Shown here piece by piece: positions 1 to 64,000 of a stretch of 64,000 nt of DNA (positions within the stretch are counted from its first letter, which is position 1; every line of letters begins with the position of its first letter). Position numbers and translations under genes: made by a program. Below the pieces are notes generated by a model. That model was not told the DNA's origin. It ran no database searches and worked only from the letters and a program-made list of their open reading frames with translations. This DNA is from Aequorivita sp. (GTDB lineage: Bacteria; Bacteroidota; Bacteroidia; Flavobacteriales; Flavobacteriaceae), in contig JAGXGE010000031.1 in the NCBI GenBank assembly GCA_024637015.1, forward strand, positions 62,001-126,000, in the 5' to 3' direction.

Positions 1-584
1 TTGTAACACCTCCTTTTGCAGGGTATGTTTCTGGACATTCCACATTTTCGAGAGCCGCAGCTGAAGTTATGAGCATGCTAACGGGAAATGAATATTTTCC
101 TGGAGGAATGGGGATTTTTGATATTCAGAAAAATGAATTTTTAGTTTTTGAAGAAGGCCCAAGTAAAAGTTTCCAATTGCAATGGGCGACCTATAAAGAT
201 GCTTCAGACCAATGCAGTCTTTCGCGGATTTGGGGAGGCATTCATCCACCCGTGGATGATATTGCTGGAAGAAGAATTGGTTACGAAATAGGGGTTGAAG
301 CTTTTTCGTTTGCCGAAAAATATTTCACTGGCGAAATTGCTGAAAACGGCGTAGTTTTTCCAAATCCCGCAGATGAAAAAATTACCATTCTTTACAAAAC
401 CGATAGAAATTTTGAACTAGTTATTTTTGATGTTTTGGGCAGAAAAGTACTTTCTTCAAACACAAATTTTAATATAAATAATGAGTTTAAATTGGACGTA
501 TCCAGTCTACGTCCAGGTTTATATTTCTTCAGTTTACGCGATGGAAAGAAGAAAGTGTGGACCCAAAAACTTCTGAAAAATTAA
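1..584 (+). CDS. Secreted PAP2/vanadium haloperoxidase-like protein, C-terminal part, with T9SS sorting domain
   Basis: The 5' end lies outside the window; the visible frame begins at base 3 and gives 193 residues. It opens with GYVSGHSTFSRAAAEV, the conserved active-site segment (SGH plus a following histidine context) of the vanadium haloperoxidase / type 2 phosphatidic acid phosphatase superfamily, and continues with an HPPVDDIAGRRIGYEIG stretch, also typical of the haloperoxidase C-terminus. The last 75 or so residues (from VVFPNPADEK) form a type A sorting domain of the type IX secretion system, so the mature protein should be exported across the outer membrane and anchored or released. 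The stop overlaps the stop of the convergent gene by 4 bases. Substrate cannot be told; it may be a phosphatase-like relative rather than a true haloperoxidase. Confidence 0.8.
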   Translation, partial: VTPPFAGYVSGHSTFSRAAAEVMSMLTGNEYFPGGMGIFDIQKNEFLVFEEGPSKSFQLQWATYKDASDQCSLSRIWGGIHPPVDDIAGRRIGYEIGVEAFSFAEKYFTGEIAENGVVFPNPADEKITILYKTDRNFELVIFDVLGRKVLSSNTNFNINNEFKLDVSSLRPGLYFFSLRDGKKKVWTQKLLKN

Positions 585-1282
585 TTTTCAACTTCTTTTT
601 TCACTGAAATATTAGTGAAATATAATTTGAGGTTCCCGGTGCTATCTTTGTGCATTTTTGCAATTTCAAGTCCTTTGAAGTTTTCATAGTCTTCCCAAGT
701 TGTGCTCATAGAAACAGCTTCGGAATTCCCTTGTCTGTAATTCCATTCCTTTATTTTATAATTCTTGTCGTAGAAAAAATCATACGCATCGCCGGGAGTA
801 TAGCCACCATCATTGCCATAAACAATCGTCAGTTGGTTCAAAGTATCTTTTGAAATTGGCGACACCACATTTTCCTTTTCGGAAAATGAAGTTCCTTCAT
901 CCCACATTATTTGATAGGGTGCAAGCAACCAGTATTTATCATTTATGAAAGCTCTGTCTGTTTTCATAGTTAAGCTGTCCATTTTTAAACGGTTGTAATT
1001 CAAAGTGTCTTTTGCAGACATAAATCTTACATCTTCGGTTTTTGGTTTCCAAACCCATGAGCGGTCAAAATGGTTTTCACCCCGATCTACATTAAAAGTG
1101 AAAGCTATTTCTGAAACGTTTTTCCATACATCAAAACCATTGGCACGGGCAATTTTTTCTGCTGTGTTTTCCGCCATAGCAATGCTGTCCGTTGAAGTGT
1201 CTTCCATATTTACATTACTGTTTTTCTTTGAATTGCACGAAAAAAGGGTTGTCACAATAAGTATTGATAAAACTGTTTTCAT
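581..1282 (-). CDS. Hypothetical lipoprotein
   Basis: A 233-residue protein starting at MKTVLSILIVTTLFSC, a clear lipoprotein signal with the lipobox cysteine at residue 16. An upstream in-frame start would add 19 residues in front of the signal and is unlikely. The mature part is charged and soluble, with a short acidic linker (about residues 20-40) followed by a domain rich in aromatic residues and beta-prone segments. I do not recognise a named family with confidence; the overall look (a mid-size periplasmic lipoprotein with WVWKPKTEDVRF and GNDGGYTPGDAYDFF stretches) resembles lipoproteins of unknown function common in Flavobacteriaceae. It ends tail to tail with the haloperoxidase-like gene, sharing four bases. 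Confidence 0.75.
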   Translation of the reverse strand: MKTVLSILIVTTLFSCNSKKNSNVNMEDTSTDSIAMAENTAEKIARANGFDVWKNVSEIAFTFNVDRGENHFDRSWVWKPKTEDVRFMSAKDTLNYNRLKMDSLTMKTDRAFINDKYWLLAPYQIMWDEGTSFSEKENVVSPISKDTLNQLTIVYGNDGGYTPGDAYDFFYDKNYKIKEWNYRQGNSEAVSMSTTWEDYENFKGLEIAKMHKDSTGNLKLYFTNISVKKEVEN

Positions 1283-1373
1283 AAAAATTTTATTAAAAAA
1301 AATGCTGATTAGATATTGTAAAGGTACTGAAACCTTCACCTTTTAATATAATTCGTATTTTTAAAGAAAAAAT

Positions 1374-1655
1374 ATGGATTTAAAAGTAGAAGACAACAAA
1401 TCTAAAAACCGATTTGAAGCACACGTCGAGGGGAAAGTAGCCATTATTGCCTACGAAAAAGATGGCAATACACTGAAATTGATTCATACCGAAGTACCCG
1501 AATCTTTGGAAGGAAAGGGAATAGCGTCCCAAATGTTAAAGAAGGTATTGACTACAATCTCAAACTCTGGATATAAAGTGGATCCAGTCTGCCCATTTGT
1601 AAAAAGCTATATTGAGAGGCATCCTGAATGGAAATCGATTCTGAAGATGGAATAA
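1374..1655 (+). CDS. Small GNAT-type N-acetyltransferase (YjdJ/Gtn10-like)
   Basis: A 93-residue single-domain protein. It matches the short GNAT subgroup (COG2388-like): beta strands carrying FEAHVEGKVAIIAYEKDG, then LIHTEVPESLEGKGIASQM, where EGKGIASQML is the pyrophosphate-binding loop (Q/R-x2-G-x-G/A type) that holds acetyl-CoA, and a C-terminal KVDPVCPFVKSYIERHPEW segment characteristic of this subgroup. Likely acetylates a small molecule or protein N-terminus; the substrate is unknown. It stands alone between a divergent lipoprotein gene and a convergent small lipoprotein. Confidence 0.85.
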   Translation: MDLKVEDNKSKNRFEAHVEGKVAIIAYEKDGNTLKLIHTEVPESLEGKGIASQMLKKVLTTISNSGYKVDPVCPFVKSYIERHPEWKSILKME

Positions 1656-1658
1656 AAA

Positions 1659-1790
1659 TTAATCTACAGCGTCTTCAATGTCATCTGCTACGTCTTCTAT
1701 CTCGTCTCCGACTGTTTTTTTCTCACGGCAACTTGTAAAGCCTGTAGTCATAAGCCCCGCAGCGAATAAAATTAAAAATACTTTTTTCAT
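1659..1790 (-). CDS. Tiny acidic lipoprotein
   Basis: A 43-residue product: MKKVFLILFAAGLMTTGFTSC is a lipoprotein signal (lipobox cysteine at residue 21) and the mature peptide is about 23 residues, beginning REKKTVGDEIEDV and ending in DDIEDAVD. It is almost entirely acidic after the cysteine. Small outer-membrane-type lipoproteins like this are frequent in Flavobacteriaceae and have no known function. The gene ends three bases after the convergent acetyltransferase gene. Confidence 0.7.
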   Translation of the reverse strand: MKKVFLILFAAGLMTTGFTSCREKKTVGDEIEDVADDIEDAVD

Positions 1791-1835
1791 GTTTTCATTT
1801 TTTAAATGTTTGATAATTAATTTTTTTAAAAAAAA

Positions 1836-1994
1836 TTACGGTCTGCGACCAGTTGCCAATCGGTATAAAATACCAATAATTGCCAAGACCAATAAAATGT
1901 GAATTAGACTTCCAACTGCTTCCCCGAAACCGAAGAAGCCTACTAGCCATCCTATAATAAGGAGTACTACAATTAACCAGATGATATCACCCAT
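1836..1994 (-). CDS. Lmo0937-family small membrane protein
   Basis: A 52-residue membrane protein, MGDIIWLIVVLLIIGWLVGF followed by FGFGEAVGSLIHILLVLAII and a basic tail LATGRRP. Two transmembrane helices separated by a short glycine-rich loop and the W-x-IGWLxGF pattern match the lmo0937 family (DUF5670), widespread small inner-membrane proteins often linked with stress or envelope homeostasis; no biochemical role is established. It lies 45 bases upstream of the tiny lipoprotein on the same strand and could be co-transcribed with it. Confidence 0.8.
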   Translation of the reverse strand: MGDIIWLIVVLLIIGWLVGFFGFGEAVGSLIHILLVLAIIGILYRLATGRRP

Positions 1995-2153
1995 AGTAAT
2001 AAGTTTTTAAAGTTAGTATGTTTAAAACTACAACAAAACCCTTCATATCTAAATCTTTTTAACCGAGGTTTAACGAATTTGGCAAAAAAACACGAATATT
2101 GTTAGTAATATTATTTTTTGAGTTAATCTTCTACTTTTATAAAAAATGAGAAT

Positions 2154-2951
2154 ATGGATCATTTCCAAAAATTTGAGATCAATAGAAATACTTGGAATAC
2201 AAAAGTAAACATTCACGCAAAAAGTGATTTTTACGACTTGGACAATTTTAAAAAGGGTAAATCTTCTCTAAATAAATATGAATTGGAAGCTTTGGGCGAT
2301 ATTTCTAACAAGAATCTGTTACATCTTCAATGCCATTTTGGTCAGGATACATTGAGTTTTTCAAGAATGGGAGCAAAGTGCACAGGGGTTGATATTTCTG
2401 ACGAAGGAATCAAGTTGGCAACACAACTAAACTCTGAATTAATGCTCGACGCAAATTTTGTGTGCTGTAATGTTTTGGATACTTCAAAATATATATCAGA
2501 AAAATTCGATATTGTTTTTACAAGCTATGGTACTATTGGCTGGTTGCCAGACTTGGGGCCTTGGGCACAAATGATATCTGAAAGATTAAATCCCGGTGGC
2601 TTCTTTTATATTGTTGAATTCCATCCCATTGCGTGGATGTTTGATTATACTGTTTGGCCACCGGTTATGAAATATGGCTACCAACAAAAAGAAGCCATTT
2701 ATGAAGAATACGAAGGAACCTATGCGGACAAGGATTCAAAAATGGTAAGCAAAGAGTACGGCTGGAACCACAGTTTGGGTGAAGTGATTACCTCGCTTTC
2801 GGAAGCTGGGTTACATATAGAATATTTAAAGGAGCACGATGCTTCTCCCTATGATATTTTTCCGGGATTGTTGAAAAATTCTGAAGGGATGTTTGAATTA
2901 AACTCGAAACTATATCCACTTATTTATGAGCTGAGAGCTATAAAAAATTAA
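2154..2951 (+). CDS. Class I SAM-dependent methyltransferase
   Basis: A 265-residue Rossmann-fold methyltransferase. Motif I is LLHLQCHFGQDTL near residue 58, a variant of the usual ExGxGxG loop in which a histidine/glutamine version (LQCHFGQDT) is typical of one COG2226-like subgroup. The acidic loop after strand 2 is CTGVDISDEGI, and FDIVFTSYGTIGWLPDLG is the motif IV/post-IV region. The C-terminal half contains a proline- and tyrosine-rich cap. The substrate is unknown; neighbours do not suggest one, and there is no operon partner. Confidence 0.85.
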   Translation: MDHFQKFEINRNTWNTKVNIHAKSDFYDLDNFKKGKSSLNKYELEALGDISNKNLLHLQCHFGQDTLSFSRMGAKCTGVDISDEGIKLATQLNSELMLDANFVCCNVLDTSKYISEKFDIVFTSYGTIGWLPDLGPWAQMISERLNPGGFFYIVEFHPIAWMFDYTVWPPVMKYGYQQKEAIYEEYEGTYADKDSKMVSKEYGWNHSLGEVITSLSEAGLHIEYLKEHDASPYDIFPGLLKNSEGMFELNSKLYPLIYELRAIKN

Positions 2952-3112
2952 TGAGAGCACCCTGTTGATGGGGTTGAGAACATTATTAATTATCTTGATA
3001 ATGATAATATCTATTATCTAAATCATCATCGTTGTTGTCATCTTTATTACAAAAACTGAAAAGCAGAAAAATAAAGTAGAATAGAATGGTTTCATCTTAT
3101 GCAATTTACTAA

Positions 3113-4798
3113 TTATTGCGAACAGCCGGCTTCGGTTTTTATTTGTTCCAAAGTTGGATTATAAGCATTGCCGCTTACAAAATATTGGAGCGTATTATCA
3201 ACATATGTAATTCCTCCTACCGCGATTTTATTTCTTAATTGACAGAAATCTGTCAGACTTATATTGCTTTTGATTTCTAATTCTATACTTCCACTTGGGT
3301 TCAAATTTGATATACCATCTAATGAAATTAAGTTGGGGTTGCTATTAAATTTAAACCCATAAGTACTGCTTAAATTACCAAGTCCTTCCATATTTTGAAT
3401 ATTGCTGAGATTTGAAATCTCCAAAAAACCAATAGTGTTAAAATTTGATAATATCGTGAGATCAGAAATATTCATATTTTTTAAAATTAAATTAGATATA
3501 CTCGCAGGATTTGGTAAATCATTTAAGTTTTCTAATGGAGCGTTACCATCAATCTTAAGGGTTTGAAGGCCTGAAATTCCATTAATTCCTTGTAGATTTC
3601 TTAGATTATTCATATCAATTAATTCTAGCCATTGAAGATTTGAGATGTTCGATAGTGCAGAAAGATTTGAAACAGGAATATTTAACAGTCTTAGATACGT
3701 TGCCGATTCTAAATTAGAAAATCCATTTAACGAAGAAGAAGGTAGATTAAATAAATGTAAAGTCTTAACAGTTCTTAGGTTCGAGAAATTTGAAAAATCT
3801 GTGGCAGGAATATTATTAATAATAAGATCATTGCTAAACATATCTACTGAAAACCCAGTGAGGTCATTGAGGCTTGCATTGTTTTGGATAGCTACATCTA
3901 TACAGTATTGGGAAAAATTATTTATTGCACTTATATTGTTCAGTAGCGAGTTGTTTTCAATATTGAGTTTTGTATTATCATCAGGATCAGAAATAACGTT
4001 CTGTAATCCGTTCAAATTTTGAAGATTCGTATTCTGAATTTTAATGGAATATCCAACCCCTTCAAGAACTTCAAGGCCTGAAATATCATGAATGTCATTT
4101 CCTATTATCTCTAAACCCCCTACGCCTATATAGAAAAAATTATCTGCTTCTTCTTGAGTAGTTATTCTTAAAATCCCGGGATAATAAGGGCTTCTTTCGG
4201 TTCTAAAATTAAACTCCTCAAATATTTGTTGTCCATTTGAGCCGTAAGCAAACACAATCCCATCGTACTGTGTATCATCAATAAGGTTTGTGAAAGTGTA
4301 TTCTGTTTGTGTATATACATCAGCTATTACTTCATCATTTAATACTACTTTATAAACAACATCACCCCATTCCGAAGCGGGAGGTTCGTTCCAAGAAATA
4401 GTGGCTTCATAAATAGAGACATTTTCTATTGCTATTTCCAAGATAAAATTGTTGGGCTGGGTTGTAAAACTAAAGTGAGCAAATGCCTGCTGTCCATTAC
4501 TGCCAGAAGCAAAAACAGTTCCGTTATAAACTTTATTCTGGATGAGATTTGTAAAAGTATACTCGCTGGCTTGTAAGCCACTTAATATTTCTTCGTTGTT
4601 AAGAACAATTTCATAGATCACATTTCCCCATTCTGAAGCTAGAGGTTCATTCCAGGAAATAGTGGCTTCATAAATAGAAATATTGTTTACTGTTACCTCC
4701 ATTTCAAAATTGTATGGATTTACTGGTGGATTATTGTCATCATCAGAACCACAGCTCATAACAATGAATAAACTTAATAGTGCTAAAACCTTTTTCAT
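3113..4798 (-). CDS. Lipoprotein with two fibronectin type III domains and leucine-rich repeats
   Basis: A 561-residue surface lipoprotein: signal MKKVLALLSLFIVMSC with the lipidated cysteine at residue 16 followed by GSDDDNN, the acidic stretch common after the cysteine in exported Bacteroidota lipoproteins. Two FN3-like domains (about residues 30-115 and 117-203) share the phrase IYEATISWNEP and repeat with an offset of 261 bases. The remainder is a set of irregular leucine-rich repeats (LRNLQGINGISGLQTLKI type) like the receptor-L/internalin style repeats, ending with an LTDFCQLRN cap. The product likely binds a protein or glycan at the cell surface. It is the downstream member of a tandem pair, 11 bases after its paralogue. 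Confidence 0.85.
   Translation of the reverse strand: MKKVLALLSLFIVMSCGSDDDNNPPVNPYNFEMEVTVNNISIYEATISWNEPLASEWGNVIYEIVLNNEEILSGLQASEYTFTNLIQNKVYNGTVFASGSNGQQAFAHFSFTTQPNNFILEIAIENVSIYEATISWNEPPASEWGDVVYKVVLNDEVIADVYTQTEYTFTNLIDDTQYDGIVFAYGSNGQQIFEEFNFRTERSPYYPGILRITTQEEADNFFYIGVGGLEIIGNDIHDISGLEVLEGVGYSIKIQNTNLQNLNGLQNVISDPDDNTKLNIENNSLLNNISAINNFSQYCIDVAIQNNASLNDLTGFSVDMFSNDLIINNIPATDFSNFSNLRTVKTLHLFNLPSSSLNGFSNLESATYLRLLNIPVSNLSALSNISNLQWLELIDMNNLRNLQGINGISGLQTLKIDGNAPLENLNDLPNPASISNLILKNMNISDLTILSNFNTIGFLEISNLSNIQNMEGLGNLSSTYGFKFNSNPNLISLDGISNLNPSGSIELEIKSNISLTDFCQLRNKIAVGGITYVDNTLQYFVSGNAYNPTLEQIKTEAGCSQ
4368..4681 (-). repeat. Internal duplication encoding the two FN3 domains
   Basis: The segments 4368-4420 and 4629-4681 are the same sequence with about seven differences in 53 bases, offset by exactly 261 bases (87 codons). 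They encode the copies of the SIYEATISWNEP motif. The high nucleotide identity points to a fairly recent in-frame duplication of one FN3 domain; the paralogous gene next door has only one such domain. Confidence 0.75.
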
Positions 4799-4809
4799 AA
4801 TTATAAATT

Positions 4810-6324
4810 TTACAAACTACACTCAGTTGGCGACTCTACTTGTGGTTCTGTTGGGTTGTAAGCATTGTCATTTACTTGGTATTCTGAATACATTGATGGT
4901 TCTATATAAATTTCGTAACAAGTAGTGTTTTGTACGTAAGTTGTAATTGCGCAAAAATCAGTTAATTGAAGATTTCCATTAATATCAATTAATGCTCGGT
5001 CAGTATTTCCAGAAGATGAATTTAAATTGTTAAGTCCTTCAAGTGTTGTAATTCCATCAAGATTGTTAATCGCTAATTCTTCAATTTTAGTAAGGTTTTC
5101 TAATCCATTAATACTTGTTATACTTGGAAGATTAAATAGATAGAGCCCATATAAGCTAGTAATATTGTTTAATGTAGGTAAGCTATTAATTTGATTTAAA
5201 GAGCTTAGTTGGAGTTTGTTTAGTGAAGTAGTATTGTTAAAAAATGTAAAGTCATTAAGCAGGGGTAGATTGTGAAGTGTTATATCTTCAATAGTAATGT
5301 TGCTTAAAGGATTAAAATTAGATGTTAATGGCAAGTTGTTAAGTTCTAATATATTAATTGAATTGAAATTACTCAAAACGCTAATATCTGTTAGCTGAGG
5401 CGCATTTTTTATTTTAAGTTCCCCAAAAATGGTTGCGTTGCTAAGTGCACTAATATCATTTAATGATGGTACATTTTCTAGTTTCAAACTTTTTAAGGTT
5501 TGAACATTTTGAAATCCATTCAAATTTGTAATGCCAGAGTTTTCAATCGATATGATACACTCATCACAATTTGCTGCTATAGTTGGAAGTAGAATTTCAG
5601 GAGTGCCGTTTAGTTCAAATTTAATGTAACTACCACCAATTGAGAGTGAGCTAATATCGGTTAGACTAGGGTTGTTTTTAATTAATAGCCAGCTTGCTGA
5701 TAGATTTTCCAAGCCATTAAGATTGTTTAGGTTAGAGTTGTCCCAAATCCAGCAAATACCTACATCGATTAAGTTTTCTAGTCCGTCTACATTAGATATC
5801 GTCGCTTGATGAATCCAAAATTGATTAATTGATTTTATGGTTGATAACCCATCTAGGTTTGTTATATCATCACCTGTGTTTGTTGCGGCAATAGTTAATT
5901 CATTTACAGAAGTGTAAGGAGGGAAGTTGTCAACTTCTGTTTGTGTTCTAAGGGTTATGAAACAATTATAGCAATCTGTATTAAAAGGAGTGATTTCTGT
6001 CCTAAACGAAAAATCAGAAAAAGTGCTATTGCCAGATGTGTCTACGGCGAAAATAGAGCCAGAGTATTCATAATCTGAAAAAAGTTGTGTAAAATCCCAA
6101 TGATTGTCTTTGTAGTTTTCTGCTATTACCTCTCCTTCTAAAACTATTTTATAGGAGACTGTTCCCTCAAGACTTAGAGTTGGAGTTGTCCAGTTAATTC
6201 CCGCTTCGTGGTTAGTTATATAACCTACTGTAACATCCATAGTATTTGTGGTGGGTGTTGATTCATCATCCCTTCCACAAGCTAAGAGTGTAATGGCTAA
6301 AAATAAATAAATCAACTTTTTCAT
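4810..6324 (-). CDS. Lipoprotein with one fibronectin type III domain and leucine-rich repeats
   Basis: A 504-residue paralogue of the following gene. Lipoprotein signal MKKLIYLFLAITLLAC (cysteine 16) followed by GRDDEST, one FN3-like domain (about residues 27-110, with NHEAGINWTTP and FSDFSFRTE), a two-cysteine patch (FNTDCYNCFITLRTQ and later CDECIISIENSG) and many leucine-rich repeats such as LTDISVLSNFNSINILEL, closing with LTDFCAI. The same layout and the end motif NAYNPTxxQ in both proteins show common origin. Expected at the outer surface. The gene probably leads a two-gene transcript. Confidence 0.85.
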   Translation of the reverse strand: MKKLIYLFLAITLLACGRDDESTPTTNTMDVTVGYITNHEAGINWTTPTLSLEGTVSYKIVLEGEVIAENYKDNHWDFTQLFSDYEYSGSIFAVDTSGNSTFSDFSFRTEITPFNTDCYNCFITLRTQTEVDNFPPYTSVNELTIAATNTGDDITNLDGLSTIKSINQFWIHQATISNVDGLENLIDVGICWIWDNSNLNNLNGLENLSASWLLIKNNPSLTDISSLSIGGSYIKFELNGTPEILLPTIAANCDECIISIENSGITNLNGFQNVQTLKSLKLENVPSLNDISALSNATIFGELKIKNAPQLTDISVLSNFNSINILELNNLPLTSNFNPLSNITIEDITLHNLPLLNDFTFFNNTTSLNKLQLSSLNQINSLPTLNNITSLYGLYLFNLPSITSINGLENLTKIEELAINNLDGITTLEGLNNLNSSSGNTDRALIDINGNLQLTDFCAITTYVQNTTCYEIYIEPSMYSEYQVNDNAYNPTEPQVESPTECSL

Positions 6325-6396
6325 AACAGTAGCTTTTGCTTTAAAGATACGAATTTATAGAAAGTGTTGCGCTAATTGATGTTAAATGAAAAAAAA

Positions 6397-6424
6397 AGGA
6401 GATTCCGTTTATATGAAATCTCCT
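6397..6424 (-). terminator. Rho-independent terminator after msrA
   Basis: AGGAGATT and AATCTCCT form an 8-bp stem around a 12-base loop; read on the minus strand it is followed by nine T residues. It lies about 25 bases past the msrA stop. Confidence 0.75.
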
Positions 6425-6450
6425 CTGTTAGTTTAAAGTGGTAATTATTA

Positions 6451-7119
6451 CTAATGACTTTCCTTTTTAAGTAACTCAGGAAATTTTTGCTTAAATCTAT
6501 TTAATCGTGGAATAGAAACATTCTGGATATAAGGATTTCCAGGATTGTTTTTTTCATAATTTTGATGATAGTTTTCTGCATCCCAGAATTTTTGAAAAGG
6601 CAAAACTTGGGCTGCAACTTTATCTCCGTCCAATTGTTTATTTAATTCAGCAACCTTTTCATCTATTATTTTTTTCTCTTCATCATTTTGATAAAATATA
6701 ATAGAACGATAGGATTTTCCATTATCGGGGCCTTGGCCGTTTACTTGGGTAACATTTTGCGATCCGAAATACACGTCTACCAATTGGCCAAAGCTTATAA
6801 CTGAAGGGTCATAAATAACTTCTACAGCTTCCGCATGGTCGGCGTGATTTTCATAAGTTGGGTTTTCGGTTTTTCCTCCACTATAACCTGAAATTGCTTC
6901 TTTCACGCCATTTAAACTTTCATACACCGCTTCAACACACCAAAAGCAACCACTGGCGAAATAGGCGCGTTTTAAACCATTTTGTGTCTCGGTCTGAATT
7001 GGAGTCTGTTCCTTTTGGGCAATATTTTCGGTTTCTTTATTTTTGTCGTTCGAAGGTTTGCAGGCACCTTGCAATGTGAAAAGAAAGATACTGGCAACTA
7101 AAACTGTGAATTTTTTCAT
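6451..7119 (-). CDS. msrA: Peptide-methionine (S)-S-oxide reductase, lipoprotein form
   Basis: Repairs methionine-S-sulfoxide in proteins. The 222-residue product begins with an export signal (MKKFTVLVASIFLFTLQGAC, lipidated cysteine at residue 20) and a linker to about residue 48, then the MsrA domain with the active-site motif GCFWCVEAVYESL and the conserved GYSGG and YHQNYEKNN segments. The signal places it in the periplasm or on the outer membrane, where reductant must come from an exported thiol system. No cysteine is present in the C-terminal 130 residues, so the usual resolving cysteine of many MsrA proteins is missing. It is transcribed alone. Confidence 0.95.
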   Translation of the reverse strand: MKKFTVLVASIFLFTLQGACKPSNDKNKETENIAQKEQTPIQTETQNGLKRAYFASGCFWCVEAVYESLNGVKEAISGYSGGKTENPTYENHADHAEAVEVIYDPSVISFGQLVDVYFGSQNVTQVNGQGPDNGKSYRSIIFYQNDEEKKIIDEKVAELNKQLDGDKVAAQVLPFQKFWDAENYHQNYEKNNPGNPYIQNVSIPRLNRFKQKFPELLKKESH

Positions 7120-7184
7120 ATTTAAATGTTTTAGGGAATAAGTCTAAGTTTTTTATTCAACCTTTCAATTAAATTACAAAAAAA

Positions 7185-7207
7185 AGCCTTCACTAAATGT
7201 GAAGGCT
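7185..7207 (-). terminator. Rho-independent terminator
   Basis: A perfect 9-bp stem (AGCCTTCAC / GTGAAGGCT) with a 5-base loop; the minus strand continues into a run of T. It terminates the coiled-coil gene that ends at 7231. Confidence 0.85.
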
Positions 7208-7230
7208 CTGTTATAATTGTGATTGTTTGT

Positions 7231-8013
7231 TTATTTAATTTTTGAGAACATTGCTTCCATCTTCTCGCGTTCCTCGTTAGCAAGATCTGGATCTACCAAA
7301 ATTCGGCCACTGTGCTCATCGGTAATTATTTTTTTACGACCCGCAATTTCCATTTGCACCTGAGGTGGAATGGTAAAGAAAGAGCCACCAGATGCGCCAC
7401 GCTCAACTGCTACAATAGCAAGACCGTTCTTTACATTGGTACGGATTCTTTTATACGCTTTTATAAGACGTGGTTCAATTTGCGATTCGAAACTATCAGA
7501 TTGCTTTATAAGCGTTTGCTCTTCTTTTTCGGTTTCTTTTAAGATCTCATCCAGTTCACTTTGTTTGTGCTTTAAGTGTTCTGAGCGTTCGTCAAAACGA
7601 GATTTTGTTTCTTCGATAACTTGATTTTTCTGCTCTATCTGGGCACGATATTCTTTTATGTTTTTTTCAGCAAGCTGAATTTCAAGTTCCTGAAATTCAA
7701 CTTCTTTACTCAAAGAATTGTATTCGCGATTGTTGCGAACATTGTCCTGCTGTGTAGAATATTTCTTGATAAGTGCTTTAGACTCTTCAATATTATTCTT
7801 TTTTTCCTTGATTTGGTCTTCAATTACTTCAAGGTCTGCTTTCAGTTTTTCAAGACGGGTATTCATACCTGCCACTTCGTCCTCAAGATCTTCAACTTCC
7901 AACGGAAGTTCGCCACGAACGCTTCTTATTTCATCAATTCTTGAATCAATAAGCTGCAGGTCATACAAGGCTCTTAACTTCTCTTCAACAGTAACTTCGG
8001 TTTTTGTTGCCAT
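7231..8013 (-). CDS. Coiled-coil protein of the C4-type zinc ribbon family, ribbon cysteines lost
   Basis: A 260-residue protein. Residues 10-185 are a long antiparallel coiled coil rich in E, K, Q and L. The C-terminal domain (GASGGSFFTIPPQVQMEIAG then ITDEHSGRILVDPDL) aligns with the zinc ribbon of the CT398/CdsZ family, where CxxC pairs normally flank this region, but here no cysteine exists in the entire protein. The family links coiled coils to nucleic-acid or secretion-related functions in other bacteria; in Flavobacteria its role is unknown. It lies 3 bases downstream of the Nif3-like gene on the same strand, a pairing often kept in Bacteroidota. Confidence 0.85.
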   Translation of the reverse strand: MATKTEVTVEEKLRALYDLQLIDSRIDEIRSVRGELPLEVEDLEDEVAGMNTRLEKLKADLEVIEDQIKEKKNNIEESKALIKKYSTQQDNVRNNREYNSLSKEVEFQELEIQLAEKNIKEYRAQIEQKNQVIEETKSRFDERSEHLKHKQSELDEILKETEKEEQTLIKQSDSFESQIEPRLIKAYKRIRTNVKNGLAIVAVERGASGGSFFTIPPQVQMEIAGRKKIITDEHSGRILVDPDLANEEREKMEAMFSKIK

Positions 8014-8016
8014 AAA

Positions 8017-9111
8017 TTATAAATAGCTAATAGGATTGGTATTTGTTTGTGATAAAAGGACTGCAAAATTAGTAATTTTTTTCTTAAGGAAAGAATGTAA
8101 AAGGTCTTTTGTGTACTGTTCACTTTCATAATGTCCAATATCTGCCAAAAGTATAGTGTTTTCGGCCTTAAAGAAATCGTGATATTTAAAATCTGCCGAA
8201 ATAAATGTGTCCGCTCCGGCTTTTTTTGCTGCTTCAATGGCAAAACTTCCACTTCCGCCGAGCAAAGCGACTTTTTTAATTGGTTTTTTTAGCAATTCTG
8301 AATGCCGAACACAATCCGTTTTCATGGTTTTTTTCAGAAATTGTAAAAATTCCTTTTCGTCCATAGCTTTTTCAAATTCGCCGATCATTCCCATGCCCAA
8401 ATGCTGATTTTGGTTTTCAAGTGTGGTTATCTCATAAGCAACTTCTTCGTAGGGATGCGTTTCAAAAAGTGTTTTCAAAATATTGCTTTGAAGATGTTTT
8501 GCAAACGTTACTCCAATCTGTGTTTCGGTTTCAAAATGAATTTCTCCTTTTTTTCCTTTTACTGGATTTGAAGATTCATTTCCCATAAAACTCCCTTTTC
8601 CTTCAATATTGAAACTGCAATTTTCATAATTTCCAATGCTTCCAGCACCTACGGCAAAAAGTGCATTTCTAACATTTTCCGCATCTTTTGAAGGAACAAA
8701 AGTGATTAATTTTTTTATTGTTTCGTTTTGGGGAATTAATACCGAACGATTTTTCAATTCAAGTTTTTCGCAAATCATTGCATTCACTCCGTTCCAAGAA
8801 TTATCCAGCGCTGTGTGATTTGAAAAGATGGCGATGTCGTGCTTTATTGCTTTTTGAACTACGCGCTCCACATAGGTTTTTCCAGTGATTTTTTTCAAAC
8901 CTGAAAAAATAATAGGGTGAAAACTCACGATGAGGTTGCAGTTTTTTTCAATGGCTTCATCTACCACATTTTCCAAAGTGTCTAAGGTTACCAATATTCC
9001 CGAAATGTTAGTGTTCGCATCTCCAACAAGTAGGCCTGTATTGTCAAAATCTTCAGAATAGGAGAGTGGCGCGAGTTCCTCAAGCAGCGAAATGACTTCT
9101 TTTACCTTCAT
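8017..9111 (-). CDS. Nif3-like dinuclear metal centre protein (GTP cyclohydrolase I type 2 family)
   Basis: A 364-residue member of the Nif3/YbgI family, the long version with a central PII-like insertion (about residues 130-225). Metal ligands are visible as SFHPIIFSGLK, FSNHTALDNSWNG and DIGHYESE near the C-terminus. Proteins of this family form hexameric toroids with two metal ions per subunit. Catalytic function remains debated despite the cyclohydrolase label. The gene is followed after 3 bases by the coiled-coil protein, and the two are likely one transcript. Confidence 0.93.
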   Translation of the reverse strand: MKVKEVISLLEELAPLSYSEDFDNTGLLVGDANTNISGILVTLDTLENVVDEAIEKNCNLIVSFHPIIFSGLKKITGKTYVERVVQKAIKHDIAIFSNHTALDNSWNGVNAMICEKLELKNRSVLIPQNETIKKLITFVPSKDAENVRNALFAVGAGSIGNYENCSFNIEGKGSFMGNESSNPVKGKKGEIHFETETQIGVTFAKHLQSNILKTLFETHPYEEVAYEITTLENQNQHLGMGMIGEFEKAMDEKEFLQFLKKTMKTDCVRHSELLKKPIKKVALLGGSGSFAIEAAKKAGADTFISADFKYHDFFKAENTILLADIGHYESEQYTKDLLHSFLKKKITNFAVLLSQTNTNPISYL

Positions 9112-9203
9112 TTTTTTACATTTTCAGTAAAGATAACAGTTTGCGGAATTTTTAATGACTTCTAATTTTATTTTAAAGTAATCACAGTTTTCATCGGAAT
9201 TAG

Positions 9204-9211
9204 TACTTTCG
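9204..9211 (+). promoter_or_regulatory. Putative -7 promoter element of lpxK
   Basis: TACTTTCG differs at one position from the Bacteroidetes -7 consensus TAnnTTTG and ends only 4 bases before the lpxK ATG, implying a very short leader. No good -33 element was found. Confidence 0.4.
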
Positions 9212-9215
9212 TTAA

Positions 9216-10217
9216 ATGAACTTGCTTCGGAAATTACTTTTTCCTTTTTCTTTGTTGTACGGCGGCATTACTGCACTTCGCAATTTTCTTTACAATAAAG
9301 GTTTTTTGAAAAGCAAGTTGTATAATTTTCCCGTTATCTGCGTGGGAAACCTTTCCACAGGCGGTACGGGAAAATCACCGATGATAGAGTTTTTGGTTTC
9401 CTTTTTAAAAGACAATCACAAAATAGCTGTTTTAAGCCGTGGTTATAAACGGAAAACGAGCGGGTATCGTGAAGTTTTAAAAACAAGTGCTGTTGGAGAA
9501 GTGGGTGATGAACCGCTTCAGTTTAAGCAGAATTTTCCAGAAATTATGGTTGCAGTTTGCGAAGACAGGCAAACTGGTATTGAAAAGCTTCAAAATGTGG
9601 CGGATGTAATTTTGCTCGACGATGCTTTTCAGCATAGAAAAGTGAAAGCTTCGCTGAATATTTTGCTTACATCTTTTGATAAGCTATATGTTAACGATAG
9701 CATGCTTCCCGCTGGAAATTTGCGTGAACCAAGGTTTGGTGCAAAGCGAGCTGATATTATTGTGGTTACAAAGTGTCCAGAAAATATCAACGACTCCGAA
9801 ATTGAAACCATAAAACGAAAGTTAAGACCAAAAAGGCACCAACAAATTTATTTTTCAAAAATTGGTTACAGCCCTCAAATTAAGAACGCAACGGAAGCGA
9901 AACCACTTGATTATTTAAATGGTAAAGAATTTCTTTTGGTGACGGGGATTGCAAATCCAAAACCGCTGGTGGAGTTTTTAAACAAGGAAGGATTGAATTT
10001 TGACTTAAAATCTTATCCAGACCACCATAATTTTACTGCTTCAGAAATTGAGGAATTAAAAAAACATTCCCTAATACTTACTACCGAAAAGGATTTTATG
10101 AGGTTAAAAGGGCTTACAAATGATACGGAAATCTACTATTTGCCGATAAGCACAGTAATTTTAAAAAAAGCAGAAGCTGAATTTAAAAAAAGAGTTGAAG
10201 AAGAAATGGTGAAATAA
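9216..10217 (+). CDS. lpxK: Tetraacyldisaccharide 4'-kinase
   Basis: Phosphorylates the 4' position of the lipid A precursor at the inner membrane. The 333-residue protein has an N-terminal hydrophobic segment (LLFPFSLLYGGITALRNFLY), the P-loop GNLSTGGTGKSPM at about residues 44-56, the VLSRGYKRKT motif and DDAFQHR, all hallmarks of LpxK. Its stop codon is directly followed, with no spacer, by the stop of the convergent histidine kinase gene. Confidence 0.97.
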   Translation: MNLLRKLLFPFSLLYGGITALRNFLYNKGFLKSKLYNFPVICVGNLSTGGTGKSPMIEFLVSFLKDNHKIAVLSRGYKRKTSGYREVLKTSAVGEVGDEPLQFKQNFPEIMVAVCEDRQTGIEKLQNVADVILLDDAFQHRKVKASLNILLTSFDKLYVNDSMLPAGNLREPRFGAKRADIIVVTKCPENINDSEIETIKRKLRPKRHQQIYFSKIGYSPQIKNATEAKPLDYLNGKEFLLVTGIANPKPLVEFLNKEGLNFDLKSYPDHHNFTASEIEELKKHSLILTTEKDFMRLKGLTNDTEIYYLPISTVILKKAEAEFKKRVEEEMVK

Positions 10218-12464
10218 TTACTTTACAATGAAATCACTGTTGCGAAGGACCCTATTAATTTTTTCGAAGAAATCCTCAGCGTTGAATGGTTTTGGGATAA
10301 ATTCATTGAAACCTGCTTTGTAAAAATCTTCCAAATTCTCTTCAATGGTAATAGCGGTAAGCGCAATAATTGGAACGGTTTTATTGAATTCCCTAATCTT
10401 TTTGGTCGCTTCAATTCCGCTTATTCCTGGCATGTGGATGTCCATCAATATTACATTAAATTCTCCTTCTTTTGCAAGCTTAATAGCATCCATACCATTG
10501 TCTACAACGGTACAAATCATTTTTTTCTTTTCAAGAATTTTTTTGGTGATCATTTGGTTAATCTTGTTGTCTTCTACAATCATCACCGATTTGTTTTCAA
10601 AAATATCGTTTTCGAAAACAACTTCAAGATCATTTATGGTGGTTACCTTGTTTTCGGTTTCTGATATATCATAAGTTATATTGAACCAAAACTTGGAGCC
10701 TTCACCTAATTTGCTCTCCAAAAATATTTTGCTTCCCATCAACTCCAAAAGATTTTTAACAATGGAAAGCCCAAGCCCCGTGCCACCATATTTCCGATTG
10801 ATTTGAAGTGAACCTTGAGAGAAAGATTCAAAAATAGTATTTTGCTTTTTCTTTGAAATACCATCACCAGTATCTTCAACCTCAAAATGTACAACAACCT
10901 TTTTTTCGTTTTTTTCAGCATTTTGTACGCGTACCCAAATATCTCCGTTTTCAGTAAACTTTATGGAATTACTGATAAGGTTGATAAGGATCTGAGAAAT
11001 TTTAAGTGAATCGCCCAGCACTTCATTGGGTAGTGTAGGGTCATATTCGTAATGGACATTGTTATTTTTTACTTCTGCGGATTTTTTTAGTGCGATTAAA
11101 ACCCCGTCAATTCGTTTTTTCAAATTAAATGGTGCTTTTTCAATTTCCACTTTATTTGCCTCCAGTTTATTGAGGTCTAAAATGTTGTTGATTAACGATA
11201 GCAGGTATTCTCCAGAAAATTTAAGTGAATTGAGGTGCTCTTTTTGTTCGGGTTTTGGGTCTTCTTCCAAAAGCAGGTGTGTCAATCCTGTAACGGTGTA
11301 CATGGGTGTTCGTAGCTCATGCGTTATTGTTGAAAGAAACTGCGCTTTGGCCTGTGAGGCTTTTTCAGCATTTTCCTTTGCTTCTTGTAACTCAGTGTTT
11401 TTGTCCTGCAAAAGTTCGTTGGCTTTGGCTCTTAAATTATTGTTTTTATAAAGCGAAAGGGTCAAAAGGGAGAGGATTAAAATTAAAGCAATACTCAGCC
11501 ATCCGGTAAGTTTTCCGAAAAAAAGTGATTTGTCTTGTTTCCTCAGATCGTCCTGTTGGCTGGCTATAATTTCATTAAGATTTCCAATTGCAGATTCTAC
11601 CTGTATGCCGCGTTCAATTGCTTTTAAATGAATTTGACGTAGGGAGTCTTTTTTAGTAAAGTAATATTTAAGCTCTGCTTCGGCCTTAGAACCCATTTTC
11701 TGTGCGATCAAAATTTGCGAATTGATTCGGTGGTTCTCCACTAATAGTTTTGAAAAGCCTTGTGAATATGAAATTTCAGAAACAGTTTGCAACAGCTCTT
11801 TAGCTTCTTCCAAGGGCCGTGGGTAGTTGGTTGGGCCTATAAGTGAAAGTGCGTCTGCAATGCTACTGTAAGTGCTTACCTCTTGATAAAGCAGCCCCTG
11901 TTGCTTAAAGCTTTGTGCGGCGGGTTTTAAATATGAAATGGCTTTTTCATAATTGCCAAGCCGAATTTCTAATAAACCCTTGCTGTAAAGAACGTTTGCT
12001 CTGCTGTTTTCATCTTCAAGATTTATGTAAATTGAATCAGCTTTTTTGAGATATTTTTCAGCTCTTGCAGTCTGTCCTTTTGAAACAAGAATTAAGCCGT
12101 ATAGATTATATGCTTTTCCAAGTTTATAAAAGTTTTTGTAGGTTTCGCCGTTTTCAATCGCTTTTTCGGTTTCTTCAATTGCTTTGTCAAAATATTCTAA
12201 GTTATAAAAAAGCTCCGCTAAACTGAGTTCTACGTCTGGTTTGTAGCTTTTATATTTTGGGAGCATTGCCAGTTTGTTGGCGTCGTTTAAATTTTTAACT
12301 GCTTCCATAAAATTTTCAGTTTCCAACGCTTTTGAGGCGTTATACTGCAATTGTTTTATGGTTACAATAGTGTCTTTTATTTGGCTTGGGAAAGAATTAA
12401 CTGAAACCAGCAAACACAAAATCAGAGGTAAGAATATCTTGTATTTTATTATTTGTAGGCGCAT
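10218..12464 (-). CDS. Hybrid sensor histidine kinase/response regulator with TPR sensor region
   Basis: A 748-residue signalling protein. It has an N-terminal signal segment, a periplasmic region of tetratricopeptide repeats (about residues 35-290), one transmembrane helix (about 318-340), a short coiled coil, and a HisKA domain with the phosphoacceptor histidine in TITHELRTPMYTV. The HATPase domain shows LISNSIKFTENG (N box), EDTGDGIS (G1) and GGTGLGLSIVKN (G2). A C-terminal receiver domain has MIVEDNKINQ and the phosphoacceptor aspartate in ILMDIHMPGISG. No DNA-binding output domain is present, so it probably passes phosphate to a separate regulator. TPR sensor kinases of this layout are common in Flavobacteriaceae; the signal is unknown. 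Confidence 0.93.
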   Translation of the reverse strand: MRLQIIKYKIFLPLILCLLVSVNSFPSQIKDTIVTIKQLQYNASKALETENFMEAVKNLNDANKLAMLPKYKSYKPDVELSLAELFYNLEYFDKAIEETEKAIENGETYKNFYKLGKAYNLYGLILVSKGQTARAEKYLKKADSIYINLEDENSRANVLYSKGLLEIRLGNYEKAISYLKPAAQSFKQQGLLYQEVSTYSSIADALSLIGPTNYPRPLEEAKELLQTVSEISYSQGFSKLLVENHRINSQILIAQKMGSKAEAELKYYFTKKDSLRQIHLKAIERGIQVESAIGNLNEIIASQQDDLRKQDKSLFFGKLTGWLSIALILILSLLTLSLYKNNNLRAKANELLQDKNTELQEAKENAEKASQAKAQFLSTITHELRTPMYTVTGLTHLLLEEDPKPEQKEHLNSLKFSGEYLLSLINNILDLNKLEANKVEIEKAPFNLKKRIDGVLIALKKSAEVKNNNVHYEYDPTLPNEVLGDSLKISQILINLISNSIKFTENGDIWVRVQNAEKNEKKVVVHFEVEDTGDGISKKKQNTIFESFSQGSLQINRKYGGTGLGLSIVKNLLELMGSKIFLESKLGEGSKFWFNITYDISETENKVTTINDLEVVFENDIFENKSVMIVEDNKINQMITKKILEKKKMICTVVDNGMDAIKLAKEGEFNVILMDIHMPGISGIEATKKIREFNKTVPIIALTAITIEENLEDFYKAGFNEFIPKPFNAEDFFEKINRVLRNSDFIVK

Positions 12465-12493
12465 CGGTTAGTTTAAAAGGGCAATAAATATAG

Positions 12494-13492
12494 TTATTTC
12501 ACGGAAATTCTATCAATTAAATCAATAATTCTGGACGAATAGCCAATTTCATTGTCATACCAGCCAATAATTTTTACCATTTTTCCGATTACTGAAGTCA
12601 TTCCCGCATCAAAAATACAGGAATTTGTATTTCCTACAATGTCTATCGAAACAATTGGATCTTCAGTATATTGAAGTATTCCTACCATTGAATTTTCCGA
12701 AGCTTTTTTGAAAGCATTGTTTATTTCTTCAATGGTAACTTTCTTTTTTACGTTAAGTGTTATGTCTGTCAATGAACCATCTGGCACAGGAACGCGGATG
12801 CCGCAACCGCCAATTGCATCAGCAAATTCTGGAAATATTTTAGTCAATGCTTTTGCAGCCCCAGTCGTGGTTGGCACAATAGATTGCCCAGCAGCACGCC
12901 CTCGCCGAAGATCCCGGTGTGGTTGATCGTGCAAACTTTGATCTGTTGTATATGAATGTACCGTTGTGATATAAGCTTGTTTAATACCACAAAGTTCGTT
13001 GATTATTTTCAGCATGGGCGCGGCATTGTTGGTGGTGCAGGAAGCATTGGAAATAATCGTGTCTTTGGACTTTATAATTGAATCATTCACCCCAAGAACT
13101 ACTGTTTTTATATCGTCATCTAACGGTGGAACCGAAAGAATAACTTTGCTAGCTCCATTCTTTAAATGGTTTTCTAGCTGTTTTCGGTCTTTAAACTTGC
13201 CTGTGCTTTCAACAACCACATCCACTTTTCCCCAGCGGATATCTTCAATATTCTTTTCAGAGGAAAATCTCACCTTTTTTCCAGCAACGCTAATTTCGTT
13301 TTCGGAATATGAAATTTCTTCATTCAATACCCCGTGAATACTATCGTATTTTAAAAGATGGCGTAATGTTTTTGTGTCGGCCAAATCGTTTACAGCTACC
13401 ACTTGAATGGAAGGATGGTTGAGCAATAACCTGAAAAGATTTCGGCCAATGCGTCCAAAACCATTAATGCCGACAGTTATCTTTTTTTCCAT
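12494..13492 (-). CDS. gap: Glyceraldehyde-3-phosphate dehydrogenase, type I
   Basis: Glycolytic/gluconeogenic enzyme that oxidises glyceraldehyde-3-phosphate with inorganic phosphate and NAD. The 332-residue protein has the dinucleotide-binding motif GINGFGRIGRNLFR, the NAD-contact aspartate in VVAVNDLADTKTL, the catalytic cysteine in SNASCTTNNAAPM (about residue 151) and the conserved HSYTTDQ and GRAAGQSIVPTTTGAAKAL segments. It lies 14 bases downstream of lipA and may be co-transcribed with it. Confidence 0.97.
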   Translation of the reverse strand: MEKKITVGINGFGRIGRNLFRLLLNHPSIQVVAVNDLADTKTLRHLLKYDSIHGVLNEEISYSENEISVAGKKVRFSSEKNIEDIRWGKVDVVVESTGKFKDRKQLENHLKNGASKVILSVPPLDDDIKTVVLGVNDSIIKSKDTIISNASCTTNNAAPMLKIINELCGIKQAYITTVHSYTTDQSLHDQPHRDLRRGRAAGQSIVPTTTGAAKALTKIFPEFADAIGGCGIRVPVPDGSLTDITLNVKKKVTIEEINNAFKKASENSMVGILQYTEDPIVSIDIVGNTNSCIFDAGMTSVIGKMVKIIGWYDNEIGYSSRIIDLIDRISVK

Positions 13493-13506
13493 TTCTAAAA
13501 TAGTAT

Positions 13507-14379
13507 TTAGGTAAGATGTTTTTGTGCTTTATAAGAAGAACGCACCAAAGCACCGCTTTCCACGTGACGGAAGCCCATTTCCAAACCAACGGTTTCATAT
13601 TTTTTGAATTGTTCCGGAGTAATAAATTCTTTCACAGGAAGATGTTTTTTGGAAGGCTGCAGATATTGGCCAATGGTCAAAATGTCCAAACCAACGTTTC
13701 TTAAATCTTCCATGGTTTGCAAAACCTCTTCTTCCATTTCACCCAGACCGAGCATAATACCGCTTTTGGTGCGGGGCATTCCTGATTGTTTTAAATAGTT
13801 CAGAACTTCAAGACTGCGTTCGTATTTGGCTTGTATTCGCACTTCACGCGTTAGGCGTTTCACGGTTTCCATATTGTGGCTAACCACTTCAGGTTTTACC
13901 GCAATTATTCGATCTATATTTCGGGTGTTTCCTTGAAAATCTGGAATCAAGGTCTCCAATGTGGTTTCGGGATTCATCCTTCGGATAGCCTTTACAGTTT
14001 CTGCCCAAATAATGGAACCCATATCTTTCAAGTCGTCGCGGTCAACAGAAGTTATAACAGCGTGTTTAATATTCATTATTTTAATGGAGCGCGCCACTTT
14101 TTCAGGTTCGTCCCAATCTAAAGTTTCTGGCCGGCCGGTTTTAACGCCGCAAAAGCCGCATGAACGGGTGCAAACGTTTCCTAAAATCATAAAAGTTGCC
14201 GTGCCTTCGCCCCAGCATTCGCCCATATTTGGGCAACTGCCGGAGGTACAGATAGTGTTCAGTTTGTATTTGTCCACCAGTCCGCGCAGTTCGGTATATT
14301 TTTTCCCCGTGGGAAGTTTAACGCGCAACCATTTTGGTTTTGGTTCAGGCTTTTGAAGTTCTAATGTTTCTGTGCTCAT
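13507..14379 (-). CDS. lipA: Lipoyl synthase
   Basis: Radical SAM enzyme inserting two sulfurs into octanoyl groups on lipoyl-carrier proteins. The 290-residue protein has both iron-sulfur motifs: the auxiliary-cluster cysteines in [12 protein letters not shown] and the radical SAM CxxxCxxC in [13 protein letters not shown]; a C-terminal RSSYKAQ contains the serine that ligates the auxiliary cluster. The start at MSTETLELQ was chosen over a codon 30 bases upstream because a good -7 element (14388-14395) lies between them. It precedes gap on the same strand. Confidence 0.97.
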
Positions 14380-14387
14380 AAGGGAAA

Positions 14388-14395
14388 CAAAAGTA
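14388..14395 (-). promoter_or_regulatory. Putative -7 promoter element of lipA
   Basis: On the minus strand the sequence is TACTTTTG, a perfect TAnnTTTG, 8 bases upstream of the chosen ATG. A TTTG lies 24 bases further upstream, slightly beyond the usual 19-21 spacing. Confidence 0.5.
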
Positions 14396-14492
14396 CGAAA
14401 ATGAAACACGAAAAAAGAACAAAGAAAAAAAATGAATAAGCGGAGAGCGGAAAAATTCAGAATTTATTCTCGTGATTTTGGAATTTGAGCTT

Positions 14493-15059
14493 TTACTCTT
14501 TTTGTGTAATAATTTCAGCCAATAATTTTCGTGCCCGAAGCAACCTTACCTTTACATTATTTAAAGGTTCTTCCAGCGTTTCGGAAATATCGTTATAGCT
14601 CATTTCCTGAAAATAACGAAGGTTTATCACTTCTTGGTAATGTGGTTTTAATTGTTTTATGTACTGTAACAATTCTGCTAAATTCTGTTCGGTTATAAGC
14701 TTGTCCTCGGGAGTGGGCGAGTGGTCGACGATTTTTTGAACTTGTTCGTTGGAAGTATCGGTAGTGTTTGAATAAATGGAAGCGTTTTTTTTTCGTGTTT
14801 TGTCTATTTGGATATTTTTTGAAATAGCGATGAGCCACGTAGAAAAAGTATAGTTTTCATCAAAAGTTTCAATTTTGTCAAACGCTTTTGCGAAGGCTTC
14901 AATGGTTATATCTTCAGCTTCAAGCTCGTTTCTAACCCTTTTTAATTGAAATCCGTAAACCTCATTCCAATAATAATCGAGCAAAAATTTGAAAGCGTCC
15001 TGCTTTCCTTTTTTTGCCTTTTGTATTTGAAGCACTATTTCTTCCGAAGTTATTTCCAT
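14493..15059 (-). CDS. ECF-type RNA polymerase sigma factor
   Basis: A 188-residue sigma-70 family protein with region 2 (about residues 20-95, with DAFKFLLDYYWNEVYGF, EAEDITIEAFAKAF and FSTWLIAISKNIQIDKTRK) and region 4 (about 130-185, YQEVINLRYFQEMSYNDISE, the helix-turn-helix that reads the -35 box). No anti-sigma gene is adjacent. Its start overlaps the end of the upstream glycosyltransferase gene by 10 bases, indicating translational coupling. Regulon unknown. Confidence 0.93.
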   Translation of the reverse strand: MEITSEEIVLQIQKAKKGKQDAFKFLLDYYWNEVYGFQLKRVRNELEAEDITIEAFAKAFDKIETFDENYTFSTWLIAISKNIQIDKTRKKNASIYSNTTDTSNEQVQKIVDHSPTPEDKLITEQNLAELLQYIKQLKPHYQEVINLRYFQEMSYNDISETLEEPLNNVKVRLLRARKLLAEIITQKE

Positions 15060-16144
15060 CGCGAATTTTTTTCGCCGCTGTTGGAAATAAAGATACTTAA
15101 TTGTGTGAAGATTAAAAACAATTCATAAAAAGGAATAAGCGGGACCAAATCTGCTTCCTTCAGTTTTTTTGCCGCATTGCCAATAATTATATATTGGAAG
15201 AGAATTCTTGTAAAAATTATACCCAGTCCAAAAATCCAGAAATGGGTGAATAAAATTGCTGGAGCGAGCAGCCAAAAAAGCAAATTAAAAATATAATAGA
15301 TACCCAAAAGAAAGCGGTGTTTGGGTTTATAAAGTTTGGCTGTGGAATAATGTCTTTTTTTCTGAAGGAGCCATTTCTTCTTTTTCTTCTTTGGAAGCGA
15401 ATATGTAAATGCTTCTGGTTCAATACAGATTGCAGTATTTTCTGAAGTTGCGGTCTCGTTTACAAAAAGATCGTCATCACCCGAAGGAATTTTTATGTGG
15501 CTCATAAAGCCATTATTTTCATAATAAAGGTTGCTTGTGTAAGCTAAATTGCGACCCACACCCATATAAGGATTTCCCGCTTTTGCATATGAAAAATACT
15601 GTACTGCAGTCATCAACGTTTCAAAACGGATAATTTTATTTAAAAAACCAGCTTGCTTTTCATAAGCGCCGTAACCCAAAACAAGTTGTTTTTCGTCCGA
15701 AAAATTGGACGCCATTGTTGCAAGCCATTCATTTGATGCTGGGTAGCAGTCGGCATCGGTGAAAACAAGTCGTGTATTTTTTGAACGCTTAATCCCCAAA
15801 GTCAAAGCGTATTTCTTATTTGCCCAAAAAGCTTCGTTGTTCTTTACGTTTACAATCTGTATCCTTGGATCATTTTCGGCGAAAGCTTCCATTATTTCAA
15901 GCGTTTCATCAACGGAAGCATCATTTATAAGTATGATTTCATAGTTTGGATAGTTCTGTTCTTGCCAAAGCGGAATGTGTTTTTGGAGATTTTCCGCTTC
16001 ATTTTTTGCGCAGATAATAAGTGAAACGGGATATTTTTCCGAAATTATTTTTTCAGAAGATTTTAAAAATGAAAATTTCGAAAAGAGGATGTAATAAACA
16101 CAGTTAATCAACGCGACTGCGCCGAAAACGTAAAGTAGCACCAT
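15050..16144 (-). CDS. Membrane glycosyltransferase, family 2
   Basis: A 364-residue inner-membrane glycosyltransferase. An N-terminal helix precedes the GT-A domain with SLIICAKNEAENL, ILINDASVDETLEIM, the metal-binding TDADCYPAS and a GDDDLFVNE motif with a following KKRHYSTA segment, equivalent to the acceptor aspartate and Q/R-x-x-RW region of processive or lipid-linked family 2 enzymes. Three transmembrane helices follow (about residues 275-360). Start placed at the ATG two codons inside the longest frame. Substrate not predictable, though similarity in layout suggests a lipid-anchored glycan. Overlaps the ECF sigma gene. Confidence 0.88.
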   Translation of the reverse strand: MVLLYVFGAVALINCVYYILFSKFSFLKSSEKIISEKYPVSLIICAKNEAENLQKHIPLWQEQNYPNYEIILINDASVDETLEIMEAFAENDPRIQIVNVKNNEAFWANKKYALTLGIKRSKNTRLVFTDADCYPASNEWLATMASNFSDEKQLVLGYGAYEKQAGFLNKIIRFETLMTAVQYFSYAKAGNPYMGVGRNLAYTSNLYYENNGFMSHIKIPSGDDDLFVNETATSENTAICIEPEAFTYSLPKKKKKKWLLQKKRHYSTAKLYKPKHRFLLGIYYIFNLLFWLLAPAILFTHFWIFGLGIIFTRILFQYIIIGNAAKKLKEADLVPLIPFYELFLIFTQLSIFISNSGEKNSRWK

Positions 16145-16181
16145 AAGCAATTACGATTGTAGATTGAAGATTCTAGGTTTG

Positions 16182-16406
16182 CTATTTGGAATCTGGAGCT
16201 TCCGATTTGGAAATTTCACCGCTGCATGTATCAAACTGGTCCGGGGTTTTTCCGCAGAAACCGCAAGCTTGACCTTCTTTATTTAAAAAAGGACTTTGGC
16301 TAGCGCAGGTTCCAGCAAATTTTCCGTCTTTTTTTGCCCAGAGTTTAATGGCAATTCCAGCGACGCTTAGCAGTAATAATACTAATGTTATAAGTAAAAG
16401 TTTCAT
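16182..16406 (-). CDS. Membrane-anchored cysteine-rich small protein
   Basis: A 74-residue protein with one N-terminal transmembrane helix (LLLITLVLLLLSVAGIAI) and a periplasmic tail containing four cysteines in GTCASQSP, ACGFCGKTPDQF and DTCSGE. The C-x2-C plus two flanking cysteines could bind a metal (iron or zinc) or form disulfides. The last 10 residues are acidic. I recognise the type from other Flavobacteriaceae but no function is known. It is encoded upstream of the glycosyltransferase and sigma genes on the same strand, 37 bases away, so it may belong to that transcript. Confidence 0.7.
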   Translation of the reverse strand: MKLLLITLVLLLLSVAGIAIKLWAKKDGKFAGTCASQSPFLNKEGQACGFCGKTPDQFDTCSGEISKSEAPDSK

Positions 16407-16496
16407 CTTTATATTTTAAAGTGTAAAAATACAATCTTTCTTGTTGTTCTGCGCGTATTTTAAGTATTTTTAGCCCCGATTTTAAATATTTTAACG

Positions 16497-17114
16497 ATGC
16501 AAAAACTATTTACTTTTTTATTGATTTCAACATTCACATTTTTAATTGTTTCTTGTAAAAATGAAGCAAAAACTGAAAAAGTGGAAAGCGACAAGGTGGA
16601 AGTCGCTGAAAAGCCAGCAGTAAAAAGAGCTGATAAGAAGGAGTTGACCGAAGCGGATATACAAGAAATAAATAGTGTAATGTCGCGTGTTATGACTACT
16701 CCAGAACTTAAAAAGTATGCGAGCTACATTGTGACAGCGGAATTGGCAGATATGCTATCCACGGGAAAAGGGCCATTTACAGTTTTTGCTCCATCAATTG
16801 CTGCACTTGAATCTTTAACGGTTGAAAAGAAGAAATTTTATGCAACTCCTGAAAATAAAGCGAAGCTTGAAGAAATGTTAAAATCTCACATTGTAGAGGG
16901 AACAATGGATAAAGAAAATCTGTTGAAAGCCATCAACAAAAACGGAAAAGCGAAGTTGAAGACATTAGCTGGAGTTACTTTAACAGCTTCCAAAATGGGT
17001 AATGATATTATAATTTCTGACGGTAAAGGCGGAAAAGCAACTATCCTGAAAGATGATATTTTGGGCTCAAATGGAGTTGTTTTTGTTGTAGATGGAGTGA
17101 TGAACGCGAACTAA
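16497..17114 (+). CDS. Fasciclin-domain lipoprotein
   Basis: A 205-residue lipoprotein: signal MQKLFTFLLISTFTFLIVSC (cysteine 20), a charged K/E linker to residue 55, and a FAS1 domain (about 60-205) with the two family signatures: the H1 type GKGPFTVFAPSIAALESL and the central LEEMLKSHIVEGTM; it ends with SNGVVFVVDGVMN. FAS1 domains mediate adhesion or carbohydrate/protein binding. An acidic-basic linker after the cysteine suggests placement in the outer membrane. The stop overlaps the murB stop by 4 bases. Confidence 0.92.
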   Translation: MQKLFTFLLISTFTFLIVSCKNEAKTEKVESDKVEVAEKPAVKRADKKELTEADIQEINSVMSRVMTTPELKKYASYIVTAELADMLSTGKGPFTVFAPSIAALESLTVEKKKFYATPENKAKLEEMLKSHIVEGTMDKENLLKAINKNGKAKLKTLAGVTLTASKMGNDIIISDGKGGKATILKDDILGSNGVVFVVDGVMNAN

Positions 17115-18124
17115 AAAACGTTTACCTCCGGTTCAATAAAAATTCCAGTCATTTCCTTTACTTTTTTCTGGATGTCCATGGCGAGTTGCCAAATTTCTTT
17201 GCCTGTGGCGTTTCCATAATTCACCAAAACCAAAGCTTGATTTTTATGAATGCCTGCGTCACCAAAACGCTGTCCTTTAAACCCAGCTTTTTCGATCAAC
17301 CAACCTGCTGGAATTTTAAATTCTGTAGAAGAAACTTCGTAAAATGGAGCTTCGGGAAATTTTTTTCGAAATTCCTGAAACGTTTCGGCATCAACTACAG
17401 GGTTTTTAAAAAAGCTGCCGCTATTTCCCAAGACTTTTGGATCGGGAAGTTTTGATTGCCGTATTGCGATTACCGCTTCAGAAATATCTTTGATTGTTGG
17501 AGTTTCAATATTTTTTTCAACCAAATTCTTCTGAATATCGCCATAAGAAACACTCGTTTTATGTTCCTTTTTTGTAAGTCTAAAGGTTACGCTCGTAATG
17601 ATGTATTTTCCCTTCGCCTCATTTTTGAAAATAGAGTTTCTGTAGTCAAAAGCACATTCGTCTTTTGTGAATTCTCCTTCTTTTAATGTTTCAATTTCCA
17701 CCGTATTGCAGCTTTCAAAAGTATCTTTCAACTCCACGCCATAAGCGCCAATATTTTGAATGGGCGCTGTACCAACGTTTCCGGGAATAAGGGAAAGGTT
17801 TTCCAAGCCGCCAAAGTCTTTCTCAATGCAATATTGTACAAACTTGTGCCAGTTTTCACCGGCCATTGCTTTTACCAAAACCTCGGTATCGGTTTCTTTC
17901 AGTATTTCGATTCCCTTTAAATTTATGTGAAGTACAAAGGCATCCAAATCATCAGTGAGTAACATATTACTGCCGCCACCGAGAATGAAAAGTTCTTCGG
18001 AAGGTTTTTCGGAAAGAGCATGTTTTAGTTCTTCAATCGTTTCAACCGAAACAAAATAACGGGCATTGCTGGCTATGCCGAAGGTATTATAATTTTTAAG
18101 CGATTTGTTTTCTTCAATCCGCAT
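17111..18124 (-). CDS. murB: UDP-N-acetylenolpyruvoylglucosamine reductase
   Basis: Reduces UDP-GlcNAc-enolpyruvate to UDP-MurNAc with NADPH in peptidoglycan precursor synthesis; FAD enzyme in the cytosol. The 337-residue type I enzyme has FILGGGSNMLL (FAD loop), LSLIPGNVGTAPIQNIGAYG, the YRNSIFK motif with the catalytic arginine, NSGSFFKNP with the catalytic serine, and a conserved GDAGIHKNQALVLVN ending. The ATG at 18124 follows a TTG one codon earlier. It begins one base inside the stop of the upstream aminotransferase gene. Confidence 0.97.
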   Translation of the reverse strand: MRIEENKSLKNYNTFGIASNARYFVSVETIEELKHALSEKPSEELFILGGGSNMLLTDDLDAFVLHINLKGIEILKETDTEVLVKAMAGENWHKFVQYCIEKDFGGLENLSLIPGNVGTAPIQNIGAYGVELKDTFESCNTVEIETLKEGEFTKDECAFDYRNSIFKNEAKGKYIITSVTFRLTKKEHKTSVSYGDIQKNLVEKNIETPTIKDISEAVIAIRQSKLPDPKVLGNSGSFFKNPVVDAETFQEFRKKFPEAPFYEVSSTEFKIPAGWLIEKAGFKGQRFGDAGIHKNQALVLVNYGNATGKEIWQLAMDIQKKVKEMTGIFIEPEVNVF

Positions 18125-19314
18125 CAATCCTTATATTTTTGAAGCGCAAGTTTTAGGATTTCAACTGCCCGAATAAGGCTTTCTTTTTTCAAAACATATG
18201 CAATTCGAACTTGGTTCAAACCAACACCGGGGGTGGAATAAAATCCTGCAGCGGGGGCTACCATAATGGTTTCGCCGTTGTCGTCAAATTCTTCTAAAAG
18301 CCACTGTGCAAAAACATCACTATTCTTTACTGGAAGCTGCACGGTGCAGTAAAATGCGCCTTTTGGTACGCCCACTTGAACGCCTGGAATAGCCTTTAAG
18401 GCTGCTACTAAGGTGTTTCTTCTGTCTTGATATTCAACGATTACTTCATCAAAATATCTTTGTGGGGTCTGTAAAGCCGCTTCACTTGCAATCTGTGCAA
18501 AAGTTGGCGGACTCAAACGGGCCTGCGCAAATTTTAAAGCTGTTGCGATAACTTGTTTGTTTTTTGAAACTAAACAACCAATCCGTGCGCCGCACATACT
18601 GTATCTTTTTGAAACAGAATCGATAATGATTCCGTTTTCGGCCAAACTGGGTTCTTCTAGAATAGAGTAATGTTTGTAACCATCATAGATAAATTCTCGA
18701 TATACTTCATCAGCCACCAAAAACAAATCATGTTTTTTTACGATTTTTGCCAAGGTTTGTATTTCTTCTTTTGAATACAGATATCCTGTTGGGTTCCCTG
18801 GATTACATATAAGAATAGCCTTAGTTTTCGATGTAATTAGTTTTTCAAATTCTGAAATAGGAGGCAATGCAAAATTGTTTTCAATTTTTGAAATAACAGG
18901 AACTATCTTTACACCGGACGCCGTTGCGAAACCATTGTAATTTGCATAGAATGGTTCAGGAATTATTATTTCATCATCTACATCAGCAATACTTCCCATA
19001 GCAAACAAAAGTGCTTCACTTCCGCCTGTAGTTACAATTATATCATTTGCTTCAACCGGGATATTGTTTTTATGATAGTAGCCTGCTATTTTTTCACGAT
19101 ATTCTTGAGAACCTTCTGAACGGGTATATGCCAAAATCTCCAAATTATGATTTGCCACTGCATCCATCGCAATTTCTGGCGATTTAATATCGGGCTGACC
19201 AATGTTTAGGTGATAAACTACTTTATTTGCTTTATACGCTTTTTCTGCGTAGGGAACCAGTTTGCGGATAGGTGATTCTGGCATGTTTTTCCCTTTGTTT
19301 GAAACTGAAGGCAT
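18124..19314 (-). CDS. PLP-dependent aminotransferase, class I/II
   Basis: A 396-residue fold-type I aminotransferase. The PLP-binding lysine is in SVSKRYSMCGARIG, with the conserved ICNPGNPTGYLYSKE and LVADEVYREFIYDG (PLP aspartate and tyrosine) and VTTGGSEALLFAMGS segments. The C-terminal QVRIAY arginine binds the substrate carboxylate. Aspartate or aromatic amino acid transamination is likely; the precise substrate is not readable. Overlaps murB by one base, which suggests the two genes are co-translated. Confidence 0.92.
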   Translation of the reverse strand: MPSVSNKGKNMPESPIRKLVPYAEKAYKANKVVYHLNIGQPDIKSPEIAMDAVANHNLEILAYTRSEGSQEYREKIAGYYHKNNIPVEANDIIVTTGGSEALLFAMGSIADVDDEIIIPEPFYANYNGFATASGVKIVPVISKIENNFALPPISEFEKLITSKTKAILICNPGNPTGYLYSKEEIQTLAKIVKKHDLFLVADEVYREFIYDGYKHYSILEEPSLAENGIIIDSVSKRYSMCGARIGCLVSKNKQVIATALKFAQARLSPPTFAQIASEAALQTPQRYFDEVIVEYQDRRNTLVAALKAIPGVQVGVPKGAFYCTVQLPVKNSDVFAQWLLEEFDDNGETIMVAPAAGFYSTPGVGLNQVRIAYVLKKESLIRAVEILKLALQKYKD

Positions 19315-19428
19315 AGTGAATTAATTTATTACAAAGTTGCAAAATATATTTTATAAAATCATTGTGCCAATAGTAACATTCAGCTTTTTTTTATATCTTC
19401 AAGACTGTTCAGAATAATTCTTAAAATT

Positions 19429-20757
19429 TTGCATAAACCGTTGGTTATCTTTCTCTTTATTTCTTTTTCCGTTGCTTTGACGGCCCAATCCGGTTTTTTT
19501 TTGCAGAAAGGCAAAAAAAAAGACCGAATCCCATTTAGTTTGGTGAATAATTTGCCGATTGTTGAAGTGGAAATAAACGGCACACCACTTTCTTTTATTC
19601 TTGATACTGGTGTAAAATCCACGATTCTTTTTAGCTTGGAAGCAGCAGACAGTATTCAGCTCCGTAATACCTCACCAGTACTTTTGCAGGGTTTGGGTCC
19701 AGGAGGAACGGTAGATGCGCTAAAAAGCTTAAACAATAAAGTGAAAATTGGCGATGTGATAGATAGGGATCACTCGCTGTATATAATTTTTGATAGTTCA
19801 CTCAATTTTTCTCCAAGGATGGGAATTCCAGTCCATGGCATTCTGGGAAATGAGTTTTTTCAAAACTTTATTGTTAAGATTAATTATTCTTCAGAGGTAA
19901 TAACCGTTTATGACCCTCGAAAATACCCTTTAAGGAAATGTAAAAAATGCGAAGATTTGCCATTGAATTTTGTTGGGAGTAAACCCTATATTTCATTAAA
20001 TGTAACTTTTGATGAAAAACAGGAAGAAGTAAAATTACTTGTGGATTCTGGTTCTAGCGATGTAATTTGGCTTTTTGATTCTGACGATTTTATTAAAGAA
20101 TCCCCTAAAAATTATTTTAAGGATTTTTTGGGACTTGGCCTTAGTGGAAACATTTTTGGTAAACGTGCCCGAATTCCTGAACTTATATTGGGCAATTACC
20201 ATTTAAAGGAAGTTAATACTTCATTTCCCGAAGAAGATGCAATAAAGAAAGCTCGCTATTACGAGGATCGAGACGGAAGTGTTGGGGGAGGCCTTTTAAG
20301 TAGATTTACCGTTACTTTCGACTATGGAAATAAATTGGTCCGATTTAAGAAGAACAGTAAATTCAATGACCCTTTCAATTACAATATGAGTGGGTTAACG
20401 TTAGAGCATGAGGGAATGGAGTTGGTAAAAGAGGAACGGGGGACTGCTGTCAATTCAAACAGAGCCAACCAAAACGATAATTTCACAAGAAGTAGCGTAT
20501 CGATAACAACCGAAGTTCACTTCTCCTTGGTGCCAAAATATATTGTGGCCGATGTCCGCGAAGGCTCTCCCGCTGCTTTGGAAGGAATTCAAAAGGGTGA
20601 TGAGGTAATAAGCGTAAATGGTAAACCTTGCTATCAGTATAAACTTTTTGAATTGATTGAGCTATTTTCCAGTGAACCAGGAAGGCGAATATCAATGGAG
20701 GTAAGAAGAGCCGGACACATCAATCGAGTAAAGTTTTTTCTGAAAAGTGTCTTTTAA
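19429..20757 (+). CDS. Exported two-lobe aspartyl protease with PDZ domain
   Basis: A 442-residue protein beginning at TTG (no in-frame ATG upstream within reach) with a signal peptide, LVIFLFISFSVALTAQ. Two retropepsin-like halves are joined in one chain: the first carries FILDTGVKSTIL (Asp59) and the second LLVDSGSSDVIW (Asp206). A PDZ domain follows (about residues 345-440, DVREGSPAALEGIQKGDEV and VNGKPC), usually used for peptide binding. The layout fits the periplasmic aspartyl-protease family of Bacteroidota. Promoter and regulation are not clear; a bidirectional terminator follows. Confidence 0.9.
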   Translation: MHKPLVIFLFISFSVALTAQSGFFLQKGKKKDRIPFSLVNNLPIVEVEINGTPLSFILDTGVKSTILFSLEAADSIQLRNTSPVLLQGLGPGGTVDALKSLNNKVKIGDVIDRDHSLYIIFDSSLNFSPRMGIPVHGILGNEFFQNFIVKINYSSEVITVYDPRKYPLRKCKKCEDLPLNFVGSKPYISLNVTFDEKQEEVKLLVDSGSSDVIWLFDSDDFIKESPKNYFKDFLGLGLSGNIFGKRARIPELILGNYHLKEVNTSFPEEDAIKKARYYEDRDGSVGGGLLSRFTVTFDYGNKLVRFKKNSKFNDPFNYNMSGLTLEHEGMELVKEERGTAVNSNRANQNDNFTRSSVSITTEVHFSLVPKYIVADVREGSPAALEGIQKGDEVISVNGKPCYQYKLFELIELFSSEPGRRISMEVRRAGHINRVKFFLKSVF

Positions 20758-20762
20758 AAAAA

Positions 20763-20792
20763 ATCCGGCTGAAGTCATTGCTTTAGCCGGAT
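20763..20792. terminator. Bidirectional Rho-independent terminator
   Basis: ATCCGGCT and AGCCGGAT form a perfect 8-bp stem. A run of A precedes it and a run of T follows, so it can end both the protease transcript (plus) and the DUF1573 transcript (minus), which converge here. Confidence 0.85.
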
Positions 20793-20815
20793 CAATTTTT
20801 TTGGAGTAAAGTTTT

Positions 20816-21211
20816 TTAGCTTTTTTCCAATACGCTAGAAGTGTCGTTCATTACTTCACCTTTTATTTTTAAAGCCATCATTGGTTCGCTGGCGTTTGAA
20901 TAAACGGTAACAGTTTTTCTGATAGGTCCAACACGGTTTGTGTCATACTTAACTTGAATGGTGCTACTTGCTCCAGGAGCAATAGGGCCATCCGGTTTTT
21001 TCGGGACAGTACAGCCACAACTGGATTTTACATCACTAATAATAAGTGGAGCGTCTCCGGTATTAGTGAATTCAAATACGCGAACACCATCACTACCTTT
21101 TGCAATAGTGCCGTAGTCCACGGTGTCGTCCTTGAAACTGATTTTTGCTTGTTGCGCCTGAGCGGCAAAACCGATAAAGGCAACAAGAGCCATAAGAGCT
21201 AATTTTTTCAT
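20816..21211 (-). CDS. DUF1573-domain protein
   Basis: A 131-residue exported protein with the signal MKKLALMALVAFIGFAAQAQ and a DUF1573 Ig-like domain: DTVDYGTIAKGSDGVRVFEF, the FTNTGDAPLIIS strand, the two-cysteine SSCGCTVPKKP and a GPIRKTVTVYSNAS end. Proteins of this family are abundant in Bacteroidota and are thought to be periplasmic or secreted, with no confirmed role. Transcribed alone. Confidence 0.92.
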   Translation of the reverse strand: MKKLALMALVAFIGFAAQAQQAKISFKDDTVDYGTIAKGSDGVRVFEFTNTGDAPLIISDVKSSCGCTVPKKPDGPIAPGASSTIQVKYDTNRVGPIRKTVTVYSNASEPMMALKIKGEVMNDTSSVLEKS

Positions 21212-21300
21212 GATTTTGTGTTTTTAATAATGCTAAAGTATATAACTTTTGAACAACGAGCAAAATAACTTATTCACTTTTATTATCCTTTAGTTATAAT

Positions 21301-21308
21301 TACTTTTG
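21301..21308 (+). promoter_or_regulatory. Putative -7 promoter element of valS
   Basis: TACTTTTG, a perfect TAnnTTTG, 30 bases before the ATG at 21339. It overlaps a TTG that could otherwise be read as a start, which argues for the ATG. The -33 position has no clear TTTG. Confidence 0.55.
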
Positions 21309-21338
21309 CAACTCATTACACAAATACCAGACCAAAGT

Positions 21339-23969
21339 ATGGCTTTAGAAGCAAAATATAATGCAAAAGAGATTGAGAATAAGTGGTATAGCTACTGGAT
21401 GGAAAACAAATATTTCCACTCAGAGGTTGATGAAAGAACGCCATACACCATCGTCATTCCTCCGCCAAACGTAACAGGAGTATTGCACATGGGCCATATG
21501 CTAAACAATACATTGCAGGATGTTTTGATTCGCCGTTCTCGTTTGCTGGGCTTTAATGCTTGTTGGGTACCAGGAACCGATCATGCTTCAATCGCTACTG
21601 AAGCCAAAGTAGTCGCAAAATTGAAAGCTGAAGGAATTGACAAAGCAAACCTTTCTCGCGAAGAATTTTTGGAACACGCTTGGGAATGGACCCATAAACA
21701 CGGGGGAATAATTTTGGAACAACTTAAGAAACTTGGCGCCTCTTGTGATTGGGAACGCACCAAATTTACGATGGATGAAGATATGTCAGCCTCCGTGATA
21801 AAGATTTTTGTGGATTTGTACCGAAAAGGAAACATTTACCGAGGTTACCGAATGGTTAATTGGGATCCACAGGCCAAGACCACACTTTCTGATGAAGAGG
21901 TTATTTACGAAGAAAAACAAGGCAACCTCTATTACTTAAACTATAAAATTGAAGGCAGCGATGAAACATTGACCATCGCCACCACACGTCCCGAAACCAT
22001 TTTGGGAGATACTGCAATCTGCATTAACCCCAATGATGGACGTTTTACGCATCTTCGCGGCAAAAAAGCCATTGTTCCTGTTTGCAACCGCGTGATTCCT
22101 ATCATTGAAGATGAGTATGTAGATGTTGAATTCGGTACAGGTTGTTTAAAAGTTACACCTGCACATGACGAGAATGATAAAATGTTAGGGGATAAGCACA
22201 GTCTTGAGATTATCGATATTTTGAATGATGATGGAACCTTGAACAGCTTCGGTCTTCATTACGAAGGAAAAGATCGTTTCGTAGTTCGTAAGGAAATTGT
22301 AAAAGAACTTGAAGATATGGGCGTGGTTTCAAAAATTGAAACCCATATGCACAAAGTTGGTACCAGTGAACGTACAGGTGCCGTTATAGAGCCAAAACTC
22401 AGTGACCAATGGTTCCTTAAAATGAAGGAACTAGCGCAACCTGCTTTAGACGCCGTACTTGAAAAAGAAGTACACCTGGTTCCCGAGAAATTTATAAACA
22501 CCTACCGTCATTGGATGGAAAACGTGCGTGATTGGAACATCTCTCGCCAACTTTGGTGGGGTCAGCAAATTCCCGCATATTTCTATGGTGACGGTAAAGA
22601 AGATTTCGTAGTTGCAGAAAATATTGAAGAAGCACTTCAATTTGCAAAAGAAAAGACCAACAACCCACAGCTAACTTCAAGCGAACTAAAACAAGATCCT
22701 GATGCTTTAGACACTTGGTTCTCGTCGTGGTTATGGCCCATCAGTGTTTTCAACGGAATTTTGGAGCCGGATAATAAAGAAATCAATTATTACTACCCGA
22801 CCAACGACCTCGTTACTGCACCCGAAATCCTTTTCTTTTGGGTAGCTCGAATGATAATAGCTGGTTATGAATACAGAAATGAGAAACCTTTCACAAACGT
22901 TTATCTAACAGGAATTGTGCGCGACAAACAACGTAGGAAGATGAGTAAGCAGTTAGGCAATTCGCCAGATCCTATAGATTTAATGAACGTTTATGGCGCT
23001 GATGGTGTTCGCGTGGGAATGCTTTTAAGCTCTCCTGCTGGAAACGATTTAATGTTCGATGAAGATCTCTGCAAACAGGGGAGTGCCTTTGTAAACAAAA
23101 TATGGAATGCTTATAGATTGATTGATGGTTGGGAAGTTGACTTGGAAAAAGAGCAATCACAAAGTGATATAATTGCTCTGCAATGGTACCGAAGTAAATT
23201 CCAAAAAATCCTAGCCGAAATTGAAGACCATTACAGCAAATACCGTATCAGCGACGCTTTAATGTCAACCTATAAGTTAGTTTGGGATGATTTCTGTTCG
23301 TGGTTGTTAGAAATGGTAAAACCCCCTTTCGGTGAAAAGATTTCAGAAAAAACATATTTGGAAGTTATCTCCGTTTTAGAAGATAATTTAAAAGTATTGC
23401 ATCCTTTCGTTCCCTTCATTTCTGAAGAAATTTGGCAGCACATCACCCAACGTGACATTTCTGAAGCCTTGATAATTTCAGAATGGCCAAAGATGGAATC
23501 TTTTGACGAAAAAATCATTAAAGACTTCGAATTTGCTTCTGAAGTAATCTCAGGAATCAGAACAATTCGCAAAGAAAAGAACATTTCTTTTAAAGATACT
23601 GTCCAGCTTTCAGTGCTGAATAACGACGATGCTTCAAAAGAATTTGATGCCGTAATTGCAAAGCTCGGCAATGTTTCAGAATTGAATTACATTTCTGAAA
23701 AACTGAACGGCGCACTCACATTTCGCGCAAAAAGCAACGAATATTTTATCCCAATCTCGGGAGTTATAAACGTGGAAGAAGAAATAACAAAGATTTCAGA
23801 AGAGCTCAAGTATACAGAAGGTTTCTTAAGAAGTGTTCAAGGCAAACTCAAAAACGAACGTTTCGTAAGCGGTGCTCCAGAACAGGTTGTAGCTATGGAA
23901 AAGCAGAAAGAAGCTGATGCCATTGCTAAAATTGAAACATTAAAAGCAAGTTTGGCGGGATTACAATAA
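21339..23969 (+). CDS. valS: Valine--tRNA ligase
   Basis: Charges tRNA-Val in the cytosol. The 876-residue class Ia synthetase has the HIGH-type motif in PPPNVTGVLHMGHMLN, the CP1 editing domain with TIATTRPETILGDTA, the KMSKS-type loop RRKMSKQLGNSPD and a C-terminal coiled coil (about residues 805-876, EEITKISEELKYTEGF). The start at MALEAKYNAKE was chosen over a TTG 33 bases upstream because the promoter -7 element covers that codon. Confidence 0.98.
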   Translation: MALEAKYNAKEIENKWYSYWMENKYFHSEVDERTPYTIVIPPPNVTGVLHMGHMLNNTLQDVLIRRSRLLGFNACWVPGTDHASIATEAKVVAKLKAEGIDKANLSREEFLEHAWEWTHKHGGIILEQLKKLGASCDWERTKFTMDEDMSASVIKIFVDLYRKGNIYRGYRMVNWDPQAKTTLSDEEVIYEEKQGNLYYLNYKIEGSDETLTIATTRPETILGDTAICINPNDGRFTHLRGKKAIVPVCNRVIPIIEDEYVDVEFGTGCLKVTPAHDENDKMLGDKHSLEIIDILNDDGTLNSFGLHYEGKDRFVVRKEIVKELEDMGVVSKIETHMHKVGTSERTGAVIEPKLSDQWFLKMKELAQPALDAVLEKEVHLVPEKFINTYRHWMENVRDWNISRQLWWGQQIPAYFYGDGKEDFVVAENIEEALQFAKEKTNNPQLTSSELKQDPDALDTWFSSWLWPISVFNGILEPDNKEINYYYPTNDLVTAPEILFFWVARMIIAGYEYRNEKPFTNVYLTGIVRDKQRRKMSKQLGNSPDPIDLMNVYGADGVRVGMLLSSPAGNDLMFDEDLCKQGSAFVNKIWNAYRLIDGWEVDLEKEQSQSDIIALQWYRSKFQKILAEIEDHYSKYRISDALMSTYKLVWDDFCSWLLEMVKPPFGEKISEKTYLEVISVLEDNLKVLHPFVPFISEEIWQHITQRDISEALIISEWPKMESFDEKIIKDFEFASEVISGIRTIRKEKNISFKDTVQLSVLNNDDASKEFDAVIAKLGNVSELNYISEKLNGALTFRAKSNEYFIPISGVINVEEEITKISEELKYTEGFLRSVQGKLKNERFVSGAPEQVVAMEKQKEADAIAKIETLKASLAGLQ

Positions 23970-24070
23970 ATTGTAAAAAGCCGTTAAAAACTCTTAATTT
24001 GTTTTAAAGCAAGGTTAATTATTGTCTTCTGAAATGCTTTTAACTTAACTTGTTAAAAAATTAGACAATT

Positions 24071-24313
24071 ATGGACCAAGCAAAGTATAATGAGATGGAA
24101 GCGATGCTTCACAAACTAGAAGACATCAAGAACAGTCAAAAAAGTATCATTGACAAAATAAACCATGTAATCACAGATCTTTTTCAGCATCCAGACAAAG
24201 ACCTTGAAAAATCAATGGAAGCTGTCCATGAGCGGGCCTCAGAAAACGTTGACAAAATTCGGGAAGCTATTGAGGAGTACGAAATAAAATTCAACAAGGA
24301 ACAACAGGGTTAG
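24071..24313 (+). CDS. Small coiled-coil protein of unknown function
   Basis: An 80-residue, highly charged, all-helical protein (MDQAKYNEMEAMLHKLEDIK then QKSIIDKINHVITDLFQH), without signal or membrane segment. No family recognised. Codon use and composition match neighbours. It sits 101 bases after valS and is separated from the convergent acyl-CoA-binding protein gene by one base. Confidence 0.6.
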   Translation: MDQAKYNEMEAMLHKLEDIKNSQKSIIDKINHVITDLFQHPDKDLEKSMEAVHERASENVDKIREAIEEYEIKFNKEQQG

Positions 24314-24314
24314 G

Positions 24315-24581
24315 TCATTTCCTGTATAAAAAATATTGGGTTACGGCCTCTATGTAAAGTTTTTTGGCCTCATCACATGTTAAACCTCGTGTTTGGAAAA
24401 GCGCATTGGTTTTAAAAGCAGAAATATGGGGCTTGCCGCCAGTGGGAGTGTCATCATCATTAGTGGCTCGTTTGTAGTAAGCATATAAACGCAATAGAAC
24501 ATCTGCTGGAAAAGGTTCCTTATGGTCGTTAATGCTTTTTACAGCATTTTTAAAGGCTATGTCGAGCTCTTTCGAAGTCAT
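24315..24581 (-). CDS. Acyl-CoA-binding protein
   Basis: An 88-residue protein of the ACBP family, binding medium- and long-chain acyl-CoA esters in the cytosol. The four-helix layout is visible as SKELDIAFKNAVKSIND, FPADVLLRLYAYYKRAT (with the YxxYKRAT ligand-contact motif), KPHISAFKTNALFQTRG and LTCDEAKKLYIEAV. It starts one base inside the end of psd, linking acyl-CoA handling with phospholipid synthesis. Confidence 0.93.
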   Translation of the reverse strand: MTSKELDIAFKNAVKSINDHKEPFPADVLLRLYAYYKRATNDDDTPTGGKPHISAFKTNALFQTRGLTCDEAKKLYIEAVTQYFLYRK

Positions 24582-25231
24582 TATTTTTCAGCAATTATTG
24601 AGATACCTCCCTTTATTTTTTGGTTAAGGGCTACTTTTATTTTAGCGTCTAGGGGAAGATAGATATCTACACGAGATCCAAATTTAATAAAACCACTGTC
24701 CGATGCTTGCTCAACTTCTTGATTAATTTCGGCATAATTTACAATTCGCTTTGCCATGGCTCCGGCAATCTGTCTAAACAAAACATCTCCAAAGGTTTCA
24801 TTGTTTACAACAACTGTTGTGCGTTCGTTTTCTTCGGAAGATTTTGGATGCCAGGCAACCAAATATTTTCCTGGATGATATTTGCTATAAACCACCTTTC
24901 CGCCCACGGGGTAGCGCGTTACGTGCACATTAATAGGACTCATAAAGACAGAAACCTGTAATCTTTTATCATTGAAATATTCCTTTTCAAAAACTTCTTC
25001 AATAACCACTACTTTGCCGTCAACGGAAGAAAGAACATAATCTGGATGCACCAAAAAATTACGCTTCGGATTTCTGAAAAATTGCAACACCAAGAGTAAA
25101 ATAATTATAAGAGAAATAATAACTCCACCACGAATGGTTGGGTCTTCTACAAAAACATTTGCCAAAAGACTAAGCCCGATAACAATTACCAGTGCTATAA
25201 AAATAATTTTGAAACCTTCTTTATGAAACAT
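24581..25231 (-). CDS. psd: Phosphatidylserine decarboxylase family protein
   Basis: Converts phosphatidylserine to phosphatidylethanolamine at the inner membrane. This is the short (216-residue) bacterial/archaeal form: two N-terminal transmembrane helices, then FMSPINVHVTRYPVGG and FIKFGSRVDIYLP, whose Gly-Ser bond is the predicted self-cleavage site creating the pyruvoyl group. ATG at 25231 preferred to a TTG nine bases upstream. The start overlaps the cdsA end by 11 bases, so translation is probably coupled. Confidence 0.94.
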   Translation of the reverse strand: MFHKEGFKIIFIALVIVIGLSLLANVFVEDPTIRGGVIISLIIILLLVLQFFRNPKRNFLVHPDYVLSSVDGKVVVIEEVFEKEYFNDKRLQVSVFMSPINVHVTRYPVGGKVVYSKYHPGKYLVAWHPKSSEENERTTVVVNNETFGDVLFRQIAGAMAKRIVNYAEINQEVEQASDSGFIKFGSRVDIYLPLDAKIKVALNQKIKGGISIIAEK

Positions 25232-26054
25232 TGTCAACAATTAATAAAAACGCATAAACAAATGGGCTCGCATAAATAATGCTATCTAACCTGTCATACA
25301 ATCCGCCGTGACCCGGCATAATAATCCCACTGTCCTTAACCCCGGCCTGTCTTTTGAATTTGGATTGTATTAAATCTCCAATCGTTCCAAATATAGCAAC
25401 AATAATTGCCATCATTATCCAAACCCATAACGGATACTTCTCCGCGTCTAAAGGACTATAGTTTTCTAACACTTTAAAGATAACAAATCCTGCCAAAAGA
25501 GCTCCCAGCAAACCACCTACAAAACCTTCAATTGTTTTTTTGGGTGAAATGCGTTCTAAAAGTTTATGTCTGCCAAAATTCTTTCCAATGAGGTAAGCAA
25601 ATGTATCGTTACTCCAAACCAATATAAAAACAGCAACAATTATTTCAGGCATAAACCTGCCGTCAATATTCATTATAGGAATAAGGGTAAGAAACACAAA
25701 ACCGCTAATAATATATAGTATTACGGTAACGTATTTTTTCTTTTCAAACATAGGGATTTTATTGGTCCAAAGTACATCCTTTAAAAGATAAAGATTTACA
25801 AAACCACTTAAAATTAAAAGAAGATAAATTGCATTATCTGCAAAAACATTATAGCTTAAAAAGTAAAAAGCTGCGGCAAGCAGAAAGTAGGCAAGATAAC
25901 TGGTGAGGTGTATCAGTTTTAAATATTCACTTAAAGTGATAATTGCAAGTACAAAAAAGAGCCCCATAAACCATTCACGCGAAGTGAACATTGCAAAAAT
26001 GATGATCGAAATGTATAATACGCCCGAAAGGGTTCGTACGAGAATTTCCTTCAT
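25221..26054 (-). CDS. cdsA: Phosphatidate cytidylyltransferase
   Basis: Makes CDP-diacylglycerol from phosphatidic acid and CTP in the inner membrane. The 277-residue polytopic protein has seven or more helices and the family signature around residue 240: KFKRQAGVKDSG then MPGHGGLYDRLDS, with the preceding RISPKKTIEGFVGG. The ATG at 26054 lies one base from the LUD gene's stop; an alternative start 51 bases upstream would overlap that gene and adds a non-membrane segment. CdsA and Psd catalyse successive segments of the phosphatidylethanolamine route. Confidence 0.96.
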   Translation of the reverse strand: MKEILVRTLSGVLYISIIIFAMFTSREWFMGLFFVLAIITLSEYLKLIHLTSYLAYFLLAAAFYFLSYNVFADNAIYLLLILSGFVNLYLLKDVLWTNKIPMFEKKKYVTVILYIISGFVFLTLIPIMNIDGRFMPEIIVAVFILVWSNDTFAYLIGKNFGRHKLLERISPKKTIEGFVGGLLGALLAGFVIFKVLENYSPLDAEKYPLWVWIMMAIIVAIFGTIGDLIQSKFKRQAGVKDSGIIMPGHGGLYDRLDSIIYASPFVYAFLLIVDNVS

Positions 26055-26055
26055 A

Positions 26056-26667
26056 TTATAAGTCTTCCAGTAGCAACAAATATAGGTTTTTTGTGCTACT
26101 TCCATAACTCATAAAATCCTTTTCTTTTTCGGTTTCAAAGTCTTGAATAGTAGTAATGTTACTGGGAATGTAACTTGAACTTTGGTTTTTTATAATTCGT
26201 AAGCCCTCACTGATTGTATCAACAATCTGGCTGGTGGTTGCAAAAATGATAAAGTTTGACGGCAGTTCCTTCAGCTTCTTTTCCTTTATTTGGTTTGAAG
26301 AAAGCAAGATGGAACCATTATTTGAGACCAATGATTCACATGTAGAAAGGAAAAATTTTGAATCACTATTTTTTACAAAACTAAGGTTGAAACCGTCAAA
26401 TTTTTTGGAAAGCATTTCATTAACGCAAAAAACATCCTGTTCATACCAGTCATTTTCAAGCAGTATATTATCAAAGCCTTCCAATATTTCTTCCCAATTT
26501 TCACAGTAGATGAATTTACCGCCGTTGTTTTTGAAGTTATAGGTAAACTTTTCGTCAATAGGAAGTTTCTGCTCTGGGTAATAACTGCTATGGTCGGCTT
26601 TGTCGGCACGTTTGGCCTTCTCTTCCGACTTATAATTAGGGTTTAAAAGTCTTTTAAATAGACTCAT
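26056..26667 (-). CDS. LUD-domain protein
   Basis: A 203-residue protein with a LUD (LutB/LutC-like) fold, recognised from its general layout (IYCENWEEILEGFDNILLEN, SLVSNNGSILLSSNQ, NFIIFATTSQIVDTISEG) and by the conserved neighbourhood in Flavobacteriaceae, where it sits between FtsH and CdsA. LUD proteins participate in lactate utilization, but here the partner LutA/LutB proteins are absent, so that role is doubtful. Its job near quality control and phospholipid synthesis is unknown. Confidence 0.75.
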   Translation of the reverse strand: MSLFKRLLNPNYKSEEKAKRADKADHSSYYPEQKLPIDEKFTYNFKNNGGKFIYCENWEEILEGFDNILLENDWYEQDVFCVNEMLSKKFDGFNLSFVKNSDSKFFLSTCESLVSNNGSILLSSNQIKEKKLKELPSNFIIFATTSQIVDTISEGLRIIKNQSSSYIPSNITTIQDFETEKEKDFMSYGSSTKNLYLLLLEDL

Positions 26668-26781
26668 TAATAATTCATTGAGGAGTTCATAATTACGTTC
26701 AACTTCAAATATATAAAATCATATTGAAGTTTTGTTACCTAAAAACAAAGTTTAGGTACAAATCCAAAAAAATGGCAACAT

Positions 26782-28737
26782 TTAAGTTGTTGCCGTTCTT
26801 GTTGCATCTTCAGGAATTTCAAAAGGACGGTCGCCAAATATTTTTTGAAGGTTATCCTTGAAAATCACTTCTTTTTCAAGAAGTACGTTCGCCAATTCGG
26901 TCAATTTATCTTTATTTTCTTCCAAAAGTTTAATAGCACGTTCGTATTGACTTTCTATAAGTGCGGAAATTTCCTTATCTATCAATTCCGCTGTTTTCTC
27001 ACTGTAAGGCTTAGAGAAGTTATATTCAGATTGTCCGCTGCTATCGTAGTAAGTAATGTTCCCAATTTTATCGTTTAGCCCATATATGGTAACCATTGCT
27101 CGAGCCTGTTTAGTCACTTTTTCCAAATCGCTCAACGCACCAGTTGAAATACGGTTAAAAATTACTTTTTCAGCAGCACGGCCACCAAGGGCAGCACACA
27201 TTTCATCCAGCATTTGTTCTGGGTGAATAATCAATCTTTCTTCAGGTAAATACCAAGCGGCTCCCAAAGATTGTCCGCGGGGAACGATAGTAACTTTCAC
27301 CAATGGTGCAGCGTGCTCAAGCATCCAGCTCACTGTGGCATGACCAGCTTCGTGATATGCAATAGCGCGTTTTTCGTCCATTGTCATTATCTTGTTTTTC
27401 TTTTCAAGTCCGCCAACGATTCTATCTACGGCATCTAAGAAATCTTGCTTGCCAACAGATTTTTTACCGTTTCTGGCAGCAATCAGTGCGGCTTCGTTAC
27501 AAACATTCGCTATATCTGCACCAGAGAACCCTGGGGTTTGTTTTGAAAGAAAATCTGTATCTAAATTGTCATCCTTTTTAATAGGGCGTAAGTGAACTTC
27601 AAAAATTTCTTTTCGCTCACGAACGTCCGGAAGGTCAACATATATTTGTCTGTCAAAACGACCAGCACGCATCAAAGCTTTATCTAATACGTCTGCACGG
27701 TTTGTTGCGGCAAGTACAATTACGTTTGTATTTGTTCCAAAACCATCCATCTCTGTCAAAAGCTGGTTCAAAGTATTTTCGCGTTCGTCGTTGCTTCCAG
27801 AGAAGTTGTTTTTTCCACGGGCGCGACCAATAGCATCAATTTCATCTATAAAAATAATGGCTGGTGATTTGTCTTTCGCTTGTTTGAAAAGGTCACGCAC
27901 ACGGGAAGCTCCTACACCCACAAACATTTCAACAAAATCAGAACCTGAAAGCGAGAAGAATGGAACTTTCGCTTCCCCAGCAACGGCTTTTGCCAATAGG
28001 GTTTTACCAGTTCCTGGAGGTCCTACCAACAATGCTCCCTTCGGGATTTTACCCCCTAAGGAAGTATATTTTTCTGGTTGTTTCAAGAAATCTACAATTT
28101 CTTGTACTTCTTCTTTGGCGCCTTCCAAACCTGCAACATCTTTGAAAGAAGTTTTTACATCCGTCTTTTCATCAAAAAGTTTTGCTTTAGATTTTCCAAT
28201 ATTGAAAAGCTGACTGCCAGCACCACCGCCAGCACCAGAAGACATTCTGCGCATTATAAAAATCCAAATACCAATGATGATAACAAATGGCAAAATGCCC
28301 ATTAAAATATCACCCCAAACATTATTCTCTGTATCAAAGTTTAAGGTTGTAGGTAAATTGTTTTGCGCTTTTATATCTTGGAAATCCTTTTGAAATAACT
28401 GAAGATCACCAAATTCAAATTGGTAGTTAGGGTCATTTGGCCCAGGTGATAAAAATGAAGGAGTGTTTTCTTTTTCAGAATGGATTTCCTTTTTTTTGGC
28501 TTCTTCTGTAAGATAAACCTTTGCAATCTTTTTATTGATAACGTCAACTCTTTCAACATCGCCATTTCTCAAAAACTCCTCAAACTTGGCTTGATTGGTT
28601 TTTGCTGGTTGGGACCAACTACCGCCGCCAAAAAAGTTTATCCCAATAAAAAGAAGGGCTATGGCTATATAAATCCAATAATAATTAGGCTTCGGCCTTT
28701 TTGAATCGTTCTTTTTGTTTTTATTTTCTTCAGCCAT
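26782..28737 (-). CDS. ftsH: ATP-dependent zinc metalloprotease FtsH
   Basis: Membrane-bound AAA+ protease that degrades membrane and regulatory proteins. The 651-residue protein has two transmembrane helices (about 20-38 and 140-162), a periplasmic segment between them, the AAA module with Walker A GPPGTGKTLLAKAV, Walker B IIFIDEIDAIGRA and the second region of homology (NVIVLAATNRADVLD), and a peptidase domain with zinc-binding HEAGH. Upstream, rsfS lies 16 bases away on the same strand. Confidence 0.98.
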   Translation of the reverse strand: MAEENKNKKNDSKRPKPNYYWIYIAIALLFIGINFFGGGSWSQPAKTNQAKFEEFLRNGDVERVDVINKKIAKVYLTEEAKKKEIHSEKENTPSFLSPGPNDPNYQFEFGDLQLFQKDFQDIKAQNNLPTTLNFDTENNVWGDILMGILPFVIIIGIWIFIMRRMSSGAGGGAGSQLFNIGKSKAKLFDEKTDVKTSFKDVAGLEGAKEEVQEIVDFLKQPEKYTSLGGKIPKGALLVGPPGTGKTLLAKAVAGEAKVPFFSLSGSDFVEMFVGVGASRVRDLFKQAKDKSPAIIFIDEIDAIGRARGKNNFSGSNDERENTLNQLLTEMDGFGTNTNVIVLAATNRADVLDKALMRAGRFDRQIYVDLPDVRERKEIFEVHLRPIKKDDNLDTDFLSKQTPGFSGADIANVCNEAALIAARNGKKSVGKQDFLDAVDRIVGGLEKKNKIMTMDEKRAIAYHEAGHATVSWMLEHAAPLVKVTIVPRGQSLGAAWYLPEERLIIHPEQMLDEMCAALGGRAAEKVIFNRISTGALSDLEKVTKQARAMVTIYGLNDKIGNITYYDSSGQSEYNFSKPYSEKTAELIDKEISALIESQYERAIKLLEENKDKLTELANVLLEKEVIFKDNLQKIFGDRPFEIPEDATRTATT

Positions 28738-28753
28738 ATGGCAAATTTCTTTT

Positions 28754-29125
28754 TTAGTTTGTTGTTTCTATTTTAACCGATTTTGCATCACCCCAAAGTC
28801 CTTCAATATCATAAAACTCGCGAATATGCTTTTGAAAAACATGTACTACAACATGTACGTAATCCATAAGTATCCACTCCGCGTTGTCGCTTCCTTCAAC
28901 GTGCCAAGGTTTTTCTTTTAAAGCTTTGCTTACGGATTTTTGAATGGAATTCACAATGGCGTTAACCTGTGTGTTTGAGGTACCATTACAGATTATAAAA
29001 TAGTCACAAACGGTATTTTCTATATCTCGGAGGTCAAGAATTTCTATATCTTTTCCTTTTACTTCTTCAATCCCCCGTATTATTTGGGTAATAAGTTGAT
29101 CTGTTCCTGCTTGTTTTTTCTGCAT
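28754..29125 (-). CDS. rsfS: Ribosome silencing factor
   Basis: Binds ribosomal protein uL14 to block subunit joining during starvation. A 123-residue RsfS/Iojap protein with DIEILDLRDIENTVCDYFII, NGTSNTQVNAIVNSI, the EGSDNAEWILMDYVHVVVHV strand and a conserved YDIEGLWGDAK end. It heads the minus-strand cluster followed by ftsH; a -7 element lies 24 bases upstream. Confidence 0.96.
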   Translation of the reverse strand: MQKKQAGTDQLITQIIRGIEEVKGKDIEILDLRDIENTVCDYFIICNGTSNTQVNAIVNSIQKSVSKALKEKPWHVEGSDNAEWILMDYVHVVVHVFQKHIREFYDIEGLWGDAKSVKIETTN

Positions 29126-29149
29126 TAATTATTTTTTCTTTTCTTTTCG

Positions 29150-29157
29150 CAAAGTTA
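29150..29157 (-). promoter_or_regulatory. Putative -7 promoter element of rsfS
   Basis: Minus strand reads TAACTTTG, a perfect TAnnTTTG, 24 bases before the rsfS start. It could drive the rsfS-ftsH-LUD-cdsA-psd-ACBP run. Confidence 0.5.
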
Positions 29158-29214
29158 TTACTTTTTTGTTTCTTGAAGCGCCATAAAAGCGTAATACTAA
29201 ACATAATTATCGTT

Positions 29215-29946
29215 TTGAACATAATCAAACTTAGTGCCATCGATTCTACCAATACCTACTTAAAGCAATTGGTAAAAGAAACCATGTTGCAGGACGAAAC
29301 GGTTGTACTTACAAATCATCAAATTTCTGGGCGCGGGCAAATTGGCAATGGTTGGCTTTCAAGGGACGGGCAAAGCCTTACATTCAGTATGTTCAAGGAA
29401 TTTGAAAAGTTGCATATCGAGCGACAGTTTATAATTTCTATAGCAGTTTCTTTGGCTATTGCCAATGCACTTAAAAGTATTGGTATTCCTAAAGTGGCAA
29501 TTAAATGGCCAAACGACATATTGTCAGCTAATCGAAAAATTGGCGGTATTTTAATTGAAAATGTGCTGGAAGGCAGTTATGTAAAATATTCAATAATCGG
29601 AATTGGACTCAATGTGAACGAAACAGATTTTCCAAATCTTCCGCAGGCAAGTTCTCTGAAACTTGAAACTGGCAAAATATTTCAGTTGGAAGAAGTACTT
29701 GATATAATTTTGAAAGCCGTTTTGAAAAATCTAAAAAATCTTTCAAAAAAGGATTTTTTAGATATAAAACAGCTTTATGAAAATAATTTATTCAGAAAAG
29801 AAACTATCTCAGTTTTTGAAACTCCCTATGGTTCGCGCTTCAACGGAATAATTAAAGGAGTTTCGGACATTGGTGAACTTTTGGTGGAAACTGAAAATGA
29901 TCCGTTGCAAAAATTCCAACTGAAAGAGGTAAAATTGATTTATTAA
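29215..29946 (+). CDS. birA: Biotin--[acetyl-CoA-carboxylase] ligase
   Basis: Attaches biotin to carrier proteins. The 243-residue protein has the biotinyl-5'-AMP loop in GRGQIGNGW, the KWPNDIL motif, KIGGILIEN and IGIGLNVNE. No DNA-binding domain precedes the catalytic part, so it is a monofunctional ligase with no repressor role. The start was taken as the TTG giving MNIIKLSAIDSTNTYL, the usual beginning of this subgroup; another TTG 42 bases upstream is possible. The stop shares four bases with the convergent SRPBCC gene. Confidence 0.95.
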   Translation: MNIIKLSAIDSTNTYLKQLVKETMLQDETVVLTNHQISGRGQIGNGWLSRDGQSLTFSMFKEFEKLHIERQFIISIAVSLAIANALKSIGIPKVAIKWPNDILSANRKIGGILIENVLEGSYVKYSIIGIGLNVNETDFPNLPQASSLKLETGKIFQLEEVLDIILKAVLKNLKNLSKKDFLDIKQLYENNLFRKETISVFETPYGSRFNGIIKGVSDIGELLVETENDPLQKFQLKEVKLIY

Positions 29947-30335
29947 ACTTGCTCCAGCTTTGAAGCAAGCGTATCAATAAATTTTGAAATTGGTCCTTTC
30001 ACCATCATTGCCATCATTGTGTTGAATTCACCTTCAAAAAGTAATTCAACGGTTGAGGTATTTTCAGAAACCTCTTGAATATTAGCAGTTAATGAAAATG
30101 GAATTTTATCACTTATAGCTCCCAACACAACTTTGTTTGGTTTTTCAACTTCTTTTACTTCCAATGCAATTTCTGGCATACCCTTTAATGCGAAAACAAA
30201 GGCATTATCTCTTATTACCTCGAATTTGCTGATATTCTCTGGCATTAATGTTTCAAAGTTCTTAACATCGGTCAAAAAATCACAAAGTTCTGGAGCGGAT
30301 TTCTCAACGGTTACTTTTTTGCTGTTTAGTTTCAT
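29943..30335 (-). CDS. SRPBCC-family (START-like) protein
   Basis: A 130-residue protein with a helix-grip layout: LNSKKVTVEKSAPELCDFLT, then FETLMPENISKFEVIRDN, beta strands with VVLGAISDKIPFSLTANIQ and a long C-terminal helix. Similar proteins bind hydrophobic ligands; function is unknown. It lies 23 bases downstream of pyrE on the same strand, an arrangement frequent in Flavobacteriaceae. Confidence 0.82.
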   Translation of the reverse strand: MKLNSKKVTVEKSAPELCDFLTDVKNFETLMPENISKFEVIRDNAFVFALKGMPEIALEVKEVEKPNKVVLGAISDKIPFSLTANIQEVSENTSTVELLFEGEFNTMMAMMVKGPISKFIDTLASKLEQV

Positions 30336-30358
30336 TTTGTGATTTTTGAATTAATGTT

Positions 30359-31000
30359 TTATTGTCCCCAAGTGTCAGGGCTATTTCGCCATTCACTAAG
30401 CAAAGTTACTTCTTCAGCATTAATATACCTCGATTTTTCAGCCTCTTCCAGCAACATTTCATAATTGCTCAACGTGTTTAAAGTAACGTTCGCATTTTTG
30501 AAATTTTCTTCGGCAGTTTTAAAACCATAACTGAAAATTGCGAACATTCCCTTCACATTCGCATCTGCTTCTATTAAAGCTTCCACGGCCAACAAACTGC
30601 TTTTGCCAGTGCTTATGAGATCTTCTACAACAATTACGCTTGTGTTTGGTTCCAAATAGCCTTCAATTTTATTTTGGCGTCCATGACCTTTTGCTTCGGG
30701 ACGAACGTAGCAAAAAGGAACGTTCAAATAGTCAGCAACCAAAGCACCCATTCCGATGGCTCCTGTGGCCACTCCAGCAATCATTTCGGGCTTTCCGTAG
30801 AGCTCTTCAATTTGCTTTGCGAGGTTTTCTCGAATGTAATTTCGTATCATCGGATAGGAAAGCGTGATTCGATTATCGCAGTAAATTGGAGACTTCCATC
30901 CAGATGCCCATGTAAAAGGGTTTTGTGGTTGCAATTTTATTGCATTAATTTGCAATAATAACGCAGCGGTTTTTTGTGCCGTATCTTTATTTAATATCAT
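30359..31000 (-). CDS. pyrE: Orotate phosphoribosyltransferase
   Basis: Forms orotidine-5'-phosphate from orotate and PRPP in pyrimidine synthesis. The 213-residue enzyme has the PRPP-binding motif VIVVEDLISTGKSSL and conserved TWASGWKSPIYCDNRI. The ATG at 31000 is preferred to a start 51 bases upstream because a perfect -7 promoter element lies at 31005-31012, only 4 bases before it. pyrF is far away in the window at 62.9 kb. Confidence 0.97.
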   Translation of the reverse strand: MILNKDTAQKTAALLLQINAIKLQPQNPFTWASGWKSPIYCDNRITLSYPMIRNYIRENLAKQIEELYGKPEMIAGVATGAIGMGALVADYLNVPFCYVRPEAKGHGRQNKIEGYLEPNTSVIVVEDLISTGKSSLLAVEALIEADANVKGMFAIFSYGFKTAEENFKNANVTLNTLSNYEMLLEEAEKSRYINAEEVTLLSEWRNSPDTWGQ

Positions 31001-31004
31001 TGTG

Positions 31005-31012
31005 CAAATGTA
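31005..31012 (-). promoter_or_regulatory. Putative -7 promoter element of pyrE, near-leaderless
   Basis: Minus strand TACATTTG, 4 bases from the pyrE ATG, so the mRNA would start at or within a few bases of the coding sequence. The element also covers the start codon of the divergent NUDIX gene at 31008. Confidence 0.5.
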
Positions 31013-31637
31013 TAAAGTTTTTGTAAAAGATATTCCCATTATTCTTTCCACTGAAAAATATATTGGGGAGCATTACACAACCATTCCTTTAAAACAGGCT
31101 CATTTTAAAAAGTTGGTGAAGAAAATAAACAACGGCGAACTGCTCTACGTGAACCTTTACCACAAAAATGCCGAAAAACTGGAACGATTTCTTCGGAAAA
31201 AAATAAAGGTAGTGGAAGCAGCTGGCGGATTGGTTTACAACAGTAAAAAAGAAATTCTCTTCATCAGAAGAAATAAAAAATGGGACCTTCCAAAAGGAAA
31301 AATTGAAAAAGGAGAATCCCACGAACAAGCCGCAATTCGTGAAGTTGTGGAAGAAACTGGCGTAAAGGACCTTGAAATTCGTCAATTTTTAATGACTACT
31401 TATCATGTTTTTACACGAAATAATAAGTTTCGTTTAAAAATAACATATTGGTACGAAATGTTCAGCGATTATGACGGCCCACTAATCCCTGAGCCTAGCG
31501 AGGGAATTAAAAAAGTAAAGTGGAAAAATTTTGAAAAATCACAAAAGGCATTACAAGATTCTTACGAAAACATAAAACTGCTTTTTCCCAAGGAATACCT
31601 AACCACCCACCCGAACGATAGGATAACGGAGGTGTGA
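31008..31637 (+). CDS. NUDIX hydrolase
   Basis: A 209-residue protein. The first 65 residues are an N-terminal extension; the NUDIX domain follows with the box GX5EX7REVVEETG (about residues 99-121) and the AAGGLVYNSKKEILFIRR strand. Cleaves nucleoside-diphosphate-linked compounds; the exact substrate is unknown. ATG at 31008 preferred to a GTG two codons earlier. Its 3' end overlaps the convergent M14 peptidase gene by 39 bases. Confidence 0.9.
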   Translation: MYKVFVKDIPIILSTEKYIGEHYTTIPLKQAHFKKLVKKINNGELLYVNLYHKNAEKLERFLRKKIKVVEAAGGLVYNSKKEILFIRRNKKWDLPKGKIEKGESHEQAAIREVVEETGVKDLEIRQFLMTTYHVFTRNNKFRLKITYWYEMFSDYDGPLIPEPSEGIKKVKWKNFEKSQKALQDSYENIKLLFPKEYLTTHPNDRITEV

Positions 31638-33335
31638 TTTTTCGTAATAGGGCGATTGTTTGTGAATCCAGTCGAGCTGTAAATACCAGTTATTTGCAAA
31701 TTCTGACTCATTCTTCTTTTTATTTTCAAATTCTTTTTTGATTTCTGGGTTTTGATTTAAGAAATTTTCAGCCATATCTTCCCAAACATATGGGGAAAAA
31801 CCTTCTTTTTGCTGAAGTATTGCATCGAAAAAATTCCAGTTAAAAAAAGAATCGCGAGCCGATGGTTCTAATGTTTCAAGAAGATAGCGAACTCCGTGTT
31901 GTTGAGTATTAACTAAAATGTCTCCTTTTTTCACCGAAACATTTTCTATAGTTTGAATGACTTTTGTGTTGTAATGAAGATAATGGCCTTCAAACGGATT
32001 TTTAACCGTTTCGAAATTTTTTATTTTGTAAACTTCGGCGGAAATAGTTGTGTCATTTTTAATTTCTGAAAAGGTAATTCCGTTTAATTTCAAAAGTTCA
32101 ATTACGTTCCAATAACCTTTCGGAATAACGTATTTCGAAGGAATTGTAACAGAATCCGTCGCTTTAAAATAATTGTAATAAGTTACATCTTTTGTGAAGG
32201 GCTTGTCGCGGAAATATTTCAAACGATCGGCACCGGTTATATTACTCTGTATCATTTTCCCTTCATAGCCTTTAAATTTAAGTGTTGAAGTTTTTGAAGA
32301 ATCCAATTCCCAAGAAATAGGGTAATAACTTCCAACTTTGTATTTTTCAGCAGCATTTTTTCGCAGTGTTTTAATTTTTGAAGCATCCTTTTCGGCAATG
32401 GAAATAAAAGTTTTCATCAGTTCAAAAGTGCCTTCAACTCTTTGTTTGTAGGGTTTTAGCATATGCGTTTCCACAATTAGACCCAAAGAGTTGAACAAAG
32501 TTGCGTAACCAGAAGAATAGCGCGGTGAATCCATAAATTGCTCAAAACCTTTTTCGGGAACTTGGTTGAAAACGTTCACGTACGGCGTGATATCCCAATT
32601 TTTTTGATGAAGTGAATCCTCTAACTGTGGCATTAAAGAAGTATGCAAATAGTTCCCCAATTCGCCACCCAATTTGTTGTGTTGCGTAAAAAGATGGGTT
32701 AGCACATATTGATAGTCCGCGCCGTTGCTAACGTGATTATCGATAAACAAATCTGGGTTCAACCAGTGGAATATTTCGGCAAAAGCCCTCGCGTTTTTTG
32801 TATCCGATTTTATAAAATCACGATTCAAATCATAGTTTCTTGCGTTGCCACGAAAACCGTATTCTTCGGGACCGTTTTGATTGGTACGGCTTGTGCGGTT
32901 TCTGTTTAGAGCTCCACCGATGTTATAAATAGGAATGGTTGCAATGATAGTATTCTTAGGTGTTGGAATTTTATTTTCGGCATAATCCCGAAAAAGTAGC
33001 ATTGTGGCATCAATACCGTCTGGTTCTCCGGGATGGATTCCGTTGTTTATGAGCAATACATTTTTACCATTTTTTGAGAAGGTTTCTGAAGTTTTCTCTT
33101 GGGTTTTGTTTTGTGGATCAAAAACCACTACATGAAGTGGAAAACCGCTATCGGTTTGCCCAATTTCATAAATAGTAATTGAGGGAAATTTTTTTGCCAA
33201 AGTCAAATAATAAGCAATAACTTCTTCATAAGTTTCCGTCTGTAAACCGTTTGAAGTTTCAAAAGCAGTCTGGGAATGCTGTCCGATTATGGCATTGAAA
33301 ATGAAAAAAATAAAAATTTTGAGGAAAGACTTCAT
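31599..33335 (-). CDS. M14-family zinc carboxypeptidase, exported
   Basis: A 578-residue peptidase with an N-terminal signal (MKSFLKIFIFFIFNAIIGQ). Zinc ligands are visible in NNGIHPGEPDGIDATM (His, Glu) and FIDNHVSNGADYQY (His); NRDF is the substrate-arginine region and the catalytic glutamate lies in the LIVETHML-type segment. Probably digests peptides in the periplasm or outside the cell. No T9SS sorting domain is seen. Its end overlaps the NUDIX gene tail. Confidence 0.9.
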   Translation of the reverse strand: MKSFLKIFIFFIFNAIIGQHSQTAFETSNGLQTETYEEVIAYYLTLAKKFPSITIYEIGQTDSGFPLHVVVFDPQNKTQEKTSETFSKNGKNVLLINNGIHPGEPDGIDATMLLFRDYAENKIPTPKNTIIATIPIYNIGGALNRNRTSRTNQNGPEEYGFRGNARNYDLNRDFIKSDTKNARAFAEIFHWLNPDLFIDNHVSNGADYQYVLTHLFTQHNKLGGELGNYLHTSLMPQLEDSLHQKNWDITPYVNVFNQVPEKGFEQFMDSPRYSSGYATLFNSLGLIVETHMLKPYKQRVEGTFELMKTFISIAEKDASKIKTLRKNAAEKYKVGSYYPISWELDSSKTSTLKFKGYEGKMIQSNITGADRLKYFRDKPFTKDVTYYNYFKATDSVTIPSKYVIPKGYWNVIELLKLNGITFSEIKNDTTISAEVYKIKNFETVKNPFEGHYLHYNTKVIQTIENVSVKKGDILVNTQQHGVRYLLETLEPSARDSFFNWNFFDAILQQKEGFSPYVWEDMAENFLNQNPEIKKEFENKKKNESEFANNWYLQLDWIHKQSPYYEKSHLRYPIVRVGG

Positions 33336-33478
33336 TAGTGAATTTGTTAAATTAATTCCTTACGAGAATCTGAGAATACAATATTACGGAAGTTGCTAAT
33401 AAGTAAATAAAAAAACACGAGAATATAAAATATCATTTTTTTTTCATAACTTTCTTACTCACTGTTTAGTATATTTAT

Positions 33479-34333
33479 ATGAAAACAATTACTTTATTAC
33501 ACGTTACATTTCTTATTGCCTTCTTTTTGGGAATAAGATCACAAGCCCAAACCCCAGAACTGGAAATTGTCCTTTCACAAAACATCAGCCAAGTATTATT
33601 GCCCATTGGTGGTCTTTCCTGCGCTGGGGGCGATAACCAATGGTATCGGGAATATATACTTGATGAGGAGGGCATAAGCAGTCCGGTGGCACTAATGAGT
33701 GTAGAGTTTGGTGTTCAGGCTATAGATGCCACAACGGAACTTCAAGTTTTTGCTTATGACTTTGAAGAATTCCCTGATGGTTTTGATATTAGTAACCCAC
33801 CCACGCCTTTAGCGTCTGGAACTGTAACTGTTGGCCCATCAGACATTGGAAGTTATATACGGGCTAATTTTGATACACCTGTTGTAGTTTCCCAAAATGC
33901 AACAGTTGTTGTAAGTTTAGTGCAGCCCACTGTAGATGGTGTAAACTTCTTTCTTGGGATTACAGAAAGCGAAACGAAACCAAGTTTTATATCTAGTGCA
34001 CAATGTGGGCCTTCAATGCCTCAATCTATGGTTGATCAAGGTTTTCCAGATTCACGCCATCTTCTTAATTTGGTGGTTGATAATGAACTTTCCGTGGCTG
34101 AGCAAACAATTGAAAACTTTACGGTTTATCCAAATCCTGCAAAAAATATTCTAAACCTTTCTCTCACGTCTTTAACTTTTGAGGATATTGCATTGTACGA
34201 TATTATGGGAAAGAAACTAAACTGCAATTACAGTGATTCAACCATTGATGTTTCCAATCTTTCCGAAGGAACTTACTTCTTAAAAATCAATGCAGGCAAT
34301 ACCGTTTTAACCCGAAGGTTTGTGAAGGAATAA
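33479..34333 (+). CDS. Secreted T9SS-sorted protein of unknown function
   Basis: A 284-residue product: signal peptide MKTITLLHVTFLIAFFLGI (ending near SQAQ), a beta-rich domain of about 190 residues with two cysteines (SCAGGDNQW, SSAQCGPS) and a C-terminal type A sorting domain (VYPNPAKNILNLSL to LTRRFVKE, last 75 residues). The PNPAK motif and final basic stretch are typical of T9SS cargo. The central domain (PVALMSVEFGVQA and ATTELQVFAYDF) is like beta-sandwich domains that often precede the sorting domain; no enzyme motif is visible. A bidirectional terminator follows. Confidence 0.88.
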   Translation: MKTITLLHVTFLIAFFLGIRSQAQTPELEIVLSQNISQVLLPIGGLSCAGGDNQWYREYILDEEGISSPVALMSVEFGVQAIDATTELQVFAYDFEEFPDGFDISNPPTPLASGTVTVGPSDIGSYIRANFDTPVVVSQNATVVVSLVQPTVDGVNFFLGITESETKPSFISSAQCGPSMPQSMVDQGFPDSRHLLNLVVDNELSVAEQTIENFTVYPNPAKNILNLSLTSLTFEDIALYDIMGKKLNCNYSDSTIDVSNLSEGTYFLKINAGNTVLTRRFVKE

Positions 34334-34368
34334 TTTTAATTTTTTGTACATAAATAAATTCATATAAA

Positions 34369-34395
34369 AAGCCCCGCAAAATTTTTGCGGGGCTT
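34369..34395. terminator. Bidirectional Rho-independent terminator
   Basis: A nearly perfect palindrome, AAGCCCCGCAAAA with its complement, with A and T runs on both sides, between the convergent T9SS cargo gene and rho. Confidence 0.9.
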
Positions 34396-34417
34396 AATTT
34401 TTTCAGTTTAAAAAATT

Positions 34418-36145
34418 TTATCCGTTCATCGAAATCAAAAACTCTTCGTTGTTTCTGGTTTTTTTTATTCGGTCGTTGATAAATTCCATCGCTTCCACAG
34501 GGTTCATGTCTGCAAGGTATTTTCGCAATACCCACATACGTTGAAGGGTATTTTCATCAAGCAGCAAATCATCGCGACGTGTGCTAGAAGAAGTAAGGTC
34601 GATAGCTGGGAAAATTCTTCTGTTGGAAATTTTTCTATCCAACTGAAGTTCCATGTTTCCGGTTCCTTTAAATTCCTCAAAAATAACCTCGTCCATTTTG
34701 GATCCCGTTTCTGTAAGGGCAGTTGCAATGATAGTCAAGGAACCACCGTTTTCAATATTTCGCGCAGCACCAAAGAAACGTTTTGGTTTATGTAGTGCAT
34801 TTGCATCCACACCACCACTCAATATTTTACCGCTCGCTGGCTGAACTGTATTGTAAGCTCTCGCCAAACGCGTAATGGAATCCAAAAGTATCACTACGTC
34901 GTGGCCACATTCAACCAATCGTTTTGCTTTATCGATAACGATATTTGCTACACGAACGTGCTCGCTTGCTTCTTTATCGAAGGTTGAGGCAACCACTTCG
35001 CCACGAACGTTACGTTGCATATCGGTAACTTCTTCAGGGCGTTCGTCAATTAAAAGAACGATTTGATATACTTCGGGATGGTTTGCTGCTATTGCGTTTG
35101 CAATATCCTTCAGCAACATCGTTTTACCGGTTTTTGGTTGCGAAACAATCATACCACGTTGCCCTTTTCCGATAGGTGCAAAAAGATCAATTATTCTAGT
35201 TGAAATGGTGCTCTGCTTATCCGCCAAATTGAATTTTTCCTGCGGGAAGAGCGGCGTTAAATGCTCAAAAGAAACACGGTCACGAACCACATTTGGGTTT
35301 AAGCCGTTTATTTTGTTCACCTTTATTAAAGGAAAATATTTTTCACCTTCTTTCGGTGGACGCACTTCGCCTAAAACTGTATCTCCAGTTTTTAGACCAA
35401 AAAGACGAATCTGTGATTGCGAAACGTAAATATCATCAGGAGATGACAGATAATTGTAATCGCTGGAGCGCAAAAAGCCGTAGCCATCCTGCATAATGTC
35501 AAGCACACCTTCGCTTTCAATTATTCCATCAAACTCATAGTCTGGCTCGCGATAACGGTTTCGGGAATCTTTGTTTCCGTTACTTCTGTTGTCCTGCACA
35601 TTGCCGTCCTTTTGTTTTTGGTTTTGGTGCTTTGGGCGATTGTCTGAATTGTTACTGTCGCTCCGTTGATTTTTCTGTCTATTGTCGTTATCGTTGGGAT
35701 TTGACTTCTGGTGCTGTGGTCTTTTAACGTCCCTTTTATCATTGCTGGAACGCTTGTCGTCTTTATCGTTGCCAGAACGTTTGTCGTCATTAGACTTGTT
35801 GGTGTCACTACCTTTTTTGTCATCATCACTTTTTTTATTGTGATGTGGCTTCTTTGGTTGTGGCTTTTTGTTTCGGTTGTCGTTCCTTTCTGGACGGGAC
35901 TTTTGGTCTTTTTCTTTCGTATCCTTGGAAGAGGAAGTAGCTGTTTCAGTCTTTTTTGTTTCTGAAGAAGACTCTTCCGATTTAAGGACTGCTTTAACAG
36001 CCTTAGGATTTGCCGCTTGGTAGTCAAGAATTTGATACACCAAGTCCAATTTTTTTTGAGTGCGATACTTTGGCACATCAAGTTCTTTTGCTATTTCCTG
36101 GAGTTCAGGCAGTTTTTTGTTTTTTAATTCTGAAATTTCAAACAT
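34418..36145 (-). CDS. rho: Transcription termination factor Rho, with long disordered insert
   Basis: Hexameric RNA-dependent helicase ending transcription. The 575-residue protein keeps the N-terminal SAP-like helix region ([20 protein letters not shown]), the cold-shock-type RNA-binding domain ([20 protein letters not shown]), Walker [12 protein letters not shown], Walker [17 protein letters not shown] and the C-terminal motor. Residues about 60-205 are a low-complexity insert rich in D, N, K, R, Q and H with repeats such as NDDKRS and [10 protein letters not shown], not found in E. coli Rho. Similar inserts are general in Bacteroidota and drive condensate formation in Bacteroides Rho; the same is likely here. 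Confidence 0.96.
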
Positions 36146-36315
36146 GTAGAAAATACTGTAGTTTAAGTTGATACTATTTGTTCCTGTTGAGAAGGTAAGT
36201 ACGTTGAAAATTTTTTTGAAGACTAAGTAACCTTGATTGAGTTGGTTACGAATAGATACTGCAATAATACAACAATAAATTAAATTTTGGCGTTATTTTT
36301 TTTAAAAAGATAGCG

Positions 36316-36323
36316 TATTTTTG
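36316..36323 (+). promoter_or_regulatory. Putative -7 promoter element of the DUF4293 gene
   Basis: TATTTTTG, perfect TAnnTTTG, 23 bases before the ATG at 36347. A TTTG at 36286-36289 is 26 bases upstream, a longer spacing than usual. Confidence 0.45.
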
Positions 36324-36346
36324 CTGCGCAATTGAGTTATTAAAAA

Positions 36347-36757
36347 ATGATACAACGCATTCAAACCATTTATTTAATCGTTTCCGCTATAATAATCGGA
36401 TCCTTGTATATGTGGTTTCCAAATGTTTTGGGCAATGATGGTTCTATAATAATGGAACGTAATGAGCCTTTAATATTCGGGTTAATGTTTGTTTCTATTG
36501 CATTGGCTATTATTTCAATTTTAAGTTTCAAAAAACGGAAGCTACAATTTGTGCTCAACCGTTTAAACATCATATCAAACTTTGTATTACTGGGAGTTTT
36601 CGTTTACAGGTTACTAACATTATCCGGAGAAACTATTGTTTCAGAGAAGGGTATTGGGGTGCTTTTTCCTATCATTTCTATCGTATTTTTAGTGCTGGCC
36701 AACAAGGCCATAAAAAGGGATGAGGACCTCGTAAAATCTGTTGATCGTTTACGATAA
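36347..36757 (+). CDS. DUF4293-family membrane protein
   Basis: A 136-residue protein with four transmembrane helices (YLIVSAIIIGSLYMWF, LMFVSIALAIISIL, IISNFVLLGVFVYRLL, LFPIISIVFLVLAN) and a basic tail NKAIKRDEDLVK. It corresponds to DUF4293, a Bacteroidota-specific family usually encoded divergently beside rho. Function unknown. Confidence 0.9.
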   Translation: MIQRIQTIYLIVSAIIIGSLYMWFPNVLGNDGSIIMERNEPLIFGLMFVSIALAIISILSFKKRKLQFVLNRLNIISNFVLLGVFVYRLLTLSGETIVSEKGIGVLFPIISIVFLVLANKAIKRDEDLVKSVDRLR

Positions 36758-36782
36758 ACCAATCTTGGTATATTAGTGCAAG

Positions 36783-36810
36783 ACCCCTAAAGGATGCCAC
36801 CTTTAGGGGT
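36783..36810 (+). terminator. Rho-independent terminator
   Basis: ACCCCTAAAGG / CCTTTAGGGGT, perfect 11-bp stem with a 6-base loop, followed by TTTTTT; ends the DUF4293 transcript. Confidence 0.92.
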
Positions 36811-36873
36811 TTTTTGATTTTTATTACGGTCAAAGTTTAAAACTGAATCTCAGGAATCCCTCTTCACTTTAAT

Positions 36874-37365
36874 TCACTTCTCAAACTCAATTACTTCTAA
36901 ATTCTGGATTTTTTCGCCATCAATTTCAAATCGAAGCATTGTTCTTACTTTTTGAAAACCGTGCTTACCAACGGCACCAGGATTCATATGTAGCAAGCCG
37001 GTGGTTTTGTCGGGCATCACTTTTAGAATATGTGAATGTCCACAAATGAAAATTTTAGGTGGATTGGAATAAATTTCCTGCCGAATAGAAGGATTGTACT
37101 TTCCGGGATATCCGCCAATGTGCGTTATCCAAACGTCAACATCTTCACACATAAAACGGTTGTGAAGGGGAAATTCCATTCTTGCTTCCGTATTGTCGAT
37201 ATTGCCGTAAACGGCGCGTATTGGTTTCAATTTTTTTATGGTGTCTGTAACTGAAAGATCGCCAATATCACCAGCATGCCAAACTTCATCGGCTTGCTTT
37301 ACGTACTTTAGAATTTTTTCGTCTATATAACTATGGGTGTCGCTGAGTAAGAGAATTTTTTTCAA
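36874..37365 (-). CDS. YfcE-type metallophosphoesterase
   Basis: A 163-residue phosphodiesterase of the YfcE/MJ0936 group. Metal-binding motifs: ILLLSDTHSYID, EVWHAGDIGDL, AVYGNIDN and FICGHSHIL, LHMNPGAVGKHGF. No ATG precedes the first motif at a suitable distance; the TTG at 37365 (LKKILLLSD) gives the normal family length, while the longest frame would run through the promoter region and into truA. Probably hydrolyses phosphodiesters with Mn2+. Confidence 0.92.
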   Translation of the reverse strand: MKKILLLSDTHSYIDEKILKYVKQADEVWHAGDIGDLSVTDTIKKLKPIRAVYGNIDNTEARMEFPLHNRFMCEDVDVWITHIGGYPGKYNPSIRQEIYSNPPKIFICGHSHILKVMPDKTTGLLHMNPGAVGKHGFQKVRTMLRFEIDGEKIQNLEVIEFEK

Positions 37366-37406
37366 AATATGCGGAATTGATGGATTGCGAAGGTATTTAA
37401 GTTTTT

Positions 37407-37414
37407 CAAATTTA
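37407..37414 (-). promoter_or_regulatory. Putative -7 promoter element of the phosphoesterase gene
   Basis: Minus strand TAAATTTG, perfect TAnnTTTG, 41 bases upstream of the TTG start. Confidence 0.45.
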
Positions 37415-37440
37415 TAACAGAAATGCTGGCTTGTAAATCG

Positions 37441-37448
37441 TAATTTTG
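37441..37448 (+). promoter_or_regulatory. Putative -7 promoter element of truA
   Basis: TAATTTTG, perfect TAnnTTTG, 22 bases before the TTG start of truA; it forms a divergent pair with the element for the phosphoesterase gene. The TSS would lie about 15 bases upstream of the start codon. Confidence 0.5.
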
Positions 37449-37470
37449 TCAATTCTGAAAAAATAATATA

Positions 37471-38214
37471 TTGCGATATTTCATAGAAATAGCCTACAAC
37501 GGGGGAAACTATTTTGGATGGCAGCGCCAACCCGAGCAGATTAGTGTACAGCAGGTTTTGGAAGAAACGCTTTCCACTTTACTTCGGGAAGAGCTGAAAA
37601 TCACTGGTGCTGGTAGAACTGACGCAGGTGTTCATTCAAAACAACTTTTCGCGCACTTTGATTTTGATGAAATTGAAAACTCTGAGGATTTGGTTTTCAG
37701 ATTGAATTCCTTTCTCCCGAAGGATATTTCTGTAAAAAATATTTTTGAAGTAAAAGATGACGCCCACGCGCGTTTTGATGCTGTTGAAAGGGAATACGAA
37801 TATATTATTTCGCTTGAAAAAGATCCGTTTTCACAAGATTTTGCTTTTCAAATAAACAATAAGCCTGATGTGGATTTGATGAACAAAGCTGCTGAAAAGC
37901 TATTGAACCATAAAGATTTTCAATGCTTTTCCCGCTCAAAAACCGATGTTAAAACGTACAATTGCACAATTATAAAAGCATCTTGGGAAGCTAAAAATAA
38001 TAGACTTATTTTTACAATTGCAGCAGACCGTTTTTTGCGAAATATGGTTCGCGCAATCGTAGGAACACTTTTGGATGTTGGTTATGGAAAAACTTCTTTG
38101 GAAGAATTTCAAAAAATATTAAACAGTAAAAGTAGGGAAGAAGCCGGTGCTTCGGCACCCGCCCACGGGTTGTATTTGACTAAGGTTATTTACCCGGATA
38201 ATATAAAATTATAA
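37471..38214 (+). CDS. truA: tRNA pseudouridine synthase A
   Basis: Converts U38-U40 of the tRNA anticodon arm to pseudouridine. The 247-residue protein starts at TTG (MRYFIEIAYNGGNYFGWQ), the usual N-terminus of the family. The catalytic aspartate is in TGAGRTDAGVHSKQ and the RNA-binding FLRNMVRAIVGTLLDVG is conserved. One base overlaps the next gene. Confidence 0.97.
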   Translation: MRYFIEIAYNGGNYFGWQRQPEQISVQQVLEETLSTLLREELKITGAGRTDAGVHSKQLFAHFDFDEIENSEDLVFRLNSFLPKDISVKNIFEVKDDAHARFDAVEREYEYIISLEKDPFSQDFAFQINNKPDVDLMNKAAEKLLNHKDFQCFSRSKTDVKTYNCTIIKASWEAKNNRLIFTIAADRFLRNMVRAIVGTLLDVGYGKTSLEEFQKILNSKSREEAGASAPAHGLYLTKVIYPDNIKL

Positions 38215-39980
38215 TGGCAGAAACCACAGGTAACGCATTCGATTTTAAGCTTTTTAAGAGGTTGTTGGATTTTACAAAGCCATATAAACTCATCTTCTTT
38301 TTTGTAGCTTTTGCTGCAATTGTAATGTCGGGTCTTGCCGTTTTACGTCCCTATCTTTTAGAATTGGCAATTGACAATTCAATGGTGCCCAAAGATGGTG
38401 AAGGGTTTATGAAGTATATCATTTTAATGATTGTTGTACTTCTCCTAGAAGTAATTTTTCAGTTTGCCTTTATTTTCTATACTAACTGGCTCGGGCAAAG
38501 TGTAATCCGCGATATGCGCCAAAAACTCTTCCGATTAATGATGAGTTTTAAAATGCAGTATTTTGACAAAAGTGCGGTGGGAAGGCTGACAACCCGAGCT
38601 GTGAATGATGTTGAAACTATTTCCAGTATTTTCAGTGAAGGACTTTTTATGATTATAAGCGATTTACTTAAAATGCTTGTAATTGCTGTATTTATGCTTA
38701 CTCAAAGTTGGAAACTTTCGTTAATAGTTTTTATAGTTCTCCCTTTTATTCTTTACGCCACACGAGTTTTTCAAAAAGCAATGAAAGTTGCTTTTGAAGA
38801 TGTCAGAAACCAAGTTGCAAACCTTAATACTTTTGTTCAGGAACGTATCACGGGAATGAAGATAGTTCAGATTTTTACCCGTGAAAAGACAGAATATGAA
38901 CGTTTCCAAGAAATCAACAAAGACCACCGAAAAGCGTGGATCAAAACTGTGTGGTATAACTCTATCTTCTTCCCAATTGCTGAGATGACGGGAGCTATAG
39001 CCACAGGTTTGGTGGTTTGGTATGGTGGTTTGAACGTGATTGGAGGGGGAGTTGTTACACTTGGTATTATTACTGCTTTCATTCAATATGCCGAAATGCT
39101 TTTTAGACCATTACGGCAGATTGCAGATAAGTTCAATACGCTGCAAATGGGTATGGTTGCTGCAAACCGTGTGTTTGGAATTCTCGATACCAAATCGCAT
39201 ATTGCAGATACGGGAACAGTTGATTACATAAGCACCAAAGGCGAAATTGAATTCAAAAACGTACATTTTGGTTATAATGAAAACGAAGAGGTAATTAAAG
39301 GAATTTCCTTCGAGGCAAACCCTGGAGAAACCGTTGCTATTGTTGGTGCTACAGGCGCAGGAAAAAGTACGATTATCAATCTTTTAAATCGCTTTTATGA
39401 AATAAACAGCGGTGAAATTTTGATAGATGGAATTTCTTTGAAAGAGTATAAACTTTCTTCACTCCGAAACCAAATTGCGGTCGTGTTGCAGGATGTATTC
39501 CTTTTTGCGGATTCAATTTTGAACAACATAACCTTAAACAACCCAAATATTTCCGAAGAAGAAGTAATTGCAGCGGCTAAGGAAATTGGCGTACACAAAT
39601 TTATAGAATCGCTTCCCGGCGGCTATCATTATAATGTGAAAGAGCGCGGAAGCATGCTTTCTTCCGGTCAAAGACAGTTAATTGCCTTTCTTCGAGCTTA
39701 TGTTAGCAAACCGAGCATTTTGGTTCTGGATGAAGCTACTTCTTCCGTAGATACCTATTCCGAAGAAATGATTCAAACGGCTACCGATAAAATCACAAAA
39801 GGCCGCACTTCTATTGTAATTGCCCACCGTTTGGCAACTATCAAAAAAGCTGATAAAATTATTGTGATGGATGCTGGAAAAATAGTGGAAGAAGGTACTC
39901 ACAAAAAATTGCTGAAACTTCAAAATGGCTTTTATAGAAATCTTTATGAGGTCCAATTTATGGCGGAAGAAGCGATTTAA
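38214..39980 (+). CDS. ABC transporter, fused membrane and ATPase (MsbA-like)
   Basis: A 588-residue exporter half-transporter: six transmembrane helices in the first 320 residues, with the coupling-helix region YFDKSAVGRLTTRAVNDVE, then an ATPase with Walker A GATGAGKSTIINLL, signature MLSSGQRQLI, Walker B ILVLDEATSSVD and the H-loop AHRLATIKKAD. Type IV exporter, probably of lipid or hydrophobic compound. It starts one base before the end of truA, and its 3' end shares TTAA with the convergent cdaA. Confidence 0.93.
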   Translation: MAETTGNAFDFKLFKRLLDFTKPYKLIFFFVAFAAIVMSGLAVLRPYLLELAIDNSMVPKDGEGFMKYIILMIVVLLLEVIFQFAFIFYTNWLGQSVIRDMRQKLFRLMMSFKMQYFDKSAVGRLTTRAVNDVETISSIFSEGLFMIISDLLKMLVIAVFMLTQSWKLSLIVFIVLPFILYATRVFQKAMKVAFEDVRNQVANLNTFVQERITGMKIVQIFTREKTEYERFQEINKDHRKAWIKTVWYNSIFFPIAEMTGAIATGLVVWYGGLNVIGGGVVTLGIITAFIQYAEMLFRPLRQIADKFNTLQMGMVAANRVFGILDTKSHIADTGTVDYISTKGEIEFKNVHFGYNENEEVIKGISFEANPGETVAIVGATGAGKSTIINLLNRFYEINSGEILIDGISLKEYKLSSLRNQIAVVLQDVFLFADSILNNITLNNPNISEEEVIAAAKEIGVHKFIESLPGGYHYNVKERGSMLSSGQRQLIAFLRAYVSKPSILVLDEATSSVDTYSEEMIQTATDKITKGRTSIVIAHRLATIKKADKIIVMDAGKIVEEGTHKKLLKLQNGFYRNLYEVQFMAEEAI

Positions 39981-40750
39981 CTTAAATCCTTTTTTAAAAT
40001 TTTTAGCAATTCGTCCGTATTTTCAAAAAGCACAAAATCACCATCCTTTAAATAGGAAATTGTCCCATTTTCTTCAGAAACTACTAAACATACTGCATCT
40101 GTCTTTTCTGTAATGCCAACGGCTGCCCTATGGCGAAGACCAAAACGCAACGGAATTTTCCGGTCGTTTGAAACAGGTAAAATAACACGGGTTGCGGTGA
40201 TTCGGTTTTCCTCAATAATCATTGCTCCATCGTGCAGCGGACTATTTTTGAAGAATACACTTTCAATAATTGGTTGGTTTACTTCAAGGTTCATTTCGTC
40301 GCCCGTATTTTTTACAAAATCCAAACTATTGTTTCGTTGAAGCACAATCAAAGCTCCAGTATTTGAAGCAGACATTTTTTTGCAAGCAGCTACAATTCCT
40401 TCAAGATTGGTTTGTGGTCCGGAATCACGCCCCAACATTTTAAATTGCTTGAAAAAACGTCGCCTAGCGTTGAAATTTGTAGAACCCAACATCAAAAGAA
40501 ACTTTCTAATTTCCTGCTGAAAAACAACAATCAATGCAAACATTCCCACTCCTAGAAATCCGCCGAGAATCTTGCTAAGCAGTTCCATCTCCAAAAGTTG
40601 GGTAACGATAAAAATTGCGTAAACAATGATGATTCCGACCAAAATATTAATGGCCACGGTACCTTTTACCAAATTATAGAGATAGTAAAGCAGGAATGCG
40701 ACAAGCACAATATCTACAATGTCTATAATCCGAATGTCGAGAAAATCCAA
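39977..40750 (-). CDS. cdaA: Diadenylate cyclase
   Basis: Makes c-di-AMP from two ATP. The 257-residue protein has three N-terminal transmembrane helices (about residues 10-80) and the DAC domain with DGAMIIEENRITAT and RFGLRHRAAVGITE, the DGA and RHR motifs. Start: TTG at 40750 (MDFLDIRIIDIVDIV), the conserved N-terminus of flavobacterial CdaA; no earlier ATG exists. It is 49 bases downstream of folP on the same strand, an arrangement usual in the phylum. Confidence 0.96.
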   Translation of the reverse strand: MDFLDIRIIDIVDIVLVAFLLYYLYNLVKGTVAINILVGIIIVYAIFIVTQLLEMELLSKILGGFLGVGMFALIVVFQQEIRKFLLMLGSTNFNARRRFFKQFKMLGRDSGPQTNLEGIVAACKKMSASNTGALIVLQRNNSLDFVKNTGDEMNLEVNQPIIESVFFKNSPLHDGAMIIEENRITATRVILPVSNDRKIPLRFGLRHRAAVGITEKTDAVCLVVSEENGTISYLKDGDFVLFENTDELLKILKKDLS

Positions 40751-40799
40751 AGGTGTGCGTTTTTTGTAAAAGTACTTTAAAAAATTTAATGATTTGCGG

Positions 40800-41651
40800 T
40801 CAAGATTTTAGGTTTTCAAACAATTTTACACATTCCACGGCTTCTTTTACGTCATGCACTCTTAAGATTGATGCTCCTTTTAAAAGTGCGATTGTGTTGA
40901 GTGAAGTAGTCCCGTTCAATGCATTTTCTGCCGAAGTTTCCAACGTTTTATAAATCATTGATTTTCGGGAAACGCCAACCAAAATCGGCACGTCTAAATT
41001 TTGAAAAAGTTCAAGATTGTTTAATAGCTTAAAACTTTGCTCCCGCTTTTTCGAAAAACCAAAACCCGGATCGGCAATAATATCGTTGATTCCTTGGGCT
41101 CGGGCGAGTGCAATTTTTTCAGATAAATCTTTTAAAACATCAACTGTCACATTTTTATAATCGTTTAATTTTGTCATTGTTTTTGGCGTGCCGCGCATGT
41201 GCATCAGAATGTAAGGGACTTTCAGTTTTCCAACTGTTCTGAACATTTCTGTATCCAATGTTCCACCGGACACATCATTTATAATTGCAGCGCCTGCTTC
41301 AACAGCCCTCATTGCAACTTCACTTCGGAAAGTATCTATGGAAATGATGGCTTCGGGAAAATTTTTCAGAATACTTTCAATTGCTTCAACAACCCTTCTA
41401 ATTTCTTCATTCTCATAAATTTCATCTGCGCCTGGCCGTGTACTGTAACCGCCAATATCGAGAAATGTAGCACCCTCCGTAAGCATTTTTTCGGCTTGCT
41501 TTAAAATTTCTTTTTCAGAAAAAGTTTTTCCACCGTCATAAAACGAATCGGGCGTTACGTTGATAATGCCCATTATTTTAGGCACAGATAGGTCTATGAG
41601 CTTGCCGTGGCAATTAAGGGTCTGCAATTTTTTAAACTTTTTAGCTTTCAA
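40800..41651 (-). CDS. folP: Dihydropteroate synthase
   Basis: Condenses pABA with a hydroxymethyl-dihydropterin pyrophosphate in folate synthesis; sulfonamide target. The 283-residue TIM barrel has GIINVTPDSFYDGG, GATFLDIGGYSTRPGA, IINDVSGGTLD, DPGFGFSKKREQS and LVGVSRKSMI. The start is a TTG (41651); another TTG 24 bases inside the frame is about equally plausible, and no ATG is suitably placed. Confidence 0.95.
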   Translation of the reverse strand: MKAKKFKKLQTLNCHGKLIDLSVPKIMGIINVTPDSFYDGGKTFSEKEILKQAEKMLTEGATFLDIGGYSTRPGADEIYENEEIRRVVEAIESILKNFPEAIISIDTFRSEVAMRAVEAGAAIINDVSGGTLDTEMFRTVGKLKVPYILMHMRGTPKTMTKLNDYKNVTVDVLKDLSEKIALARAQGINDIIADPGFGFSKKREQSFKLLNNLELFQNLDVPILVGVSRKSMIYKTLETSAENALNGTTSLNTIALLKGASILRVHDVKEAVECVKLFENLKS

Positions 41652-41759
41652 AATTCAAAAACTTTTAGTCAATGTGCCCTTTGGCGAATAACTTTAAGCG
41701 TTCAACTTTGAACTTTGAACTATTTAAGCGAAATTTACGCAAAATCTTACACATCACTA

Positions 41760-42308
41760 ATGGCGGATACTTCAAATCAATACAACGACCAGATTGAAAA
41801 ATGCAGAAAGCTGTTTATCAATAAAATGCACGATTACGGAAGTGCGTGGCGTATTCTTCGGCTTCCTTCATTAACCGACCAGATTTTTATAAAAGCACAA
41901 CGCATCCGTGGTTTGCAGAAAAATAAAGAGCAAAAAATTGCTGAAGACGAAACCAGCGAGTTCATTGGCATTGTAAATTATTCCATAATGGCTTTGGTTC
42001 AATTGAACAAAGGTGTGGTGGAACAACCCGATCTTTCTTTGGAAGAAGCCACCCAGCTTTATGATGAGCAAGTAGCCAAAACCAAGCAATTAATGATGGA
42101 CAAAAATCATGATTATGGCGAAGCTTGGCGCGACATGCGCGTGAGTTCGCTGACAGATTTAATTCTTCAGAAATTGCTGCGCGTAAAACAAATTGAAAAT
42201 AACAGTGGTAAAACCTTGGTTTCCGAAGGGATTGATGCAAATTATCAGGATATGATTAATTATGCGGTGTTTGCACTGATTCATTTGGAAGAAATCAAAG
42301 AAAAATAA
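41760..42308 (+). CDS. DUF1599-family protein with internal duplication
   Basis: A 182-residue cytosolic helical protein made of two copies of one DUF1599 unit: residues about 10-90 (CRKLFINKMHDYGSAWRILR) and about 95-180 (TKQLMMDKNHDYGEAWRDMR), each followed by SLTDxIxxKxxR and a NY(S/A)xxALxxL helix. The start was taken at the ATG 45 bases after the first possible TTG because the translation before it is not conserved-looking. Function unknown. Confidence 0.88.
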   Translation: MADTSNQYNDQIEKCRKLFINKMHDYGSAWRILRLPSLTDQIFIKAQRIRGLQKNKEQKIAEDETSEFIGIVNYSIMALVQLNKGVVEQPDLSLEEATQLYDEQVAKTKQLMMDKNHDYGEAWRDMRVSSLTDLILQKLLRVKQIENNSGKTLVSEGIDANYQDMINYAVFALIHLEEIKEK

Positions 42309-42323
42309 AAAACAAGAAGAGGA

Positions 42324-44033
42324 ATGAAAATACTAGTAGGAATATCACGAATAATTGTTGGCATTTTATTTATTATTAGCGGATTGATTAAGCTGAACGA
42401 CCCAGTTGGGTTTTCATTTAAACTGAAAGACTACTTCGCGCCCGAAGTTTTGGACCTTGGATTTTTGGTTCCTTATGCTTTATTGATTGCTATATTTTTG
42501 GTGATTTTTGAAGTCTTAGTAGGTGTAGCATTACTGTTGGGATATTTAAAAAAACTCACACTTTGGGCATTGTTGCTAATGATTGTGTTTTTTACATTCT
42601 TAACTTTTTATTCAGCCTATTTCAACAAAGTTACCGATTGTGGATGTTTCGGAGATGCAATAAAACTTACTCCTTGGGAATCTTTCAGCAAAGATATTGT
42701 GCTATTGGTTTTGATTTTAATTCTCTTCTTCGGAAGAAAATACATTCAACCGTTTTTTACGAAAGGAACACGAAGCATCTTCATTTTTGCTTCATTCGTA
42801 GCGTGTCTTGGAATCACATATTATGTGTTGATGCATCTTCCTATAATTGATTTCCGTCCATATAAAATTGGTGCAAATATTAAAGAAGGAATGACAATTC
42901 CAGAAAATGCTCCAGCTCCCATTTATGATTACAAATGGAAATTCAAAGTAAACGGTGAAGAAAAAGTGATAACCACAAATGGCGAATATCCGCAAGTTGA
43001 TGGTGAATTGATAAGCACAGAAACTGAAATGATCCAAGAAGGCTACACGCCTCCAATCCACGATTTCACAATGGAAAGGGATGGAGAGGATTATACAACC
43101 CAGTTTTTGGATGAAGAAAACCTTGTTATTATTATTGCGTATAGCTTAGGAAATACGGAGAAAGACGGTTACACTCCAATAAAAGAGATTACCGATAAAG
43201 CCTTAAAAAATGGCTATAACGTGATTGGTCTTTCAGCATCTTCACAAGAAATGACGGAAAAATTGACAGAAGAGTATAAATTGAATTTTAAGTTTTATTT
43301 CTGTGATGAAACCACGCTGAAAACCATTGTCCGTAGCAATCCCGGAATTTTGGAATTGGATAATGGAACCATTAAACAGAAGCTTCATTGGAACGATGCG
43401 CAAAAATTGGAACTTCCTACCGTTAAAAATGCAAAACCCAAATTGGATCTTTCATTAAAGCAACGTTTGGACAGCATCGCCGTGCTCGACCAAAAATATC
43501 GTTTGTTGATGCAAGCGCAATCGTTGGATGAAAGAAAAAAACTTGGCGAAGGCATGGGCCTTTCCGAAGCTGAGTACAGTGGTGATCTTTCTCAAATGCA
43601 GCGTGTTCTGGACAGTGTAAATATGGTTTTTGTTGAAAAATATTTTGTGCAAAATGGATATCCAGGGAAGTCTATTGTTGGTGAAGAATCCAGCCTTGTT
43701 GCGTGGAATGTATTACAGCATAATCCAGATAAAATTCCACTTTATTTGCCATTGGTCAAGAAAGCTGCTGAAGCAGGTGAAATACCCAAAACCTCTGCTG
43801 CAATAATGGAAGACCGCTACTTGATGACGGAAGGAAAGCCACAAATTTATGGCACCCAAGGAATGGCCTATGATGATGCCCGTGGATCTTTCATTTGGCC
43901 AATTGAAAATCCAGAAACCGTTAACCAAAGAAGAAAAGAAGCAGGTTTTGAAGAAACTATTGAAGACTATGCAAAAATTCTTTTTGGTGATGATTTTGTG
44001 TATAAGCCGCGCACTATGGAACATATAAACTAA
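42324..44033 (+). CDS. BT_3928-family DoxX-like/thioredoxin-fold membrane protein
   Basis: A 569-residue protein. The N-terminal part is a four-helix DoxX/MauE-like membrane domain (to about residue 160), with the cysteine pair in KVTDCGCFGDAIKL that marks redox-associated MauE proteins. A soluble, thioredoxin-like region (about 250-370, with NLVIIIAYSLGNTEKDG and FYFCDETTLKTIV) follows, then a long charged C-terminal domain. The family is labelled BT_3928 in Bacteroidota; a role in periplasmic thiol redox is an inference. It lies 15 bases after the DUF1599 gene and 6 bases before the permease gene, so likely one transcript. Confidence 0.88.
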   Translation: MKILVGISRIIVGILFIISGLIKLNDPVGFSFKLKDYFAPEVLDLGFLVPYALLIAIFLVIFEVLVGVALLLGYLKKLTLWALLLMIVFFTFLTFYSAYFNKVTDCGCFGDAIKLTPWESFSKDIVLLVLILILFFGRKYIQPFFTKGTRSIFIFASFVACLGITYYVLMHLPIIDFRPYKIGANIKEGMTIPENAPAPIYDYKWKFKVNGEEKVITTNGEYPQVDGELISTETEMIQEGYTPPIHDFTMERDGEDYTTQFLDEENLVIIIAYSLGNTEKDGYTPIKEITDKALKNGYNVIGLSASSQEMTEKLTEEYKLNFKFYFCDETTLKTIVRSNPGILELDNGTIKQKLHWNDAQKLELPTVKNAKPKLDLSLKQRLDSIAVLDQKYRLLMQAQSLDERKKLGEGMGLSEAEYSGDLSQMQRVLDSVNMVFVEKYFVQNGYPGKSIVGEESSLVAWNVLQHNPDKIPLYLPLVKKAAEAGEIPKTSAAIMEDRYLMTEGKPQIYGTQGMAYDDARGSFIWPIENPETVNQRRKEAGFEETIEDYAKILFGDDFVYKPRTMEHIN

Positions 44034-44039
44034 GACAAC

Positions 44040-45116
44040 GTGGTAAGTTACATACTTCAAAAATTGGGTTATGCATTACTCACATTGTTTGGGGTTGTAA
44101 CTGTGATTTTTTTACTCTTTACCATTCTTCCCGGTGATCCTGCGCGAATGATGCTGGGCCAAAATGAAACGGCAGAACAACTTGCAATAGTAAAAAAGAA
44201 GTACGGTTTCGACCAACCTGTTTCTATTCAATATGTGAGATATTTAAATGATTTGTCACCTATTTCATTCCACAGTAAAAATCCTGAAGATTACACTTTT
44301 CTTTCCGAAGGAAAATACAATGCAGTAAGATTGTTTTCTGTGGGAAATACAACCGTAGTTTTAAAGACGCCTTATTTACGGGAATCTTTCCAAAAGAATG
44401 GAAAGGAGGTAAGCGAAGTGATTGCCGAAACTCTTCCGAACACATTTATATTAGCGGTTTCAGCAATTGTTATCGCAATGATTATAGGTGTTTTCTTGGG
44501 AATTATATCCGTGCTTTTTAAAGATGGTTTTATTGATAAAATGATTCAATTGGTGAGTACCTTGGGAATGAGCGTTCCCTCTTTTTTTAGCGCTATTATC
44601 TTTGCTTGGATTTTTGGTTTTTTGCTTCATAAATACACAAATTTGAATATGACCGGAAGCCTTTATGAAGTAGATGATTTCGGTAACGGAAAATACATTC
44701 AATGGAAAAATTTGATACTTCCCGCGGTTGTTTTGGGAATCCGTCCATTGGCGGTCGTTAGCCAATTGATGCGAAATTCACTGCTTGAAGTTTTAAACCA
44801 AGATTACGTTCGAACCGCAAAAGCAAAAGGGCTTTCTTTTTCTCAAATTATAAAAAGACATGCTTTAAAAAATTCTCTGAATCCTGTAGTTACAGCTATT
44901 TCAGGCTGGTTTGCTTCAATGCTTGCAGGCGCAGTTTTTGTGGAATATATTTTTGGATGGAACGGTTTGGGAAAGGAAATTGTTAATGCATTAAACACAT
45001 TGGATTTGCCTGTAATTATGGGCGCTGTAATTGTAATCGCCACTTTGTTCATTATAATCAATATTTTTGTGGATATAATTTACGGTTGGCTGGATCCTAA
45101 AATAAGTAGGCAATGA
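44040..45116 (+). CDS. ABC transporter permease, DppB/OppB family, without partners
   Basis: A 358-residue inner-membrane permease of the peptide/nickel type: N-terminal helix and FTILPGDPARMMLGQNE, an enlarged periplasmic loop (about residues 70-130), five further helices, and the EAA-type cytoplasmic loop DYVRTAKAKGLSFSQIIKRH. GTG start. No second permease, ATPase or binding protein gene is next to it, so its partners must be encoded elsewhere. The sequence is followed by a TlpA-like gene. Confidence 0.9.
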   Translation: MVSYILQKLGYALLTLFGVVTVIFLLFTILPGDPARMMLGQNETAEQLAIVKKKYGFDQPVSIQYVRYLNDLSPISFHSKNPEDYTFLSEGKYNAVRLFSVGNTTVVLKTPYLRESFQKNGKEVSEVIAETLPNTFILAVSAIVIAMIIGVFLGIISVLFKDGFIDKMIQLVSTLGMSVPSFFSAIIFAWIFGFLLHKYTNLNMTGSLYEVDDFGNGKYIQWKNLILPAVVLGIRPLAVVSQLMRNSLLEVLNQDYVRTAKAKGLSFSQIIKRHALKNSLNPVVTAISGWFASMLAGAVFVEYIFGWNGLGKEIVNALNTLDLPVIMGAVIVIATLFIIINIFVDIIYGWLDPKISRQ

Positions 45117-45171
45117 CAATTTTTATTATTCAATAATATTGATAGCCCCATCATTTTAAAAAATCTTAAAT

Positions 45172-45648
45172 ATGAAAATAGTAATCGTCTTTTTCCTGTT
45201 CACTTTCTTAGCCCAGGCACAACAAAAATCTTTTTCTGAAGCAGCTTTGAACGATGTATTTCTTTCGGAAAACAACAGGGAAATCACCCTTTCCGAAATC
45301 CTTCAGCAATATAAAGGCAAAACCATTTTTATAGATATTTGGGCCAGTTGGTGCAAGGATTGTATCGTGGGAATGCCAAAGGTTCAAAAGCTTCGCGAAA
45401 AAAATCCTGAGATAGTTTTTCTTTTCCTTTCATTGGACAAAGAAACTGATAGTTGGAAACACGGTATCGAAAAATATGGTGTAGTCGGTGAAAATTATTT
45501 TATCCCTTCAGGTTGGAAAGGCCCTTTCTGTTCTTCAATAGATTTGGACTGGATTCCGAGATATATGGTTGTAAATTCTGAAGGAGAAATAGGCCTTTAC
45601 AAAGCCATTGAAACAAATGACAAAAATCTTTTAAAAGCATTGAAATGA
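45172..45648 (+). CDS. Periplasmic TlpA-like thioredoxin-fold protein
   Basis: A 158-residue protein with signal MKIVIVFFLFTFLAQA and a thioredoxin fold. The active-site motif is WASWCKDC (about residues 62-69), followed by IVGMPKVQKL and FLFLSLDKETDSWKHG; the C-terminal part contains a cis-proline segment LDWIPRYMVV. Predicted periplasmic thiol reductase, perhaps serving the BT_3928-like protein or the exported MsrA. The stop overlaps tpiA by 4 bases. Confidence 0.9.
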   Translation: MKIVIVFFLFTFLAQAQQKSFSEAALNDVFLSENNREITLSEILQQYKGKTIFIDIWASWCKDCIVGMPKVQKLREKNPEIVFLFLSLDKETDSWKHGIEKYGVVGENYFIPSGWKGPFCSSIDLDWIPRYMVVNSEGEIGLYKAIETNDKNLLKALK

Positions 45649-46394
45649 GAAAAAAAATTGTAGCTGGAAACTGGAAAATGAACAACGATTTGGCTGAAAC
45701 AGAACTATTTTTGGCTGAACTAAAAAAACAGGTTTTTCCAGAAAATGTAGTGGTTATGATTGCACCGTCATTTACAAATCTAAATCACGCGTTTAAATCT
45801 TTACGCGAACACAATGTGGAACTTGTCGCACAGAATATGCACCAAAACAATGAAGGTGCTTTTACGGGCGAAATTTCTGCAAAAATGTTGAAAAGTGTGG
45901 GGGCCAAAACCGTTATTTTGGGCCACAGTGAACGTCGTGCTTTTTTCAATGAAGACAATGCTGTTCTTGCTGAAAAGGTAAATACCGCAATCGAAAATGA
46001 AATGACTATTATTTTTTGTATTGGCGAAGAACTGGAAGACCGAAAAAAAGGAACTCATTTTGAACTGATAAAAACACAGCTTTCTGAAGGACTTTTCCAC
46101 GTTTCTGACGATGCTTGGGAAAATATAATAATTGCTTATGAACCTGTTTGGGCTATAGGAACTGGCGAAACTGCCAGCCCGGCACAAGCTCAGGAGATGC
46201 ATAAGTTCATCCGGAAAACCATTGCTGAAAGTTATTTGGAAGTGATTGCTGAAAAAATTTCAATCCTTTACGGCGGTAGCGTAAAACCAGACAATGCTTC
46301 TGAAATTTTTGGGCAGGATGATGTTGACGGTGGACTTATAGGCGGAGCTTCGCTGAAAGTGGATAGTTTTATGAAAATTGTAAATTCTTTTTAA
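45645..46394 (+). CDS. tpiA: Triosephosphate isomerase
   Basis: Interconverts dihydroxyacetone phosphate and glyceraldehyde-3-phosphate. The 249-residue barrel has GNWKMN (Lys), LGHSERR with the catalytic histidine, YEPVWAIGTG with the catalytic glutamate and YGGSVKPDN. Its ATG overlaps the preceding stop by 4 bases and its stop overlaps prmA by one base. Confidence 0.98.
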   Translation: MRKKIVAGNWKMNNDLAETELFLAELKKQVFPENVVVMIAPSFTNLNHAFKSLREHNVELVAQNMHQNNEGAFTGEISAKMLKSVGAKTVILGHSERRAFFNEDNAVLAEKVNTAIENEMTIIFCIGEELEDRKKGTHFELIKTQLSEGLFHVSDDAWENIIIAYEPVWAIGTGETASPAQAQEMHKFIRKTIAESYLEVIAEKISILYGGSVKPDNASEIFGQDDVDGGLIGGASLKVDSFMKIVNSF

Positions 46395-47230
46395 TGTCGC
46401 AGATTTATATTGGATACGATTTTAAGGTAAGTCCGCTTCAACCGGGAACAGAGATTCTTATTGCTGAATTAGGTTATACTGGTTTTGAAAGTTTTGTTGA
46501 AACAGAAGAAGGCGTTACCGCGTATATTCAAAAAGACGAGTGGAACGCAAATATTTTGGAAGACATAAATATTTTGGATTCGGAGGAATTTAAAATTGAA
46601 TATACTTTCTCAGAAATAGAACAGATTAATTGGAATTCTGAATGGGAAAAAAACTTCGATCCCATTGAAGTTGATGGAAAATGTACCGTTCGTGCGCCAT
46701 TTCACCCAGCTAAAAATTTTGAATACGAAATTGTAATCGAGCCCAAAATGTCTTTCGGCACTGGGCATCATGAAACCACTTTTATGATGATGCAGTTTAT
46801 TTTGGAGAACGATTTTGAGAATAAAACGGTGCTCGATATGGGTTGCGGTACAGCCGTCCTTGCTATTTTGGCAGAAATGCGCGGCGCTTCAAAGTTGGAC
46901 GCCATTGATATTGATGAGTGGTGTTTTGAGAATTCAATGGAAAATATTGAAAGAAATAATTGTGAAGATATTTCAGTTTTTCTTGGAGACGCTTCTTTGC
47001 TTTCGGGTAAAAAATATGATGTTATAATTGCCAATATCAATAGAAACATTCTACTCAATGATATGCAAGTTTATCGAGAAAGTTTAAATAATGACGGTGA
47101 GCTTTATTTGAGTGGCTTTTACAAAGAAGATTTGCCAATTATCACAGAAAGTTGCAATAATTTGGGTTTTACTTTCGTTGAAAACAAGGAGAAAAACAAA
47201 TGGGTTGCCGCTAAGTTTAAAATTTCGTAA
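46394..47230 (+). CDS. prmA: Ribosomal protein L11 methyltransferase
   Basis: Methylates ribosomal protein L11. The 278-residue protein has an N-terminal substrate domain and the methyltransferase core with SFGTGHHETTFMM and VLDMGCGTAVLAILAEMRGA, the SAM loop, and IANINRNILL. It overlaps tpiA by one base and leads into clpS after 32 bases. Confidence 0.95.
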   Translation: MSQIYIGYDFKVSPLQPGTEILIAELGYTGFESFVETEEGVTAYIQKDEWNANILEDINILDSEEFKIEYTFSEIEQINWNSEWEKNFDPIEVDGKCTVRAPFHPAKNFEYEIVIEPKMSFGTGHHETTFMMMQFILENDFENKTVLDMGCGTAVLAILAEMRGASKLDAIDIDEWCFENSMENIERNNCEDISVFLGDASLLSGKKYDVIIANINRNILLNDMQVYRESLNNDGELYLSGFYKEDLPIITESCNNLGFTFVENKEKNKWVAAKFKIS

Positions 47231-47262
47231 ATTTCATTTGTTTTAAGAATTTTATAAACGCT

Positions 47263-47538
47263 ATGAGTACCAAAGAAAAGATTCAGGAAGATGTATCGGT
47301 TGCCGAAAAGGAAAGCAATCTCAATGAAATTGTGCTTTACAATGACGATGTAAACACTTTTGACCATGTAATAACCAGCTTAATCTTCGCTTGCGAACAT
47401 ACACCAGAGCAGGCTGAACAGTGTTCAATCATCGTTCATTACAAAGGAAAGTGCATCGTAAAAACGGGTGAATTTAGTGAGCTAAAACCACGCTGTACGA
47501 TGCTCTTGGAAGCTGGATTGAGTGCTGAAATAATTTAA
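47263..47538 (+). CDS. clpS: ATP-dependent Clp protease adaptor
   Basis: Delivers N-end-rule substrates to ClpAP. A 91-residue ClpS with the conserved NEIVLYNDDVNTFDHVITSL and CTPEQAEQC-type and GKCIVKTGEF strands (the latter with the EQAEQCSIIVHYKG segment). The N-terminal 20 residues are disordered. Its stop shares four bases (TTAA) with the following convergent small gene. Confidence 0.96.
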   Translation: MSTKEKIQEDVSVAEKESNLNEIVLYNDDVNTFDHVITSLIFACEHTPEQAEQCSIIVHYKGKCIVKTGEFSELKPRCTMLLEAGLSAEII

Positions 47539-47693
47539 AACCACTCAAAATATACCGCTGAAACAATAACGGCGATTATCAAAATTATCAGCACAGTAAT
47601 TATAAAACCTGCACCAAAGCGGGTTTTTTTATTGTCTTGAAGGATGTAATCTCTTTCTTGTTCGTTATCCGAATCTTTTACTATTTTAGTCAT
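47535..47693 (-). CDS. Small single-helix membrane protein
   Basis: A 52-residue protein: a charged N-terminus (MTKIVKDSDNEQERDYILQD) followed by one strongly hydrophobic helix (GAGFIITVLIILIIAVIVSA) and a short VYFEWF end. Not recognised, but composition and codon use are normal, and its end overlaps the clpS stop in the same TTAA fashion as other real pairs here. Inner-membrane topology with cytosolic N-terminus likely. Confidence 0.65.
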   Translation of the reverse strand: MTKIVKDSDNEQERDYILQDNKKTRFGAGFIITVLIILIIAVIVSAVYFEWF

Positions 47694-47759
47694 TCTTGTG
47701 GGTTTAAGAATCCAAATTAACCAAAAAAATGCAATTGTTGTAAACTTTTACAAATAAAA

Positions 47760-47785
47760 AAACCACGTCTTTTAAAACGTGGTTT
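47760..47785 (-). terminator. Rho-independent terminator of tRNA-Arg
   Basis: AAACCACGT / ACGTGGTTT 9-bp stem with an 8-base loop, followed by T residues on the minus strand, 12 bases past the tRNA 3' end. Confidence 0.88.
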
Positions 47786-47796
47786 CCTGTTTTTAG

Positions 47797-47870
47797 TGAC
47801 CTTGCCAGGATTCAAACCTGGAACCTCCTGAGCCGTAATCAGGTGCGCTATTCAGTTGCGCCACAAGGCC
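47797..47870 (-). tRNA. tRNA-Arg (anticodon ACG)
   Basis: A 74-base cloverleaf on the minus strand. The acceptor stem GGCCTTG / CAAGGTC has one G-U pair; the anticodon stem is CCTGA/TCAGG around loop TTACGGC with anticodon ACG, reading CGN arginine codons (A34 becomes inosine). The T arm has the standard GGTTTGAATCC core (loop TTTGAAT). CCA is not encoded. Confidence 0.97.
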
Positions 47871-47895
47871 AATTTAATTTCGCTTTAAGCGGGTG

Positions 47896-47927
47896 CAAAT
47901 ATATTTCTTTTTAAATTGCAAGACAAA
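47896..47927 (-). promoter_or_regulatory. Promoter of tRNA-Arg (TTTG-N20-TATATTTG)
   Basis: On the minus strand TTTG (47927-47924) is followed after 20 bases by TATATTTG (47903-47896), a consensus Bacteroidetes promoter with ideal spacing. The tRNA 5' end lies 25 bases further on. Confidence 0.75.
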
Positions 47928-47942
47928 TTAATACTTGAAAAA

Positions 47943-48455
47943 ATGAATTTATCTGAATATATACGAAATATCAAAGATTTTCCAAAGGCTGGCGTACAAT
48001 TTAAAGATATTACGCCTTTGCTTGCAAACAAAGATGCCGTGGCGTTTTGTTTGCAGCAATTGGCAGCCATGGTAGCTGGTGAAAAAATTGATAAAGTGGT
48101 TGGAATCGAATCTCGTGGATTTTTATTCGGAACTCTTTTGGCACATAAACTAAATGCTGGTTTTGTGCCAATCCGAAAACCTGGCAAGCTTCCGTATAAA
48201 ACATTAAAGGAACCATATCAATTAGAATATGGATTGGATGCACTTGAAATTCATGAAGATGCAATCAAAAAAGGAGAGCGAGTTCTGCTTCATGACGATG
48301 TTTTAGCAACAGGAGGAACGGCAAGAGCTGCCTGCAAGTTAATTGAAAGCTTGGGCGGCGAAATTGTGCAGTGTAATTTTTTAATTGAACTGGAATTTTT
48401 AAGAGGAAATCAAAAATTAAAAAATCAGACAGTTAAATCACTGCTGAAATATTAA
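47943..48455 (+). CDS. apt: Adenine phosphoribosyltransferase
   Basis: Salvages adenine to AMP with PRPP. The 170-residue protein has IKDFPKAGVQFKDITPLL, GIESRGFLFG, RKPGKLPYKT and the PRPP-binding VLLHDDVLATGGTARA. The ATG at 47943 gives the normal length; a TTG 27 bases earlier is too early. The stop shares TTAA with the convergent small gene. Confidence 0.97.
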   Translation: MNLSEYIRNIKDFPKAGVQFKDITPLLANKDAVAFCLQQLAAMVAGEKIDKVVGIESRGFLFGTLLAHKLNAGFVPIRKPGKLPYKTLKEPYQLEYGLDALEIHEDAIKKGERVLLHDDVLATGGTARAACKLIESLGGEIVQCNFLIELEFLRGNQKLKNQTVKSLLKY

Positions 48456-48604
48456 TCCAACGCGTTTTTGGTAACCCACAATTTATAAGCAAAAATGGCC
48501 ATTTGAAGTTTTGAAGCCTTTTCCAGATCTACACCCTCCTTAGTGAAACTTGGCAAAACTTTACTATTTACCTTGGATAGGAATTTAAAAAACTTCTTTT
48601 TCAT
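48452..48604 (-). CDS. Conserved small basic protein
   Basis: A 50-residue protein, MKKKFFKFLSKVNSKVLPSF followed by TKEGVDLEKASKLQ and FAYKLWVTKNALD. Basic amphipathic N-terminus and a helical middle; no signal or membrane segment is obvious. I believe I have seen this small protein in other Flavobacteriaceae genomes; it has no known function. The apt stop overlaps its stop by 4 bases. Confidence 0.7.
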   Translation of the reverse strand: MKKKFFKFLSKVNSKVLPSFTKEGVDLEKASKLQMAIFAYKLWVTKNALD

Positions 48605-48670
48605 CTTAATTTAAATTTCATTTGAAATTAATCATTTTGAAGTTATTTTTCTCTAAAATGGCGTTAAAAG

Positions 48671-49567
48671 CTATTCCGCATTTTTCATAATAGTATGCTG
48701 TTTATCTACAGCTACGATAATATTTTTTATGGCGTCTTTGCCGTTTCCAAATCCTGAAGTGGAGATTGAACCGTTTCTATTGTCTATAGTAATGGAAATA
48801 TGTGTTATTTGATTTTCATCATTACGCTGAATATTTTTGTAATTGAATGAAATATTCTCCACGTCATAGCTTTTTTGAATTTGTATTAACTCCAAATCTG
48901 TGGTGTTCTTGGTGATAAGGTTTGAGTTTCCTTTAAAGTCTGTGGTGCTTTTAATTTGGGATTGGTTGATTGCGCTAATACTATCGCTTCGCTTTTGCAT
49001 ACGGTTCTTCATTGCGGCATGTCTTTCTTTCATTTCCTTCATTCGCTCTTCCATTTCCCTTTCCATTTGTTCGCTTCTTTCTTGCATGGCCTGTCTGTGA
49101 TCTTTATAAGTTTTTTCATTGTCACTAGAACTTGTTTCACCACTTCCCTGACTTATAAAGGACTGATTTGAACTGCCTTCGTTTTTAACCGAAATTCTGT
49201 TCCCGTCTGAAACTATCACTATATTATTTATAGGATTTTGACTGCTCACGCTATAATTTCCGGAATTATTTTTTAAATCTTTATAATAGATTGAAATGGC
49301 AATTATTTCATTTTTATCATTATAAATAACATTTGAATACTTAAAACCAAGACCTTCGTCAGTCATTTGCTCCTTAATTTCTTCAAGTTCTTCCTTGGTG
49401 GTTTTCTTGGTGATTACAATAGTTATTTGCTTCTCCAATGTTGTGTTGTTTTTTTCAGGTTTTCTTTCTGTACTATTTGTGCTGAATGATAGAAGCGAAA
49501 AACTCAAAAAAATCAAAATTAAGAAGGAAGTTTTTTTGTGATATGTTTTGTTGAAATCTGTTTCCAT
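48671..49567 (-). CDS. Exported or membrane-anchored protein with two M56-peptidase-like C-terminal repeats
   Basis: A 298-residue protein with a single N-terminal hydrophobic segment (FLILIFLSFSLLSF). Two related repeats follow: KKTTKEELEEIKEQM with IYNDKNEIIAISIYYKD (about residues 50-105), and TTDLELIQIQKS with IQRNDENQITHISITID (about 215-275). This repeated unit resembles regions after the peptidase part of BlaR1/M56 family proteins in Flavobacteria. A low-complexity, highly charged middle (EQMEREMEERMKEMKERH, about residues 167-184) is likely a coiled coil. No peptidase domain remains, so it may be a stand-alone derivative. Function unknown. Confidence 0.72.
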   Translation of the reverse strand: METDFNKTYHKKTSFLILIFLSFSLLSFSTNSTERKPEKNNTTLEKQITIVITKKTTKEELEEIKEQMTDEGLGFKYSNVIYNDKNEIIAISIYYKDLKNNSGNYSVSSQNPINNIVIVSDGNRISVKNEGSSNQSFISQGSGETSSSDNEKTYKDHRQAMQERSEQMEREMEERMKEMKERHAAMKNRMQKRSDSISAINQSQIKSTTDFKGNSNLITKNTTDLELIQIQKSYDVENISFNYKNIQRNDENQITHISITIDNRNGSISTSGFGNGKDAIKNIIVAVDKQHTIMKNAE

Positions 49568-49700
49568 GATATTTGTAAATTAAAGATTTATCCAAAAAAT
49601 AAATTTGGAGAAATTATGACCGTTAAAACTTTTGGGGATAGTCACAAATATACAATTAATTCTTTTTTGCATTTAGTATCTTCGCGGGCAATTGTTTTTT

Positions 49701-50654
49701 ATGGATTATCTCTTTGTTTTCTTAGGTCTGCTTTTGCTCGTGGTTGGGGGTGAATTTTTGGTTCGCTCTTCAGTGGCACTTTCTTTTAAGCTTCATCTTT
49801 CAAAAATGGTTATTGGTCTTACTGTGGTTTCCTTTGCCACATCGGCCCCGGAACTATTGGTCAGTCTTCAAGCAGCACTCAATGGTTTTTCAGATATTTC
49901 GTTGGGAAATGTAATCGGTTCCAACATCGCAAATATTGGTCTGGTTTTAGGAATCACAGCAATTATTTCTCCTTTGGCAATTGATAAAGATTTTTATAAA
50001 CTGAATTGGCCTGTAATGATGATTCTTTCCGTTGGGCTTTATTTTATTCTGAAAAGTGGCATGCAGATTTCCCGTTCCGAAGGAGTTGCGCTCTTGCTAA
50101 TGCTTTTTGTATATCTGTGGGTTTTAATCAAGAGAGCAAAGGGTCAAAGAAGCAATATAACAGTTGACGATAGTATTGATGATGGGTTGTCCAAAACCTC
50201 AAGTTTTAAAATTACCGTTTGGTTGTTAATAGGAGCTGTTTCTCTTTATGCAGGAAGTGAATTTTTGGTAAATGGGGCAGTTTCCTTGGCCGAAGGTTTT
50301 GGCGTGAGCGAACGTGTTATTGCTGTTACCTTGATTGCGGTTGGAACAAGTATTCCAGAACTTGCGGCTTCAGTAATTGCTGCTCTCAAAAAGGAAAAAG
50401 CTATTTCCTTGGGAAATCTAATAGGTTCAAACATCTTCAATATATCTTCGGTATTGGGTATTACTGCAGTCATTCAGCCAATTGCCGTTAAAAGCAAAGA
50501 AGTACTCACCAATGATATTTTTTGGATGATTGGGTTTGCTGCAATATTACTTCCTTTGGCATTTCTTCCAAAATCATACCAACTAGGTCGAAAAAGAGGG
50601 ATTTTATTAGTTGTAGCTTATGCTATTTTTATCGGTATGACTATTTTAAAATAA
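49701..50654 (+). CDS. Calcium/sodium antiporter
   Basis: A 317-residue inner-membrane CaCA exchanger. The two inverted alpha repeats are clear: SFATSAPELLVSLQ with GNVIGSNIANIGLVLG in the first half and AVGTSIPELAASVIA with GNLIGSNIFNISSVLG in the second; about ten helices in all. ATG at 49701 chosen; a TTG 9 bases earlier is possible. Likely exports Ca2+ with Na+ or H+ exchange. Confidence 0.95.
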   Translation: MDYLFVFLGLLLLVVGGEFLVRSSVALSFKLHLSKMVIGLTVVSFATSAPELLVSLQAALNGFSDISLGNVIGSNIANIGLVLGITAIISPLAIDKDFYKLNWPVMMILSVGLYFILKSGMQISRSEGVALLLMLFVYLWVLIKRAKGQRSNITVDDSIDDGLSKTSSFKITVWLLIGAVSLYAGSEFLVNGAVSLAEGFGVSERVIAVTLIAVGTSIPELAASVIAALKKEKAISLGNLIGSNIFNISSVLGITAVIQPIAVKSKEVLTNDIFWMIGFAAILLPLAFLPKSYQLGRKRGILLVVAYAIFIGMTILK

Positions 50655-50759
50655 TTTAAATTTTAAATAACCCCCAATTATTTAAGGGGTGTTGATAAAT
50701 ATTTTATTTTTATAGGTGAATTACATTTAAAAATTAGGGGGTGTGTGAGACATTTTTTA

Positions 50760-50767
50760 TATTTTTG
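50760..50767 (+). promoter_or_regulatory. Putative -7 promoter element of glnN
   Basis: TATTTTTG, perfect TAnnTTTG, 25 bases upstream of the ATG. No clear -33 box at 19-21 bases. Confidence 0.5.
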
Positions 50768-50792
50768 CGCCATCAAACCCTAAAAAAATATT

Positions 50793-52979
50793 ATGTCAAC
50801 TCTAAGATTTCATGCCATTAAGGAAACATTTAATAGAGTTCCTATTCCAGTTACTGAGCCAGCAAGACGTTCCGAAATATTTGGAAAAAATGTTTTTAAT
50901 GAAGCTGCTATGCGCCAGTATCTTACTAAAGATTCTTTTAAAAGTGTAATAGATGCTGTTGAAAACGGCTCTAAAATTGAACGCCACATTGCAGACCATA
51001 TCTCTACTGGTATGAAAGAGTGGGCCATAGCAAAAGGAGCAACGCACTATACACACTGGTTTCAACCACTAACAGGTGCAACTGCAGAAAAACATGATGC
51101 TTTTTTTGAAACAATGGAAAACGGACAGGCAATCGAAAAATTTGGCGGTGGACAATTAGTGCAACAAGAGCCCGATGCTTCCAGTTTCCCAAATGGAGGA
51201 ATTAGAAACACTTTTGAGGCTCGTGGTTATACTGCGTGGGATCCAACTTCGCCTGCGTTTATTTATGGGACTACATTATGTATTCCAACCGTTTTTGTTG
51301 CTTATACAGGAGAAGCCCTAGATTATAAAACACCGCTTTTAAGAGCTTTACAGTCTGTTGATAACGCGGCAACGGCTGTAGCAAAATATTTTGATAAAAG
51401 TGTGACTAAGGTAAACGCTACTTTGGGCTGGGAGCAGGAGTATTTTCTTGTGGATAGCGCATTGGCAGCATCCCGTCCCGATATTTCTTTGGCGGGAAGA
51501 ACCTTGCTGGGTCATTCTTCAGCAAAAGGGCAACAATTGGATGATCATTATTTCGGTTCCATTCCTGCGCGTGTTCTTAATTTTATGCGTCATTTGGAAA
51601 CAGAATGTATGTTGCTTGGTATTCCTGTAAAGACCCGCCACAATGAAGTAGCGCCAAATCAATTTGAATTGGCTCCTATTTTTGAAGAAACAAACTTGGC
51701 CGTGGATCACAATTCCTTACTAATGGACTTGATGCATAAAGTTGCAGAAAAGCATAATTTTAAAGTATTGTTCCATGAAAAACCATTTGCAAATGTAAAC
51801 GGAAGCGGAAAGCACAACAACTGGTCTTTGGCAACAAATACAGGCGTGAACCTTTTGAGTCCAGGAAGCACTCCAATGAAGAACCTTCAGTTTTTGACCT
51901 TCTTCATTAATACGCTTAAAGCCGTTAACGAACACGAGGAATTGATTAGAGCGTCTATAGCCAGCGCCAGTAACGATCACCGTTTGGGTGCCAACGAGGC
52001 TCCACCAGCAATTATCTCAGCATTTATAGGTTCGCAACTTACAAATGTGTTAGATGAGTTAGAAAAAATGACTAGTGGTAAATTATCTCCGCAGGAGAAG
52101 ACAGATTTAAAATTGAACGTGGTTGGTAAAATTCCAGAGATTTTATTGGATAATACAGACCGCAACCGTACTTCGCCTTTTGCTTTTACAGGAAACAAGT
52201 TTGAGTTTCGTGCTGTAGGTTCTACCGCGAACTGCGCCAACCCGATGACTGTATTAAACGCAATTGTAGCAAAACAATTGATAGATTTCAAAAAAGAAGT
52301 TGATGCCCTTATAAAGGATAAGAAGATGAAGAAAGACGATGCTATCTTCAACGTTCTTAAGGAATATATTAAGGATTCAAAACGTATTCGTTTTGAAGGT
52401 GATGGTTATGGTGAAGCTTGGGAAAAGGAAGCTAAAAAACGAGGTTTAAGTAACCATAAAACAACTCCAGAGGCTTTAAAGGCCAAAGTTTCGAAGAAGA
52501 CTATTGCACTTTTTGAGGGGCTGGGAATTATGAGCAAGATAGAGATTGAGGCCCGTCACGAAATAGAAGTGGAGGATTATGCCTTACGTATTCAGATAGA
52601 AGGTCGTATTCTTGGTGATATTGCTAGAAATCATGTAATACCTACAGCAATTCGTTATCAAAATATTTTGATTGAAAACGTTCAAGGTTTAAAAAATATC
52701 TACGGAACAGACTTCAAAAAACTCTCTGTTGAACAAATGCACCTAATTGAACAAATAAGCGAACATATTGCGAAAATCAACAAAGGAATTACCGATATGA
52801 TTGATGCTAGAAAAAAAGCAAACAAAATTGAAGATGCCGAGAAACGTGCTTTCGCATATTGCGATGAAGTAAAGCCATTTTTCCAAGTTATTCGTTATCA
52901 CTGTGATAAGCTTGAATTGCTTGTAGATGATGAGCTTTGGCCGCTAACGAAATATAGAGAACTTTTGTTTACGAAGTAA
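50793..52979 (+). CDS. glnN: Glutamine synthetase, type III
   Basis: Assimilates ammonia into glutamine. At 728 residues it has the size of GSIII, much longer than GSI. Key segments are a conserved N-terminal domain (TLRFHAIKETFNRVPI), the GSIII-specific TSPAFIYGTTLCIPTVF, the glutamate-rich LGWEQEYFLVD active-site strand, TRHNEVAPNQFELAPIFEE (metal-binding), and GSGKHNNWSLATN. GSIII is usual in Bacteroidota. A terminator hairpin follows the stop after 18 bases. Confidence 0.96.
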   Translation: MSTLRFHAIKETFNRVPIPVTEPARRSEIFGKNVFNEAAMRQYLTKDSFKSVIDAVENGSKIERHIADHISTGMKEWAIAKGATHYTHWFQPLTGATAEKHDAFFETMENGQAIEKFGGGQLVQQEPDASSFPNGGIRNTFEARGYTAWDPTSPAFIYGTTLCIPTVFVAYTGEALDYKTPLLRALQSVDNAATAVAKYFDKSVTKVNATLGWEQEYFLVDSALAASRPDISLAGRTLLGHSSAKGQQLDDHYFGSIPARVLNFMRHLETECMLLGIPVKTRHNEVAPNQFELAPIFEETNLAVDHNSLLMDLMHKVAEKHNFKVLFHEKPFANVNGSGKHNNWSLATNTGVNLLSPGSTPMKNLQFLTFFINTLKAVNEHEELIRASIASASNDHRLGANEAPPAIISAFIGSQLTNVLDELEKMTSGKLSPQEKTDLKLNVVGKIPEILLDNTDRNRTSPFAFTGNKFEFRAVGSTANCANPMTVLNAIVAKQLIDFKKEVDALIKDKKMKKDDAIFNVLKEYIKDSKRIRFEGDGYGEAWEKEAKKRGLSNHKTTPEALKAKVSKKTIALFEGLGIMSKIEIEARHEIEVEDYALRIQIEGRILGDIARNHVIPTAIRYQNILIENVQGLKNIYGTDFKKLSVEQMHLIEQISEHIAKINKGITDMIDARKKANKIEDAEKRAFAYCDEVKPFFQVIRYHCDKLELLVDDELWPLTKYRELLFTK

Positions 52980-52997
52980 CCATTATTTTTTTACTCT

Positions 52998-53026
52998 AAA
53001 GCCGTTCAAGTTTTTTGGACGGCTTT
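52998..53026 (+). terminator. Terminator hairpin of glnN
   Basis: AAAGCCGTTC / GGACGGCTTT, 10-bp stem (one G-T pair), 9-base loop that itself contains TTTTTT; T-rich tail is short. Confidence 0.75.
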
Positions 53027-53041
53027 ATAATTTAACATATA

Positions 53042-53060
53042 TTTAACATATTGTGTTAAA
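53042..53060 (+). promoter_or_regulatory. 19-bp palindrome, possible operator
   Basis: TTTAACA-TATTG-TGTTAAA, a perfect 7-bp inverted repeat with a 5-base spacer. The left part also forms a direct repeat with TTTAACATAT at 53031-53040. It lies about 130 bases upstream of the curli promoter; a dimeric regulator could bind, but this is an inference. Confidence 0.35.
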
Positions 53061-53142
53061 TCAAATTTATGTGTATTTCATCGATATTTTGGCTATTTTA
53101 ATCCTGAAAATCAAAATTTAATGTAGGTAAAAACCTATTTTG

Positions 53143-53163
53143 AAAAGGGGTTTTCCCCCTTTT
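53143..53163 (+). terminator. Hairpin with T-run upstream of the curli promoter
   Basis: AAAAGGGG / CCCCTTTT, 8-bp stem with a 5-base loop, leading into further T residues. Could be a backup terminator for glnN, insulating the curli operon. Confidence 0.5.
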
Positions 53164-53187
53164 TAGGGGTTTGGCGTTTGTAACAGC

Positions 53188-53217
53188 TTGATTATTAATA
53201 TATATTTTTTATATTTG
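53188..53217 (+). promoter_or_regulatory. Promoter of the curli operon
   Basis: TTG (53188-53190) and TATATTTG (53210-53217) with 19 bases between; the second is a perfect TAnnTTTG. No closer consensus promoter was seen before the curlin start at 53479, which gives a long leader. Confidence 0.55.
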
Positions 53218-53408
53218 AATTGTCGTTGAGGTAGTAATATCAAAAACGATTCTCCTCAAAAGTGTTAAAACGCAAACCTATCCCCTAGTAAAAGAACCTT
53301 ATAAAAATTGGTTCATTTAAAGTATCCCTTATTTCTAAAATGTGTTTTAAATACATTTTAAAACATATCCCATTATATAAATCATTTTATGATGGTTTAT
53401 TATTTATC

Positions 53409-53426
53409 CAAGGAAGAAATTCCTTG
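53409..53426 (+). promoter_or_regulatory. GAAA-tetraloop hairpin in the curli leader
   Basis: CAAGGAA-GAAA-TTCCTTG is a perfect 7-bp stem with a GNRA-type tetraloop, 52 bases before the curlin ATG. In RNA it would be a compact, stable hairpin that could bind a protein or stabilise the transcript. Confidence 0.5.
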
Positions 53427-53478
53427 CTGAAAACTGAATATTATTTTAACCAAATATTAATCTTTAAATTTTTACATT

Positions 53479-54708
53479 ATGAAAAAATTATTTTTAGGTG
53501 CTGCGGCACTATTGTTAGCGGGCGGATTATTCGCTCAAAACACATCGAATTCTACTCAATCTGGCGACGATCAGAGAGTGTATGTAAGACAAGCAGGAAC
53601 AAACTTATCATCTGGCATTACTCAAGCTAATGGTGGTGGTGATGGATCACACCGTGCTATGGTATGGCAAAGAGGAGACGGTAATTCTTCTGCTATTGAT
53701 CAGTAAGGGTCTCGTAACGAGGCTTATGTAGATCAAGCTGCATTTACGCCTCCAACTAATGCTTCATCTACTATCAACCAAGGTAAAATCAATACCGCTA
53801 GTGCAGACAACAAAGCAAGCGTAAGACAGCATGGAGGTTCAGGTAGTGCAGCTACTATAAATCAAGATGGAGATTTAAACGAAGCTGCTACACATCAAGA
53901 TGGAACTGATGGTACAGTAACCATTAATCAAAATGGTACTGCAAACAAATCGTTAGTGCTACAAAGTCTTCTTGATTATTCAGCTGTTGGTAATTCTGCT
54001 ACTATCAACCAAACAGGTGATGAAAACTGCAGTACGGCAGTACAAGATGGTAATAACAATTCGTTGTCTGCTACACAGTCAGGAAGTGAAAATAAAGCAT
54101 ACCAATCTCAACTTGGTAATGGTAACACTACTAATTTAAATCAATCTGGAACCAATGGTACTGCTATACAGGTTCAAAATGGAGACAATAACTTAAATAA
54201 TCTTGTTTTCCAGACTGGAAGTAATAACTATTCAGAAGATAACCAAAATGGTAACGGCAATGAGATCTTTAAAGGTCAGCAAGGTGCCGATAACTATGGG
54301 CGTATTGACCAAACAGGAGATGGTAACTATACTTCTTTTGGACAGTATGGAACTAATAGTAAAGGATATGTACAACAAATTGGCAACAGCAATCAAATGA
54401 TCATGGGTCAATTTGCTGGAGATGGAAACCTAGCTTTTAGCTACCAAGATGATAACAATAATGGTGTTATCCAACAAGCAGGTGATGATAACCAAGCGTT
54501 GTTAGTTCAAAAATCTCAAGGTGGTGCAGGTCATTATGCTAATATTTACCAAAATGGTAATGGTAACATGGCGGATGTATTACAATTAGGTCCAAATGGC
54601 GATTTCGGTACTGATGGTGAAGACTGTATCTTCCCAGATCCACTTACAGTAGAATGTCCAACTGGTTTACCACCAGTTGTAATAAATGCTCCTTGTCCAG
54701 ATTGCTAA
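53479..54708 (+). pseudogene. csgA: Curlin-repeat (CsgA-like) amyloid subunit gene with one in-frame stop
   Basis: The frame runs 410 codons including the final stop, broken only by TAA at codon 76 (53704-53706). It starts with a signal peptide MKKLFLGAAALLLAGGLFAQ, followed by about fourteen imperfect curlin repeats of roughly 20 residues with the Qx(G/A)xxN pattern (for example ATINQTGDEN, VWQRGDGNSS). The stop falls at the variable position between Q and G of one repeat (IDQ-stop-GSRNEA). The downstream part is fully open to 54708, begins no plausible signal peptide and so cannot be a separate exported gene. Five cysteines occur, four of them in the last 30 residues (DCIF, VECP, APCPDC). 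Either truncated to 75 residues, a recent mutation, readthrough, or a sequencing error. Confidence 0.85.
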
Positions 54709-54740
54709 GCCGCTCTCGGATAATACACTTATTTAAAATT

Positions 54741-54772
54741 ATAAAGGAGGGCAGTTTTATGCCCTCCTTTAT
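54741..54772 (+). terminator. Strong hairpin after the curlin gene
   Basis: ATAAAGGAGGGC / GCCCTCCTTTAT perfect 12-bp stem, extendable to 14, loop of 8 bases. The T-run after it is weak (ATAATAAATT), so partial termination or 3'-end protection of the curlin message is more likely than full termination, because csgB and the secretion genes follow on the same strand. Confidence 0.6.
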
Positions 54773-54811
54773 AATAAATTAATATCTTTTTATAATAAAT
54801 TTAATATCTTT
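54771..54811 (+). repeat. Tandem 20-base direct repeat
   Basis: ATAATAAATTAATATCTTTT at 54771-54790 is repeated as ATAATAAATTTAATATCTTT at 54792-54811 with one base of indel. It sits directly after the hairpin. Confidence 0.7.
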
Positions 54812-54913
54812 AGGGCAAGCTTGTGCAAACCCGCTATTAGTAATGATTTTGTTTTAGCGGCACAGGCAAGGATGCTTTTAGAAAGAGATTTATAGAGCAT
54901 CCAGTCTTGCGGA

Positions 54914-54920
54914 GAGGTGA
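54914..54920 (+). promoter_or_regulatory. Perfect Shine-Dalgarno site of csgB
   Basis: GAGGTGA, fully complementary to the 3' end of 16S rRNA, 7 bases before the ATG at 54928. Such sites are uncommon in this phylum; other starts I looked at in the window lack one. Confidence 0.65.
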
Positions 54921-54927
54921 CTTAAAA

Positions 54928-55479
54928 ATGCAAATGATGAAGACAACAATAAAAAATATACTATTTGGTATCTTGGTCTCGGCCTTATTTATACCGATGG
55001 TTTCTGGTCAAACCTACAAACCGGAGGAAAATAATGCCAATGGAGACAAAAATATTATACAAGGTGAAAAGGTATCACCCGAAATGCTGGCAAACTTGGG
55101 GATTATGACTACGCCAAACCCCAAAAATGCACTTATTCAGGGAAATTCCGTATACGTTCGCCAAATAGGCGATTTCAATACTGCCAGAATTGTAACCAAC
55201 ACTAATGCCAGTGAAATAAATCTTCTCCAAAATGGAGATTATAACGATACTAATTTAGATTATACTGCTAACACAGCTGTGGCAGATCTTATACAAAATG
55301 GTAATAACAACCGTATTAGGGATTTTGCAAACAATCCAGATGCCGATATTTCCTTGGATCTTATTCAGGACGGGAGTTATCTAAACTTTGAGCGCGAAGG
55401 TGTTAACGAGCTTACCAAATCGTTAAAATTCAGACAAACGGAAGCCTCGCCTACAATAATAGTGAGAAGTTTTTACTAA
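54928..55479 (+). CDS. csgB: CsgB-like curlin nucleator
   Basis: A 183-residue exported protein (start MQMMKTTIKNILFGILVSAL; the next ATGs at codons 3 and 4 are alternatives). The signal peptide ends near VSGQ. The mature part contains imperfect curlin repeats: VYVRQIGDFNTARIV, INLLQNGDYND, VADLIQNGNNNRI and SLDLIQDGSYLNF. It ends with a divergent repeat and the C-terminal SPTIIVRSFY, like the C-terminus of CsgB that anchors it to the outer membrane. Expected to nucleate curlin fibres. A structured stretch and a perfect Shine-Dalgarno site precede it; the gene for CsgE follows immediately. Confidence 0.85.
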   Translation: MQMMKTTIKNILFGILVSALFIPMVSGQTYKPEENNANGDKNIIQGEKVSPEMLANLGIMTTPNPKNALIQGNSVYVRQIGDFNTARIVTNTNASEINLLQNGDYNDTNLDYTANTAVADLIQNGNNNRIRDFANNPDADISLDLIQDGSYLNFEREGVNELTKSLKFRQTEASPTIIVRSFY

Positions 55480-55509
55480 ATGAACCGTTTTCAAACACAT
55501 ATTGATAAA

Positions 55510-56280
55510 ATGAAAAATTATCTCTTAGCCGTAATTACGCTTTTCATAACTTTAGGTGTGAATGCGCAATTCTACAATAAAGAGTATGTTAGTAAGATTC
55601 TTGTGAAAAAAGATAGTGAATTCTTCACCTTTGCCGCGACCGCGGAAAACATTACCCCGACGGATATTAATCTTAAATATGATTTCAGTCTTTATCAGAC
55701 GGATGCCAACAATAACGTTTCTAGAAGCAACCAATCCGATCGTTTCTTTTTAAAGGGGAATGAAAAAAAAGTGCTCTCCACAGTAACCGTAAATTACAAC
55801 ACTGAAGGAAAAATTACGCTGGTGCTGATGTTATATGACAGTGACGACAAACCCGTAGGACAGGACCGTATTGAGTTAAGTTCAGAAAAGGGTTATCAAG
55901 AAATAATTAGTGATAAACTGTCCCCCCAAGAGGAGACGGCAAGCGCAGACCAGGCTAAACCACAGGATGGATACTTAATGGATGGATTGGTTGTGGAAAA
56001 TACCTTGACCAAAGCGGGACGTGATTTTTATAAATATTTTTATTCCGAATATTTCAATCGTGGAATACAAACTAAAAAAAATATAATAATTGAAGAAGTT
56101 CCAGGAAGAATGCGAAGCACAAGGATTTCTGTAAAAATAGACGACCAATTACTGTGGCAATTTTTTTCGCAACCTAAAAAATCTTTTTTACAAAGTATGG
56201 CTAAGACGGCATTAGGCAGATGCATTGCGTATCTTCAACAACTTCAAAAGCAAAAAGAGAATTCCATAACACGATATTGA
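55510..56280 (+). CDS. csgE: CsgE with an added N-terminal beta-sandwich domain
   Basis: A 256-residue protein. A signal peptide MKNYLLAVITLFITLGVNA precedes a beta-sandwich-like domain (about residues 20-125, with YVSKILVKKDSEFFTF, FSLYQTDANNN and ITLVLMLYDSDDKP) that resembles the CsgC/CsgH fold by layout, a low-complexity linker (LSPQEETASADQAKPQD), and the CsgE domain (about 157-256: GLVVENTLTKAGRDFYKYF, VPGRMRSTRISVKIDD, LLWQFFSQPKKSFLQSM). E. coli CsgE consists of the second domain only. CsgE plugs the CsgG pore and routes subunits. A start at 55480 (30 bases earlier, directly at the csgB stop) would place the signal after 10 residues and is less likely. Confidence 0.85.
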   Translation: MKNYLLAVITLFITLGVNAQFYNKEYVSKILVKKDSEFFTFAATAENITPTDINLKYDFSLYQTDANNNVSRSNQSDRFFLKGNEKKVLSTVTVNYNTEGKITLVLMLYDSDDKPVGQDRIELSSEKGYQEIISDKLSPQEETASADQAKPQDGYLMDGLVVENTLTKAGRDFYKYFYSEYFNRGIQTKKNIIIEEVPGRMRSTRISVKIDDQLLWQFFSQPKKSFLQSMAKTALGRCIAYLQQLQKQKENSITRY

Positions 56281-56281
56281 G

Positions 56282-56692
56282 ATGAAAATATTTAAACTAC
56301 TTTCTATAACTGTATTGCTATTTATTGGAACTGCTGGTTTCGCCCAACAGTTTTCTTATAAACCGTTGAACCCTGCTTTTGGAGGGGATACCTTCAATTA
56401 TAACTGGCTACTAAGTTCAGCCACTTCCCAAAATAAACTTACCACCCCCGCCAATCAAAGGAATCAGCGCTCTGAACTGGAACAGTTTGGAGAGAATCTG
56501 AATAGGCAATTGTTGAGCCAAATTTCGCGGCAACTACTCCAGCAACAATTTGGTGGATTTGATTTTAGTCAAGAGGGAACTTATACTTATGGCAGCTTAA
56601 ATATTGAAATTTTTCAATCTGACGAAGGATTGGTAATAAATATCTTAGATACCTCCACTGGAGAGGAAACACAAGTTATTGTCCCAAATTAA
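56282..56692 (+). CDS. csgF: Curli assembly protein CsgF
   Basis: A 136-residue exported protein: signal MKIFKLLSITVLLFIGTAGF, then FSYKPLNPAFGGDTFNYNWL, the CsgF signature that inserts into the CsgG pore, then a helical segment rich in Q (NRQLLSQISRQLLQQQFGG) and a beta C-terminus. In the E. coli system CsgF couples secretion to nucleation at the cell surface. It lies 1 base after csgE and 9 bases before csgG. Confidence 0.95.
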   Translation: MKIFKLLSITVLLFIGTAGFAQQFSYKPLNPAFGGDTFNYNWLLSSATSQNKLTTPANQRNQRSELEQFGENLNRQLLSQISRQLLQQQFGGFDFSQEGTYTYGSLNIEIFQSDEGLVINILDTSTGEETQVIVPN

Positions 56693-56701
56693 ACTAATTT
56701 C

Positions 56702-58084
56702 ATGAAAATATTTTTCAGAACAATTTCCTTGATAGGAATTTTATTATTTTCTTCCTGTGGAGCCTACCTTAATCCACCATTGTATCAAGAGGCTTCGCGT
56801 ACCGGAGAATTTTCCAAATCTACACAACCCCTTTTAGATCTGCCACCTGCCGCCCAACCCGTGGAAGTCGCGGTCTATAATTTCAGTGACCAAACAGGAC
56901 AGTATAAAGCTGTTGAAAGCGGTAGTACCTTCAGCACGGCTATTTCGCAGGGAGGAACAACAATGTTAATAAAAGCCTTGGAAGATTCGGGATGGTTTAT
57001 TCCCATTGAACGGGAAAATTTGAGCAATCTATCTACAGAAAGAAATATTATTAGAAATACGAAACAGGAATATATAAAAAATTTTAACCCCGATGAGCCG
57101 CCATTGCCACCGCTTTTATATGCTGGGATAATTTTGGAAGGCGGTGTAATTTCTTACGATACCAACATTATTACTGGTGGGATAGGAGCGCGTTATTTTG
57201 GATTGGGAGGATCTGCAAAATATAGACAGGATAGAATAACTGTTTATTTGCGGGCGGTTTCAACCAGCAATGGAGAAATTTTGAAAACGGTATATGTTTC
57301 AAAAACAATTCTTTCGCAAGCAATTGATGCCAGTTTTTTTCGATTTGTTAAATTTCAAAGATTGTTGGAAGCGGAGACCGGAGTTACCCAAAATGAGCCT
57401 GTACAGCTAGCAATGAAAGATGCCATAGAAAAAGCAGTGCACGATCTTATTATTGAAGGAATTCAAAAGCAATTCTGGAGTACTCAGGGGGGTAAGGAAG
57501 TAAATGATCAATTGGTCACAGATTATATGGCAGAAAAGGAAAAAGAAGAATCAACACTACTCTTTGATAGATTACAAGTGCTAAGGGAAGCTCAAAACTC
57601 GCTGGGAATTTCAGTAGGCGGTAACTTGCCTGATAATGATTACAAAACTCAGGATATTGGATTTTTGGGTCGTTTGGAGTATCAAAGACATTTTGGCCGT
57701 TATTTTAATGTTGGTCTTAAAGCTTCTGTCTTTAGGATTGATAATGGAATTCAATATAGAAATGTTTTTGGAAGTGCAGATTTAAATGGTCAGTTTGCAT
57801 TATTGCCCAATGATAAGTTAACTCCCTATATTTACGCTGGTTCTGGAGTAATAATAAGTCTTTTAGATCCAAAAAATGATAATGCTTTTGATACTGGGGA
57901 ACCATTTTTCAAAGTTCAATATGGCGTAGGTCTGGAATATTTTATTTCAAATAAAGTTGGAGTTAAATTATTTGGAGAGCACAATCTTGTTTTTACCGAT
58001 AAGCTTGAGAAAGCTGTTCAGGGAAAAAGAAACGATTTTTACTATAATATTGGGGTCGGCTTAAATTATTATTTTAAGTTATAA
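56702..58084 (+). CDS. csgG: CsgG secretion channel with a C-terminal outer-membrane beta-barrel-like domain
   Basis: A 460-residue lipoprotein, lipobox cysteine at residue 19 (LLFSSC). Residues 20-262 are a normal CsgG: VEVAVYNFSDQTGQYKAVES, FSTAISQGGTTMLIKALEDS, WFIPIERENLSNL, GGVISYDTNIITGGIGARYF and FVKFQRLLEAETGVTQNEP. The E. coli protein ends about here at 277 residues. After a charged helical linker (about 263-295) comes a domain of about 165 residues (LGRLEYQRHFGRYFNVGL, YIYAGSGVIISLLDP, VKLFGEHNLVF) with alternating beta strands ending in NYYFKL, like a small outer-membrane barrel. Confidence 0.92.
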   Translation: MKIFFRTISLIGILLFSSCGAYLNPPLYQEASRTGEFSKSTQPLLDLPPAAQPVEVAVYNFSDQTGQYKAVESGSTFSTAISQGGTTMLIKALEDSGWFIPIERENLSNLSTERNIIRNTKQEYIKNFNPDEPPLPPLLYAGIILEGGVISYDTNIITGGIGARYFGLGGSAKYRQDRITVYLRAVSTSNGEILKTVYVSKTILSQAIDASFFRFVKFQRLLEAETGVTQNEPVQLAMKDAIEKAVHDLIIEGIQKQFWSTQGGKEVNDQLVTDYMAEKEKEESTLLFDRLQVLREAQNSLGISVGGNLPDNDYKTQDIGFLGRLEYQRHFGRYFNVGLKASVFRIDNGIQYRNVFGSADLNGQFALLPNDKLTPYIYAGSGVIISLLDPKNDNAFDTGEPFFKVQYGVGLEYFISNKVGVKLFGEHNLVFTDKLEKAVQGKRNDFYYNIGVGLNYYFKL

Positions 58085-58106
58085 TTTTTTTTAAAATGAA
58101 AAACTG

Positions 58107-59636
58107 ATGATGAACAAATATAATTTTTTCATTTGCGCTATTTTACTGATTTTGGTAGTCAGTTGTAGCGAAGATACTATAGACATTGTGCGAACAGGAA
58201 ATATTTCTGGAAAAGTTACAGACAAAGTAACTGGTGCAGCACTAGAAAATGTAAAAATAACAACCAATCCGGCCTCTACCACCGTTTTCACAGATTCAGT
58301 GGGTAGGTTTAGACTGAATGATGTTGCTGTTGATGATTATTCGGTTCAAGCAGAACTTGCAGGCTATGCAACTGGATTTGAATCTACCGCAGTTATTGAA
58401 GGTAACACGGCACAGGTGTCCTTTGAGCTGACAGTTTCAAATACTCAAAACCTGCCTCCTGTGGCCCCAACTTTGGTTTCACCTGAAGATGGTGCTGAGG
58501 AGTTACCTCTTGATGTTACATTTATTTGGGAAGCATCCGATCCAGAAAATGATGAATTGTCTTACACATTGGATTTAAGAAATGGTACTACTGATGAGAT
58601 GGAGATTTATGAAGTAGGTCAGGATACAACCTTTACGGTAAGCAACCTTCAATTGGCTACTATGTATTTTTGGCAAGTAACAGTTACTGATGGCACCAAT
58701 GATCCAGTAAGCTCTATAATTAGTGATTTTAAAACATTAACCTTGCCAGATAATCCATATTTATTTGTAAAAGAAAAAAATGGAAATCTTGTAATATATT
58801 CCGGAGCAAAGGATACTGTAATTGGACCTAATTCACAACCAGATTTTAATGTGCTACAACTTACAAGTGATAATACAAATAGTTTTAGCCCTAGAAAAAG
58901 CAATATTCTTAATAAAATAGCTTTTTTAAGGAATTCGGGTGGAAGTACTCATATTTTTACAATGAATTTTAATGGAACCGGCGTTACCCAAATTACTTCG
59001 CAAAAACCAATAGCGGGTTTTCGTACTGAAGAACTGGAATTCACTTGGGCGCAAAATGATAGTAAAATATATTATCCCCATTTTGATAAATTATATTCTG
59101 TCAATTCTGATGGTAGTGGTTTTAAATTGGAATATACAACTAGCGACGGGGCCTTTATTTCAGAAGTTGCCGTTCCGCAATTTGATGACGATTTGGTAAT
59201 GTTAAAGACCAACAACTCCAGTGGCTACGACATACGTATTTATACAGCAAGACTATCTACCCAATCTGAAGAGAACATTATTTTTGAAAACGTAAATGGA
59301 GCAGCAGGGGGTATCGATATTTCAGCAAATGCTGATAAGGCGTTATTTACCTGGGATATTAGTGGGTCTCAAAATTCTTCATATAGAATTTTTAATAGTC
59401 GCATTTTTCTCTATAATATAGGTAGTCCTAACACACCTATACCATTGGAAACGGATGTACTAGATGGAGAGAACGAACATGATGTCAAATTTTCGCCTTC
59501 TGAGGGTGAAATTATATTTACTAGGGTGAAAAATAATTTTGGAGCAGTACCTGCGATTTACTCCTTTGTTTTTGATCAGCAATCACAAGATGATCAACTA
59601 CTGTTTACAGATTCATTTATGCCCGATTGGGAATAA
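58107..59636 (+). CDS. Curli-linked lipoprotein: carboxypeptidase-regulatory, FN3-like and beta-propeller domains
   Basis: A 509-residue lipoprotein. Signal MMNKYNFFICAILLILVVSC (cysteine 20) and SEDTID; a carboxypeptidase-regulatory-like beta-sandwich (about residues 30-110: SGKVTDKVTGAALENVKI, FTDSVGRFRLNDV); an FN3-like domain (about 115-210, PTLVSPEDGAEELP then FWQVTVTDGTNDP); and a TolB/WD40-like beta-propeller (about 215-509, RKSNILNKIAFLRNSGG, IFTMNFNGTGVTQIT, KFSPSEGEIIFTR). The gene follows csgG after 22 bases and ends at the operon terminator, so it belongs with curli. A role in anchoring fibres or binding a partner is an inference. Confidence 0.85.
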   Translation: MMNKYNFFICAILLILVVSCSEDTIDIVRTGNISGKVTDKVTGAALENVKITTNPASTTVFTDSVGRFRLNDVAVDDYSVQAELAGYATGFESTAVIEGNTAQVSFELTVSNTQNLPPVAPTLVSPEDGAEELPLDVTFIWEASDPENDELSYTLDLRNGTTDEMEIYEVGQDTTFTVSNLQLATMYFWQVTVTDGTNDPVSSIISDFKTLTLPDNPYLFVKEKNGNLVIYSGAKDTVIGPNSQPDFNVLQLTSDNTNSFSPRKSNILNKIAFLRNSGGSTHIFTMNFNGTGVTQITSQKPIAGFRTEELEFTWAQNDSKIYYPHFDKLYSVNSDGSGFKLEYTTSDGAFISEVAVPQFDDDLVMLKTNNSSGYDIRIYTARLSTQSEENIIFENVNGAAGGIDISANADKALFTWDISGSQNSSYRIFNSRIFLYNIGSPNTPIPLETDVLDGENEHDVKFSPSEGEIIFTRVKNNFGAVPAIYSFVFDQQSQDDQLLFTDSFMPDWE

Positions 59637-59658
59637 CCAAAATAAATTTCAAAACCTT

Positions 59659-59682
59659 AAAAGCCCACCTTTGTGGGCTTTT
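59659..59682 (+). terminator. Terminator of the curli operon, loop contains a purM promoter box
   Basis: AAAAGCCCAC / GTGGGCTTTT, a 10-bp stem with loop CTTT, followed by T residues to 59686. The loop together with the next base supplies TTTG (59670-59673), the -33 box of the purM promoter. Confidence 0.9.
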
Positions 59683-59700
59683 TTTTAATCCGTACTTTTG
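59670..59700 (+). promoter_or_regulatory. purM promoter (TTTG-N19-TACTTTTG)
   Basis: TTTG (59670-59673) and TACTTTTG (59693-59700) spaced by 19 bases, matching the Bacteroidetes consensus at every position. The ATG lies 17 bases after it. Confidence 0.8.
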
Positions 59701-59717
59701 CAACTTAATAACATCAA

Positions 59718-60896
59718 ATGAGTAAAGAGATTTCAAAAAGATATGCACAAAGAGGCGTTTCGGCAGGAAAGGAAGATGTGCACAATGCTATCAAGAATGT
59801 AAATAAAGGCCTTTTCCCAAAAGCATTCTGCAAAATTGTTCCCGATTATCTCACAGGTGATGATGATTATTGCTTGGTTATGCATGCTGACGGAGCTGGA
59901 ACCAAATCATCACTCGCATATACGTATTGGAGAGAAACCAACGATCTATCTGTGTGGAAAGGGATTGCTCAAGACGCATTGATTATGAATATTGACGACC
60001 TTCTTTGTGTAGGGGCAGTTAATAACATACTTCTTTCATCTACCATTGGACGAAATAAAAATCTTATTTCAGGGGAAGTTATTTCAGCAATCATCAATGG
60101 AACGGAAGAGTTGATAAACGAAATGCAACATTATGGTGTTACAATTCATTCCACAGGTGGCGAAACCGCAGATGTTGGCGACCTCGTGCGAACCATAATT
60201 GTAGATTCCACGGTTACCGCACGATTGAAGCGAAGCGAAGTTATCGATAACGCAAATATTAAACATGGTGATGTTATTGTTGGCTTGGCCTCGTTTGGGC
60301 AGGCAACTTATGAAAAGGAATACAATGGTGGTATGGGCAGCAATGGGTTGACCTCTGCTCGGCATGATGTTTTTGAAAAATATATAGCGAAGAAATATCC
60401 TGAAAGTTTTGATGCCTCTGTGCCCGAGGAACTTGTTTTTTCAGGCTCAAAGAAATTAACCGACCGTGTTGAAAACAGTCCTTTAAATGCAGGAAAATTA
60501 GTACTTTCACCTACACGGACTTACGCTCCAATTATAAAAGAGATTTTATCACAATTCGGCAATACTGAAATTCACGGAATGGTTCATTGCAGCGGTGGCG
60601 CACAGACAAAAATTCTTCATTTTGTTGAAAATCTACACATTATTAAAGACAATCTGTTTGACATTCCACCGCTTTTTAAACTTATACAAGCCGAGAGTAA
60701 AACTGATTGGAAAGAGATGTATCAAGTTTTCAATATGGGGCACAGAATGGAACTTTATGTTCCAGAGGAAATAGCAGATGCTATTATTAAAATTTCAGAA
60801 TCTTTTAATGTTGATGCAAAAATTGTGGGAAGAGTAGAAAAGGCCCCTTCAAAGAAGCTTACTATTAAATCAGCAATGGGTAATTTTGAATATTGA
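59718..60896 (+). CDS. purM: Phosphoribosylformylglycinamidine cyclo-ligase (AIR synthase)
   Basis: Catalyses the fifth step of purine synthesis. At 392 residues it is longer than E. coli PurM (345). Signature segments: MSKEISKRYAQRGVSAGKED, LVMHADGAGTKSSLAY, IAQDALIMNIDDLLCVGA and TIHSTGGETADVGDLV (the substrate loop), then GMVHCSGGAQTKI and NMGHRMELYVP. The long form is usual in Bacteroidota. Confidence 0.96.
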   Translation: MSKEISKRYAQRGVSAGKEDVHNAIKNVNKGLFPKAFCKIVPDYLTGDDDYCLVMHADGAGTKSSLAYTYWRETNDLSVWKGIAQDALIMNIDDLLCVGAVNNILLSSTIGRNKNLISGEVISAIINGTEELINEMQHYGVTIHSTGGETADVGDLVRTIIVDSTVTARLKRSEVIDNANIKHGDVIVGLASFGQATYEKEYNGGMGSNGLTSARHDVFEKYIAKKYPESFDASVPEELVFSGSKKLTDRVENSPLNAGKLVLSPTRTYAPIIKEILSQFGNTEIHGMVHCSGGAQTKILHFVENLHIIKDNLFDIPPLFKLIQAESKTDWKEMYQVFNMGHRMELYVPEEIADAIIKISESFNVDAKIVGRVEKAPSKKLTIKSAMGNFEY

Positions 60897-60964
60897 TTTT
60901 TTCAACTATATTCGTGATTGATTTTGAGCTATATACAAAGCGTGCTCATACTTGTTCATAAAGA

Positions 60965-61687
60965 ATGTCAGAGAAAAATTTCTTTAGAAATTATAAAGTG
61001 GGATTGGGAATTCTTGCCATTTGTTTTATTTCAGCAAGTATAATTATTCATGCATTTCACAACTATTTTTTGTTCCGGTTACTGCGCGGAATAATCTGCT
61101 ACACAACCTTAGCTTATTTATTAATAATCCACAGGAAAAATATTCAAAAGTGGCTTATTGGTTTTCTTTTCTTTTACGGTGCCTCCAGCATAACAACCCT
61201 CTGGTATGAAAACGGTATAATGGCAAGCACTTCGATGATATTAAATTTCATTGCTTTTTTAATGCTGCTTTGGTTTATTATTCCAAAATTCAAAATAGAA
61301 AATTTAACTAAGACCTTTACACTTCTTTTCATTTTAATGATACTTGTTAATGGCTATCTTTTTATTCAGTTCATTGAATTGATGGAAGATATGACACTAA
61401 ATTACACACAATATATTTTTATGATGCTCAGTGCATTTTGTGGTATTTTGTTGGGGTTTTTAGCCTTGTTTTACAACCATTTTTACAACACAAAACGGTC
61501 TATGGCTTTTCTTCTTTTGATATTTTTGCTAATTTTTTCTGAGATATTTCGAGGAATCGGCTATTACAATCTTGTCAATGGGTTTGCTTTTGTTTACTTG
61601 GCGAGAATTTTTCTGGTCCTAGCGCTCTATTTTTTAGTTCATTTTTCGCTTTTGGATTTAAAGAATTTAAAAAGTCATTCTGAATAG
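60965..61687 (+). CDS. Hypothetical polytopic membrane protein
   Basis: A 240-residue protein with about seven transmembrane helices (for example ILAICFISASIIIHAF, LIGFLFFYGASSITTL, MILNFIAFLMLLWFII, YIFMMLSAFCGILLGFL, FLLLIFLLIFSEIF). The topology and size recall YhhN/TMEM86 lysoplasmalogenase-like proteins, but I cannot see their conserved motif clearly, so I leave the function open. It lies alone between purM and prfA. Confidence 0.75.
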   Translation: MSEKNFFRNYKVGLGILAICFISASIIIHAFHNYFLFRLLRGIICYTTLAYLLIIHRKNIQKWLIGFLFFYGASSITTLWYENGIMASTSMILNFIAFLMLLWFIIPKFKIENLTKTFTLLFILMILVNGYLFIQFIELMEDMTLNYTQYIFMMLSAFCGILLGFLALFYNHFYNTKRSMAFLLLIFLLIFSEIFRGIGYYNLVNGFAFVYLARIFLVLALYFLVHFSLLDLKNLKSHSE

Positions 61688-61717
61688 CCATTTTACAAAA
61701 ATTGAAGAATCCGGCTA

Positions 61718-61749
61718 TTGTTTCCTTTCAGTTAAAAATTGTAAATTTG
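61718..61749 (+). promoter_or_regulatory. prfA promoter (TTG-N21-TAAATTTG)
   Basis: TTG at 61718-61720 and TAAATTTG at 61742-61749, 21 bases apart; ATG 19 bases further on. The upstream inverted repeat AATAGCC / GGCTATT (61683-61719) overlaps the -33 box. Confidence 0.6.
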
Positions 61750-61768
61750 CACCCATTATAAAATCTAT

Positions 61769-62845
61769 ATGTTAGACAGGCTTCAAATAATAAAACAACG
61801 TTTTGACGAGGTGAGCGACCTCATTATTCAGCCAGATATTATCAGCGACCAAAAGCGATATATTCAGTTGAACAAGGAATATAAAGATTTAAGAGTTTTG
61901 ATGGATAAACGGGCTGAATTCTTAGAACTTACCGACAACATTACCGAAGCCGAAGAAATAATTTCCGATGGCAGCGATGCCGAAATGGTTGAAATGGCAA
62001 AACTGCAACTTGATGAAGCAAAAACTCGTATACCAAAACTGGAAGAGGAAATTAAATTTCTGTTAGTTCCTAAAGATCCCGAGGATAGCAAAAATGCCGT
62101 AATGGAAATCAGAGCTGGTACTGGTGGTGACGAGGCGAGTATTTTTGCAGGCGATCTTTTCAGAATGTATACTAAATACTGTGAAAATAAAGGCTGGAAG
62201 ACCAACGTTATAGATTTTAACGAAGGAACCAGCGGAGGGTTTAAAGAGGTACATATTGAAATTGAAGGTGAGGACGTTTACGGAACCCTTAAATTTGAAG
62301 CAGGTGTTCACCGTGTGCAACGCGTTCCGCAGACCGAAACCCAAGGAAGGGTGCATACAAGTGCCGCAACAGTGATGGTTTTTCCAGAAGCTGAAGAGTT
62401 TGATATTGAAGTAAACCCCAAAGATGTTCGTGTAGATTTCTTTTGTTCATCTGGTCCGGGCGGTCAGTCCGTAAACACTACATACTCAGCAGTACGTTTA
62501 ACGCACGTTCCCACTGGAATTGTTGCACAGTGCCAAGATCAAAAATCACAACACAAGAACAAGGAGAAGGCGTTTAAGGTATTGCGTTCCAGACTTTATG
62601 ATATGGAACTCGCCAAGAAACAAGCCGAAGATGCTTTAAAACGTGGCTCAATGGTAACAAGTGGAGATCGTAGTGCGAAGATTAGAACTTATAACTATTC
62701 GCAAGGTCGCGTTACGGACCACCGTATAAATTTTACTTTGTATAATCTTGGTAATATTATGAATGGCGACATTCAGGAAATAATTGATGAGCTACAATTA
62801 GTGAGCAATACCGAAAAATTAAAGGAAACAGGCGAAACTTTTTAA
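61769..62845 (+). CDS. prfA: Peptide chain release factor 1
   Basis: Ends translation at UAA and UAG. The 358-residue protein has domain 1 helices, the tripeptide codon-recognition region [14 protein letters not shown] (PQT in place of the E. coli PAT; the proline and threonine are kept), the peptidyl-hydrolysis GGQ in [14 protein letters not shown] and the C-terminal helices. Directly relevant to the UAA in the curlin gene, since RF1 reads UAA. Confidence 0.97.
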
Positions 62846-62871
62846 AAGTTCAATCTTCTGAAATGTAAAGT

Positions 62872-63693
62872 ATGACAACAGAAAATTTAATTTCAGAAAT
62901 AAAAAAGAAGAAATCTTTTCTTTGCGTAGGTCTTGATGTAGACCTCGATAAAATTCCCGCATTTCTTTTAAAAGAGGAAGACCCTATATTTTCTTTCAAC
63001 AAAGCAATTATTGATGCAACTCATCAGTATGTTGTTGCCTATAAACCAAACACAGCTTTTTATGAAGCATACGGATTAAAAGGCTGGCAGTCACTGGAAA
63101 AAACCATAAACTATTTAAACGAAAAATACCCCGATATTTTTACAATTGCAGATGCAAAGCGCGGCGATATTGGCAATACTTCTTCCCGTTATGCCAAAGC
63201 TTTTTTTGAAGATTTAGGTTTTGATGCTGTTACTGTTGCTCCTTACATGGGAAAGGATTCCGTAGAGCCTTTTCTAGCCTTTAAAAACAAACATACTATT
63301 TTACTGGCTCTAACTTCCAACGAGGGCGCTTTTGATTTTCAAACTAAAAAAATTGCAGGTGAAGACCTATATAAGCAGGTGTTGAAAACTTCAAAAGGTT
63401 GGAAGGACAGTGAAAACTTGATGTATGTTGTTGGCGCTACAAAAGCAGAATATTTTGAAGAAATTAGAAAGATTGTTCCGAATAGTTTTTTGCTTGTTCC
63501 AGGAATTGGCGCACAAGGCGGGGACCTTAAAGAGGTTTGTAAGTACGGACTTTCCGAGAATATTGGTTTGCTTGTAAATTCTTCGAGGGGAATTATTTAT
63601 GCTTCTAACGGTAAAGATTTTGCAAAAGCGGCCGCCGAAGAAGCTAGAAAAATCCAACTTGAAATGAATATTATAATTGATGGAATTCGTTGA
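62872..63693 (+). CDS. pyrF: Orotidine-5'-phosphate decarboxylase
   Basis: Last step of UMP synthesis. The 273-residue type 2 enzyme has [14 protein letters not shown], the catalytic [15 protein letters not shown] (Lys and Asp), [11 protein letters not shown] and [14 protein letters not shown]. It follows prfA after 26 bases and its end overlaps the next start by 14 bases. Confidence 0.97.
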
Positions 63694-64000
63694 TCAATTA
63701 AATAGAACAGTATTTCTTAAAAGAACTCCTTCAAGAATAGTATCGCTGGTTCCTTCACAAACCGAATTATTGGTAGACCTTGGTTTGCGAAAAAGTATTG
63801 TAGGTATTACTAAATTTTGCGTCCATCCGACAGATTTGAAAAATGAAAAGACGATCGTGGGTGGAACCAAAAAAGTGAATTATGATAAAATTAAAGCTCT
63901 CAGCCCAGATTTTATTATTTGCAACAAAGAAGAAAACACCGAAGAAATGGTGCTTCAATTAGAATACATAGCACCAGTTTGGATTAGTGATATTAAGACA
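63680..64000 (+). CDS. Helical-backbone metal/cobalamin receptor (TroA/BtuF-like), 5' part only
   Basis: The first 107 residues are in the window, starting [20 protein letters not shown]. The pattern [18 protein letters not shown] followed by [13 protein letters not shown] and [17 protein letters not shown] is typical of ABC-transporter binding proteins of the TroA/BtuF superfamily (class III). No signal peptide is visible, which is the case for several such proteins in Bacteroidota that act in the cytosol. It overlaps the pyrF end by 14 bases; the rest lies outside. Confidence 0.85.

Follow-up and report, generated by a model that had tools for sequence, protein, structure and literature searches.

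A probable nonsense allele of the only major curlin gene found in an Aequorivita sp. draft genome

Curli systems and the Aequorivita locus

Curli (type VIII secretion) systems of Bacteroidota are encoded by csg loci. As stated in PMC3521004, CsgA and CsgB are not separated by sequence outside the Gammaproteobacteria. Natural loss of the curli/biofilm programme is described, in part of the text of PMC6611641, for invasive Salmonella carrying premature stops in csgD and bcsG. A search of open-licence papers for Aequorivita curli and for premature stops or nonsense mutations in csgA yielded no report of the allele described here.

The window analysed is a stretch of 64,000 nucleotides (G000:C5:62001-126000) from the 3.22-Mb draft genome of an Aequorivita sp. 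(Flavobacteriaceae; 39 contigs, 99.98 % complete). Aequorivita todarodis KCTC 62141 (L037), the species to which G011 probably belongs, is among its near relatives. It resembles the csg systems of Bacteroidota in harbouring a csgA-csgB-csgE-csgF-csgG set with Pfam-recognised CsgE, CsgF and CsgG as well as curlin repeats.

The interrupted curlin gene

The csgA-type curlin gene occupies positions 53479-54708 on the forward strand and comprises 410 codons including its natural stop. Translation confirmed the in-frame TAA at codon 76 (53704-53706) reported in the initial annotation: the frame runs for 75 residues, meets the TAA, continues for 333 open codons and ends at the natural TAA (54706-54708). 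The frame behind the stop is thus open as described before, the earlier count of 334 codons having included the final stop. The 5' part (53479-53706) encodes a signal-peptide-like start, judged from the sequence by eye, and the first repeats (Curlin_rpt PF07012, E 3.6e-6), and its 75 residues align to residues 1-75 of the whole relatives. The remainder (53707-54708, forward strand) matches PF07012 in five stretches (E 1.5e-24) and is 77 % identical to the whole CsgA of A. todarodis. Both pieces therefore show the curlin repeats (Q-x-G-x-x-N...) expected of a secreted CsgA-type protein, while the TAA at codon 76 precludes a full-length, export-competent product. Judged by its sequence, the gene belongs to the CsgA family through its ancestry, albeit in cut form. 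Since the alignment to relatives is collinear over 409 codons (gap-free versus G011 and G001) and identity to A. todarodis amounts to 77-79 % on both sides of the stop, the latter truly belongs to the assembled sequence.

The premature stop separates Q from G in one curlin repeat, at a variable residue. Sense codons are found there in A. todarodis (G011), G001, G016 and two Lacinutrix copies, with three different residues in the three Aequorivita relatives, in agreement with the variability noted previously. The ancestral codon had been proposed to be CAA or AAA; the codons of the relatives differ from both. At the other end of the gene (54620-54708 in the window), a tail resembling that of many Aequorivita curlins is present, its last residues following the pattern C-x-x-C (CPDC, CPGC or CSGC).

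A six-frame search of the draft genome with the curlin repeat family returned five matches at E <= 0.001, all within csgA, and a search with the downstream part of csgA retrieved, besides csgA itself, only the CsgB-like gene. The lack of a second full-length curlin, noted initially for the vicinity, hence extends to the whole draft assembly searched, although a copy may have been lost in a contig gap. A plasmid search of the curli locus found nothing.

The promoter/leader region upstream of csgA (53240-53478, forward strand) is conserved in an alignment with three relatives, including its inverted repeats. In the window copy, short inverted repeats CAAGGAA..TTCCTTG and TGTTTTAAA..TTTAAAACA are present, perhaps representing a regulator site. 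Promoter-like sites were no more frequent than by chance (13 found versus 11.3 expected).

Helper genes of the curli locus

Downstream of csgA, four intact genes follow on the forward strand: (i) a candidate for the CsgB-like minor curlin/nucleator (54931-55479), (ii) csgE (55510-56280; PF10627, E 8.8e-19, residues 157-250), its product carrying an N-terminal CsgH/CsgC-like stretch, (iii) csgF (56282-56692; PF10614, E 1.4e-37) and (iv) csgG (56702-58084; PF03783, E 4.4e-65), encoding the secretion pore with a C-terminal barrel-like extension and matching solved CsgG chains at E of about 3e-62. CsgE, CsgF and CsgG all score above the Pfam cut-offs, and the adjacency of the pore to CsgE and CsgF is that of a curli secretion system. 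The earlier statement that CsgB, CsgE, CsgF and CsgG are intact stands for all four open frames and, by Pfam, for the identity of the latter three. The CsgB-like gene is named by its position and a weak NCBIfam CsgA match below cut-off (E 1.7e-6); its product exceeds no profile cut-off and shows no PF07012 match at E 0.01.

Residues 47-113 of CsgE resemble the CsgH/CsgC amyloid chaperones (NF041112, E 1.6e-5, about 25-26 bits versus a cut-off of 35 bits), and the same two-part CsgH/CsgC-like plus CsgE match occurs in Lacinutrix (L036:7818-8621). The C-terminal extension of CsgG, about 180 residues long, looks like a beta-barrel of the outer membrane (match to PF13505 below the cut-off, E 2.7e-5).

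Decay of the helper genes was not borne out by their replacement counts. Unique replacements at otherwise invariant columns number one each in CsgB, CsgE and CsgF and four in CsgG, showing no excess over the 0-4, 0-9, 0-4 and 0-12, respectively, in 13-14 other genomes. Six divergent sets, one from Lacinutrix and five from Aequorivita, did not enter this comparison, nor did G007, G023 and, for csgE, G006. An apparent interruption of csgE in G006 proved to be an artefact of start choice, the frame being open. In the protein trees, the CsgB-like protein has the shortest window branch of the four helpers (0.011, versus 0.021-0.057 for the other three). In the CsgB tree, the branches of the nearest relatives G001, G011 and G016 measure 0.067-0.087, and that of G004 (0.0015) is shorter than that of the window. 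The omega of the csgB-like gene on the window branch is 0.11, with no significant difference from the other branches.

The low divergence of the CsgB-like protein, which has changed less than the other three helpers, together with the lack of a sequence distinction between CsgA and CsgB outside the Gammaproteobacteria stated in PMC3521004, could be taken to mean that export still matters despite the cut csgA, with the CsgB-like subunit polymerising outside the cell, alone or with the 75-residue stub. Against this, PF07012 does not match the CsgB-like protein at E 0.01, and all 22 genus genomes with CsgF also possess curlin repeats, rendering such a continued role quite improbable. Of 28 genus genomes, 22 contain CsgF and the identical 22 contain curlin repeats, so that no long retention of the machinery without the subunit gene is seen. 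If the two are kept or lost together in the genus, as this pattern suggests, long survival of the helper genes without csgA would be unlikely, which favours either a young loss or an error.

Curlin genes of relatives

The orthologues of the three nearest relatives (G011, G001 and G016) are whole, with stop-to-stop frames of 410, 415 and 422 codons. A sample of 397 family genomes yielded 35 curlin matches at E <= 1e-15, spread over 22 genomes of which three belong to the genus; a stop occurs in none of these matches but the window curlin. Within the genus, 21 further genomes bear curlin, and a curlin stretch was read from 20 of them, with G007 and the second curlin loci of G004, G018, G020 and G023 left aside; in G024, no curlin frame passed the filter.

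Other curlin genes with disturbed frames were encountered. In G020 (L054 10464-11938), an additional csgA copy is frameshifted next to whole paralogues. Lacinutrix neustonica (L036 4256-7110) carries two tandem csgA copies that lost the frame at the identical site behind the signal peptide; since adjacent glutamine-synthetase-like frames are broken too, a systematic assembly error is likely there. A TAA flagged in the curlin of G023 turned out to be the natural gene end.

Quality of the consensus sequence

An error of sequencing or assembly had been named as an option in the initial annotation. The TAA might be such a wrong single base, or stem from a mixed or cultured population whose mutant base entered the consensus. 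The genome is a draft of 39 contigs, one base would suffice, and curlin genes are repetitive and, in G004, G018 and G019 among the relatives, lie at the end of a contig. The consensus is, however, not generally error-rich: in 114 kb of the contig, 64 (G001) and 68 (G011) of the relatives' non-overlapping ORFs were matched at >=40 % identity, and in both comparisons no gene body but that of csgA contained a stop. Ten other flags (three versus G001, seven versus G011) correspond, in the window sequence, to intact ORFs with a different start or end, or to frames that overlap an intact ORF read in a different frame or on the opposite strand. Moreover, the presence of a single curlin copy makes a collapse of paralogues less likely. 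An error at this one base is rather unlikely, and less likely than initially implied. The absence of other body stops in the matched contig genes also lends no support to a genome-wide reassignment of the stop codon.

Age of the stop codon

Behind the premature stop, no further stop has arisen in 333 codons and no indel relative to G011 and G001, on a window branch with about 76 substitutions in this part according to the codon model. Full neutrality over the branch would predict 2.9 further stops (P of none 0.063), and neutrality over half of it yields a P of 0.23; full neutrality across the whole window branch is thus weakly rejected. Behind the stop, the window branch has a dN/dS ratio of 0.84 and the remaining branches one of 0.31 (2dlnL 4.92; chi-square p 0.027, uncorrected for the number of branches tried). 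None of 60 simulations reached this 2dlnL and one of 60 reached that omega. The ratio of the window branch is indistinguishable from 1 behind the stop and clearly below 1 before it (0.12).

The raised downstream ratio would be expected if constraint on the part behind the stop had been relaxed during some portion of the branch, and argues for a loss older than "very recent", one of the options given initially. It is counterbalanced by the G011 branch, which deviates as strongly behind the stop in the downward direction (2dlnL 5.12), and by the uneven synonymous distances of the locus, where the csgG of G011 groups elsewhere. The earlier dating is backed by the absence of further stops and indels, but it is opposed by the raised dN/dS and by the fact that full neutrality is no more than weakly rejected; from these comparisons, the stop may be recent or date back some fraction of the window branch.

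Decay of the repeat motif was assessed in columns agreed on by the other two genomes. At Q/G/N columns, 14 of 110 had changed in the window, 10 of 106 in G001 and 4 of 100 in G011; at other columns, the respective counts were 29 of 166, 15 of 152 and 10 of 147. Change is thus greatest in the window, with Q/G/N columns no more affected than the others.

Synonymous distances are uneven across the curli locus. For csgG, dN/dS is raised on the window branch (0.34 versus 0.029, p 0.0007) and also for codons 1-280 (0.12 versus 0.025, p 0.04). Since the two parts of csgG prefer different trees, this test is confused by recombination. The csgG of G011 (L042) groups with those of G013 and G004 and has a high synonymous distance to the window, unlike csgA and csgB of G011, a pattern that on phylogenetic grounds indicates recombination inside the curli locus.

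Sequence context of the stop and possible bypass

Directly after the stop, at 53707-53725 of the forward strand, a folding comparison revealed an 8-bp inverted repeat (GGGTCTCG-TAA-CGAGGCTT). This hairpin is the second strongest of the gene among 24-base stretches, and its strength is matched by 0.35 % of 6000 24-mers sampled from the window, a value uncorrected for the several offsets tried. Among relatives, it is weaker in G016, absent in G011 and replaced by a different, weaker one in G001. The repeat may constitute a mutation hot spot: according to part of the text of PMC7202029, imperfect inverted repeats are such hot spots, with changes rendering the repeat more perfect. The window resembles this quasipalindrome-associated mutation in that the stop abuts an inverted repeat more complete than that of G016. 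It differs from the account in that part of PMC7202029 in that only one of the three window/G016 differences in the arm falls within the 8-bp stem, the other two lying outside it in the stop codon; the three need not stem from a single event. One may guess that the hairpin tells how the stop arose.

The same hairpin, starting at the base next to the UAA, and the open downstream frame might be regarded as hints at regulated readthrough or recoding, as proposed in the initial annotation. Some ribosomes would then pass the stop, yielding an excess of stub plus a little full-length curlin and hence a dose control of the amyloid, a scheme to which we attach hardly any credence. The 120-nt fold around the stop is ordinary (z -1.17), and the stop is conserved in no relative examined, the comparison including no second strain of the species. 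Furthermore, UAA is recognised by both release factors, as stated in a portion of PMC5605706, and all 33 tRNA genes found (150 of 261 first-look candidates scored) carry sense anticodons, an ochre suppressor being absent among them. Readthrough is therefore very improbable, and the earlier proposal was not upheld.

Nor did the locus bear out the suggestion of a strain-level phase state that flips codon 76 back and forth. Matrix fibres are costly shared goods, so that non-producers can be favoured, which would lend such a state some sense. High-rate switching is, however, not achieved by a plain base change, and neither a tract nor an invertible element is present at the codon: repeats of at least 14 bases in 53000-55500 comprise copies of the curlin repeat and short direct and inverted pairs, none of which spans codon 76. 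The probability of a phase state is practically negligible.

Predicted product and preferred interpretation

The modelled whole relative from A. todarodis (pLDDT 79.6) comprises 30 strands, the fifth of which ends at residue 75. A fold search of the PDB with this model gave no hit at E <= 0.001, the best being a weak one to CsgA of Pontibacter korlensis (E 9e-3, TM 0.26); at the sequence level, the downstream csgA piece matches this solved curlin (8c50) firmly (E 1.9e-18). By the model, the stub would keep one sixth of the curlin strands.

Taken together, we favour, with a probability of roughly 0.75, the reading that the only csgA found in the draft carries a naturally arisen nonsense mutation by which curli assembly is stopped, i.e. 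an ordinary and fairly young gene loss. The conserved region upstream of csgA speaks for this reading as well. Ribosomes would stop at codon 76 and at most a secreted stub of 75 residues be formed, which with about 5 of 30 predicted solenoid strands is presumably unable to build a fibre. The 333-codon remainder would not be made or, lacking the 5' part, not be exported. Persistence of the genes for CsgB, CsgE, CsgF and CsgG may reflect a loss that is young relative to the window branch, and the strain or isolate is probably curli-negative, given a CsgA cut to such a stub. The assembled sequence shows the stop, a single csgA in the draft, intact helper genes and whole orthologues in relatives; loss of the fibre, its age and the presence of the stop in the living strain are what we infer from it.

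Comparison with known curli systems

Knowledge of curli or of decoding is unchanged by the codon-76 allele. If real, the allele would provide a clean natural curli-null in a genus in which curlin repeats and CsgF go together (22 of 28 genomes), and a small, testable case for the pace of helper-gene decay after loss of the subunit.

A parallel is invasive Salmonella (PMC6611641), likewise with premature stops in a biofilm-matrix pathway of which other genes are kept. There, a regulator and a cellulose gene are cut, whereas in the window the fibre subunit itself is affected, and in another phylum. With respect to the csg systems of Bacteroidota, the locus differs in its main subunit gene, cut at codon 76 in the window and whole in G011, G001 and G016.
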